From Candidatus Rokuibacteriota bacterium (GTDB taxonomy: Bacteria; Methylomirabilota; Methylomirabilia; Rokubacteriales; CSP1-6): a stretch of DNA of 37,770 bases. A model generated the notes under the pieces. That model saw only the letters and a program-made list of their open reading frames with translations. It searched no databases and had not been told where the DNA came from. Numbering within the stretch: the stretch's first letter is position 1; each line of letters begins with the position of its first letter. A program made the translations under genes and the position numbers. The stretch spans positions 1-37,770 of the forward strand of contig QHSZ01000117.1 in assembly GCA_003220595.1 (NCBI GenBank), in the 5' to 3' direction. Of the stretch, positions 1 through 37,770 are shown one piece after another.

Positions 1-39
1 CGCGTCGTGGACGGAGCGGTCGAGGTGGAGCTGTCGTGA
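1..39 (+). CDS. 3' end of an unidentified gene
   Basis: The window opens inside a reading frame that gives twelve residues (RVVDGAVEVELS) and stops with TGA at 37-39. The stop overlaps the GTG start of the cupin gene at 36 in a GTGA arrangement, the same coupling seen at many junctions in this window, which is the main reason to treat it as a real gene end. Too little remains to assign a function. Confidence 0.5.
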   Translation, partial: RVVDGAVEVELS

Positions 40-362
40 GCGACCCGCCGCGGAGCCTCTACGTCCAGCCGGGCGAGCGCGCCTGGCACGAGCGCCGGCC
101 GGGTGTCCACTGGAAGGTCCTCTGGGAGGAGGGCGACCGGAAGGCCGTGCTGATGCGCTACGACCCGGGCGCCACGATCCCCCGCCACCGCCACCTCGGG
201 GACGAGCAGATCTTCGTCCTCGAGGGCAGCGTGTCCGACGACACCGGCACGTGCGCCCGCGGCGGCTACGCGCGGCGACCGCCCGGCTGCGTCCACAGCG
301 TGTCGAGCGGCGAGGGGGCGCTGGTGCTCGCGATCATGTCCGGAGGCACGGAGCCCGTGTAG
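36..362 (+). CDS. small single-domain cupin protein (ChrR-type)
   Basis: This 108-residue protein is a minimal cupin barrel. Cupin motif 1 is visible as GATIPRHRHLGDEQIFVLEG (residues 45-64), with likely metal ligands H51, H53 and E57. H87 in motif 2 (PPGCVHS) supplies the fourth ligand. Size and motif resemble the ChrR cupin domain of anti-sigma factors, but the N-terminal zinc domain of those proteins is absent, so it is more likely a free-standing metal-binding cupin of unknown substrate. The GTG start at 36 overlaps the upstream stop, so it is probably co-transcribed with the truncated gene before it. A candidate promoter for the next gene begins just after its stop. Confidence 0.85.
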   Translation: MSDPPRSLYVQPGERAWHERRPGVHWKVLWEEGDRKAVLMRYDPGATIPRHRHLGDEQIFVLEGSVSDDTGTCARGGYARRPPGCVHSVSSGEGALVLAIMSGGTEPV

Positions 363-365
363 ATG

Positions 366-395
366 TTGCATCACGCCCCCGAAGTCACTTAATGT
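366..395 (+). promoter_or_regulatory. candidate sigma-70 promoter for the XRE gene
   Basis: TTGCAT at 366-371 and TAATGT at 390-395 are separated by 18 bases. This places a transcription start near 402 and leaves a leader of about 20 nt with a purine-rich GAGAGAGG at 402-409 before the ATG at 424. The -35 match is weak, so this is tentative. Confidence 0.35.
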
Positions 396-423
396 ATGGC
401 CGAGAGAGGACGACCATCCAACC

Positions 424-777
424 ATGACCGAACGCGCCGTCAAACACGTCCGGAAATTCCTCGGGCAGCGGCTGCGCGCCCTCCGCAAGCAACGCCTGCT
501 CAGCCAGGAGCGGCTCGGCGAGCGCGCCGGCCTCTCCGGGAAGTTTATCGGTGAGGTCGAGCGCGGCGAGAAGTCGATCTCGATCGACAGCCTCTACCAC
601 GTCTCGTCGGCGCTCGGGGTGCCGCTCCGGGATTTGACTGACGTGGGGGACAAGCAATCGGCAATCCCCACGGAAGACGCCGAGAAGATCCTCGCGCTCG
701 TGTCGGGGCGGCGCCGCCCGGAGGACGTCCGGAAGGCGTATCAGGTCCTCCGCGCGATGTTCGGCCGCGCTTCGTAG
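424..777 (+). CDS. XRE-family helix-turn-helix regulator
   Basis: This 117-residue DNA-binding protein has an HTH_3/Cro-C1 domain over roughly residues 8-67. The segment LGQRLRALRKQRLLSQERLG begins the domain, followed by the recognition-helix region with SGKFIGEVERGEKSISIDSL, the usual xxxxIxxxExGxxxxS pattern. The C-terminal 45 residues are not a recognised ligand domain; they contain a short conserved-looking EDAEKILALVSGRR helix. Small stand-alone XRE proteins normally repress their own or a neighbouring promoter. It has its own candidate promoter and is 61 bp from the cupin gene, so its target could be itself or the LAB_N gene downstream. The ATG start at 424 is preceded by a purine-rich stretch. 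Confidence 0.9.
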   Translation: MTERAVKHVRKFLGQRLRALRKQRLLSQERLGERAGLSGKFIGEVERGEKSISIDSLYHVSSALGVPLRDLTDVGDKQSAIPTEDAEKILALVSGRRRPEDVRKAYQVLRAMFGRAS

Positions 778-852
778 CGCGCGGCGGCGTCCGCTCCGCG
801 CCGTAGACTCGTCTCCGGCACTGGCCCCTGGCACTCGCGAGGTGGTGGCACT

Positions 853-1131
853 ATGACCCAGGATCACATGTGGCTCGGCATCGGACTGCTCGGTCAGGCG
901 TTCTTCTCGGCGCGCTTCCTCGTGCAGTGGATCGCCTCCGAGCGCGCCCGGAAGAGCGTCGTCCCCCGCGCCTTCTGGTTCTTTTCGGTGGGTGGCGGCT
1001 TCACGCTGCTGGCGTACGCGATCTACCGGCTCGACCCGGTGTTCATCCTGGGCCAGGGTGCGGGCCTCTTCGTCTACGCCCGTAACCTCTACTTCATCTA
1101 CCGCCACCCGGAGCGCGTCGCTCACCCCTGA
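853..1131 (+). CDS. lipid A biosynthesis N-terminal (LAB_N) domain membrane protein
   Basis: This 92-residue protein corresponds to the LAB_N domain. It has about three membrane segments (roughly residues 7-24, 39-58 and 63-80). The family signature is clear in GQAFFSARFLVQWIASER near the start and in GLFVYARNLYFIYR near the end. In other bacteria the domain occurs alone or fused to glycosyltransferases and lipid A modification enzymes; its own biochemical role is not settled. Its presence argues for an outer membrane with lipid A. A GAGGTGG ribosome site at about 839-845 supports the ATG at 853. It stands alone between the regulator and the aminotransferase, with no lipid A gene adjacent. 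Confidence 0.85.
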   Translation: MTQDHMWLGIGLLGQAFFSARFLVQWIASERARKSVVPRAFWFFSVGGGFTLLAYAIYRLDPVFILGQGAGLFVYARNLYFIYRHPERVAHP

Positions 1132-1152
1132 GCCGGCCCGCAGAATCAATGG

Positions 1153-1158
1153 TAGGAT
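1153..1158 (+). promoter_or_regulatory. candidate -10 box before the aminotransferase
   Basis: TAGGAT at 1153-1158 fits a TANNNT -10 element. A start of transcription near 1165 would leave AAAGGAG (1169-1175) just upstream of GTG 1182. If this box is real the in-frame ATG at 1149 cannot be the start, because it would lie upstream of the transcript. Confidence 0.35.
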
Positions 1159-1181
1159 CTGATGCAACAAAGGAGATGCCC

Positions 1182-2402
1182 GTGCCCGCCACGATGAATT
1201 GGGCCCAGTGCCACACGCGTCCCGTCCTGATGATCCCCGGCCCCACCGAGATCCCCTTCCCGGTGATCCAGGCGATGAACCAGCCGCCCGCGATCCAGTA
1301 CGACCGGCACTTCGACGAGCAGGTGCTCGAGCCGACGACCCTGGCGCTGCGCGAGGTGTTCCAGACGAAGGGCGAGGTCATCCTCATGCCCGGCTCCGGC
1401 CGGACTGCGCTCGAGGCGGGCGCCCTGAGCGTGATCGAGCCCGGGGACCGCGTGCTGGTGGTCGGGGCGGGCCAGTTCGGCATCCTGATGCGCGAGATCA
1501 TGAACCGCGTCGGCGCGGACTGGTCGGAATTCCCGGTGGAATGGGGCGGGCGCCTCGACCTGGACCGCCTCGCGCGGGAGGCTCAGCGTGTCCGCCCGAA
1601 GGCGCTGACGCTCGTCCACAACGAGACCTCCACGGGCACGACCTATCCGGCGGCCGAGGTGGGCAAGATCGCCCGCTCGGTCGGGGCGCTCTTCCTGCTC
1701 GACACTGTGTCGTCCATCGCCGGCCTCGACGTCCGCACCGACGAGTGGGGCGTGGACCTCAACATGACGGGCTCGCAGAAGTGCCTCGCCGCGCCCCTCG
1801 GGCTGGCGCTGGTCAGCGTGAGCCCGCGGGCCTGGGAGACGATGGAGCGGCGGAGCAAGCTCGCGCGGAGCTATGCCTACGACCTGCTGCGCTGGAGGGA
1901 GCACTGGATTCCGGTCTCGCGTGGCGGCAAGATTCCGGACGGCTCACCGCGCCGCCAGCCCGTGTCCATCCCGACGCACCTCACCGCGGCGATGCGCGTC
2001 GCGGCGACGCTGATCCTCGAGGAGGGCCTGGCGCACCGCTTCCGCCGCCACGAGATCGCGGCCGGCGCCCTCCGGCGCGGCCTCGCCGCGATGAGCCTCG
2101 AGATGTTCCCGGACCCGGCCATCCTGTCGAACACGGTGTCGTGCGTGAAGACGCCGAAGGGCATCGATCCCTCCGCCGTCGTGACGCTCATGCGCGACCG
2201 CTACGGGGTCCTCATCGGCACCGGCCTCGACAAGATTCGGACGACGACGCTGCGGATCGGCACGATGGGCGTCACGGCGAGCCCGCTCTACGTGCTGCCG
2301 ACGCTCTCGGCGCTCGAGCTGGCGCTGCGCGACCTCGGGTACAAGAGCGAGCCGGGCGCGTGCGTCGCCGCGGCGCAGGCCGCATTCGCCGACGCCGCGT
2401 AG
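1182..2402 (+). CDS. class V aminotransferase, serine-glyoxylate/alanine-glyoxylate type
   Basis: This PLP-dependent enzyme (406 residues from GTG 1182) belongs to the alanine/serine-glyoxylate aminotransferase family. MIPGPTEIP near the N-terminus, PGSGRTALEAG for phosphate binding, LLDTVSSIAG with the PLP aspartate, and GSQKCL with the Schiff-base lysine (K200) are all visible. Family members move the amino group of serine or alanine to glyoxylate. I prefer GTG 1182 because AAAGGAG lies 6 nt upstream; the in-frame ATG at 1149 has no ribosome site and ATG 1194 is too far. The next gene starts 3 nt after the stop and encodes a 2-hydroxyacid dehydrogenase. That pairing suggests serine plus glyoxylate to hydroxypyruvate, then reduction to glycerate. 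The substrate remains inference. Confidence 0.88.
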   Translation: MPATMNWAQCHTRPVLMIPGPTEIPFPVIQAMNQPPAIQYDRHFDEQVLEPTTLALREVFQTKGEVILMPGSGRTALEAGALSVIEPGDRVLVVGAGQFGILMREIMNRVGADWSEFPVEWGGRLDLDRLAREAQRVRPKALTLVHNETSTGTTYPAAEVGKIARSVGALFLLDTVSSIAGLDVRTDEWGVDLNMTGSQKCLAAPLGLALVSVSPRAWETMERRSKLARSYAYDLLRWREHWIPVSRGGKIPDGSPRRQPVSIPTHLTAAMRVAATLILEEGLAHRFRRHEIAAGALRRGLAAMSLEMFPDPAILSNTVSCVKTPKGIDPSAVVTLMRDRYGVLIGTGLDKIRTTTLRIGTMGVTASPLYVLPTLSALELALRDLGYKSEPGACVAAAQAAFADAA

Positions 2403-2405
2403 CCC

Positions 2406-3362
2406 GTGGCCGCCGCCCTCTTCGTCGTCCCCGACGACTTTCCGTCGGTCTTCGAGGGCACGCCCGCCCACGAGCGCCTGAAGAAGCTGGGCGAGACGCG
2501 CGTCTACACCCAGCGCGGCGCCGACGACGACGCCGAGCTGATCAAGCGCATCGACGGCGCCCAGTGCGTCATCAACATCCGGGCCCACGCACGCTTCACC
2601 GACCAAGTCTTTGCCGTGTGCCGCGCGCTCAGGCTCGTCTCGATCTGGGGCACGGGCACCGACAACGTCGACCTCGAGGCCGCCGGCCGGCGCGGCATCA
2701 CCGTGTGCAACACGCCCGGGGTCAACGCCTTCGCGGTCGCCGAACACACACTGGCGCTCATGCTCACCACCGCGCGCAAGATCCCGCGGATCGACCGCGA
2801 AATGCGGGGCGGCGTCTGGCCGCGCGAGATGCTCGGTCAGCTCTTCGGCAAGACGCTCGCGGTCTTCGGCACGGGCAAGATCGGCGCGCGCGTGGCCGAG
2901 CTCGGCCGCGCCTTCGGCATGGACGTCCGCACGTGGAGCGCGCGGAGCGGGACGCCCAGCGCCAAGGACGGGTTGCTGCGCGCGGCCGACTTCGTCTCGC
3001 TCCACCTGCGCCTCGCCCCGGAGACGCGCGGCTTCCTCGGGCGGCGGGAGCTGTCGCTCATGAAGAAGACCGCGATCCTCGTCAATACGGGCCGGGGCGC
3101 GCTCGTCGAGCGCGACGCGCTGCAGGACGCGCTGGCGCAGGGCCGGCTCGCGGGCGCCGGGCTCGACGTCTTTCACGACGAGCCCCTCAAACCCGGCGAC
3201 CCGATCCTCGGGCTCGCACACGTCGTCCTCTCGCCGCACAACGCCGGGCAGACGCCCGACGTGATCCGCGACGGCCTCTTGCGCGCGGTCGAGAACATCG
3301 AGAACTTCCTGAAGGGGCAGCCGACCGATGTGGTCGTGGCGCCGGTCAAGCCCGGCGCCTGA
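2406..3362 (+). CDS. D-2-hydroxyacid dehydrogenase (hydroxypyruvate reductase/phosphoglycerate dehydrogenase-like)
   Basis: This 318-residue NAD(P)-dependent dehydrogenase has the D-isomer-specific 2-hydroxyacid dehydrogenase fold. The nucleotide-binding loop is GTGKIGARVAELG. The catalytic arginine is in LVNTGRGALVERDAL, the glutamate in GLDVFHDEPL and the histidine in VVLSPHNAGQT. These give the family's Arg-Glu-His set. The GTG start is 3 nt after the aminotransferase stop, so the two are almost certainly translated as a pair. Reduction of the keto acid made by the transaminase (hydroxypyruvate or glyoxylate) is the simplest role, as in serine-cycle or photorespiratory-type carbon flow. 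A phosphoglycerate dehydrogenase role is less likely because no ACT or ASB regulatory domain is present. Confidence 0.88.
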   Translation: MAAALFVVPDDFPSVFEGTPAHERLKKLGETRVYTQRGADDDAELIKRIDGAQCVINIRAHARFTDQVFAVCRALRLVSIWGTGTDNVDLEAAGRRGITVCNTPGVNAFAVAEHTLALMLTTARKIPRIDREMRGGVWPREMLGQLFGKTLAVFGTGKIGARVAELGRAFGMDVRTWSARSGTPSAKDGLLRAADFVSLHLRLAPETRGFLGRRELSLMKKTAILVNTGRGALVERDALQDALAQGRLAGAGLDVFHDEPLKPGDPILGLAHVVLSPHNAGQTPDVIRDGLLRAVENIENFLKGQPTDVVVAPVKPGA

Positions 3363-3373
3363 GGGCCTGGGAC

Positions 3374-3844
3374 GTGATCGCGTGCACGTTCGAAGACGGG
3401 CGACGTGCGGCCCTGCGGCACGTCGTCGTCCATGCGGTCGTGGAGCAGCACGGGGCCCTCCTGCTGGTCAAGCGTGCTGGACACCTCCTCGAAGGGGGAA
3501 AGTGGGGCCTGCCGGGGGGATTCCTGGACAGGGACGAGACGCTGGCGGAAGGCGTCCTGCGCGAGCTTCGCGAGGAGACGGGCTGGACGGGGCGCGTGGT
3601 CGGGCTGCTCCGCGTCAATTCGAGACCCCACCGGCCGCACGAGACTCGCCAGAACGTCGCCTTCGACTTCGTCGTCGCGCCGCTCCGGCAGACCGGCGAG
3701 CCGGACGCGGAGTCCACCGAGGTGGCGTGGGTCCCGATCGAACGCCTGCCGCCCCTCGACACTCTGGCGTTCGATCACGGCGACACGGTCCGCGCCTATC
3801 TCGACTCGGGGCGCGGCCCGATGGCGGCGCCGACTCTCCTCTAG
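3374..3844 (+). CDS. NUDIX hydrolase
   Basis: This 156-residue protein carries a complete NUDIX box: the loop GGFLDRDETL followed by the helix GVLRELREETGW matches GX5EX7REUXEEXGU. Such enzymes cleave nucleoside diphosphates linked to another moiety; the substrate cannot be told. The frame stays open far upstream, but that part is out of phase with the two preceding genes. GTG 3374, with GAGGG about 10 nt upstream, gives the usual NUDIX length with a short strand before the HVVVHAVVEQHGALLLVKR core. It lies 11 nt after the dehydrogenase stop and probably closes that operon, because two strong hairpins follow its stop codon. Confidence 0.87.
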   Translation: MIACTFEDGRRAALRHVVVHAVVEQHGALLLVKRAGHLLEGGKWGLPGGFLDRDETLAEGVLRELREETGWTGRVVGLLRVNSRPHRPHETRQNVAFDFVVAPLRQTGEPDAESTEVAWVPIERLPPLDTLAFDHGDTVRAYLDSGRGPMAAPTLL

Positions 3845-3852
3845 ATCATCGA

Positions 3853-3873
3853 AGGGGGCCTCGACGGCCCCCT
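3853..3873 (+). terminator. GC-rich hairpin after the NUDIX gene
   Basis: AGGGGGCC (3853-3860), loop TCGAC, and GGCCCCCT (3866-3873) form a perfect 8-bp stem starting 8 nt after the NUDIX stop. No T-run follows, so it may slow or end transcription by another route, or protect the RNA end. It is placed where a terminator would be expected. Confidence 0.5.
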
Positions 3874-3896
3874 CCGAGCCGCCCCCGGGAAAGGTT

Positions 3897-3915
3897 GCGC
3901 GGGCGGAGCCCGCGC
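3897..3915 (+). terminator. second GC-rich hairpin in the same gap
   Basis: GCGCGGGC (3897-3904), loop GGA, and GCCCGCGC (3908-3915) form another perfect 8-bp stem 23 nt after the first. No T-run follows. Two stacked hairpins between the NUDIX and metallophosphoesterase genes suggest a transcription boundary. Confidence 0.4.
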
Positions 3916-3970
3916 TCGAACGGTGCGTACGTGGCGGCCTCCTCACGTTTGATTGAGAAGAGGGCGTATC

Positions 3971-4855
3971 GTGGGTCTGGATGAGGATCAGGAAGTGGAC
4001 AGCAAGAACGTGACGATCGCCAGCGAGGCACGGTTTCGCTTCGTCCACCTCACCGACACCCACATCATGGCGGGTGGGAGGTGGCGGCCCCGGGCCGGGG
4101 GCTTCGAGTTCGATACCGAAGAATCGCTCCGGCGAGTGGTCGAGGCGGTTCGTGCGCTCGATCCTGCACCCGCCTTTGCCATTCTCGGCGGCGACCTCGC
4201 CAGCCCTGACTTGCTCCATCGCGATCGCCCGCTGACGTCGCAGGAGTACGAGCCCTCCTACCGCCTTCTCGCAGAAATCCTGGCCCGCCTACCGTGCCCC
4301 GCCCGCTTCCTCGTGGGGAACCACGACGACCGCGTTGCCTTCAACCGCGTGCTGCGCGCGGCCGCGCCCACGGCGAATGCCCCGCACTACTACGGCTTCG
4401 ACTATCAGGCCTACCACTTCGTCGCTCTCGACTCCCAGGAGCCGGGGCAGGCGGGGGGCTTCCTCGACCCAGCGCAACTGGAGTGGCTTCATCTCGACCT
4501 CGCGCGGCATCGTGGCCGGCCGACCGTTGTGTTCGTGCACCATCACCCCTGGGCACTCGGCCTCGAGTGGATCGATACCATGACGCTCCGCAACGGCGAG
4601 CAGCTCATGTCGATGCTGCACGAGCACACCCAGGTGCGCTGGGTCATTTGCGGTCACGTCCACCTCGACCAGGCCGTCCAGCGGGGAAGGCTCACCATGC
4701 TCACGACACCGTCCACGTGTGTCCAGCTCTCCAAGGTCTCCCAGGCGGCGAAGGTCCTGCCCGGCCCCCCGGCCTTCCGGGTCGTCGACGTGTCGGGCGA
4801 AGAGCTCGCGACGCGCGTGCTCCATCTCCGCGCCGACGGCTCGGCCGAGCTCTGA
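3971..4855 (+). CDS. metallophosphoesterase, class III phosphodiesterase-like
   Basis: This calcineurin-like phosphoesterase (294 residues from GTG 3971) shows all five metal motifs in order: LTDTHIM (DxH), LGGDLAS (GD), LVGNHDDR (GNHD), FVHHHPW (H) and ICGHVHLD (GHxH). The arrangement matches CpdA/GpdQ-type cytoplasmic phosphodiesterases acting on cyclic nucleotides or glycerophosphodiesters. The exact substrate is unknown. GAGGG at 3960-3964 sits 6 nt before GTG 3971. An upstream in-frame TTG at 3953 would add six residues but has no ribosome site. It is a single-gene unit: hairpins lie upstream and a gene on the opposite strand lies downstream. Confidence 0.85.
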   Translation: MGLDEDQEVDSKNVTIASEARFRFVHLTDTHIMAGGRWRPRAGGFEFDTEESLRRVVEAVRALDPAPAFAILGGDLASPDLLHRDRPLTSQEYEPSYRLLAEILARLPCPARFLVGNHDDRVAFNRVLRAAAPTANAPHYYGFDYQAYHFVALDSQEPGQAGGFLDPAQLEWLHLDLARHRGRPTVVFVHHHPWALGLEWIDTMTLRNGEQLMSMLHEHTQVRWVICGHVHLDQAVQRGRLTMLTTPSTCVQLSKVSQAAKVLPGPPAFRVVDVSGEELATRVLHLRADGSAEL

Positions 4856-4905
4856 GAGGGGCCAGTGGACCACTGCATCATCAACGGTCGACATTCAGGC
4901 ACCTC

Positions 4906-5814
4906 CTAACGTGACTTCGCGGGCGTGACGCGCGCGGGGCGCCGGCCGCTCGTCTCGCGATACCACTCGTAGATCTCCTCGCCCGTCGTCAGCCAGACGC
5001 CCTTGTGCTTCCGGACGTAGTCGTAGACCGCCTCGAAGTACTTGATCCGGTGCGGGACGCCGTGGATGTACGGATGGACGGCGATCGCCATGACGCGCGC
5101 GTTGCTGGCGCCTTCGAGGTAGAGGCGGTCGAACTGGTCCTTCACGCGCTGGTACCAGTACCCCGACTCGTGGTGCTGGATGACCATCGTCGGGATGTCA
5201 TTCAGCTCCAGCGTGTAGGGCACCGAGACGAGCGGGCCCGCCGTCGTCCGGATCTCGTAGGGCTGGTCGTCGTTGACCCAGTCCGAGACGTACTCGATCC
5301 CTTCCTCGGCGAGGACGTCGAGCGTCTCCCACGTCTCCGTGAGGCCGGGCCCGAGCCAGCCCTTCGGCTTCTTGCCGGTGAAGTCGCGCAGGAGCTTGAG
5401 GGAGTCACGCACCGCCGCACGCTGGTCGGGCAGGAGGTGCATGGCGCCCTGCCTGACGCCGTGGCCCATGAACTCCCAGCCCGCGTCGAGCATCGCGCGC
5501 GCCACGGGCTCGTAGGCGCGGCAGACGTTGGCGTTGATCGAGGTCGTCGCTCGGATCTTGCGCTTGCCGAGCGCCTCGAGCATCCGCCAGAATCCGACGC
5601 GCATCCCGTAGTCGTGCCACGCCCAGTTGGGGACGTCGGGCACCGTCTGGACTCCCTGCGGCGCCGTCAGGTACTGACGGGCCATCGGCTTCTCGATGTC
5701 CCACTCCTCGATGTTGACGATCGTCCACACGGCGAGCCGAGCGCCCTTCGGGAGCTTCCACGGCTGGCGGGCGGTGATCGGCGAGTAGTCGAAGCGCTCG
5801 GACGGAAGTCTCAC
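4906..5814 (-). CDS. PuuE-like polysaccharide deacetylase family protein
   Basis: This 302-residue protein has the NodB/polysaccharide deacetylase barrel but resembles the PuuE allantoinase branch, which works on C-N bonds of small molecules and not on sugars. Features are VNIEEWD near residue 35, an NANVCRAYEPVARAML helix, FMGHGVRQG in place of the usual HxxxH metal motif, GWLGPGLTETWETLDVL, and VHPYIHGVPHRI near the end. The missing canonical metal histidines agree with that branch. GTG 5814 has AGGAGG 5 nt upstream (5820-5825), better than the farther start inside the divergent gene. It is read away from the amidohydrolase operon from a shared 40-bp promoter gap, which suggests joint control. 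A role in opening an amide or ring is inference. Confidence 0.82.
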   Translation of the reverse strand: MRLPSERFDYSPITARQPWKLPKGARLAVWTIVNIEEWDIEKPMARQYLTAPQGVQTVPDVPNWAWHDYGMRVGFWRMLEALGKRKIRATTSINANVCRAYEPVARAMLDAGWEFMGHGVRQGAMHLLPDQRAAVRDSLKLLRDFTGKKPKGWLGPGLTETWETLDVLAEEGIEYVSDWVNDDQPYEIRTTAGPLVSVPYTLELNDIPTMVIQHHESGYWYQRVKDQFDRLYLEGASNARVMAIAVHPYIHGVPHRIKYFEAVYDYVRKHKGVWLTTGEEIYEWYRETSGRRPARVTPAKSR

Positions 5815-5836
5815 GAGGTCCTCCTCTCGTGTCCCT

Positions 5837-5846
5837 ATAGTACAAT
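5837..5846. promoter_or_regulatory. overlapping divergent -10 boxes (deacetylase / amidohydrolase operon)
   Basis: On the + strand TACAAT (5841-5846) ends 8 nt before the GTG of the amidohydrolase, which has no ribosome site, so the transcript is probably leaderless. On the - strand TACTAT (5842-5837) overlaps it and would start RNA near 5829, leaving a short leader with the AGGAGG site of the deacetylase. Clear -35 boxes are not seen on either side. Confidence 0.55.
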
Positions 5847-5854
5847 CACGAGCC

Positions 5855-6856
5855 GTGACCTCGCCCCCGGCCATCGATATCCACGCGCACTTCTATCCCG
5901 AAGCCTTCCTGAAGGTGATCGAGGACGAGGGCGCAGCGTTCGGCGTGCGCGTGGATCGCTCGAACCCGAAGGGGCCGGCCGTCGCCACAGGCGACGCCGC
6001 GGGGCCCCCGCTCGACGCGACCTACTGGGATCTCGACCGCCGCGTGCGGGCGATGGACAAGGCGGGTGTCCGGCTCCACGCGCTCTCGCTGACGGTCCCC
6101 ATGGTCTACTGGGCGCGCGGCGAGACCGCGACGCGCGCGGCCCGCGCGGTGAACGACGCGATGGCCGAGGCGCACGGCGCCTACCCCGAGCGCTTCGTCG
6201 GCTGCGCGACGCTGCCGATGCAAGAGCCCGCCCGGGCGCTCGCCGAGCTCGAGCGCGCGGCGACGCTGCCGGGGATCCGCGCCGTCTACCTCGGGACCAA
6301 CGTGAACGGCCGCGAGCTCTCGGATCCCGGCTTCGAGCCGATCTACGCCCGCTGCGCGGCGCTCCGCCTGCCCGTGCTCCTCCATCCGATCGCGGTCGTG
6401 GGCGGCGCGCGCCTGCGCCCCTTCTACCTCAATAACCTCCTCGGCAACCCCTTCGACAACGCGATCGCCGCGGCGCACCTCGTCTTCGGCGGGGTCCTCG
6501 ACCGCCACCCGAAGCTCCAGGTGTGTCTGCCCCACGCGGGCGGCGCGCTCCCGTACCTCTTCGGGCGCCTCGAGCACGGCCAGCGTGTCCGCCCGGAGGC
6601 GCAGCGGCGCGCGCGGCGGCCGTTCAGCGCCTACCTCCGCCGCTTCACCTACGACACGGTCACCCACTCGGCCCACGCGCTGCGCTACCTGATCGCGACG
6701 GTCGGCGCGGACCGCGTCATGCTCGGCAGCGACTATTGCTTCGACATGGGCTACGCCCGGCCGCGCGACATCATCGTGAAGGGCGCGCGACTTTCGAAGG
6801 CCGATCAGGCCCGCATCCTCGGCGGTAACGCCCTGCGATTCCTCGGGCTCCGGTGA
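5855..6856 (+). CDS. ACMSD-family amidohydrolase/decarboxylase
   Basis: This 333-residue TIM-barrel metal enzyme belongs to the amidohydrolase_2 family, close to 2-amino-3-carboxymuconate-6-semialdehyde decarboxylase and the gamma-resorcylate-type decarboxylases. The metal site is visible: DIHAHFYP at the N-terminus (H10, H12), a histidine in LLHPIAVVGG, another in CLPHAGGALPYLFGRL, and the aspartate in LGSDYCFDMG. Members usually remove a carboxyl group from aromatic or ring-opened acids. It is the first gene of an eight-gene + strand run; its stop overlaps the LivH start (GTGA), linking the enzyme to the importer. Start GTG 5855 follows a -10-like box at 8 nt, so translation is probably leaderless. 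Confidence 0.87.
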   Translation: MTSPPAIDIHAHFYPEAFLKVIEDEGAAFGVRVDRSNPKGPAVATGDAAGPPLDATYWDLDRRVRAMDKAGVRLHALSLTVPMVYWARGETATRAARAVNDAMAEAHGAYPERFVGCATLPMQEPARALAELERAATLPGIRAVYLGTNVNGRELSDPGFEPIYARCAALRLPVLLHPIAVVGGARLRPFYLNNLLGNPFDNAIAAAHLVFGGVLDRHPKLQVCLPHAGGALPYLFGRLEHGQRVRPEAQRRARRPFSAYLRRFTYDTVTHSAHALRYLIATVGADRVMLGSDYCFDMGYARPRDIIVKGARLSKADQARILGGNALRFLGLR

Positions 6857-7713
6857 GCGGCGAGTTCTGGATCACCCAGGCCTTCAACGGCCTCTCGTAC
6901 GGCGCGCTCCTGTTCCTGCTGGCCAGCGGGCTCTCGCTCATCTTCGGCGTCATGCGCATCGTGAACATGGCCCACGGATCCTACTTCATGCTCGGCGGCT
7001 ATGTGGGCCTCTCGGTCGTCTGGCGGACCGGGAGCTTCGCGGCCGCGCTCCTCGCGGGCGCCCTCGCGCTGGCGCTCGTGGGCGTCGGGATGGAGCGGTT
7101 CTTCCTGCGGCGCCTGCCCGGCCAGACCCTCGGCCAGGCGCTGATGACGATCGGGTTCGCGCTCATCTTCCAGGATCTCGCGCTGCTGATCTGGGGCGGC
7201 GATCCCTACTCGATCCCGGTGCCCGCGACGCTCCAGGGCGTCCTGACCGCGGGTGCGCTCCGCTTCCCCGTGTACCGCATCTTCATCGTCGTCGTCGCGG
7301 TCGTCATCGGCGCCGCGCTCTGGCTCATCCTGGACCGGACGCGCGTCGGCGCCATGCTCCGCGCGGCGGTCGACGACCGCGAGATGGCCCAGGGCGTCGG
7401 GATCCACGTGCCCCGCATCTCGTTCGCGGTCTTCGCGCTCGGCGCGGCGCTCGCGGCGCTGGGCGGCGTGATCGGCGCAGGCTTCCTCGGCGTCTACCCC
7501 GGCGCGGACTTCGAGGTGCTCCCCTACGCGTTCGTCGTCGTGATCGTCGGCGGGCTCGGGAGCCTGCCCGGCGCCATGGTCGGCAGCCTGCTGGTCGGGC
7601 TCCTCGACAACTTCGGCAAGGCGCTCTTCCCCGAGCTCTCCTACTTCACGCTGTTCGCGCCGATGGCGCTCATCCTCGCCCTCAAACCCACGGGGCTCTT
7701 CGGACGCGCGTGA
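6853..7713 (+). CDS. livH: branched-chain amino acid-type ABC importer permease LivH
   Basis: This 286-residue inner-membrane permease has about eight hydrophobic helices and typical LivH sequence: NGLSYGALLFLLASGLSLIF at the start, RIVNMAHGSYFMLGGY, and GGLGSLPGAMVGSLLVGLLDN near the C-terminus. LivH pairs with LivM to form the channel of HAAT-family importers. These take up branched-chain amino acids but often also aromatic acids, amides or urea. Start GTG 6853 overlaps the amidohydrolase stop and its stop overlaps the LivM start, both by 4 nt. Being trapped between a decarboxylase and monooxygenase-type genes, it likely imports a catabolic substrate rather than leucine; that is inference. 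Confidence 0.93.
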   Translation: MSGEFWITQAFNGLSYGALLFLLASGLSLIFGVMRIVNMAHGSYFMLGGYVGLSVVWRTGSFAAALLAGALALALVGVGMERFFLRRLPGQTLGQALMTIGFALIFQDLALLIWGGDPYSIPVPATLQGVLTAGALRFPVYRIFIVVVAVVIGAALWLILDRTRVGAMLRAAVDDREMAQGVGIHVPRISFAVFALGAALAALGGVIGAGFLGVYPGADFEVLPYAFVVVIVGGLGSLPGAMVGSLLVGLLDNFGKALFPELSYFTLFAPMALILALKPTGLFGRA

Positions 7714-8639
7714 CCCTCGACCGCAAGGTGTTCGCGGGCGTGACGGCGCTGGCGCTGGCCGGTGGCGTCGCCCCGTTCCTGCCTGCGTACCCGCTCACGC
7801 TCCTGACGCAGGCGGTGATCGTCGCGGTCTTCGCGATGAGCCTCGACGTGCTCCTCGGGTACACCGGGCTCCCCTCGCTCGGCCACGCCGCCTACTTCGG
7901 GATCGCCGCGTACGCCGTCGGCATCCTCAGCACGGAGCATCAGGTGGGGCTCGCGGGATGTCTCGGCGCCGGGCTGCTGCTCGCGACGGCCACGGCCGCC
8001 CTCTTCGGCCTCCTGGCGATCCGCGCGACGGGCACCTACTTCCTCATGATCACGCTCGCCCTCGGGATGGTCGTCTGGGGGCTCGCCTTCCGCTGGGTCT
8101 CGATGACCAAGGGCGACAACGGCATCGCTGGCGTGCCCCGGCCAGAGCTCGGGCTGCCGTGGAGCCTCTCCGCGCCGCTCCCGTTCTTCTACTTCGCGCT
8201 CGTCGTGGCCGCGCTCGCCTGGGCCGCGATGGGCGTGCTCGTGCGCTCGCCCTTCGGCCTCGGCCTCCGGGGCATCCGCGAGAGCGAGTCGCGCATGCGC
8301 GCCCTCGGCTACAGCGTGTGGCTCCACAAGTACCTGGCCTTCGTGATCTCCGGCTTCTTCGCCGGCGTCGCGGGGGTGCTGTGGGCCTACTACAACGGCT
8401 TCGTGGGGCCCGTGGACGTGCAGCTCGTGACGTCGGTCGAGACGCTCCTGATGGTCGCCCTCGGCGGCCCCGGGACACTCGCCGGCCCGGCGCTCGGCGC
8501 CACGCTCATCGTCTTCCTGAAGAACTTCGTCAGCGTGTATACGAAGCGCTGGCTGCTCATCCTGGGCGCCGTGTACATCGGCGTCATCCTGTGGGCGCCG
8601 CGCGGCGTGCTCGGCGCGTTCAGGCGGGACGCGCGGTAG
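7710..8639 (+). CDS. livM: branched-chain amino acid-type ABC importer permease LivM
   Basis: This 309-residue permease partner of LivH has about nine hydrophobic stretches. Family marks are GYTGLPSLGHAAYFGIAAYA, the GTYFLMITLALGMVVWGLAF helix, the cytoplasmic loop with GLRGIRESESRMRALGY that contacts the ATPases, and GGPGTLAGPALGATLIVFL near the end. Start GTG 7710 overlaps the LivH stop by 4 nt. The stop at 8639 is followed by a 149-bp gap holding two copies of a dispersed 65-bp repeat. This is the only sizeable break inside the Liv operon and may adjust expression of the abundant binding protein that follows. Confidence 0.93.
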   Translation: MTLDRKVFAGVTALALAGGVAPFLPAYPLTLLTQAVIVAVFAMSLDVLLGYTGLPSLGHAAYFGIAAYAVGILSTEHQVGLAGCLGAGLLLATATAALFGLLAIRATGTYFLMITLALGMVVWGLAFRWVSMTKGDNGIAGVPRPELGLPWSLSAPLPFFYFALVVAALAWAAMGVLVRSPFGLGLRGIRESESRMRALGYSVWLHKYLAFVISGFFAGVAGVLWAYYNGFVGPVDVQLVTSVETLLMVALGGPGTLAGPALGATLIVFLKNFVSVYTKRWLLILGAVYIGVILWAPRGVLGAFRRDAR

Positions 8640-8643
8640 CCAA

Positions 8644-8708
8644 TGACGCCACGCGCACCTGCGGCAGGCCACCTACGGCCGCGGCCGGCCTCGCGGGCCC
8701 CGCTACAA
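8644..8708 (+). repeat. dispersed 65-bp repeat, copy A
   Basis: This 65-nt unit begins TGACGCCACGCGC and ends CCCCGCTACAA. It lies directly after the LivM stop, head-to-tail with copy B. By eye it matches copy C (22955-23019, opposite strand) at about three quarters of positions, with both ends conserved. It contains no gene and is rich in GGCC/CCGG self-complementary runs, so it could fold. Confidence 0.7.
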
Positions 8709-8709
8709 A

Positions 8710-8773
8710 TGAGCGACGCGCACCTCTCTCGGGCCACCCACGGTGCACGCCGGGCTCGCGGACCCCGCTACAA
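8710..8773 (+). repeat. dispersed 65-bp repeat, copy B
   Basis: This 64-nt unit ends GCTACAA like copy A and shares the exact 17-mer CTCGGGCCACCCACGGT with copy C about 14 kb away. It ends just before the AAAGGAG ribosome site of the binding-protein gene, so it is part of that gene's 5' region. Confidence 0.7.
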
Positions 8774-8788
8774 CGAAAGGAGACCGTG

Positions 8789-10039
8789 ATGGGGCGCCTC
8801 GAGGTCAGGATGCTCGCCGCTCTCGTGCTGGGCGCCGGGCTCGCCGCCCTGCAGGCGCCGGTCGTGACAGAGGCCCAGGACGGCCCGATCCGGCTCGGCA
8901 TGCTCGCGCCGCTCACCGGCCCCTTCGCGCAGGTCGGCAAGGACATGGTGAACGGCGCCGAGCTGTACCTGGACGAGATCGGCCGCGTCGCCACGGGGCG
9001 GACGCTCGAGCTCATCGTCGAGGACAGCGAGGGCAACCCGTCGACCGCGCTCAACAAGGCGCGCAAGCTCGTCGAGCAGGACAAGGTCCACGTCCTGACG
9101 GGCGGGCTGCTCGCGAACGTCGGCTACGCGCTCCAGCCCTACATCGACGGCCAGAAGATTCCGGCGACCTACCCCGTCATCGCCGCCGACGACATCACGC
9201 AGCGCAAGCCCGCGAAGTGGATCGTCCGCACCGGCTGGACCACGAGCCAGCCGATGCACCCCTTCGCGGAGTGGGTCATCAAGCACACGAAGTACCGGAA
9301 GGTCGCGACGATCGGCATGGACTACGCATTCGGCTACGAGACGGTCGGCGGCTTCCAGCACGTCTTCGAGGAACAGGGCGGGCGGATCGTCCAGAAGATC
9401 TGGACGCCGCTCAACACCAACGACTTCGCGCCGTTCCTCGCCCAGATCAAGCGCGACGCCGACGCCGTGCTGGCGCTCTTCGTCGGCCGGCTCGCCGTGC
9501 AGTTCATGAAGCAGTACGAGGAATCGGGGCTCAAGGGCCGGCTGCCGCTGCTCGGTGGCGGCACGACCACGGACGAGTCGGCGCTGCCGGCGATGGGCGA
9601 CGAGGCGATCGGCACGCTCACGGCCCTGCACTACTCGGAGGGGCTCGACACGCCCCAGAACCGGAAGTTCGCCAAGGCCTTCGAGGCGCGGGCGGGGAAG
9701 ATCCCCTCCTACTACTCGGAAGCCTGCTACACGGGCGCGCGCTGGATCGTGGAGGCGATCAAGGCGCTGCAGGGCCGCGTCGAGGACCGCGACACGTTCC
9801 TCGCCGCGCTCCGCCGCGTGAGCATCAAGGACGCCGCGCGCGGGCCGATGACGATCGACGCGTGGGGCAACCCGATCCAGAACATCTACATCCGCCGCGT
9901 CGACAAGGTCGGCGGCCGCCTCCAGAACGTGGTGATCGCGACCGTCCCGGCGGTCAGCCAGTTCGGGAAGTACCCGCCCGAGGAATACCTGAAGCTGCCG
10001 CTCTACACGCGCGACTACCCGCCGTGCAAGCACTGCTGA
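8789..10039 (+). CDS. Liv-type ABC importer substrate-binding protein
   Basis: This 416-residue periplasmic binding protein (Peripla_BP_6, LivJ/LivK fold) has a Sec signal peptide over about residues 1-29 (LAALVLGAGLAALQAP core, EAQ cleavage region). The mature start PIRLGMLAPLTGPFAQVGKD is typical. ATG 8789 follows AAAGGAG (8776-8782). It is clearly paralogous to the binding protein at 18328-19566: both contain RVGGRLQN-x5-T(V/I)PAVSQF and both end in PPCKHC, an unusual C-terminal Cys pair. Ligands of this subgroup are unknown; aromatic acids or amides are plausible from the neighbours. LivG begins 6 nt after the stop. Confidence 0.92.
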   Translation: MGRLEVRMLAALVLGAGLAALQAPVVTEAQDGPIRLGMLAPLTGPFAQVGKDMVNGAELYLDEIGRVATGRTLELIVEDSEGNPSTALNKARKLVEQDKVHVLTGGLLANVGYALQPYIDGQKIPATYPVIAADDITQRKPAKWIVRTGWTTSQPMHPFAEWVIKHTKYRKVATIGMDYAFGYETVGGFQHVFEEQGGRIVQKIWTPLNTNDFAPFLAQIKRDADAVLALFVGRLAVQFMKQYEESGLKGRLPLLGGGTTTDESALPAMGDEAIGTLTALHYSEGLDTPQNRKFAKAFEARAGKIPSYYSEACYTGARWIVEAIKALQGRVEDRDTFLAALRRVSIKDAARGPMTIDAWGNPIQNIYIRRVDKVGGRLQNVVIATVPAVSQFGKYPPEEYLKLPLYTRDYPPCKHC

Positions 10040-10045
10040 GCGCCC

Positions 10046-10795
10046 GTGCCGGCGGATGACTGGGCGCTCGAGCTGAGGGACGTCTCGAAGGCGTTCGGCG
10101 GGCTCCGCGCCGTGGACGGCGTGGCGCTCGCCGTCCGTCCCGGCGAGCGGCGCGCGCTCATCGGCCCGAACGGCGCCGGCAAGACGACGCTCTTCAACCT
10201 GATCTCGGGCGAGCTGCCGGTCACCACGGGCACGATCGCGCTCTTCGGCCAGGACGTCACGCGCGCCGCGGCCCACCGGCGGGCCGCCCTCGGCCTCGCG
10301 CGGACCTTCCAGATCACGAACCTCTTTCCGAGCCTGACCGTGCTCGAGAACTGCCTGCTCGCCGTCCAAGGGCTCTCCCCGGTGAAGCTCGCGATGCACC
10401 GGCCGCTCACGCGCTACCCCCGGCAGGAAGCGCGGGCGCGCGCGGCGCTCGACGAAGTCGCCCTCGGCGACCGCGCCGGCGCGACCGTGAAGCAGCTCTC
10501 CCACGGCGAGCAGCGCCAGCTCGAGATCGCGCTGGCGCTCGCGGGGAGCCCGCGCCTCCTCCTCCTCGACGAGCCGACGGCGGGCCTCTCGCCTGGCGAG
10601 TCGAAGACGATGGCGGAGCTCGTCAAGCGCCTCGATCCCGCGATCACCGTGCTGCTGATCGAGCACGACATGGACATCGCCCTCGAGATCGTCCGGCACG
10701 TGACCGTGCTCCACTACGGCCGTGTCATCGCCGACGGCACCCGCGACGAGGTGCGGGCGAGCCCGCTCGTGCGCGAGATCTATCTCGGTGCTTGA
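10046..10795 (+). CDS. livG: Liv-type ABC importer ATPase LivG
   Basis: This 249-residue cytoplasmic ATPase has Walker A GPNGAGKTT (about residues 41-49), the Q-loop in LARTFQITNLFPSLTVLEN, the ABC signature LSHGEQRQLEIALALA, Walker B LLLLDEPTAGLSP and the H-loop in LLIEHDMDIAL. The C-terminal HYGRVIADGTRDEVRASPLV segment is typical of LivG. It powers import through the LivHM channel together with LivF, whose start lies 8 nt inside its 3' end. The GTG at 10046 is 6 nt after the binding-protein stop. Confidence 0.94.
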   Translation: MPADDWALELRDVSKAFGGLRAVDGVALAVRPGERRALIGPNGAGKTTLFNLISGELPVTTGTIALFGQDVTRAAAHRRAALGLARTFQITNLFPSLTVLENCLLAVQGLSPVKLAMHRPLTRYPRQEARARAALDEVALGDRAGATVKQLSHGEQRQLEIALALAGSPRLLLLDEPTAGLSPGESKTMAELVKRLDPAITVLLIEHDMDIALEIVRHVTVLHYGRVIADGTRDEVRASPLVREIYLGA

Positions 10796-11483
10796 GCTCG
10801 CGGACGTCCACACCTATTACGGCGAGAGCCACGTGCTCCAGGGCATCACGCTCGGCGTGGGCCCGAGCGAGGTGGTGACGATCCTCGGCCGGAACGGCAT
10901 GGGCAAGACGACGCTCATGCGCTCGGTCATCGGCTTCACGCCACCCCGTCGGGGCCGCGTGAGCTTCAAGGGCGACGACGTCACGCGCTGGCCGTCCTTC
11001 CGTCTGGTGGCGCGTGGCATGGCGCTCGTGCCCCAGGGGCGCCGCGTCTTTCCGTCGCTCACCGTGAAGGAGAACCTCGACGTCGCCCGTCACGGGCGCG
11101 GCGGGCGCTGGACGCTCGCCCGCGTGCTCGAGCTCTTCCCGCGGCTCGGCGAGCGCGCCCGGAACCGCGCCAACAACCTCTCGGGCGGGGAGCAGCAGAT
11201 GCTCGCGATCGGGCGCGCGCTCATGACGAACCCGGACCTCCTGCTGATGGACGAGCCGACGGAGGGGCTCGCGCCGCTGCTGGTGCGGGAGGTCGGCCGC
11301 GTGCTCGGCGAGCTCAAGCGCGAGGGGCTCTCGATCCTGCTGGTCGAGCAGAACCTGTCGCTCGCCCTCTCCGTGGCGGACCGCGTCCACATCCTGAGCC
11401 GCGGCCAGATCGTCCACTCGTGCGGTCCCGGCGAATTGCGGTCGAACGAAGAGGTCAAATCGCGCTATCTTGGAGTCGCCTGA
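10788..11483 (+). CDS. livF: Liv-type ABC importer ATPase LivF
   Basis: This 231-residue ATPase starts MLELADVHTYYGESHVLQG, the normal LivF opening, from GTG 10788; farther starts in the same frame only add LivG-overlapping sequence. Walker A is GRNGMGKTT, the signature is LSGGEQQMLAIGRAL, Walker B is LLMDEPTEGLAP and the H-loop follows in ILLVEQNLSLAL, where His is replaced by Gln as is normal for LivF. It completes the importer: LivH, LivM, binding protein, LivG and LivF are all present in one transcript. Its stop (11481-11483) overlaps the ATG of the flavin oxidoreductase, so transport and catabolism are translationally linked. Confidence 0.94.
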   Translation: MLELADVHTYYGESHVLQGITLGVGPSEVVTILGRNGMGKTTLMRSVIGFTPPRRGRVSFKGDDVTRWPSFRLVARGMALVPQGRRVFPSLTVKENLDVARHGRGGRWTLARVLELFPRLGERARNRANNLSGGEQQMLAIGRALMTNPDLLLMDEPTEGLAPLLVREVGRVLGELKREGLSILLVEQNLSLALSVADRVHILSRGQIVHSCGPGELRSNEEVKSRYLGVA

Positions 11484-12544
11484 TGCGTTTCGGCACCTTC
11501 TACTTCTTCCAGGCGCCGCCGGGCGAGCGGCACGCCGACATCATCCACCGCGAGCTCGAGCAGGTCGAGTGGACCGAGGAGCTCGGGTTCGACGAAGTCT
11601 GGTTCACCGAGCACCACTTCATCGACTACGGGTTGTCGGTGGACCCCTCGACGCTCGCCGCGGCGGCGGCGGCCCGGACGCGCCGGGTGCGCATCGGCCT
11701 CGCCGCGGCGATCCTGCCCTTCCATCACCCGCTGCGCCTCGCCGAGCAGATGGCCCTCGTCGACATCGTCTCGAACGGCCGGCTCGACGTGGGCGTGGGG
11801 CGCGGCAACCGCCCGGCCGAGTTCGCCGGATACCGCGTGCCCCAGGAGGAGAGCCGCGAGCGCTTCGACGAGACCGTCGAGATCATGCGCCGCGCGTGGA
11901 CCGAAGAGCGCTTCAGCCACGCCGGGCGCTTCTTCACGTTCGACGACGTGCGCGTGATCCCCAAACCCCTGCAGCGGCCGCACCCGCCGCTCTACCAGGT
12001 GTGCGTCACCAAGGACGGGATCGAGAACACGGCACTCCGCGGCTGGCCCATGCTGAACTCCGTGCTGTTCGGCCCCGTGGAACAGCTGCTCGCCAACCGC
12101 GACACCTACGTGAACGCGCTCAAGAAGCCCGGGCGTGGCGAGGCCGAGGTGGCCGCGCTGCTGAGCCAGTGGGGGGTCTCGCGCCAGATCTACGTCGCCG
12201 AGAGCGACGCGCGCGCGCTCGAGGACGCGAAGCCGGCGGAGCTCTGGTACCAGGAGTCGTTCCGGCGCTTCGTGATCCCCGAGCGCATCGAGGACGCCCA
12301 CCCGAGCCTCCAGCCCGGGTTCCGGGCGATGGCGGAGCGGCTGGCCGCCGTGACGTGGGACGGGCTCGTCCGCGAGACACTCGCGTTCGGCTCGCCCGAG
12401 ACGGTGGCGCGTCACATCGAGACGATGCGCCGGATGGGCGTCGGCCAGGTGCTCTGCTGGATGAACTTCGGCGGCCTATCACAGGATCGGGTCCGGCGCT
12501 CGATGGAGCTGTTCGCGCGCGAGGTCATGCCACGGTTCAGGTGA
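11483..12544 (+). CDS. luciferase-like (LLM class) flavin-dependent oxidoreductase
   Basis: This 353-residue enzyme has the bacterial luciferase-like monooxygenase barrel. Motifs include RFGTFYFFQ at the N-terminus, WTEELGFDEVWFTEHHF, the RRVRIGLAAAILPFHHPLRL strand, and LDVGVGRGNRPAEFAGY. LLM enzymes use reduced FMN, or F420 in some lineages, to hydroxylate or cleave substrates such as nitrilotriacetate, pyrimidines, alkanesulfonates or aldehydes; which one cannot be told here. The ATG at 11483 overlaps the LivF stop (TGATG). The downstream lactonase-like hydrolase begins 10 nt after its stop. A ring-oxidising or ring-opening step on the imported substrate is a reasonable inference. Confidence 0.9.
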   Translation: MRFGTFYFFQAPPGERHADIIHRELEQVEWTEELGFDEVWFTEHHFIDYGLSVDPSTLAAAAAARTRRVRIGLAAAILPFHHPLRLAEQMALVDIVSNGRLDVGVGRGNRPAEFAGYRVPQEESRERFDETVEIMRRAWTEERFSHAGRFFTFDDVRVIPKPLQRPHPPLYQVCVTKDGIENTALRGWPMLNSVLFGPVEQLLANRDTYVNALKKPGRGEAEVAALLSQWGVSRQIYVAESDARALEDAKPAELWYQESFRRFVIPERIEDAHPSLQPGFRAMAERLAAVTWDGLVRETLAFGSPETVARHIETMRRMGVGQVLCWMNFGGLSQDRVRRSMELFAREVMPRFR

Positions 12545-12554
12545 GGGACGAGCG

Positions 12555-13346
12555 ATGAAGACGAACTACTTTCTCGAGGGCCCGGCGAAGGCTCCGGTCG
12601 TCGTCATGGCGCACGCGCTCGGCGCGACGCTCCGGCTCTGGGACGCCCAGGCCGCGGCGCTGGCCGACCGGTACCGCGTGCTGCGCTACGACGTTCGGGG
12701 CCACGGGGAGTCCGAGGTGCCGCCCGGACCCTATACGGTCGAGCAGATGGTCGCGGATCTCAGGGCACTCCTCGAATCGCTCGGAATCTTCGAGGTCCAC
12801 TTCGTCGGCCTCTCGATGGGCGGCTGCATCGGGATGGCGCTGGCCTCCGCGGCCCCCGACGTCGTCGCGAGCCTCGTCCTCTGCGACACGACGCCCTGCT
12901 ACGGCCCGGAGGCGAAACCCCGCTGGGACGAGCGGATCCGCATCGCCGAGACGCAGGGCATGACGGGCGACCTGATCGAGAAGACGATGGAGATCTGGTT
13001 CACGCCCGGGTTCCGCGCGCGGCAGCGGGGCGCCGTGGACCGCGTCCGCGCGATGCTGCGGCACACGGACCCGCGCGGCTACGCCGCCGCGGTCCGCGCG
13101 CTCGGCGTCGTGGACCTGCGCGCGACGCTCGGCGCGATCCGCTGTCCCACGCTCGTCGTGGTCGGCGAGCAGGACCCCGGCACCACGCCCGCCATGGCCC
13201 GCGGCATCCACGAGAGCATCGCGGGCTCACGGCTCCTCGTCATCCCAGGCGCCATGCACTGCTCGGTCGTGGAGGCGGCGGACGTCTTCAACCGCGCGCT
13301 GCTGGAGTTCCTTGCGCCCCCCGACCTTCCCCCTACCCCAGCGTGA
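12555..13346 (+). CDS. alpha/beta hydrolase, 3-oxoadipate enol-lactonase-like
   Basis: This 263-residue alpha/beta hydrolase resembles PcaD. The oxyanion region VVVMAHALGATLRLWDAQ, the RYDVRGHGESEVP loop, the nucleophile elbow GLSMGG (S87), the acid in VVGEQDPGTTP and the histidine in IPGAMHCSVVEAADVFN make a full catalytic set. PcaD-type enzymes hydrolyse enol-lactones late in aromatic degradation; other members hydrolyse C-C bonds or esters. As the last gene of the Liv operon it likely acts after the flavin enzyme. Its 3' end overlaps the end of the convergent FAH gene by 14 nt, so the two transcripts are antisense there. Confidence 0.88.
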   Translation: MKTNYFLEGPAKAPVVVMAHALGATLRLWDAQAAALADRYRVLRYDVRGHGESEVPPGPYTVEQMVADLRALLESLGIFEVHFVGLSMGGCIGMALASAAPDVVASLVLCDTTPCYGPEAKPRWDERIRIAETQGMTGDLIEKTMEIWFTPGFRARQRGAVDRVRAMLRHTDPRGYAAAVRALGVVDLRATLGAIRCPTLVVVGEQDPGTTPAMARGIHESIAGSRLLVIPGAMHCSVVEAADVFNRALLEFLAPPDLPPTPA

Positions 13347-14361
13347 TCTCCTGCGTGCCGAGCTTCTCGATCATCGACGTGACCTTGTCGCCCGGCTTGA
13401 GCCAGACCTGCTTGTCCTTCGGGTAGCCGGCGATGACGCCCTCGGGCGTTCCGGTGAAGATGATGTCGCCCGGCCGCAGCGTGAAGTGCCTCGAAATGTA
13501 GCTGACCAGCGCCTTGCAGTCGAAGACCATGTCCGCGGTGTTGGAGGACTGGCGCACCTCGCCATTCACGCGGCATTCGAGCTTCAGCTCGTTCGGGTCG
13601 GGCACCTGGTCGGCCGTCACCAGATACGGGCCGATCGGGCCGAAATTGTCGGCGCTCTTGCCGAGCATCCACTGACTCGTCCGCGCTTGCAGATCGCGCG
13701 CCGTTAGATCGTTGCCGGTGCAGTAGCCGAAGACGTACGAGAGCGCGTCCGCCTCGCTCACGTTCCGCGCCGTCCGGCCCATGACCACGACCAGCTCGAC
13801 CTCGTAGTCGAACTTCTCCGCTGGCTCCTGCGAGACCTTGACGACGCTCCGATGGCCCGAGAGTGAACTGTTGTACTTGTTGAAGAGGATCGGCACCTTC
13901 GGCACGGCGTTGCCGGTCTCGGCCGCATGCTTCCGGTAGTTCAGGCCCACGCAGATGATCTTCCCGGGATCGGTCACGCACGGCCCGTATTCGACGCTCC
14001 CCTCGGCGAGGAAGAGCGCGTCGCTGCCCTTGCCGTTCTGCGCCCGCGCCACGAGCCTCGCGAGCGCCTCGCCGCTCCCCCTCCCCTCGAAGACATCGTC
14101 GATCGTCGTTGGCGCCTTGAGCTTCATCGTCTGCTCGGCCTTCTTGACGTCGAGCATCCCGCGGTCCGTCTTGACGCCGAGGCTCATCTCGTTGCCGCGC
14201 TTCACGGTGGCGAGCGTCACGCCGCGGAGCATGATCTCCGTCTTCGTGCTCGTGGACGCCGCGGCCGCCGGTGACGGGGTGAGCGGCCTGCCGGCGCCCG
14301 CGAGGGCCGCCGTCCCCGCGAGGCCTGCGCGCTTCAGGAACGTTCTGCGACTCGGTATCAT
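13333..14361 (-). CDS. fumarylacetoacetate hydrolase family protein with Tat signal
   Basis: This 342-residue protein combines a twin-arginine leader (PSRRTFLKRAGLAGTAALAG, R5-R6, ending about residue 36) with a complete FAH domain. The domain shows ICVGLNYRKHAAETG, the YEVELVVVMG metal glutamates, TGNDLTARDLQ and DIIFTGTPEGVIAGYP. FAH enzymes cleave acylpyruvates or hydrate/decarboxylate keto acids and are normally cytoplasmic, so export is unusual. ATG 14361 is 9 nt after the stop of the TRAP binding protein, and its AGGAG ribosome site overlaps that stop, so the two are coupled. A periplasmic enzyme made with a periplasmic solute receptor suggests processing before uptake; that is inference. 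Confidence 0.87.
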   Translation of the reverse strand: MIPSRRTFLKRAGLAGTAALAGAGRPLTPSPAAAASTSTKTEIMLRGVTLATVKRGNEMSLGVKTDRGMLDVKKAEQTMKLKAPTTIDDVFEGRGSGEALARLVARAQNGKGSDALFLAEGSVEYGPCVTDPGKIICVGLNYRKHAAETGNAVPKVPILFNKYNSSLSGHRSVVKVSQEPAEKFDYEVELVVVMGRTARNVSEADALSYVFGYCTGNDLTARDLQARTSQWMLGKSADNFGPIGPYLVTADQVPDPNELKLECRVNGEVRQSSNTADMVFDCKALVSYISRHFTLRPGDIIFTGTPEGVIAGYPKDKQVWLKPGDKVTSMIEKLGTQEITLG

Positions 14362-14370
14362 CGCTGTCTC

Positions 14371-15378
14371 CTATTTGGTGCCGACGATCCTCTCCCAGAG
14401 CTCCGCGTACTGCTTCTGGTACTGCGGCCAGACCCGCTCCTCGGCGATCTTGCGGAACGCCGGCACGTCGGCGGCGTTGACCTTCATGCCCTTTGCTTCG
14501 AGGATCTCCTTCGCCTTCTGGAGGTTGTCCACGCTCTCCGTGGCCTCGCGGATCCTCTTCTGCGCCTCGAGCGCCACCTCCGTGAGCAGCCTCTGCTGCT
14601 CGGGCGTCAGACTCCTCCACGCGTCGAGGTTCATCACGACGAGCGACGGACCGTAGTTGTGGAACGTCATCGAGACGTACTTCGACACCTCATAGATCTT
14701 GAGCGCGTTGATGTTCACGATCGGCAGGTCCGCGCCGTCGATCACGCCCTGCTGCGCGGCGGGGATGACCTCGGAAAACGGCATGGGGACCGCGTTCGCC
14801 CCGAGGCCATTCACCGTGTCGGCGAAGACCTTGCCCTGCTGCACGCGCAGCTTCAGGCCCTTGAGGTCGTTGGGCGTCGCGACCGGCCGCCGGCTGTTCC
14901 AGAAGTGGCGGAAGCCGTAGTCGAAGAAGAGCAGGATCTTGACCTTGTATTTCTTCTGGAACTGCTCGTCGAGACTCTTGCCGATCTCGCCGTTGAACAT
15001 CTTGTAGGCGTGGGCGTAGTCGCGGACCAGATACGGCACGAGGAACACGCCCAGCTCTGGGAACACGGTGGAGGCCGCCCCCGACGGGCAGCCGATCGCG
15101 ACGTTCCCCGCCTTCACGGCGTCCATGATCTCGATCTCCTTGTTCAGGAGCGTGCCGCCGTGAAACACCATGTTGAGCGTGCCGCTCGAGCGCGTCGTGA
15201 CTTCCTCGGCCATCCACTTGAACGCGACCGCGCCGGATTCAGGCGGCGCGAGGATGTAGGCGAAATCCAGCTTCTTCGCCGCCGGCTTCGCCTGGGCGAA
15301 GGCCGGCGCACCGCTGCCGGCCGCGAGCAGGCCCAGGACGAACGCAGCGACCACAGCACCCTGTGCGAATCGGCCCAT
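14371..15378 (-). CDS. TRAP transporter solute receptor, DctP family
   Basis: This 335-residue periplasmic receptor has a Sec signal peptide (VVAAFVLGLLAAGSGAPAFA, about residues 8-28). The DctP fold is evident from GCPSGAASTVFPELGVFLVP, FFDYGFRHFWNSRRPVATP, and LKGLKLRVQQGKVFADTV, whose arginine normally binds the ligand carboxylate. ATG 15378 is preceded by GGAGGGGGA; farther in-frame starts lack one. Ligands of this family are carboxylic acids such as keto acids, lactate, benzoate-like acids or sialic acid. The permease genes lie divergently, starting 118 bp away, which is a less common TRAP layout than receptor and permeases in one operon. Confidence 0.92.
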   Translation of the reverse strand: MGRFAQGAVVAAFVLGLLAAGSGAPAFAQAKPAAKKLDFAYILAPPESGAVAFKWMAEEVTTRSSGTLNMVFHGGTLLNKEIEIMDAVKAGNVAIGCPSGAASTVFPELGVFLVPYLVRDYAHAYKMFNGEIGKSLDEQFQKKYKVKILLFFDYGFRHFWNSRRPVATPNDLKGLKLRVQQGKVFADTVNGLGANAVPMPFSEVIPAAQQGVIDGADLPIVNINALKIYEVSKYVSMTFHNYGPSLVVMNLDAWRSLTPEQQRLLTEVALEAQKRIREATESVDNLQKAKEILEAKGMKVNAADVPAFRKIAEERVWPQYQKQYAELWERIVGTK

Positions 15379-15458
15379 AGGTCCCCCTCCCGCCATCTCG
15401 GCGGCGGCGCCGTCTATCCCGCGCCATTTGCGCGACGATGTCAAGCGGCCGGCGCGTC

Positions 15459-15488
15459 TTGACAACGTGCTGCGCACGCCCGTACGAT
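15459..15488 (+). promoter_or_regulatory. sigma-70-type promoter for the TRAP permease genes
   Basis: A consensus -35 TTGACA (15459-15464), an 18-nt spacer and TACGAT (15483-15488) are followed 8 nt later by TTG 15497. This is the best -35/-10 pair in the window. Transcription would begin at or next to the start codon, so translation would be leaderless. Confidence 0.6.
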
Positions 15489-15496
15489 CCCGCGCG

Positions 15497-16012
15497 TTGA
15501 CTCGCCTCTATTGGGTCGTCAGGGTTCCCCAGATCGTCGTCACCGTCCTCATGCTCGTCGCGATGACGGACATGCTCGCCGGCGTCTTCTTGCGCTACGT
15601 GATGACCTGGCTCACCGCGACCCTCGGGTTGCCGCGCATCGACTTCTTCTGGGTGGAGGAGGTCGGCGAGTACGCGCTGGCCTGGTTGACGTTCATCGGC
15701 GCCGCCATCGGGATTCAGCGCGGCACCCACTTCGCCGTCCACCTGGCGATCGAGCGATTCCCGCGGACCCTCCGCCGCTGGATCTTCGCCGTCCACTACC
15801 TCGCGATCGCGGGCTTCGGCGCGGTCGTGGCGGTGTTCGGCTGGCAGGTGGCGGAGCTCAACGGCCAGTCCTTCTCACCCGCGCTGAACCTGAATCTCCG
15901 GTGGCTCTATCTCTCGGCGGTCGTCGGCGGCGCCCTCATGATCGTGTACAGCCTCGCCGCTCTTCGCGACGCCTGGCGCGGTCGGCCGCCGGGAGTGAGC
16001 GAGGGCGTCTGA
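15497..16012 (+). CDS. TRAP transporter small permease, DctQ family
   Basis: This 171-residue protein has four hydrophobic helices, the standard DctQ topology: VVRVPQIVVTVLMLVAMTD, the EEVGEYALAWLTFIGAAIG helix, IFAVHYLAIAGFGAVVAVFG, and LYLSAVVGGALMIVYSLAAL. The segment FWVEEVGEYALAWLTFIGAA followed by RGTHFAVH is characteristic. I choose TTG 15497 because a good promoter ends 8 nt before it; the frame is open further upstream to 15428, but that would place the promoter inside the gene. There is no ribosome site, consistent with a leaderless message. DctM follows 3 nt after the stop. Confidence 0.82.
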   Translation: MTRLYWVVRVPQIVVTVLMLVAMTDMLAGVFLRYVMTWLTATLGLPRIDFFWVEEVGEYALAWLTFIGAAIGIQRGTHFAVHLAIERFPRTLRRWIFAVHYLAIAGFGAVVAVFGWQVAELNGQSFSPALNLNLRWLYLSAVVGGALMIVYSLAALRDAWRGRPPGVSEGV

Positions 16013-16015
16013 GCC

Positions 16016-17299
16016 GTGTTCTTCGCGGCGGTCGTGATCCTCTTCGCGGGGCTGGTGGCGCTCTCGATGCCGATCGTCTTCGCGCTCGGCCTCTCGGGTT
16101 CGCTGGGCCTGGCGCTCGGCAACTTCTCGCTGCAGAAGCTGCCGTCGAGCCTCGTGGCGGGCTCGCAGAGCTGGGTCCTGCTCGCCATCCCGACCTTCGT
16201 CTTCGCGGGGAACCTGATGGAGCGTTGCGGGATGTCCTACGCGCTGATGAACCTGGCTCGGGTGCTGGTGGGCTGGCTGCGCGGCGGGCTCGGGATGTCG
16301 GTCGTCCTCGCCGAGTACTTCTTCTCCGGCATCTCGGGCTCGACCATCGCCGACGTGTCGGCCATCGGGGCCATGCTCACCCCGCCCATGCTGCGCGCGG
16401 GCTACACGCGCGAGCACGCCGCGTCCCTCGTCGCGTCCGCGACCGCGATGGGGATCCTGGTACCCCCGGCGATCTTCATGATCGTACTCGGACAAATCAC
16501 CGACACCTCGGTCGTCGGCATCTTCCTGGCCGGCTTCATCCCAGCCGCCGTCACCGCCCTCTGCCTGTTCGCCGTGATCTTGATCGAAGCGCACCGGCTC
16601 GGCTGGCCCAAGGACGCGCGCCCGACCTGGCGCCAGTTCGGGCTCGCGCTCCGCGAGTCGCTCGTGCCCATGGTGGTGCCCGTCGTGATCGTCGCGGGAT
16701 TCTACTTCGGCGTCTTCACGGCGACCGAGGCGGGCGCGCTGGTGGCCTTCTACGCGATCGCCGCCGCGTTCCTCTACTATCGCAACGTCACGCTCAGTGA
16801 GATGCTGGCGCTCGTCTACGAGAGCGCGCTCCTCACCGCCGCGGTCATGTTCCTCCTCGCGGTCGCGAGCGTGTACCAGTTCCTCCTCGGGATGCTCGGC
16901 GTGCCCCTGATGCTCGGCGAGCTGCTCCAGCCCCTCGAGACGACACCCTGGCTCTTCCTGCTCGCCATCTCGCTGCTCGTCATGATGTTCGGCATGGTGC
17001 TGGAGGGCCTGCCCGCGGCCGTCGTGTTGATTCCCGTCGTCTTCCCGGTCGCGAAGCGAATCGGCATCCACCCGATCCACTTCGACATCGTGCTGACGGC
17101 CGCCGTCGGCATCGGCCTCTTCCTGCCGCCGATGGGCGTCGGGCTCCTGATGGCGCTACGCTTCGCCGACGTCTCCGTCGGCCGGCACCTGAAGGTCTAT
17201 TGGCCCTATCTCGTCGCCCTCTTCACCGGCCTGCTGCTCCTCATCCTGTTCCCGGAGATCACGCTCGTCCTGCCGAGGCGCGCCGGGCTCATCCGCTGA
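16016..17299 (+). CDS. TRAP transporter large permease, DctM family
   Basis: This 427-residue permease has about twelve hydrophobic segments and forms the ion-coupled translocation unit with DctQ. Family signatures are IPTFVFAGNLMERCGMSYAL, the substrate-site segment FFSGISGSTIADVSAIGAML, SATAMGILVPPAIFMIVLGQ, and TAAVGIGLFLPPMGVGLLMA. Start GTG 16016 is 3 nt after the DctQ stop. With the divergent receptor at 14371-15378 the TRAP system is complete. Its 3' end overlaps the convergent oxidoreductase gene by 11 nt with no room for a terminator. Confidence 0.93.
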   Translation: MFFAAVVILFAGLVALSMPIVFALGLSGSLGLALGNFSLQKLPSSLVAGSQSWVLLAIPTFVFAGNLMERCGMSYALMNLARVLVGWLRGGLGMSVVLAEYFFSGISGSTIADVSAIGAMLTPPMLRAGYTREHAASLVASATAMGILVPPAIFMIVLGQITDTSVVGIFLAGFIPAAVTALCLFAVILIEAHRLGWPKDARPTWRQFGLALRESLVPMVVPVVIVAGFYFGVFTATEAGALVAFYAIAAAFLYYRNVTLSEMLALVYESALLTAAVMFLLAVASVYQFLLGMLGVPLMLGELLQPLETTPWLFLLAISLLVMMFGMVLEGLPAAVVLIPVVFPVAKRIGIHPIHFDIVLTAAVGIGLFLPPMGVGLLMALRFADVSVGRHLKVYWPYLVALFTGLLLLILFPEITLVLPRRAGLIR

Positions 17300-18161
17300 G
17301 CCGCGCGAGCGCGGTGATCACGACGGCGAGATCCTCGCCGGCGTGGCCCGCGTCCAGCGCCGCCGCATAGAGGCGCTCCGCGACGTCCGTGAGCGGCAGC
17401 GGCGCGCCGACGCCCCGCGCAGCGTCCTGGATCAAGTGCAGGTCCTTCATGAACAGGTCGAGCTTCATCTGGGGCGGAAACTCCTGCCTCGCCATCAGCG
17501 GCCCGCGCACCTCGAGCATGCGGGAGGTCGCGGCGCTCCGGGTGAGCACGTCGAGCACGAGCTCGAGGTCGAGCCCGGCCCGCCGCGCCATCAGCAGCGC
17601 CTCGGCCGCGGCCGCGCTGTTGAGGGCGACCAGCAGGTTCGCGACGAGCTTCAGCGTCATCGCCTGGCCGGGCCGGCCGACGTAGATCGCGCGCGGCAGG
17701 ACCGCCTCGAGCACGGGCCGCCAGCGGTCGAACACCCGCTGCTCGCCGCCGACGAAGATGATGCCGTCACCCCGCGCCACCATGCCGCTCGTCCCGCTGA
17801 TCGGGCAGTCGAGGAACGCGAGGCCCTTCGCGCCCACCTCGCGCGCGAGGCGCTCGGTGAGCGTGGGCGAGATGGTGCTCATCTGGATGATCGTCTGCCC
17901 GGCCCGGCCCGCGGCGGCGAGCCCGCGCGGGCCGAGGACGACGTCCTCGACGGCCGCCAGCGACGGCAGGACGACGCACACCCCCTCGGCCGCCCGGGCG
18001 ACGGCCTCCGCCGACGGCGCGGCTTGGCCGCCGAGCGCCTCCAGGGCCCGCACCTTCTCCGCGACGACGTCATGGCCCACCACGTCGTGGCCGCCACCAC
18101 GCAGGCGCGCCGCGACCGCCGAGCCGAGCAGGCCGAGCCCGACGATCCCGATCGTCGCCAT
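17289..18161 (-). CDS. NAD(P)-dependent 3-hydroxyisobutyrate dehydrogenase-family oxidoreductase
   Basis: This 290-residue beta-hydroxyacid dehydrogenase starts with a Rossmann motif, IGIVGLGLLGSAVAARL. The family's substrate-loop motif DCPISGTSGMVARG follows, and the catalytic lysine and helper asparagine are seen in GQAMTLKLVANLLVALN. Related enzymes are 3-hydroxyisobutyrate dehydrogenase and tartronate semialdehyde reductase (GarR). Four-carbon or three-carbon beta-hydroxy acids are therefore the likely substrates. It is the last gene of the - strand set cysteine hydrolase, binding protein, dehydrogenase, but a 166-bp gap with a long inverted repeat separates it from the binding-protein gene, so it may have its own promoter. 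Confidence 0.88.
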   Translation of the reverse strand: MATIGIVGLGLLGSAVAARLRGGGHDVVGHDVVAEKVRALEALGGQAAPSAEAVARAAEGVCVVLPSLAAVEDVVLGPRGLAAAGRAGQTIIQMSTISPTLTERLAREVGAKGLAFLDCPISGTSGMVARGDGIIFVGGEQRVFDRWRPVLEAVLPRAIYVGRPGQAMTLKLVANLLVALNSAAAAEALLMARRAGLDLELVLDVLTRSAATSRMLEVRGPLMARQEFPPQMKLDLFMKDLHLIQDAARGVGAPLPLTDVAERLYAAALDAGHAGEDLAVVITALARLSG

Positions 18162-18180
18162 CAGGCTCCTAGGGGCCGCC

Positions 18181-18316
18181 GGGCGTGTGCGGCGGGGGTC
18201 TTGGGACCACGCGGCACGCGTGCGCGATCCCGTGGGCGGCTGGGCTCCACCTGGGCGCGTGGCGTCCGTTGCGCGCGCGAGGGAACGAGTCCCGTCGACC
18301 CCTGCCGCACACGCCC
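18181..18316. repeat. 136-bp element with 20-bp terminal inverted repeats
   Basis: The arms 18181-18200 and 18297-18316 are reverse complements at 19 of 20 positions (GGGCGTGTGCGGC on the left). The interior holds a perfect GCACGCGTGC palindrome. It carries no gene and fills the gap between the binding protein and dehydrogenase genes, both on the - strand. It could be a small non-autonomous element or a folded RNA in the intercistronic region. Confidence 0.6.
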
Positions 18317-18327
18317 GGGACGCGACG

Positions 18328-19566
18328 CTAGCAGTGCTTGCATGGCGGGAAGTCGCGCGAGTACACCGGGTTCGCGAGGAAGTCCTTCGGGTTGTAGATC
18401 CAGAACTGGCTGACGGCGGGGATGGTGTGGATGACCGTGTTCTGCAGACGGCCGCCGACGCGCTCGACCTTACGGATGTAAATGTTCTCGATCGGGTTGC
18501 CGTACTCGTCGAACCTCACCGGCCCCCGCGGCGCGTCGGAGAGATCCACGCGCCGGAGCGAGGCGATGAGCTTCTCGCCGTTCTCGACGTCGCCCCCGGT
18601 CGCCTCGAGCGCCGCCTTCAGCATGATGCCCGCGACGTACGGTCCCTCCGAGTAGTAGGACGGCACGGTCCTGTACTTGGCCTCGTAAGCCTTCACGAAT
18701 CTCTGGTTCGACGGGTTGGCGAGCGCCGCCGAGTAGTGGAGCGCGGTCACGACGCCGAGGACCTCGTCGCCCATCGAGCGTAAGACATGCTCGTCGGTGA
18801 ACGTCCCGCCGCAGACCAGCGGCACCTTCCCCTTCAGTGCGGAGTCGGCGAACTGCTTCGCGAAACGGAGCGCGTCGGCGCCGGAGAAGATGCAGTAGAT
18901 CGCGTCCACGTCGCGACGGAGCCCGGTGATGTAGGGGGCGTAGTCGGCGGTGTTGAGCGGCGACCACAGCTTCTGGACGATCTGGCCGCCGGCCTCCTCG
19001 TAGGTCCGCTGGAAGCCGGCCGCGACCTCCCAGCCGAAGGCGAAGTCGTAGCCGATCATTGCGATCCTCTTGTAGCCGAGGTTGTCGTAGACCCACTTGC
19101 CGAATGGGTGCGACGGCTGCGAGCTTGCCCAGCTCGGGCGCACGATCCACGGGCTGCGCTTGCGCTGCGTGAGGTCGTCGGCGGCCACGATCGGATGGAT
19201 GGTCGGGACCTTCTTCTGGTCCACGTAGGGCGCGATCGCGTAGCCGATCGCCGCGCTCACCGGGCCGAGCAGCACGTGGATCCCCTGCCCCTCGACGAGG
19301 CTCCGCACCTTGGTGAGGCCCGTGGCGGGCTTGCCTTCGTCGTCCTCGATGGTGACCTTCACGTCCCGCCCCGCGAGCCTGCCGCCCTGCTCGTCGAGGA
19401 AGAGCTGGAGGCCGTTGATCATGTCCCTCCCGTTGGCGGCGAGGAACCCGGTCTCGGACACCACGAACCCGACCTTGATCGGGCCCTTCTGGGCCGCGCC
19501 GGGGCCGACGACGGCGAGGGCCAGCGCCGAGAGCGCGAGCAGGGCGAGGAGGGCGGACCTTCGCAT
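18328..19566 (-). CDS. second Liv-type substrate-binding protein
   Basis: This 412-residue periplasmic binding protein has a signal peptide (SALLALLALSALALAVVG, AAQ cleavage region) and the Peripla_BP_6 fold starting PIKVGFVVSETGFLAANGRD. It is a diverged paralogue of the protein at 8789-10039: VAADD-(I/L)-TQRK, SPLNT or TPLNT, YGNPIENIYIRKV, and the PPCKHC C-terminus are shared. No permease or ATPase genes accompany it, so it may feed the complete Liv channel encoded 8 kb upstream or one elsewhere. ATG 19566 has GGAGG whose bases overlap the stop of the cysteine hydrolase gene, giving tight coupling. It may deliver a substrate hydrolysed by that enzyme. Confidence 0.91.
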   Translation of the reverse strand: MRRSALLALLALSALALAVVGPGAAQKGPIKVGFVVSETGFLAANGRDMINGLQLFLDEQGGRLAGRDVKVTIEDDEGKPATGLTKVRSLVEGQGIHVLLGPVSAAIGYAIAPYVDQKKVPTIHPIVAADDLTQRKRSPWIVRPSWASSQPSHPFGKWVYDNLGYKRIAMIGYDFAFGWEVAAGFQRTYEEAGGQIVQKLWSPLNTADYAPYITGLRRDVDAIYCIFSGADALRFAKQFADSALKGKVPLVCGGTFTDEHVLRSMGDEVLGVVTALHYSAALANPSNQRFVKAYEAKYRTVPSYYSEGPYVAGIMLKAALEATGGDVENGEKLIASLRRVDLSDAPRGPVRFDEYGNPIENIYIRKVERVGGRLQNTVIHTIPAVSQFWIYNPKDFLANPVYSRDFPPCKHC

Positions 19567-19574
19567 GGGGCCTC

Positions 19575-20201
19575 CTAGCGGGACAGTGCCCGGATGATCT
19601 CTTCGTTGCCGAGTGGCCAGCCGAGCGCTTGCGCCACGAGTCGGAGCGAGAACTGGTGCATCTCCTCGCCGTCCATGGAATCCACGGCATCGGCGGCGAC
19701 AACCACGCGGAAGTCGCGGTTCGTCGCCTCGAAGGCGGCGCAGAGGACGCACGTGGAGGTGTTGATGCCGGCGAGGATCAGCGTGTCGGCGCCGAGGGGC
19801 CGGCGCAGGACGAACTCGAGGTCGGTCGCATGGAACGCGCTGTAGCGCTTCTTGCCACGGACGACGAGGTCACCCGGGTCGAGCAGCTCGGGAATGATCT
19901 CGGTCCCCGGGCTCCCGACGAGGTTGTGGCCGAGGATCCCCTTCCGCGCCTTCGTCGGCTGGTCGTCGACCCACGTCCAGAAGGGGTTCGCGGCGATCTC
20001 GGACGGATCGCGGTACTCGGTGATCACGTGGACCACGGGCACCCCGCGGGCGCGGACCTCGGCGAAGAGCGCCGCCGCACGCTTGATGACGGGCGCGCAG
20101 CGCGCCGCGGGCAGCGGCAGCGTCGCGACGGATGGGTCGAGGTGGCCCCGGTGCATGTCGATCGCGACGACGGCGGTGGCGGCTGGGTCGAGCCGGATCA
20201 T
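19575..20201 (-). CDS. cysteine hydrolase, isochorismatase family
   Basis: This 208-residue enzyme has the catalytic Asp-Lys-Cys set of the isochorismatase/nicotinamidase family: D15 in VVAIDMHRGHL, K118 in VVRGKKRYSAFHATDLE, and C151 in LAGINTSTCVLCAAFEA. With a cysteine nucleophile it is more likely an amidohydrolase (such as nicotinamide, N-carbamoylsarcosine, maleamate or biuret hydrolase) than a true isochorismatase. It is translated just ahead of a binding protein and is divergent from the UbiD gene. A reaction releasing ammonia from an imported amide fits the context but is not proven. Confidence 0.9.
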   Translation of the reverse strand: MIRLDPAATAVVAIDMHRGHLDPSVATLPLPAARCAPVIKRAAALFAEVRARGVPVVHVITEYRDPSEIAANPFWTWVDDQPTKARKGILGHNLVGSPGTEIIPELLDPGDLVVRGKKRYSAFHATDLEFVLRRPLGADTLILAGINTSTCVLCAAFEATNRDFRVVVAADAVDSMDGEEMHQFSLRLVAQALGWPLGNEEIIRALSR

Positions 20202-20241
20202 GGCGGCGCGAGACTCATAGCACGACTCGGGGGCCTGATGC

Positions 20242-20248
20242 TAGCCTA
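20242..20248. promoter_or_regulatory. possible divergent -10 boxes (cysteine hydrolase / UbiD)
   Basis: The 72-bp divergent gap holds TAGCCT on the + strand (20242-20247) and TAGGCT on the - strand (20248-20243), one base out of register. Predicted starts are near 20254 (+) and 20236 (-), leaving leaders of about 20 and 35 nt. Both boxes are weak, so confidence is low. Confidence 0.35.
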
Positions 20249-20273
20249 GGGCCGTGAGTCGGGGCGACCGCGC

Positions 20274-21644
20274 ATGAGCCAGGATCTCCGGAGCTTCGTC
20301 GCCGCGTACGAACGCGAGCACCCGGGCGAGGTCGTCCGGATCGCCGAGCCCGTCGCGCTCGTCCACGACGTGATGGCGGTTGTCCTCGAGTACGAGCGCC
20401 GCCGGCGCTACCCGATCCTCCTCTTCGAGCGGGTGACGGGTCACGCGATCCCGATCGTCGCCAACGTCGTCGCGAGCCGCCGGGCGCTCGCCTTCGCCAT
20501 GGGCGTGCAGGAGCGGGCGCTGGCCGCCGAGTACGCGCGGCGCCTCAAGGACCACGTGAAACCCGTGGTCGTCGCCGACCCGCCCTTCCGCGCGCGCGTC
20601 GTCACCGGCGACGCCGTGAACCTCGAGGCGCTGCCGGTCCCCGTCTACTTCCCCGGCGACGCGGGTCGCTATCTCACGGCCGGCATGCTCGTGGCGCGCG
20701 ACCCCGACACGGGCGTCGAGACCGAGGGCTACCACCGCTTCCAGGTGAAGGGCCGCGCCCGCATGGGCGTGAGCCTCCACTCGCGCCGGCGGATGTTCGA
20801 GTACCAGCGGCGCGCGGAGGCCGCGGGCCGGCCGCTCCCCTGCGCCGTCGTCCTCGGTCTGCACCCGCTCGTCTCGATGGGCTCGCTCGCCTACCCGCCC
20901 GCAGACGTCGGCAAGTTCGAGGTCGTCGGGGGTCTCCTCGGCGAGCCGCTCGAGGTCGCGCCGTGTCTCACGGCCGACCTTCACGTTCCGGCCGCTGCGG
21001 AGATCGTCATCGAGGGCGAGATCCTGCCGGGCATCCGCGAGCCCGAGGGGCCGTTCGGCGAGTTCACCGGCTACGTCTCGCGCCGGTCGACGCAGCACGT
21101 CTTCGTCGCCAAGGCGCTCGCGATGAGGGAGCGCCCGTGGTTCCAGTCCATCGGCTCCGGGCGCGCCGGCGACCACATCACGACCCTCGGGCTCGTCCGC
21201 GAGGCCGAGATCACGAACGCCCTCGCGCGCGTCGTCCCCAACGTCCGCGGGGTCCACGTGCCGCTGTCCGGCACCTCGTCGTTCACGGCGTACGTCTCGA
21301 TCACGCAGAGCCGCCCGGGCGAGGCCAAGCACGTCATCCCGATCGTGCTGGGCGTCGACCACTACGTGAAGCTGGTCATCGTCGTCGACGACGACATCGA
21401 CGTGTTCGACGAATCCGAGGTGATGTGGGCGGTCGCGACCAGGATGCAGGCCGACCGCGACCTCGTGGTGATCCCCGGAAGCCTGGGCGCGATGCTCGAC
21501 CCGAGCGCCGACGATCAGGGCGTCACGGCGAAGCTCGGCATCGACGCGACGCGCCCGTTCGGTCAGCCGTTCGCGGAAAAGCTCCTGATGTCGCCGGAGA
21601 AGATGGCCTGGGCGCGGGCGCTGGTGGAGAGGCTCGGAACGTGA
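20274..21644 (+). CDS. UbiD-family prenylated-FMN decarboxylase
   Basis: This 456-residue enzyme is a full-length UbiD homologue. The N-terminal domain holds VPVYFPGDAGRYLTAGMLVA and YHRFQVKGRARMGVSLHS, and the catalytic Arg-Glu region is followed by the hallmark EPEGPFGEFTGYVS. The C-terminal domain contains the WAVATRMQADRDLVVIPGS strand. UbiD enzymes use prenylated FMN, made by UbiX, to add or remove CO2 from aromatic or unsaturated acids. No UbiX gene is in the window, so the cofactor must come from elsewhere. The last 62 bases of the gene, including the stop, are part of a perfect 76-bp tandem duplication. A strong hairpin follows. Start ATG 20274 has no clear ribosome site. Confidence 0.92.
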   Translation: MSQDLRSFVAAYEREHPGEVVRIAEPVALVHDVMAVVLEYERRRRYPILLFERVTGHAIPIVANVVASRRALAFAMGVQERALAAEYARRLKDHVKPVVVADPPFRARVVTGDAVNLEALPVPVYFPGDAGRYLTAGMLVARDPDTGVETEGYHRFQVKGRARMGVSLHSRRRMFEYQRRAEAAGRPLPCAVVLGLHPLVSMGSLAYPPADVGKFEVVGGLLGEPLEVAPCLTADLHVPAAAEIVIEGEILPGIREPEGPFGEFTGYVSRRSTQHVFVAKALAMRERPWFQSIGSGRAGDHITTLGLVREAEITNALARVVPNVRGVHVPLSGTSSFTAYVSITQSRPGEAKHVIPIVLGVDHYVKLVIVVDDDIDVFDESEVMWAVATRMQADRDLVVIPGSLGAMLDPSADDQGVTAKLGIDATRPFGQPFAEKLLMSPEKMAWARALVERLGT

Positions 21645-21658
21645 CGGGGGAGGGTCGG
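21583..21658 (+). repeat. 76-bp tandem duplication, first copy
   Basis: This segment spans the last 62 bases of the UbiD gene, including its stop, plus 14 bases after it. It is repeated base for base at 21659-21734. It contains the left arm of the following hairpin but not the right arm. Confidence 0.95.
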
Positions 21659-21734
21659 TCCTGATGTCGCCGGAGAAGATGGCCTGGGCGCGGGCGCTGG
21701 TGGAGAGGCTCGGAACGTGACGGGGGAGGGTCGG
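21659..21734 (+). repeat. 76-bp tandem duplication, second copy
   Basis: This is identical to 21583-21658. It repeats the UbiD C-terminal codons and a stop in a frame no longer connected to the gene, because 76 is not a multiple of three. Its last 16 bases form the left arm and loop of the hairpin at 21719-21746. Confidence 0.95.
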
Positions 21735-21746
21735 CCCTCCCCCGTC
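21719..21746. terminator. perfect 12-bp hairpin between convergent UbiD and pilin genes
   Basis: GACGGGGGAGGG (21719-21730), loop TCGG, and CCCTCCCCCGTC (21735-21746) pair perfectly. The hairpin lies between the ends of the UbiD gene and the convergent pilin gene, so it could act on both transcripts. Neither strand has a T-run after it, so it is not a classical intrinsic terminator. Confidence 0.65.
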
Positions 21747-21769
21747 AGAGAACGACACCTGGTCGGTCG

Positions 21770-22186
21770 TTACGGCAGCGAGACGGTCGCGCCGTCGCCG
21801 ACCGCGGAAATATTGAAGGTTCCCGCGCCCGTGCTCGCCGTGTACGCGTACGTACCCGTCGGCGTCCAGCCCGACGGCACGCTCGGCTGACTCGCCAGGA
21901 ACGGCCCGGCCGTCTGGCTCGCGCCGTTCGTCACGACCACGGTGAGCTCCGTGAGCGCGGTCGGCGTGTTGCCCATGTGGGCGGAATAGATCGACACCGC
22001 GGACGCGATGGCCCGGGCGTCGGCCTGGGCCTTGGCGATCCGCGCCCGCGCCTGCACGTTGGCGTAGAGCGGGATGGCGATGGCCGCCAGGATGCCGATG
22101 ATCGCCACGACGATCATCAGCTCGATCAGCGTGAAACCGCGCTGGCTTCCGACCGCCAGCCTTCTCTTCGTCCACCAGTGAATCAT
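21770..22186 (-). CDS. type IV pilin-like protein (prepilin N-methylation domain)
   Basis: This 138-residue protein has a prepilin leader and the invariant start of mature pilins: QRG then FTLIELMIVVAIIGILAAIA. Cleavage is expected after G17, with the essential Glu at mature position 5. The leader is longer than usual (17 residues, WWTKRR basic). The rest is a short, Ser/Thr/Gly-rich globular part, as in small type IVa pilins or GspG-like pseudopilins. There are no other pilus genes nearby. ATG 22186 has GGAGGA at 22192-22197. A sigma-54-type promoter and TGTCAG sites upstream fit PilR/NtrC-type control of a major pilin. Confidence 0.9.
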   Translation of the reverse strand: MIHWWTKRRLAVGSQRGFTLIELMIVVAIIGILAAIAIPLYANVQARARIAKAQADARAIASAVSIYSAHMGNTPTALTELTVVVTNGASQTAGPFLASQPSVPSGWTPTGTYAYTASTGAGTFNISAVGDGATVSLP

Positions 22187-22239
22187 CTGTGTCCTCCGTG
22201 TTGAGAGCGTTTGTTTTGTGATGTCTACCCAGGTTTACG

Positions 22240-22254
22240 GCATCTTCCATGCCA
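22240..22254 (-). promoter_or_regulatory. sigma-54 (RpoN)-type promoter of the pilin gene
   Basis: On the - strand TGGCATGGAAGATGC matches the -24/-12 consensus TGGCACGN4TTGC at all positions but two, with GG and GC at the required distance. Predicted RNA start is near 22228, giving a 42-nt leader with a good ribosome site. The 282-bp gap upstream also leaves room for an activator. Confidence 0.65.
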
Positions 22255-22350
22255 GGGTGCGGGCGCGCTGAACGGAGTGATGTGTCAGGCACTTAGGACC
22301 CCAGCGATTACCGGAAATACGAGCCTCCCCGGCCGTTACCCGACCACCGA

Positions 22351-22367
22351 CTGACAAAGTCTGTCAG
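22351..22367. promoter_or_regulatory. inverted repeat, possible activator site upstream of the pilin promoter
   Basis: CTGACA-AAGTC-TGTCAG is a perfect 6-bp inverted repeat about 125-140 bp upstream of the predicted pilin start, a normal distance for a sigma-54 enhancer. A third TGTCAG is at 22283-22288. As I recall it, PilR sites in Pseudomonas contain a C/G-TGTC core, which two of these three match. Confidence 0.45.
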
Positions 22368-22468
22368 ATTCCCGGAAGAGCGCCCCGCTCACGGGCCTCG
22401 GTCCGTCGGCCCGGGGCGATTTCACGGGGCCGGGTGAGTGATGAGATGATGGCCCCCGGGGAGGACGC

Positions 22469-22960
22469 GTGGACCTTTTAGAGACCAAGAGCCGGATCGC
22501 AGAAGCGCTCGTCGAATCCGTGTTCCGCCGCGCGCGGTACCAGGTCCATGCCTACCGCGGCGACACGGCCCCGTTGCGCTTCGGCCGCGAAGATTTCTCG
22601 CCCGACTTCCGGGTGGTCCCGGGCCCGGATGGCGAGGAGGGCGAATTCCTGATCGGCGTGAAGTACCGCCCCTCCATCGTGCAGTTCGTGTCGGTCGAGA
22701 ACCAGCGCGGCGAGCGCTCGGTGTTCTTCATGGCGCGCCGGCACTGGCCCGCCCTCTATTTCGTCCTCGTGACCGACCGGCCCGAGCCAGGCCGCTCCTG
22801 CTTCCAGGCGCTCCGGCTGGCGGGCCTCCGCCCGGGCGAGCCCATCCAGACCTCCGACCTCGTGGAGCTGAAGGAGCTCAAGATCTTCCGCCACAACCTC
22901 GAGGACCACGACGAGCTGATTCGCCGGATCTTCGCGCAGCTCTCCGGCACGCCACTGTAA
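22469..22960 (+). CDS. unknown protein with restriction-endonuclease-like core
   Basis: I do not recognise this 163-residue protein by family. Its first half looks like a PD-(D/E)XK fold: helix with E16 (IAEALVESVFRRARYQVH), then SPDFRVV (P45-D46), then EFLIGVKYR with K65. In active nucleases the second acidic residue sits two before the lysine; here it is Gly63, so the site is degenerate or the acid has moved. The second half contains SVFFMARRHWPALYFVLVTD and a helical C-terminus. GTG 22469 is preceded by GGGGAGG. It is a single gene; its stop lies in the 65-bp repeat copy C that separates it from the convergent permease. Confidence 0.6.
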   Translation: MDLLETKSRIAEALVESVFRRARYQVHAYRGDTAPLRFGREDFSPDFRVVPGPDGEEGEFLIGVKYRPSIVQFVSVENQRGERSVFFMARRHWPALYFVLVTDRPEPGRSCFQALRLAGLRPGEPIQTSDLVELKELKIFRHNLEDHDELIRRIFAQLSGTPL

Positions 22961-23019
22961 CGGCGTCCGCGAGGCCGGCGCAGACCGTGGGTGGCCCGAG
23001 CGAGAAGCGCTTGGCGTCA
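22955..23019 (-). repeat. dispersed 65-bp repeat, copy C
   Basis: Read on the - strand this unit starts TGACGCCAAGCGC and ends CGCCGTTACAG. It occupies the whole gap between two convergent genes and includes both stop codons. CACTGTAACG occurs at each end (22953-22962 and 23018-23027), which could be a target-site duplication or part of the repeat itself. Confidence 0.7.
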
Positions 23020-23703
23020 CTGTAACGCGCGCGCGAGCAGCCAGAGGCCGAGCACGGCCAGGAAGGCCAGCACCAGCCGGTTGAACGTCCGCTCCGCCAG
23101 GTAGTCCTGCACCTTGAGGCCGAGCGCGAACGCGCCGAGCCCGATCACCGTGAGGGCGACTCCCCCCAGAAGCAGCGGCCCCGTGAGGAGGCCGTACCAC
23201 GCCGTCGCGCCGAGCTGCACCAGCTTGTAGACCAGGAACGACAGCGACACCGCGCGGACGAACTCGTGCTTGTCCATGCCGAGCGCGTGGAAGTAGAGGA
23301 CGAGCGGCGTGCCGGGCACGTTGGTGACGCCGCCGAGGATGCCGGCGAGGAAGCCGACGGGTGCGGAGAGCCACCGTTCCCAGCGCGGCGGGACACGCGG
23401 CGCGAGGCCGGCCGCGCTCAACCCGACGAATGCCAGGAGAAACACGCCGAGCACCGCGAGGGCCACGTGCGGCGGCAGCACCACCAGGAGGCGCGTCCCG
23501 AGCACCATGCCGAGCAAGCCGAAGACCAGGAGCGCCAGGAGCCGCCGCACGCTGGCGAGCACGCCGCCGCGCCGACAGACCTGGACGCCGTCCATCACGA
23601 TGTTCGGCACGAGGGAGATCGCGACCGCCGTCTTCACGTCCAGGACGAGCGCCAGGAGAGGCGTCGCCACGACGGGGAAGCCGAACGCGATGGAGCCCTT
23701 CAC
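23017..23703 (-). CDS. TauE/SafE-family membrane permease
   Basis: This protein of the DUF81/TauE-SafE family has about seven to eight hydrophobic helices. Each half carries the family repeat: FGFPVVATPLLALVLDVKTA in the first and GGVTNVPGTPLVLYFHALGM in the second. Members are thought to export sulfite, sulfoacetate or other small organic anions. The first standard start codon is GTG 23703 (228 residues), but that cuts the first helix. The hydrophobic frame continues upstream as ALTALVVAGAIALASF to CTG 23748, which would overlap the preceding oxidase stop in a CTGA arrangement. The true start is therefore probably upstream, at a non-standard codon. It is downstream of the oxidase and probably in its operon. 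Confidence 0.83.
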   Translation of the reverse strand: MKGSIAFGFPVVATPLLALVLDVKTAVAISLVPNIVMDGVQVCRRGGVLASVRRLLALLVFGLLGMVLGTRLLVVLPPHVALAVLGVFLLAFVGLSAAGLAPRVPPRWERWLSAPVGFLAGILGGVTNVPGTPLVLYFHALGMDKHEFVRAVSLSFLVYKLVQLGATAWYGLLTGPLLLGGVALTVIGLGAFALGLKVQDYLAERTFNRLVLAFLAVLGLWLLARALQ

Positions 23704-23744
23704 GAAGGACGCGAGGGCGATGGCGCCGGCGACGACCAGCGCGG

Positions 23745-26672
23745 TCAGCGCGATAGGGCGTCCCTGAGCGCTTCGGCCGGGTGCAGCGCGCGCCGGCCGG
23801 TGAGGTGGTCGATCTGCTGGCGGCAGGAGATGCCGGGCGCGACGACGACGGTGTCGGCGGGCGCCGCCTTCACGGCGGGCGCCAGGCGGCGGTTCCCGAG
23901 CAAGACGGAGATGTCATAGTGCTCGCGCTCGAACCCGAACGAGCCCGCCATGCCGCAGCAGCCCGAGTCGATCTCGGTCACGACGAACCCGGCCCACGTC
24001 AGCGCCGCGACGGTCGGCGCCGTTCCCACGAGCGCCTTCTGGTGGCAGTGGCCGTGGAGCAGCGCCGCCCGCCCGTGGGCCGCGAAGGCGAGGTCGAGGC
24101 CGCGCCCGCGCTCCCGCTGGAGAAACTCCTCCAGCAGGAAGCTCTGCCGCGCCACGAGGCGCGCCGTCTCGGTGCGGAGGAGGTCCACCGACTCGTCCCG
24201 CAGCGTGAGCAGGCACGAGGGCTCGAGCCCCACGATCGCGACGCCGCGCTCGGCGTACGGCGCCAGGCGGTCCACGTTCCACGCCGCGTGCTCGCGCGCC
24301 TCGCCGAGCATCCCCTTGCTGATCAGCGGGCGGCCGCAGCACTTCTTGTCCGCGAGGACGACGCGGTAGCCCGCGGCCTCGAGGAGCTCCACGGCCGCGC
24401 GCCCGATCGCCGGCTGGTTGTAGGTCACGAACGTGTCGTGGAAGAGGACGACCTCGCCGCGCGGCGCCGCCGCGGGCGGGGTCCGTCGCCCGAACCAGTC
24501 CGTGAACGTCTGGCCCGCGAACGCCGGCAGCGGCCGCCGCCGGTCGATCCCCGCCACCTTCTCGAGGAGCCAGCGGCTCGGCGCGAGACTCGCGACTCGG
24601 TTGACGAGCCCGGGGGCCCGGGCGCCGAGGCGGCTCCAGCGTTCGATGCGGCCGAAGAGCCGGTTCCGGAGCGGCAGACCGTTCGCCCGGTAGTAGTGGT
24701 GGAGGAACTCGTACTTGAGCTTGGCCATGTCGACGTTCGCCGGGCACTCGGCCTTGCACCCCTTGCACTCGAGGCAGAGGTCCATGACCTCGTAGAGCCG
24801 CTTGCCCGTGAACTCGCTCGCCGGCAGCCGGCCGGAGAGCACCGCGCGGAGCGCGTTCGCGCGCCCCCGGGTCGAGTGCTCCTCGTCCCGCGTCGCCATG
24901 TACGAGGGGCACATCGTGCCCTCGAGTGTCTTGCGGCACGCGCCGACGCCGTTACACATCTCGACCGCCGCCGCGAAGCCGCCCTGCGTCGAGAAATCGA
25001 GCAGCGTCCGGGGCGCCCACGTCGCGTACGGGACCCCGTAGCGCAGGTGCTCGGTGATCCCGGGTGAGGCGACGATGTTGCCCGGGTTCATCCGGTTCTC
25101 GGGATCGAAGGCGCGCTTGAGCTCCCGGAACGCCCGCATGAGCGTGGCGCCGTACATCCGCTCGAGGAACGGGCTGCGCGCGCGGCCGTCGCCGTGCTCA
25201 CTGGAGATCGTCCCGCCGAACTCGACGACCAGGTCGGTGATCTCCTCGGCGATCGCGCGCACCTGCTCGAGCCCGCGCGGCGTCTTGAGGTCGATGACGG
25301 GGCGGATGTGCAGGCAGCCCACCGAGCAGTGCCCGTAGTAGGCGCCGACCGTCTCATGCTTGGCGAAGATCTCGCGGAACCGCGGCACGAATTCGGCGAG
25401 GTGTCGGGGCTCGACGCACGTGTCCTCGACGAAGGCGATCGGCTTCTTGTCGCCCTTCATGCCGAGGAGGAGCCCGAGCCCGGCCTTGCGGAGCTTCCAG
25501 ATGGACTGCTGCTCCGCGGCGTCGGTCGCGACGTGCGCGGCGTACCCGAAGCGCTCGCGCTGGCGCCGGCGCTCGAGCGTCTCGACCTTCGCCTTCACCT
25601 CCGCGTCGCTCTCGCCCGCGTACTCGACGATCAGGATCGCCTCGGGGTCGCCCTGGACAAAGCCCATGCGCTGGGACTGCTCGATGTTCTCCCGCGCCAG
25701 GTCCAGGATCATCTTGTCGGTCAGCTCGACCGCGTACGGGCCGGTCTCGAGGATCGCCTGCGAGGACTCGAGCGCCTCCTGCAGGTCCCGGTAATGGATG
25801 ACGTCGAGCGCGGTCGCGCGCGGGCGCCGCACGAGGCGGACCTTGGCCTCGAGGAGCGTGACGAGCGTGCCCTCCGAGCCGACGATGAGTCGCGCCATGT
25901 TGAGCGGGGCCTCCGTCGGGGGCGCGGGGAGGCCGGGGCGCGACCCGGGTGGCCGGCCGGAGGCGCGCCGGGTGCCAGCCGACACCAACTCGTTCAAGTT
26001 GTAACCCGCGACGCGGCGCCAGTGCCGCGGATACCGCTCGAGGATCTCGTCGGCGTACGTCTCGCGGATCCGCGCGACCTCGCGGTAGATCTGTCCCTCG
26101 AGCCCCGGCGCCCGGCACTTGGCCTCGAACTGCGCAGGCGTCACCTCGCCGAACACGACGCGGGTGCCGTCGGCGAGGAGCGCCGTGAGCTCCAGCACGT
26201 GCTCGACCGTGAGCCCATAGGCGATCGAGTGCGAGCCGCCCGAGTTGTTGCCGAGCATCCCGCCGAGCGTCGCCCGGTTCGACGTCGAGGTGTCCGGGCC
26301 GAAGAGCAGACCGCGGGGCCGCACGTGGTGGTTCAGGTTGTCCTGCACGAGCCCCGGCTGGACGCGCGCCCACAGCTCCTCGGCGTTGACCTCGAGGATC
26401 CCGTGCATGTGCCGCGAGAAGTCGAGCACGAGCGCGCGGTTCACCGTCTGGCCCGTGAGCGAGGTGCCGCCGCCGCGCGGCAGGAGCGCCACCTGCCGCG
26501 CCTTCGCCACCTCGACCGCCGCCTGGACGTCGTCGCTGTCGCGCGGGATGACGACGCCGATCGGCTCGACCTGGTACATCGACGCGTCGGTCGCGTAGAG
26601 GAGGCGCGAGGCGGGATCGAAGCGAACGTCCCCGGTGATGACCTTTCGAAGTTCCTGCTCGAGGTCGTTCAC
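23745..26672 (-). CDS. FAD-linked oxidase fused to 4Fe-4S/CCG-domain subunit (GlcD-GlcF/YdiJ type)
   Basis: This 975-residue membrane-associated dehydrogenase joins an FAD_binding_4/oxidase C domain (about 1-540) to a GlpC/GlcF-like Fe-S half. The FAD half shows VALLPRGGGTSLTGQTVN, the NNSGGSHSIAYG loop and ARLIVGSEGTLVTLLEA. The Fe-S half shows CLECKGCKAECP plus CCGRPLISKG and GCCGMAGSFG, the two CCG motifs. Such fusions oxidise D-lactate, glycolate or D-2-hydroxyglutarate and pass electrons to quinone. An Arg/Pro-rich insert of some 25 residues (TRRASGRPPGSRPGLPAPPT) sits in the FAD half. Start GTG 26672 lies 7 nt after a perfect TATAAT, so it is probably leaderless; the frame stays open beyond 26672, into the divergent thioredoxin-like gene. 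Confidence 0.9.
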   Translation of the reverse strand: MNDLEQELRKVITGDVRFDPASRLLYATDASMYQVEPIGVVIPRDSDDVQAAVEVAKARQVALLPRGGGTSLTGQTVNRALVLDFSRHMHGILEVNAEELWARVQPGLVQDNLNHHVRPRGLLFGPDTSTSNRATLGGMLGNNSGGSHSIAYGLTVEHVLELTALLADGTRVVFGEVTPAQFEAKCRAPGLEGQIYREVARIRETYADEILERYPRHWRRVAGYNLNELVSAGTRRASGRPPGSRPGLPAPPTEAPLNMARLIVGSEGTLVTLLEAKVRLVRRPRATALDVIHYRDLQEALESSQAILETGPYAVELTDKMILDLARENIEQSQRMGFVQGDPEAILIVEYAGESDAEVKAKVETLERRRQRERFGYAAHVATDAAEQQSIWKLRKAGLGLLLGMKGDKKPIAFVEDTCVEPRHLAEFVPRFREIFAKHETVGAYYGHCSVGCLHIRPVIDLKTPRGLEQVRAIAEEITDLVVEFGGTISSEHGDGRARSPFLERMYGATLMRAFRELKRAFDPENRMNPGNIVASPGITEHLRYGVPYATWAPRTLLDFSTQGGFAAAVEMCNGVGACRKTLEGTMCPSYMATRDEEHSTRGRANALRAVLSGRLPASEFTGKRLYEVMDLCLECKGCKAECPANVDMAKLKYEFLHHYYRANGLPLRNRLFGRIERWSRLGARAPGLVNRVASLAPSRWLLEKVAGIDRRRPLPAFAGQTFTDWFGRRTPPAAAPRGEVVLFHDTFVTYNQPAIGRAAVELLEAAGYRVVLADKKCCGRPLISKGMLGEAREHAAWNVDRLAPYAERGVAIVGLEPSCLLTLRDESVDLLRTETARLVARQSFLLEEFLQRERGRGLDLAFAAHGRAALLHGHCHQKALVGTAPTVAALTWAGFVVTEIDSGCCGMAGSFGFEREHYDISVLLGNRRLAPAVKAAPADTVVVAPGISCRQQIDHLTGRRALHPAEALRDALSR

Positions 26673-26678
26673 GCGAGC

Positions 26679-26685
26679 TATTATA
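26679..26685. promoter_or_regulatory. bidirectional promoter with overlapping -10 boxes, both genes leaderless
   Basis: The - strand has TATAAT (26685-26680), 7 nt before the oxidase GTG at 26672. The + strand has TATTAT (26679-26684), 7 nt before the thioredoxin-like GTG at 26692. The two boxes share five of their bases and the two start codons are only 19 bp apart. No -35 consensus is visible on either side. Confidence 0.65.
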
Positions 26686-26691
26686 CCCTCC

Positions 26692-27183
26692 GTGTTCGCC
26701 CGCGCTCTCGCGCTGCTCTCGCTGCTGGCCGCCATCGTCACGTCGAGCGAGGCCGCGCCGGCGGCGCCCGGCTTCAAGATCAGCCTCCTCGACGGCAAGA
26801 CCTCGCTCGACTCGCGCGAGCTGATCGGCAAGACGGTCCTGGTGCTCCGGTTCCAGGCGTCGTGGTGCCGGCCGTGCGTGCGGGAATCGCAGGCCCTCGC
26901 GCAGCTCGCCGAACGCTACCGCGGGCGCGGCATCGAGGTGCTCGCGATCCACGTCCAGGACGCGCCGGCGGACGTCCAGCGCTTCGTCGCCGAGCACCGG
27001 GTCCCCTACAAGGTCGCCCTCGACCCGCGGCTGTCGGTCGGCAACCGCTTCGGCTTCCGCGGCACCCCCTACACCGTCGTCGTGGACCTGCGCGGCGAGA
27101 TGGTCGCACGGATCCACGGCGAGTCGGCGCTCACACGCCTGCCGCGCATCCTCGACGGCCTGCTCGCGAAGAACGCGAAGTAG
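26692..27183 (+). CDS. secreted thioredoxin-like/TlpA-type protein
   Basis: This 163-residue protein has a signal peptide (FARALALLSLLAAIVTSSEA) and a TlpA/ResA-like thioredoxin fold with the active site ASWCRPCVRESQALAQL. The cis-proline loop appears as FRGTPYTVVVD. Periplasmic proteins of this type reduce disulfides in cytochrome c maturation or serve as peroxidase partners. It ends ten bases before the convergent alcohol dehydrogenase gene. GTG 26692 directly follows a -10 box by 7 nt and has no ribosome site, so leaderless translation is likely. Sharing a promoter with the FAD/Fe-S oxidase suggests joint expression, but a joint function is only inference. Confidence 0.87.
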   Translation: MFARALALLSLLAAIVTSSEAAPAAPGFKISLLDGKTSLDSRELIGKTVLVLRFQASWCRPCVRESQALAQLAERYRGRGIEVLAIHVQDAPADVQRFVAEHRVPYKVALDPRLSVGNRFGFRGTPYTVVVDLRGEMVARIHGESALTRLPRILDGLLAKNAK

Positions 27184-27193
27184 CGCGCCCCGG

Positions 27194-28249
27194 CTACGGC
27201 TTCAGCATCACCTTGATCGCGCGGTCTTCCTTCCGGTCGAAGATCGCGTAGCCGCGCGGCGCCTCCTTGAGGGCCAGCGTGTGGCTGACGATCCGCGCGG
27301 GCGCCAGCTTGCCGAGCCGCACGAGCGGCAGGAGCGTGCCCATGTAGTTGCGCGCGTTGCAGATCCCCATCTTCAGCGAGAGGTCCTTGAAGAAGGCCTC
27401 GCGCGCGGGAAACCCCATGCTCGGCTCGACGTAGACGCCGACGGAGGACACGGTGCCGCCCGGGCGCACGGCCTGGATCGCCTGGGTGAACGGCGTCTCG
27501 TGGCCAACGCACTCGAGGACCACGTCGGGCCCGCGCCCGCCCGTCGCCGCCCGGAGCTGGGCGGCGGGATCGCCGCGGTCGAGGCTGACCGGCTCGGCGC
27601 CGAACTCCTCGGCGAGCCGCAGGCGGTAGTCCACGCGGTCCACCGCGAAGACGCGCGCCGGGCCGAAGAGCTGGGCCGACTGCATGGCGAGCAAGCCAAC
27701 GGGCCCGGCGCCGAAGACGGCGACGGTGTCGCCCGGGCGGATCCCGCCGTTCTCGGCGCAGCAGTAGCCCGTCGAAAGGATGTCGCCGAGGAAGAGCGCG
27801 TCCTCGTCGCGCATGTCGGCCGGGACCTTGTCACACAGGTGGTCGGCGAACGGCACCCGGATGCGCTCGGCCTGACCGCCGCCCCACACGTGGCCGAAGC
27901 GCCCGCCGAAGACCGCGCGGCCCGTCGTCGCGCACTGGGAGGGCAGCCGGCGCTGACACCACTCGCACCGGCCGCACGAGACCGAGAACGGCACGATCAC
28001 GCGGTCGCCGCGCGCGAGGCCCTGGACGCCCGGCCCCGCCTCCTCCACCGTGCCCATGAACTCGTGGCCCATGATGGCGCCGGTCTGGACGAGCGCCCCA
28101 CCGCCGCGCCCATGGTACTGGTGGAGGTCGGAGCCGCAGACGGCGCTCGTCGTGATCCGCAGGACGACGTCGGTGGGATCGACGAGCCGGGGCTCGGGGA
28201 CGTCCTGCGCCCGCACGTCGCCCACGCCGTGGAAGGTGATCGCGTTCAT
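27194..28249 (-). CDS. zinc-dependent alcohol dehydrogenase (MDR family)
   Basis: This 351-residue medium-chain dehydrogenase shows the catalytic zinc set C38 (AVCGSDLHQYHG) and H62-E63 (GHEFMG). The structural zinc cysteines are C92, C95, C98 and C106 (SCGRCEWCQRRLPSQC). The NAD-binding loop is VFGAGPVGLLAMQSA. The closest recognisable branch is that of glutathione-independent formaldehyde and sorbitol/threonine dehydrogenase-like enzymes, and the substrate is open. ATG 28249 is preceded by GGAGA and overlaps the ROK gene stop (ATGA). It closes a six-gene - strand operon headed by the probable selenoprotein. Confidence 0.9.
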   Translation of the reverse strand: MNAITFHGVGDVRAQDVPEPRLVDPTDVVLRITTSAVCGSDLHQYHGRGGGALVQTGAIMGHEFMGTVEEAGPGVQGLARGDRVIVPFSVSCGRCEWCQRRLPSQCATTGRAVFGGRFGHVWGGGQAERIRVPFADHLCDKVPADMRDEDALFLGDILSTGYCCAENGGIRPGDTVAVFGAGPVGLLAMQSAQLFGPARVFAVDRVDYRLRLAEEFGAEPVSLDRGDPAAQLRAATGGRGPDVVLECVGHETPFTQAIQAVRPGGTVSSVGVYVEPSMGFPAREAFFKDLSLKMGICNARNYMGTLLPLVRLGKLAPARIVSHTLALKEAPRGYAIFDRKEDRAIKVMLKP

Positions 28250-29238
28250 GGCTGTCTCCTCTCCGCCTGCGCCATCTCGTAGAGCGCGAGCGCGGCGGCG
28301 CCGCGCATGCTGACGCGCTTGTCGCCCGGAACGATCCGGATGCGAGTGAGCGCGAGCGCCTGGTGAAACGCGTACTCGGCCGCCGCCGCGAGGATCCTCG
28401 GCTCGAGGGCCGCCAGCGATTCCGCCACGCCCCCGGTGATCACGACGACCTCGGGGTTGAGCCCGTTGACGACCGTGCCGAGCGCCGCGCCGAGCGCCTG
28501 GCAGGCCTCGTCGACGACCGATGATGCCACGGAATCACCGTGGGCGGCCGCACGGAAGACGAGCGGCGCCGTGATCGCCTGCGGATCGCCGCCCGCGGCG
28601 CGGAGGAGCTCGGCGTCGGCGTGGCCTGCCACGCGGGCGCGCGCGGACTCGGCGATGCCGCGGCCGCTCGCGTAGAGCGCCAGGCACCCGCGGCCGCCGC
28701 ACCAGCACGGCGGCCCGTCGAACTTCACGGGCGTGTGGCCAAGCTCGCCCCCGAACCCCGCCATGCCGCGCACGAGCCGGCCGTCGAGCACGATGCCGGC
28801 GCCAAAGCCAGTGCCGGGCGCCAGCACGACGAGCGAGCGCGCGCCCCGGCCGGCGCCGAAGAGCCACTCGGCGAGCGCGAGCGCGTTCACGTCGTTGTCG
28901 ACGAACGTCGGGAGCCGGAATCGCTCCGAGAGCTCCGCGGCGAGGGCGCGGCCGGCGAGCTCGGGCACGTGGGGCACGGGCTCGCCGACGCGCCCCGCAA
29001 CCGCATCCACGGGGCCGGGCACCCCGACGCCGATCCCGTCGAGGGCACGGCCGAGACGCGAGGCCTCGCCGCGGAGCTCGTCGATCAACGCGCCGATCAC
29101 CTCGACGGCGTGCCCCGGGCCACGGTCACGGGTCGGCACGCGCTGCTCGAGGAGCACCTCGCCGGCGGCGGTCACGGCGCCCGCGGCGATCGTCGTCCCG
29201 CCGACGTCCACGCCGAGGAGCAGCCCTCCCGCCTTCAT
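28246..29238 (-). CDS. ROK-family sugar kinase (glucokinase-like)
   Basis: This 330-residue protein has the ATP-binding start LLGVDVGGTTIAAGAVTAAG, the second phosphate motif LAPGTGFGAGIVLDG, and the ROK zinc signature with H in GELGHTPV followed by CWCGGRGCLALYASG. FVDNDVNALALAEWLFG gives the catalytic aspartate. ROK kinases phosphorylate glucose, N-acetylglucosamine or N-acetylmannosamine; no HTH domain is present, so it is an enzyme rather than a repressor. It starts 11 nt after a ChbG/HpnK-type deacetylase gene, so the pair may handle an amino sugar; that is inference. Confidence 0.9.
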   Translation of the reverse strand: MKAGGLLLGVDVGGTTIAAGAVTAAGEVLLEQRVPTRDRGPGHAVEVIGALIDELRGEASRLGRALDGIGVGVPGPVDAVAGRVGEPVPHVPELAGRALAAELSERFRLPTFVDNDVNALALAEWLFGAGRGARSLVVLAPGTGFGAGIVLDGRLVRGMAGFGGELGHTPVKFDGPPCWCGGRGCLALYASGRGIAESARARVAGHADAELLRAAGGDPQAITAPLVFRAAAHGDSVASSVVDEACQALGAALGTVVNGLNPEVVVITGGVAESLAALEPRILAAAAEYAFHQALALTRIRIVPGDKRVSMRGAAALALYEMAQAERRQP

Positions 29239-29249
29239 GGGCCCGCGGG

Positions 29250-29993
29250 CTAGAGGTCGCCGAAGTGGCAGAGGGTCAGGCCGAGGGCGAGCGCCGCGGC
29301 GCGCGCCGCGGGCGTCCCGAGGCCGACCAGCTCGGTCTCGCGCTGGCGTCCGTAGCGGCTGTACGCGAGGGCGTCGTCGCACCAGCCCGGGTGCGTCATG
29401 AACTCCGAGACGCCCGGCGGCAGCGCGCGCAGGTGGGCGAGCGTCCGGGCGAGGGACCAGTAGGCGCCGGGCCCCGACTCGCCGAAAAAGTGGTCGGGCG
29501 TCCTGAGTCCGGCGCTCCGCGCGCGCGCCCGCGCGGCCGCGTCCTGGCTCCGCACCGGGATGCCGAGCCGCCGCGCCGCCGCGAGGACGACGCCCGCGAC
29601 GGGGGCGTGGAGGCCGACGTGGTGGTGCGAGTCGAGATGCGTCGGCGCCCGCTTCACCAGCCGCTCGAACTTCTCGATCTGCGCCGCGACCTCGCCCTCG
29701 ACGTCCTTCGCCTCGGCGCGGGCCGCCGCGAGCCGCGCGTCGCGCACGAACCGGCCGGAGGCGTCCACGAGCGAGCGCGCGCCCGTGAGCGGCCGGCCGA
29801 GCGTCAGGTTGACGTGGAGCCCGAGGCCGAGCCCCTCGGCGCGCGCCCGGGCGAGCTGCTCTCTGTCGGGATCGGCCGTGACGAGCACGGTCGTGCTCGT
29901 GACGAGGCCGTGGCGCCGCGCAGCGAGGATGCCCGCGCTCACGCCGGGCGTGAGACCGAAGTCGTCGGCGTTGACGATGAGCCGCCGGGTCAC
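29250..29993 (-). CDS. ChbG/HpnK-family (YdjC) deacetylase
   Basis: This 247-residue carbohydrate deacetylase-like protein begins VTRRLIVNADDFGLTPGVS, with the metal aspartates in NADDFG. Further motifs are GLHVNLTLGRPL, THLDSHHHVGLHAP with the metal histidines, and FMTHPGWCDD. ChbG removes an acetyl group from chitooligosaccharides and HpnK acts in hopanoid side-chain assembly. The gene lies in an operon with a ROK kinase rather than hopanoid genes, which favours a sugar role. Its GTG start overlaps the methyltransferase stop (GTGA). Confidence 0.88.
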   Translation of the reverse strand: MTRRLIVNADDFGLTPGVSAGILAARRHGLVTSTTVLVTADPDREQLARARAEGLGLGLHVNLTLGRPLTGARSLVDASGRFVRDARLAAARAEAKDVEGEVAAQIEKFERLVKRAPTHLDSHHHVGLHAPVAGVVLAAARRLGIPVRSQDAAARARARSAGLRTPDHFFGESGPGAYWSLARTLAHLRALPPGVSEFMTHPGWCDDALAYSRYGRQRETELVGLGTPAARAAALALGLTLCHFGDL

Positions 29994-30694
29994 GCGCGAA
30001 GGGTCCCCTGGACGAGGAGCCGCTCGACCGTCGCGGGCAGGCCCGTCGCGGGCAGCGTGGCCTCGGGCTCCACGGAGCGGATGTGCTCGAGCCGCTCGTA
30101 GCCGAGGCGCGGGAACGACTGGGTCTCGGTCGCGACGAGCGCGGGCTCGAGCCCCGCCGCCTCGAGCCGCGCGAACGCGCTCTTCCGGCCGAGGAAGGCG
30201 AAGATCGCGAAGAGGAGCCGGCCGCCGGGCACCAGGTGGGCGGGCGCGCCACGGATCACGCGGTCGAGGATCTCCCAACCGTCCGTCCCGCCGTTGTCGG
30301 CGGCGGCGCGCGCGTCGCGCCGCACGCGGCCAGGCGGCGTCGGCATCTGGGGGGCGTTGGCACAGATCAGGTCGAAGCGCTCGCCGGCGACGGGCGCGTA
30401 GCAGTCGCCGAGGCGCGCGTCCACCGCGACGCCATTCAGCGACGCGTTGGCGCGAATGGCCTCGACCGCCTCGGGGAGGACGTCCGTCGCCACGACGCGG
30501 GCGCCGGCCTTCGCCAGCAACACGGCCGCCAGGCCGAGGCCGCTCCCGATCTCGAGCACGCGCCCGCCGGGCTCCACCGCGAGATGGCGGCAGAAGAAGC
30601 GCGAGCCCGCCTTCGGCGGCTGGACTCCGTCCGGCGCGCGGAACACGGAACCGCGCCAGACGAAGAGGAGCACGCCCTCGTCACTACCGGCCAA
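29990..30694 (-). CDS. class I SAM-dependent methyltransferase (HemK/PrmC-like fold)
   Basis: This 234-residue protein has SAM motif I VLEIGSGLGLAAVLLAKAG, motif II VVATDVLPEAVEA, and DLICANAPQMPTPP where PrmC-type enzymes have NPPY. The N-P-P-Y change to N-A-P-Q means it is probably not a classical release-factor methyltransferase, though the overall layout is close. An upstream MAGSDEGVLLFVWRGSVFRAP region resembles the N-terminal strand of small-substrate N-methyltransferases. TTG 30694 has GGAAGG just upstream and overlaps the preceding gene by 11 nt; GTG 30673 is an alternative. Substrate unknown. Confidence 0.8.
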   Translation of the reverse strand: MAGSDEGVLLFVWRGSVFRAPDGVQPPKAGSRFFCRHLAVEPGGRVLEIGSGLGLAAVLLAKAGARVVATDVLPEAVEAIRANASLNGVAVDARLGDCYAPVAGERFDLICANAPQMPTPPGRVRRDARAAADNGGTDGWEILDRVIRGAPAHLVPGGRLLFAIFAFLGRKSAFARLEAAGLEPALVATETQSFPRLGYERLEHIRSVEPEATLPATGLPATVERLLVQGTLRA

Positions 30695-30995
30695 GGACCT
30701 TCCGGAAGTAGAGGCGCAGCGCCTCCTTCAGCTGGGCCCGCGCCCCGGCCGAGGTCTTCGCGTCCTCGAGCACCTCGATGTCGAGCTGCAGCGGCACGCC
30801 CTCCTTCTTGACCCCGTCGAGCTCGGCGGTGAGCCCGCAGCGCTCGTCGGACTCGGTGAAGACGACCTTGGCCCGCGCGAACGTGCCGTCGTCCTTCGCG
30901 ATCTGCTCGATGGTCTCGACGAGGACGCGCTTGATCGCCTCCGCCTCCCCCGCCGGGACCGTCGAGAACGCCGCCGTCAGGCTAACGTCCGCCAT
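30684..30995 (-). CDS. conserved-looking small protein of unknown function
   Basis: I do not recognise this 103-residue soluble protein. It reads as an alternating alpha/beta domain: strand VSLTAAFSTV, helix AEAIKRVLVETIEQIAK, strands ARAKVVFTESD and LTAELDGV, strand PLQLDIEVLE and a final helix ARAQLKEALRLYFRKVLG. There is no signal peptide or membrane segment. It overlaps the selenoprotein-candidate gene by 14 nt upstream and the methyltransferase by 11 nt downstream, so it is certainly co-translated with them. GC3-rich codon use matches its neighbours. Its fixed place between those two genes makes it worth comparing in other genomes. Confidence 0.7.
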   Translation of the reverse strand: MADVSLTAAFSTVPAGEAEAIKRVLVETIEQIAKDDGTFARAKVVFTESDERCGLTAELDGVKKEGVPLQLDIEVLEDAKTSAGARAQLKEALRLYFRKVLGR

Positions 30996-31236
30996 CGGTC
31001 CACACCGTCAGGATGTCCGCGTGCGTCTTCGCCGCGTTCGCCCGGATCGCGAAGCTGATCGCCTCGCGCACCTCGTCCTCCGTCGCGCCCGATGCCCTGG
31101 CACCTGCCAGGTCGCGCTTCGCTCAGTGGGTGTTGCCCACGGCGAGGTTCGCCGCGAGGTAGCAGAGGTACGCGGTCTTCGGGTCGAGGGCACCCTTCTT
31201 GTACTTCCAGCTCGCGATCACTTTCTCCTCGAGCAT
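30982..31236 (-). CDS. probable selenoprotein: CMD/AhpD-like protein with in-frame TGA
   Basis: This 84-residue frame has TGA as codon 38 (31125-31123). Before it lies LDPKTAYLCYLAANLAVGNT-H, after it AKRDLAGARASGATEDEVRE, a normal carboxymuconolactone decarboxylase/AhpD helix pair. The TGA falls where the second Cys of the AhpD CxxC active site would be (12 residues before the GAT turn). ATG 31236 has AAGGAGG 5 nt upstream. The frame continues unbroken past the TGA for 46 codons and overlaps the next gene by 14 nt. A SECIS-like hairpin follows the TGA. Alternatively it is a pseudogene. CMD-domain selenoproteins have been reported from metagenomes. No sel genes are in this window. Confidence 0.78.
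31096..31111 (-). promoter_or_regulatory. SECIS-like hairpin after the TGA codon
   Basis: On the - strand CCTGGC-AGGT-GCCAGG is a perfect 6-bp stem with an AGGU loop. Loop bases are at +18 to +21 after the TGA, the position of the AGGU in the E. coli fdhF element as I recall that sequence. Four unusual codons for this genome (GCA, GGT, AGG, GCA) are confined to this hairpin, suggesting RNA-level constraint. Confidence 0.7.
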
Positions 31237-31254
31237 CCCTGCCTCCTTGCCGGA

Positions 31255-31260
31255 ATCTTA
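31255..31260 (-). promoter_or_regulatory. possible -10 box of the selenoprotein operon
   Basis: TAAGAT on the - strand (31260-31255) would start RNA near 31248, at the edge of the AAGGAGG ribosome site, giving a very short leader. No -35 match is seen. The 110-bp gap to the gamma-glutamyltransferase stop (31237-31346) otherwise contains GC-rich self-complementary sequence but no gene. Confidence 0.35.
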
Positions 31261-31346
31261 GCGACCTGTCGGGCGATCGAGGGGCGCCACGGCTCCGCCG
31301 GGGCGTCCCGAGGCACCCGGGGGGCTTGGGGGCCGCCCATGTTCAA

Positions 31347-33065
31347 CTAGTGGCCTGCGGCGGCCGCCGGCCGCAGGTGGTCGAGTCCCGCCTCGAGCCC
31401 CTTCGCCGTCACGCGCACGCCGACGGGTTTGGCGAAGCTCAGCGTCGCGTAGGTCTCCTGCTTCGGGACCACCCGGTGTCCGAGCCGTGCGAGGCCGGCG
31501 AGCGCCTTCTCGCCGACGCGCTCGTCCACGAGCAGGTCGGCGCCTTCCGCGTGGAGCCGTGGGGCCTCGATCGCGGCCTGGAGCGGCACGCGACCGTCCA
31601 CGAGCGTCGCGAGCACCTGCGGGATCGCGGAGATGATCCGGCGACCGCCCGGCGCGCCGAGCGTGAGGTAGGGCTTGCCCCTCCTGAAGGCGAGCAGCGG
31701 GACCATGTTCACGAGCGCGCGCTTGCGGGGGCCGATCGAGTTCGGCCGGCCGGGCTCGGGGTCGAACCAGATCATCCCGTTGTTCAGGAGGATGCCCGTC
31801 CCTTGCACGACCACGCGCGCACCAAAGAGCGAGACCGCGGTGTGCGTGAGCGCGACCATGTTGCGCTGGCGGTCGACCACCGAGACGTGCGTCGTGCACT
31901 CGCCCGCGCCGCCGGCGCGCGCCCGCGAGGTGAGGACGCGCCGGGTCGCCGAGCCGGTCTCGTCATGCGCGGCGGCGGGCGCCCGCGCCCCCGCCCGACG
32001 CGGCGCCGGGCGCTGGAGCTCGGCGGCGATGGCCCGCGCGTACGGTTTCGAGGCGAGCTCGGCCCACGGCGCCTTCACGACGGCCGGGTCGCCGAGGAGC
32101 TGGAAGCGGTCGGCGAAGGCCCGGCGCACGGCCTGGGCGCGGAGGTGGAGGCCCTCGGTCGTCTGCCCCCCGACCCGCGCCGGCGCCCACTGCTCGAGGA
32201 TGTTCAGAATCTCGAGGGCCGTGATCCCGCCGGTCGCGCCGGGCGCCAGCGCCAGATCGAGGTCGCGGTAGCGTCCCGTGAGCGGCGCGCTCACGCGCAC
32301 CTCGTACGCGGCGAGGTCCTCCAGGCCGATGAGGCCCTGGTGCGCGGCCATCTCGTCGTGGATCGCCTGCGCGAGCGCGCCGCGGTAGAACGCGTCCGGC
32401 CCCTCACGCGCGATCAGCGCGAGGCTCCGGGCGAGATCCGGGTACGTGACGCGCTCGCCGGGCTCGAGCGACGGCGGCCGGTGGATCGCGCGGCCGTTCC
32501 GGAGGTAGGTGCGCGCGCTCTCGGGGAACGCGCCGAGCTCCTCGATGTAGCGCGCGGTCGTGAGCGCCTGGTACCAGTCCGGCACGAAGCCCTCGCGCGC
32601 GAGCGCGATCGCCGGGGCGAGGACGTCGGCGAGCTCCATGGTGCCGTAGCGCTCGAGCGCCAGCGTGAGCCCGGCGACCGACCCGGGCACCGCGACCGCC
32701 CGGTGGCCGTACTCGTTCGCCGCGCCCTCGACGCGCGGCCAGGGGAAGAGCCCGTCGGAGATGCCGCCGATCAGCCGGAACATCCCCTCGTGGGCGCGCG
32801 TCGGCGCGACGCCGTTGAAGTCCAGCGCGACCGTCTCGCCGCGCTTCTCGAGGTGGACGAGCATCGTGCCCGAGCCTGCGATCGTGGACATGAAGGGCTC
32901 GACCACCGTCATCGCGAACGCGGTCGCGACGGCGGCGTCCACGGCGTTGCCCCCGCGCTCGAGGATCGCCGCGCCCACTGAGGCGCCGAGCGGGTGCTCG
33001 GCCGCGACGAGGCCGCGGGGCGCGAGCGGCGTCTGCTTGGTCACGGTCAGCCGCGACTGGATCAT
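31347..33065 (-). CDS. gamma-glutamyltransferase family protein
   Basis: This 572-residue Ntn-hydrolase precursor is expected to self-cleave before T391 in CTTHVSVVDRQRNMV. The large-subunit start GLVAAEHPLGASVGAAILER and NAVDAAVATAFAMTVVEP, and the small-subunit LGAPGGRRIISAIPQVL, are standard. GGTs transfer or hydrolyse gamma-glutamyl groups, for example from glutathione. Unlike the E. coli enzyme there is no N-terminal signal peptide, so a cytoplasmic role is likely, or the start is misjudged. ATG 33065 lies 31 nt after the lipoprotein stop, probably in the helicase operon. Confidence 0.9.
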   Translation of the reverse strand: MIQSRLTVTKQTPLAPRGLVAAEHPLGASVGAAILERGGNAVDAAVATAFAMTVVEPFMSTIAGSGTMLVHLEKRGETVALDFNGVAPTRAHEGMFRLIGGISDGLFPWPRVEGAANEYGHRAVAVPGSVAGLTLALERYGTMELADVLAPAIALAREGFVPDWYQALTTARYIEELGAFPESARTYLRNGRAIHRPPSLEPGERVTYPDLARSLALIAREGPDAFYRGALAQAIHDEMAAHQGLIGLEDLAAYEVRVSAPLTGRYRDLDLALAPGATGGITALEILNILEQWAPARVGGQTTEGLHLRAQAVRRAFADRFQLLGDPAVVKAPWAELASKPYARAIAAELQRPAPRRAGARAPAAAHDETGSATRRVLTSRARAGGAGECTTHVSVVDRQRNMVALTHTAVSLFGARVVVQGTGILLNNGMIWFDPEPGRPNSIGPRKRALVNMVPLLAFRRGKPYLTLGAPGGRRIISAIPQVLATLVDGRVPLQAAIEAPRLHAEGADLLVDERVGEKALAGLARLGHRVVPKQETYATLSFAKPVGVRVTAKGLEAGLDHLRPAAAAGH

Positions 33066-33096
33066 CGGCGGGGCTCCGTGCGGGCCCGGACGGGCG

Positions 33097-33594
33097 TCAG
33101 GGCTCCAGGTACTGCGTGATGTCCACGACCCGGGTGTCGTCCACGAAGAGACGCCAGCCCTGCGGGTAGAGCCACGCCTCCTTCGGGTTGTTGTTCTTCA
33201 CCTGCGGCCAGAAGCGGCGCGCGAGCTTCTCGATCTCGGCCGTGTCCTTCGCGAAGAGCACGGGCGGTCCGATGAGCAGCAGGACCAGGTCCCGCTCCAT
33301 GCCGACCGTCACCTGACGGGTGATCCGGAAGGTCGTCACGTTGAGCGAGTTCGCGAGCGCCGGATTGCGGGCGAGGTACTGCGAGATCCGCTGGTCCATC
33401 TGGTCGTCCCACCGCTGCTTCTCGTCGAACGTCGGCTCGTGTCCGGTGTCGAGCACCACCCGGGCGGTCCAGATCTCCTCGGCGGAGGGCCCCTGCGCCG
33501 CGCGGCGCTCCTGCGTGGCAAGCGCCCCACACCCGGCGAGGGCGAGCACGAGGGCGGCGACGGAGCACGCGTGACGGCTCACGGGACGGATCAT
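33097..33594 (-). CDS. small lipoprotein of unknown function
   Basis: This 165-residue protein has a lipoprotein signal with lipobox LALAGC (C22), so it should be anchored to a membrane on the outside. The mature part includes EEIWTARVVLDTGHEPTFDE, a helix DDQMDQRISQYLARNP, and FWPQVKNNNPKEAWLYPQGW. I do not recognise a family. ATG 33594 overlaps the helicase stop (ATGA), which places it in the same operon, but a link between a helicase and a surface lipoprotein is not obvious. Confidence 0.75.
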   Translation of the reverse strand: MIRPVSRHACSVAALVLALAGCGALATQERRAAQGPSAEEIWTARVVLDTGHEPTFDEKQRWDDQMDQRISQYLARNPALANSLNVTTFRITRQVTVGMERDLVLLLIGPPVLFAKDTAEIEKLARRFWPQVKNNNPKEAWLYPQGWRLFVDDTRVVDITQYLEP

Positions 33595-36200
33595 ATCAGG
33601 GCCGACTCCAGGACGATGCCCCGATCGACGACCCGTGCGACCTGCGCCAGGAGGCGGCCCGTCTCGACGGGCACCTCGGGACTCTCGGCGAGCTGGCGCA
33701 GGAGGTCGATGAGCCGGCGCATCGCGCGGATCAGATCACCCTCGTGGCCGCCGAAGGCCTCCTCGACGATCCCGAGCCAGTCGTCCTCGCCGGAGGCCCA
33801 GCGGAAGACGGCGGGCATGAACCCTCCGTGGACGCCCACCGGCATCTGGAGGTGGCGCTGGCGCTGCGCCTCGTGGATGGTCTGGGCGAGGCCGCCGAGC
33901 TCGGAGAGCCGCCGCCGGAGCTTCGGCCGCTTGCGGAGAAACTCGCGCGCCAGGGCCGCCTCGCCCGAGCGCGACTCCTCGATGAGCGCCGAGCACAGCG
34001 CCGCCGCCTCGGCCCCCGTGAGGTCGTCGAAGAGGCCGCGGAAGACGCTCTCCGCGACGAGCAGCTCGTTGTCGTGACGGAGGCTCGCGACGAGGCGCCC
34101 GCGGCTCTCGAGCCGGCCGTCGCGCACCGCGCCGAACTGCTCGAGCACCTCGACGACGCGGAGGAACTCTTGCCAGTAGGCGCCGCGCACCTGCTCGAGC
34201 GCGCGCCGTCGCGCACCGAGCCGCTCCGTGAGCGTCTCGAGCTCGCGCCACTCACGGTCGCACTTGGGGAGGGCGCCCCACGGGCACCGGTGACACTCGA
34301 TCGACGCCAGGACGGCGCCGGGCCCGTGCTCGCGCTCGCGCTCGACGAGCTCGGCGACCGAGAGCCGCTCGAGCTCCGCGGCGAGGTGGCGAAGCCCGCG
34401 CCCGTCGCGTCCCCGCCCGGGCGTGCCGCGCTCGAGGTCGCGCGGGACGTGGAGCGGCGGCGTGGCCCAGAAGATGCGCTTCACCACGCCGCTCTTGAGC
34501 CGGACGACGCCGCCGTGGGGCAGGAGCGCGTCGAAGAACGCGCGATGGCCGCGCACCGAGTGCACGCCGAGGATCACGGCGAGGCTCGGCGCGCCCTTGC
34601 GCCGGACGAGTGCGAGCCGGCCCGTCTCGGCTTCGACCACGCTGCGCTCGCCCCGGCGCGCGCCGCGGCCGAGCGCCTGACGCCGCGCCTCGGCCTCCTG
34701 GCGCGCGCGCCGGTAGCGGCCGACACGCTGGAAGTCGCCGCAGGGCGCCTCGTAGCGCCGGAGCTCGGCCAGCGAGGCCTCGAGGGCCAGCACCTCGGCC
34801 TCGAGCTCGCGGATGCGCTTGAGGTTCTGGTACTGGCCGAAGGAGGACTCGATCCGGCGGCGCAGGACGTCGGGCGCCGCGCCCGTGCCGAGCAGGAGCG
34901 CGGCGGAGCCGTAGCCGAGCTTGAACTGGCTCTCGATCGGCTCGGGCGCGCCGTCGACGACGTGGAAGACGGAGTCGAGGCCGTCGCGGGCGTCGAGCGC
35001 GACGACGCACTCGCCCTCGGCGTCGATGCCGCGCCGCCCGGCGCGGCCGGCCATCTGCGTGAGCTCGTTGTGGGTGAGCGCGCGGAAGCCGCGGTCGGTG
35101 CGCTTCGTGAGGCCCTGCAGGACGACCGCGCGCGCGGGCATGTGGATCCCGAGCGACATGGTCTCGGTCGCGAACACGACCTTGCAGAGGCCGCGCTCGA
35201 AGAGCGCCTCGATGAGGCGCTTGAGGCCGGGCAGGATCCCCGCGTGGTGGAGGGCCACGCCGATCCGGAGCCCCTGGAAGACCGACTGCGAGAGCGCCGA
35301 CTCGCCGATGGAGGGGCTGTCCCCGAGCGCCTCGCCGATCGCGCGGTCCACCTCGTCCTGCTGGGCCTGCGTGAGGAGGCTCCGGCCGTCGGCGAGCACG
35401 TCGTGCATCGCGCGCTCGCAGCCGGCGCGGCTGAAGATGAAGTAGATCGCCGGGAGCCAGCGTCGCGTCTCGAGCGCCTCGATGAGCACCGTCGGGTCCA
35501 CGACGCGGCGCGTGTACCAGCGGCCGCGGTCGTCCGCGCCGCGCGACTCGTCGCCGACGACCCGCGCGCGACCGCGGCGCACGTCGTCGAGGTCGTGGAT
35601 CTCCCCGGCGAGGTCGGCGATCGCGTAGCGCAGCGGCACGGGCCGGTGCGGATGGTAGATCGGCACGATCGGCCGGTGCACCAGCGAGATCCAGTCGGCG
35701 ATCTCCTTGACGTTGGCGACGGTCGCCGAGAGGCCGACGAGGACGACGTCCTTGGGCGCGCCGATGATGATCTCCTCCCACACCGTGCCGCGCCCCTCGT
35801 CGCCCATGTAGTGGCACTCGTCGAGGACGATGTAGCGGAGCTCCTCGAGCCCCGAGCCGTAGAGCGCGTTCCGGAGGATCTCCGTCGTCATCACGAGCAC
35901 GCGCGCGCGCGGGTTCACCTTGACGTCGCCCGTCAGGATGCCCACCCGCGTCTCGCCGAACGCGCGCGTGAAGTCGGCGAACTTCTGGTTCGAGAGCGCC
36001 TTGAGCGGCGTGGTGTACGCGATGCGGTGGCCGGAGGCGAGTGCCGCGTGGATCGCGAACTCCGCGACGAGCGTCTTCCCCGCCCCCGTCGGCGCCGAGA
36101 CGATCACCGACTGGCCGGCGGCGATCGCCTGGATCGCCTCGAGCTGGAAGTCGTCGAGCGGAAACGAGTAGCCAGCGCGAAACTGCTCGAGCAGGTCCAT
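33591..36200 (-). CDS. Ski2/Mtr4-like DEAD/DEAH-box helicase with DSHCT domain
   Basis: This 869-residue RNA/DNA helicase has the Q-motif FPLDDFQLEAIQAIAAGQ, Walker A APTGAGKT (residues 36-43), motif Ia YTTPLKALSNQKF, motif II DECHYMGD, motif III SATVANV and motif VI QMAGRAGRRG. The C-terminal part carries helical and DSHCT-like sequence with IRAMRRLIDLLRQL. Related bacterial proteins (HelY) are thought to act on structured RNA. ATG 36200 has a -10-like TACTGT 8 nt upstream and no ribosome site, so it is probably leaderless; an upstream in-frame TTG is less likely. A four-cysteine cluster (ECHRCPWG...KC) in the middle is unusual and could bind metal. Confidence 0.9.
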   Translation of the reverse strand: MDLLEQFRAGYSFPLDDFQLEAIQAIAAGQSVIVSAPTGAGKTLVAEFAIHAALASGHRIAYTTPLKALSNQKFADFTRAFGETRVGILTGDVKVNPRARVLVMTTEILRNALYGSGLEELRYIVLDECHYMGDEGRGTVWEEIIIGAPKDVVLVGLSATVANVKEIADWISLVHRPIVPIYHPHRPVPLRYAIADLAGEIHDLDDVRRGRARVVGDESRGADDRGRWYTRRVVDPTVLIEALETRRWLPAIYFIFSRAGCERAMHDVLADGRSLLTQAQQDEVDRAIGEALGDSPSIGESALSQSVFQGLRIGVALHHAGILPGLKRLIEALFERGLCKVVFATETMSLGIHMPARAVVLQGLTKRTDRGFRALTHNELTQMAGRAGRRGIDAEGECVVALDARDGLDSVFHVVDGAPEPIESQFKLGYGSAALLLGTGAAPDVLRRRIESSFGQYQNLKRIRELEAEVLALEASLAELRRYEAPCGDFQRVGRYRRARQEAEARRQALGRGARRGERSVVEAETGRLALVRRKGAPSLAVILGVHSVRGHRAFFDALLPHGGVVRLKSGVVKRIFWATPPLHVPRDLERGTPGRGRDGRGLRHLAAELERLSVAELVEREREHGPGAVLASIECHRCPWGALPKCDREWRELETLTERLGARRRALEQVRGAYWQEFLRVVEVLEQFGAVRDGRLESRGRLVASLRHDNELLVAESVFRGLFDDLTGAEAAALCSALIEESRSGEAALAREFLRKRPKLRRRLSELGGLAQTIHEAQRQRHLQMPVGVHGGFMPAVFRWASGEDDWLGIVEEAFGGHEGDLIRAMRRLIDLLRQLAESPEVPVETGRLLAQVARVVDRGIVLESALI

Positions 36201-36208
36201 CACTCGAC

Positions 36209-36214
36209 ACAGTA
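36209..36214 (-). promoter_or_regulatory. candidate -10 box of the helicase gene
   Basis: TACTGT on the - strand (36214-36209) is 8 nt before the ATG at 36200. There is no Shine-Dalgarno sequence, so the message is probably leaderless. No -35 consensus is visible. Confidence 0.5.
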
Positions 36215-36246
36215 ACACGCCGGGTGGCGGAGGCCGACCGATCTGG

Positions 36247-36252
36247 TAGGCT
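36247..36252 (+). promoter_or_regulatory. candidate -10 box of the YCII gene
   Basis: TAGGCT (36247-36252) is 7 nt before ATG 36260, with no ribosome site between. It repeats the layout found at the other divergent gaps of the window. Confidence 0.5.
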
Positions 36253-36259
36253 CTCTGCC

Positions 36260-36796
36260 ATGATCGTCTTCCACATCGCCGTCACGGCCGCCGCCGACTA
36301 CCTGACCCGCCGCGAGGGCCACCGGCGCGCCCACATCGAGCGTCTCCAGGGGCTGCGTGCGGCGGGCATCCTGATCGGCGGCGGACCCGCCCCCGACGGC
36401 AAGACCGCCGATCTCTTCTATCGCCTGCAGCAGCCCGGCCAGCTCACGCACGCGATCGAGGAGGACCCCTATTGGGTGGGCGGCGTCTGGACGGACTACG
36501 CGCCGCGGAGCTTCACCCAGTTCGTCGAGCCCTGGGAGCACGTGCCCGTGGTCCTCGACGGGTCGCGGAAGGTCACGCTCGTCGAGGGGCCGGTGGCCGA
36601 CCGGGACATGGCGCAGTTCGCGCTGATCGAGCTGCGCGGCGCCGGACGGGTGCTGTTCGGCGGTTTCTTCGAGGGCGGCGAGACTCTCGCGCTCGTCACG
36701 ACCGCCGACGCGCCGGCGGCGGTCGGCTGGTTCCGGGACACGGGCTTCTGGAAGCCGGACGCGCTCACGGCGCGTCCCCTGCTCCACGTCCTGTGA
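36260..36796 (+). CDS. tandem YCII-domain protein
   Basis: This 178-residue protein seems to be two YCII-type alpha/beta domains in a row. The first (1-90) starts MIVFHIAVTAAADYLTRREG, with HRRAHIERLQGLRAAGILIG as the typical histidine-containing helix. The second (about 95-178) contains RKVTLVEGP and FALIELRGAGRVLFGGFFEG, but its catalytic-type histidine is not evident. YCII proteins are small enzymes or chaperone-like domains of mostly unknown activity. ATG 36260 follows TAGGCT by 7 nt. The stop overlaps the AroM start (GTGA), so the two are one transcript. Confidence 0.8.
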   Translation: MIVFHIAVTAAADYLTRREGHRRAHIERLQGLRAAGILIGGGPAPDGKTADLFYRLQQPGQLTHAIEEDPYWVGGVWTDYAPRSFTQFVEPWEHVPVVLDGSRKVTLVEGPVADRDMAQFALIELRGAGRVLFGGFFEGGETLALVTTADAPAAVGWFRDTGFWKPDALTARPLLHVL

Positions 36797-37482
36797 GGAC
36801 GACTCGTCCGATCGTCGGCCTCGTCACCATCGGGCAGTCGCCGCGGGTGGACGTCGTGCCCGAGATGGCCGAGGTCATCGGCCCGGGTGTCGAGATCCGC
36901 GAGGCCGGCGCGCTCGACGGCCTGGACCGCGCCCAGATCAGGGCGCTGGCGCCCCAGCCCGGCGACGAGATCCTCGTCACGCGCCTCGCCGACGCGAGCT
37001 CCGTCTTCCTCGGCAAGCGCCGGATCGTCGCGCGCGTCCAGGAGAAAATCGGCGAGCTCGAGGGCGCGGGCGCGACGCTGACCGCGCTCCTCTGCACGGG
37101 CGCCTTCGGGCGCCTCGCCGCGACACGCCCCCTCGTGCAGCCGCAGCCGATCCTGCTCGGCGTGCTCCGCGCCATGAGCTGGCCCGGACGGCTCGGCATC
37201 CTGACGCCGTCCGCGCCGCACGTGCCCCAGACCGAAGCGCGCTGGCGCGCCGACGGCTTCGATCCCGTCGTCGTGCCGCTCTCGCCCTACGAGGAGGACG
37301 ATCCCGCCGCCGTCGCGCGCGCCGCCGACGCGCTGCGCGCCGCCCGGGCGGGGCTCGTCGTCCTGGACTGCATGGGCTTCCGGAAGAAGACGCGCGACGA
37401 GCTCCAGGCGGCGACGGGCGCGCCCGCGCTCGTCGCGAACCTCCTCGTCGCCCGCGTTCTCGCCGAGCTCTGCGGCGTCTGA
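36793..37482 (+). CDS. AroM family protein
   Basis: This 229-residue protein matches the AroM family, whose function is unknown. The conserved start PIVGLVTIGQSPRVDVVPEM, the LLCTGAFGRL strand, GRLGILTPSAPHVPQTEARW and VLDCMGFRKKTRDEL are visible; the last resembles an Asp/Glu racemase-type active loop with a cysteine. In enterobacteria aroM sits near aroL, but no shikimate gene is present here. The GTG at 36793 overlaps the YCII stop. It ends immediately before the convergent permease gene, sharing CTGATCAG across the two stops. Confidence 0.87.
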   Translation: MRTTRPIVGLVTIGQSPRVDVVPEMAEVIGPGVEIREAGALDGLDRAQIRALAPQPGDEILVTRLADASSVFLGKRRIVARVQEKIGELEGAGATLTALLCTGAFGRLAATRPLVQPQPILLGVLRAMSWPGRLGILTPSAPHVPQTEARWRADGFDPVVVPLSPYEEDDPAAVARAADALRAARAGLVVLDCMGFRKKTRDELQAATGAPALVANLLVARVLAELCGV

Positions 37483-37770
37483 TCAGGCGCCGCGGCTCTT
37501 CGGGTCGAGGACGTCGCGGAGGCCGTCGCCCAGCAGGTTGAAGCCGAGCACGGTCAGATAGATGAAGAGGCCCGGGAAGGCCGAGTACCACCACCACGTC
37601 GGCAGGTAGTTCCGCCCGTGGCTGATCATGGCGCCCCACTCGGGATACGGGGGCTGGGCGCCGAGGCCGATGAAGCCGAGGCTCGCGGCGGCCAGGATCG
37701 CGGTCCCCATGTCCATGCTCGCCTTCACCGTGATGGGCGAGAGGCAGTTCGGCAGGATGTGGACGAAGAC
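37483..37770 (-). CDS. DppC-type dipeptide/oligopeptide ABC permease, 3' part
   Basis: The gene runs off the window, leaving the last 95 residues. They begin VFVHILPNCLSPITVKASMD, the EAA-loop region that touches the ATPase, and continue with ILAAASLGFIGLGAQPPYPE and FPGLFIYLTVLGFNLLGDGL, typical of the DppC/OppC family. The C-terminal RDVLDPKSRGA is also normal. The rest of the importer must lie to the right, on the - strand. Its stop is directly adjacent to that of AroM. Confidence 0.9.
   Translation of the reverse strand, partial: VFVHILPNCLSPITVKASMDMGTAILAAASLGFIGLGAQPPYPEWGAMISHGRNYLPTWWWYSAFPGLFIYLTVLGFNLLGDGLRDVLDPKSRGA

Follow-up and report, generated by a model that had tools for sequence, protein, structure and literature searches.

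We find that a short gene in a 37,770-nucleotide stretch of DNA from a Candidatus Rokuibacteriota bacterium (the window) very probably encodes a selenoprotein, with selenocysteine (Sec) as the residue specified by an in-frame TGA at codon 38 (probability roughly 0.95). This reading draws on the conservation of the UGA, the SECIS hairpin that follows it, the Sec machinery of the genome, and a residue-exact alignment of codon 38 to the Sec or Cys of relatives. Judged by its sequence, the novelty of the protein is its NxxU motif, as opposed to the CxxU of catalogued CMD/AhpD-type selenoproteins.

An in-frame TGA in a CMD-family gene

The gene lies on the minus strand at positions 30982 to 31236; its predicted product is 84 residues long and carries Sec, from codon 38, in the motif N35-T-H-U38. 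Read from 31236 to 30982, the frame translates as MLEEKVIASWKYKKGALDPKTAYLCYLAANLAVGNTH*AKRDLAGARASGATEDEVREAISFAIRANAAKTHADILTVWTDGGR*, where the asterisks mark the TGA and the terminal stop. It contains a single TGA, codon 38 (31123 to 31125, minus strand), and ends at a TAG, sharing its last 14 bases with the next gene. A ribosome-binding site, AAGGAGG, can be read directly at 31242 to 31248 on the same strand, about 5 bases 5' of the ATG. The earlier note had described the TGA within a CMD-family frame, the strong ribosome site, and the overlapping TAG stop, and all of these hold on reexamination. Standard annotation would cut the gene short at the TGA.

The TGA is conserved, and protein-level selection acts on both sides of it

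We searched 388 genomes, reading the TGA as Cys, and recovered 40 full-length copies, including the window's own, and 1 partial copy that spans the codon. The other copies are 84 to 94% identical to that of the window, and all 41, from 40 genomes, fall within one Rokubacteria family. Their hosts comprise at least 40 related species from soil and groundwater. Codon 38 is TGA in 41/41 copies, far more often than chance would allow (counts of two TGA codons per copy include the terminal stop), and a codon-by-codon reading of 33 distinct genes gave TGA in 33/33 and Cys in 0/33. The earlier note had held that decayed homologues, or a residue other than Cys at codon 38, would speak against Sec; neither sense nor decayed versions occur among the 41 copies, and TAA or TAG is never seen there among copies spanning the codon. 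We also scanned about 85,000 named species genomes independently; the 30 loci recovered came exclusively from Candidatus Rokubacteria/Rokuibacteriota or Methylomirabilota. No Cys-containing ortholog appeared in these species genomes (the search was pattern based and could miss very divergent forms) or across the phylum, and plasmid records gave no match.

Coding sequence is conserved 3' of the UGA as well as 5' of it. Pairwise differences at codon positions 1/2/3 are 5.0/9.9/34.0% before the TGA and 6.7/5.8/30.9% after it. This approximately equal third-position bias indicates that the sequence following the TGA is translated and is under selection at the protein level.

In 8 of 32 orthologs (L027, L029, L032, L035, L037, L042, L043, and L071), TGA serves both as the predicted Sec codon 38 and as the terminal stop. 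With both uses in one short frame, it is the hairpin that must discriminate between them.

A SECIS hairpin is encoded downstream of the TGA

The hairpin, CCUGGC-AGGU-GCCAGG (31096 to 31111, minus strand), occupies bases 12 to 27 after the TGA and goes beyond what the earlier note had looked for. It fits the published bacterial model, which calls for a loop of 3 to 9 nt, a stem of 4 to 16 bp, a G in the first two loop positions, a spacing of 16 to 37 nt, and an energy of at most -7.5 kcal/mol (PMC13188914). Here, the loop is 4 nt (AGGU) with a G within its first two positions, the stem is 6 bp, the spacing from UGA to apical loop is 17 nt, and the energy is -10.1 kcal/mol. Single-sequence folding of the region is unremarkable relative to shuffles (z of about -1, in a GC-rich sequence), and in several orthologs, the 50-nt fold favors another structure.

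Codon choice is stronger evidence for the SECIS than folding energy. We compared 33 related genes with a codon background that is approximate, being taken from seven genes of this window. Arg at +9 is AGG in 33/33 genes (background, 0.027), while the invariant Arg residues at +3, +19, and +27 are AGG in 0 of 33. Among the other SECIS codons from +5 to +9, Leu +5 is CTG in 33/33 (background, 0.22), Ala +6 is GCA in 24/33 (0.016), Gly +7 is GGT in 23/33 (0.046), and GCC is used in 33/33 (0.39). When NxxU and CxxU relatives are aligned, the hairpin register is identical, and 132/132 stem cells are paired, compared with at most 54% in a control with the partner shifted by 1 to 3 bases. Relative to the CxxU relatives, 2 of 6 stem pairs show double-sided change (CG/UA and GC/CG/UA); since the stem is invariant within the NxxU subfamily, this covariation depends on the alignment with paralogs.

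The genome carries a complete Sec machinery

The genome is 4.06 Mb and 98.5% complete, in 380 contigs. It contains a tRNA-Sec with anticodon TCA, which scores above the Rfam cutoff and was confirmed by ARAGORN, as well as SelA (502.8 bits) and SelB (373.3 bits), encoded within 5 kb of each other on one contig, and SelD (333 bits, above its cutoff). Thus, selA, selB, selC, and selD, which the earlier note had named as the check on its reading, are each present. SelD is probably a selenoprotein itself, given that its gene (G000:C7:18099-19040, L141) has an in-frame TGA (CAGUASK) followed by a strong hairpin.

These data bear on simpler accounts of the TGA. Were it a true stop, or one with low-level readthrough, the downstream part would arise from readthrough or a restart. 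TGA is among the usual stops and does terminate the eight orthologs listed above, yet codon 38 never takes the form of the other stops, rare codons are constrained in the shape of a SECIS, the Sec machinery is complete, and codon 38 corresponds residue for residue to the Sec or Cys of relatives. On the strength of the conservation, the two-sided protein selection, and the frozen SECIS codons, we reject an ordinary stop as highly improbable. The chance of a sequencing error or a pseudogene is smaller still, and we regard it as negligible: although the assembly is fragmented, the identical TGA recurs in 41 copies from 40 assemblies originating in several independent studies, with purifying selection on either side. 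The independence of these copies and the selection flanking the codon led us to discard both explanations.

The product has a predicted CMD fold but departs from AhpD

The 84-residue product is predicted to adopt the CMD fold. It matches Pfam CMD (PF02627) at 38.1 bits against a cutoff of 23, and its AF2 model has a pLDDT of 87.8. The best Foldseek matches are all CMD/AhpD-family structures, with E-values above 0.1 for a model of this length, and TTHA0727 of Thermus thermophilus (2cwq), 3bey, and 7y4r are among the nearest. In a profile search, U38 aligned with the second Cys of the 7y4r motif CDGC and of the TTHA0727 motif SEAC. The suggestion that the TGA occupies the position of the second active-site Cys is thus supported by alignment, both with CxxC in CMD proteins of solved structure and with the Sec residue of the CxxU paralogs. 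Sec38 would lie at a helix start, preceded by His37.

The N-T-H-U motif is invariant. Asn35 stands in place of the first (resolving) Cys in every ortholog, so the replacement proposed from the single sequence applies throughout the subfamily. Cys25 is likewise invariant here and is V in CxxU paralogs of the same phylum. Where the first Cys is lost, Cys25 is gained; from these sequences, it may or may not be a functional replacement, and helix spacing did not clearly indicate that it faces Sec within one subunit. The AhpD proton relay consists of Glu118, Cys130, His132, Cys133, and His137 (PMC3141380). Its equivalents here are residue 23, which is variable, N35, H37, U38, and D42, which is invariant, so that of the five, His132 and the Cys133 chalcogen alone are preserved.

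An AhpD-like CMD identity, as originally assigned, therefore stands in part. The CMD fold and the Pfam match support it, but the CxxC/CxxU pair is absent, 3 of 5 relay positions are missing, and the AhpD core domain model TIGR00778 (cutoff, 27.8) gave no match at an E-value of ≤0.1. PcaC (TIGR02425; cutoff, 155.7) also gave no match. The best NCBIfam match by bit score was the GSU3128 family (seleno)protein model NF041047, at 41.3 bits against a cutoff of 110, and no NCBIfam model covers the NxxU subfamily.

Relationship to known CMD selenoproteins

GSU3128, described as a "distant AhpD homolog," resembles our protein in its length of about 84 residues, its CMD fold, and its Sec at the matching position but has a CxxU motif. 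CxxU CMD paralogs of Methylomirabilota (e.g., L075 to L083 and L085, with GCTSU and similar motifs) share about 40% identity with it, as well as an in-frame TGA at the matching codon and a hairpin in the matching register. These paralogs keep the first Cys and lack both Cys25 and the adjoining P103 operon (see below). Three of them score 29.6, 32, and 51.4 bits against TIGR00778 (cutoff, 27.8). The CxxU subfamily is widespread in the phylum; it may also be unnamed, because the three members tested reach 44.6 to 77 bits against the GSU3128 cutoff of 110. A further CMD-like frame, L084 (near position 6894 of G038:C330), has an in-frame TGA and, three codons further on, another (MAGULPUSKNRF), making it a candidate UxxU selenoprotein. 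A Methylomirabilota MAG described by Deng et al. in 2026 reportedly has 63 predicted selenoproteins.

Other families share the fold but not the motif. CMD domain-containing selenoproteins were reported in the Sargasso Sea survey with the motif CxxU (PMC1088965); these and AhpD-like selenoproteins have the CMD fold in common with the present protein, which differs in being NxxU. ArsM_AhpD_UU (NF041537) and MduS (NF045649) have a C-terminal CMD-type domain with Sec, yet they are CxxU proteins fused to methyltransferase domains, and our query scores far below their cutoffs. TTHA0727 likewise lacks the first Cys, having Ser70 in place of Cys130, and has been inferred to lack peroxidase activity (PMC3141380); its second position is Cys rather than Sec. 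CxxU is the motif of the CMD/AhpD-type entries in a 2026 catalogue (PMC13188914). NxxU is absent from these entries, though it may have been listed earlier in other selenoprotein surveys.

Gene neighborhood and probable repeated gene loss

The selenoprotein gene is followed, on the minus strand, by genes for P103, a 103-residue protein that matched no Pfam or NCBIfam family (30684 to 30995, the 14-base overlap noted above); a HemK2/MTQ2-type methyltransferase (29990 to 30694; TIGR00537, 91.6 bits against a cutoff of 87); a YdjC/ChbG-type carbohydrate deacetylase (29250 to 30005, start approximate); a ROK-family sugar kinase (28246 to 29250, start approximate); and a zinc-dependent alcohol dehydrogenase (27194 to 28249). 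Directly upstream, at a distance of 110 bases and on the same strand, is a gamma-glutamyltransferase gene (31347 to 33065), which many relatives, though not all, also have in the adjoining position. The order selenoprotein-P103-methyltransferase-YdjC-ROK is conserved across the family, often with the alcohol dehydrogenase after it and the gamma-glutamyltransferase before it. The P103 model (pLDDT, 90) orders its strands and helices as in HPF/RaiA, the ribosome hibernation factors, which also make up most of its top Foldseek matches (best E-value, 2.7e-3; TM only 0.4 to 0.5). The location of P103 beside a HemK2/MTQ2-type methyltransferase is suggestive of a translation-linked role.

The six-gene operon of the earlier note is approximately right, in that the genes lie on one strand and overlap or adjoin one another. 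However, gamma-glutamyltransferase also lies upstream, and the neighbor set is independent of the selenoprotein. The genes from P103 onward are kept without the selenoprotein gene throughout genus g8, in the individual genomes G003, G042, and G052, and in three further families of the order, which makes the operon a weak guide to function. Extra DNA of about 4.5 kb in L057 (G016) and about 0.8 kb in L058 (G005) lies between the selenoprotein gene and P103.

If the selenoprotein gene was ancestral in the family, then the operon-protein tree implies that it was lost there on at least four separate occasions. Neither a remnant nor a Cys form was found at the sites of loss. SelA is present in 52/57 family genomes, including most that lack the selenoprotein gene, and across these 57 genomes, we found no link between absence of the gene and absence of Sec machinery. 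Of the five genomes in which SelA gave no match, some are incomplete assemblies; in G031, selB starts at a contig end.

A possible one-selenol mechanism

We propose that SelB with Sec-tRNA would recognize the hairpin beginning 12 bases after the UGA, leading to Sec insertion at codon 38, the position that the second, attacking Cys holds in CxxC. From what is known of CMD proteins and selenoenzymes, we infer that Sec38 is the attacking residue. With Asn35 in place of Cys, the usual intramolecular bond of CxxC or CxxU is impossible, making a one-chalcogen enzyme most likely. The selenolate would attack an oxidized or electrophilic substrate, with peroxide as the default guess, and either an external thiol or Cys25, the invariant Cys specific to the subfamily, would resolve the intermediate. 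We infer this chemistry, its substrate, and its reductant; redox catalysis by a single selenol seems, from sequence, slightly better than an even bet. A fuller proposal, which we offer tentatively and at somewhat less than even odds, is that this Rokubacteria-confined subfamily has dismantled the CMD redox pair, keeping Sec, converting the resolving Cys to Asn, and adding a new invariant Cys25. It would then work through a single selenol, with its resolving thiol either relocated or external, and would have a non-AhpD activity. Under this proposal, Sec is never swapped for Cys, and lineages abandoning the function delete the whole gene.

A different chemistry, in which Sec38 is not a peroxide-type catalyst and its selenolate serves to bind a metal or metalloid or to attack an organic electrophile, strikes us as rather unlikely. 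It would accommodate the invariant N35 and the missing equivalents of Glu118 and His137, and it finds precedent in TTHA0727, with its Ser70 for Cys130 and no inferred peroxidase activity (PMC3141380). Also in its favor are the methyltransferase-fused CMD domains of ArsM_AhpD_UU and MduS, which are weak matches to our protein. Against this, no metal-handling neighbor was seen in an operon of sugar and methyltransferase genes, and single-Sec peroxidases without a CxxC partner exist, namely, GPX-like UxxT and peroxiredoxin TxxU proteins (PMC13188914). A functional partnership between the selenoprotein and the downstream operon products is also doubtful. In almost every genome that carries it, the selenoprotein gene immediately precedes P103, usually with an overlap, but the P103-methyltransferase-YdjC-ROK set persists without it in the g8 clade, the three genomes named above, and the outgroup families, and other DNA separates the two in G016 and G005.

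Taken together, our analysis adds a well-supported selenoprotein subfamily for an uncultured lineage. Sec appears to have been kept after its CxxU partner was lost, and we saw no Sec-to-Cys exchange despite at least four losses of the gene. This combination would permit a direct test of why some proteins need selenium rather than sulfur.
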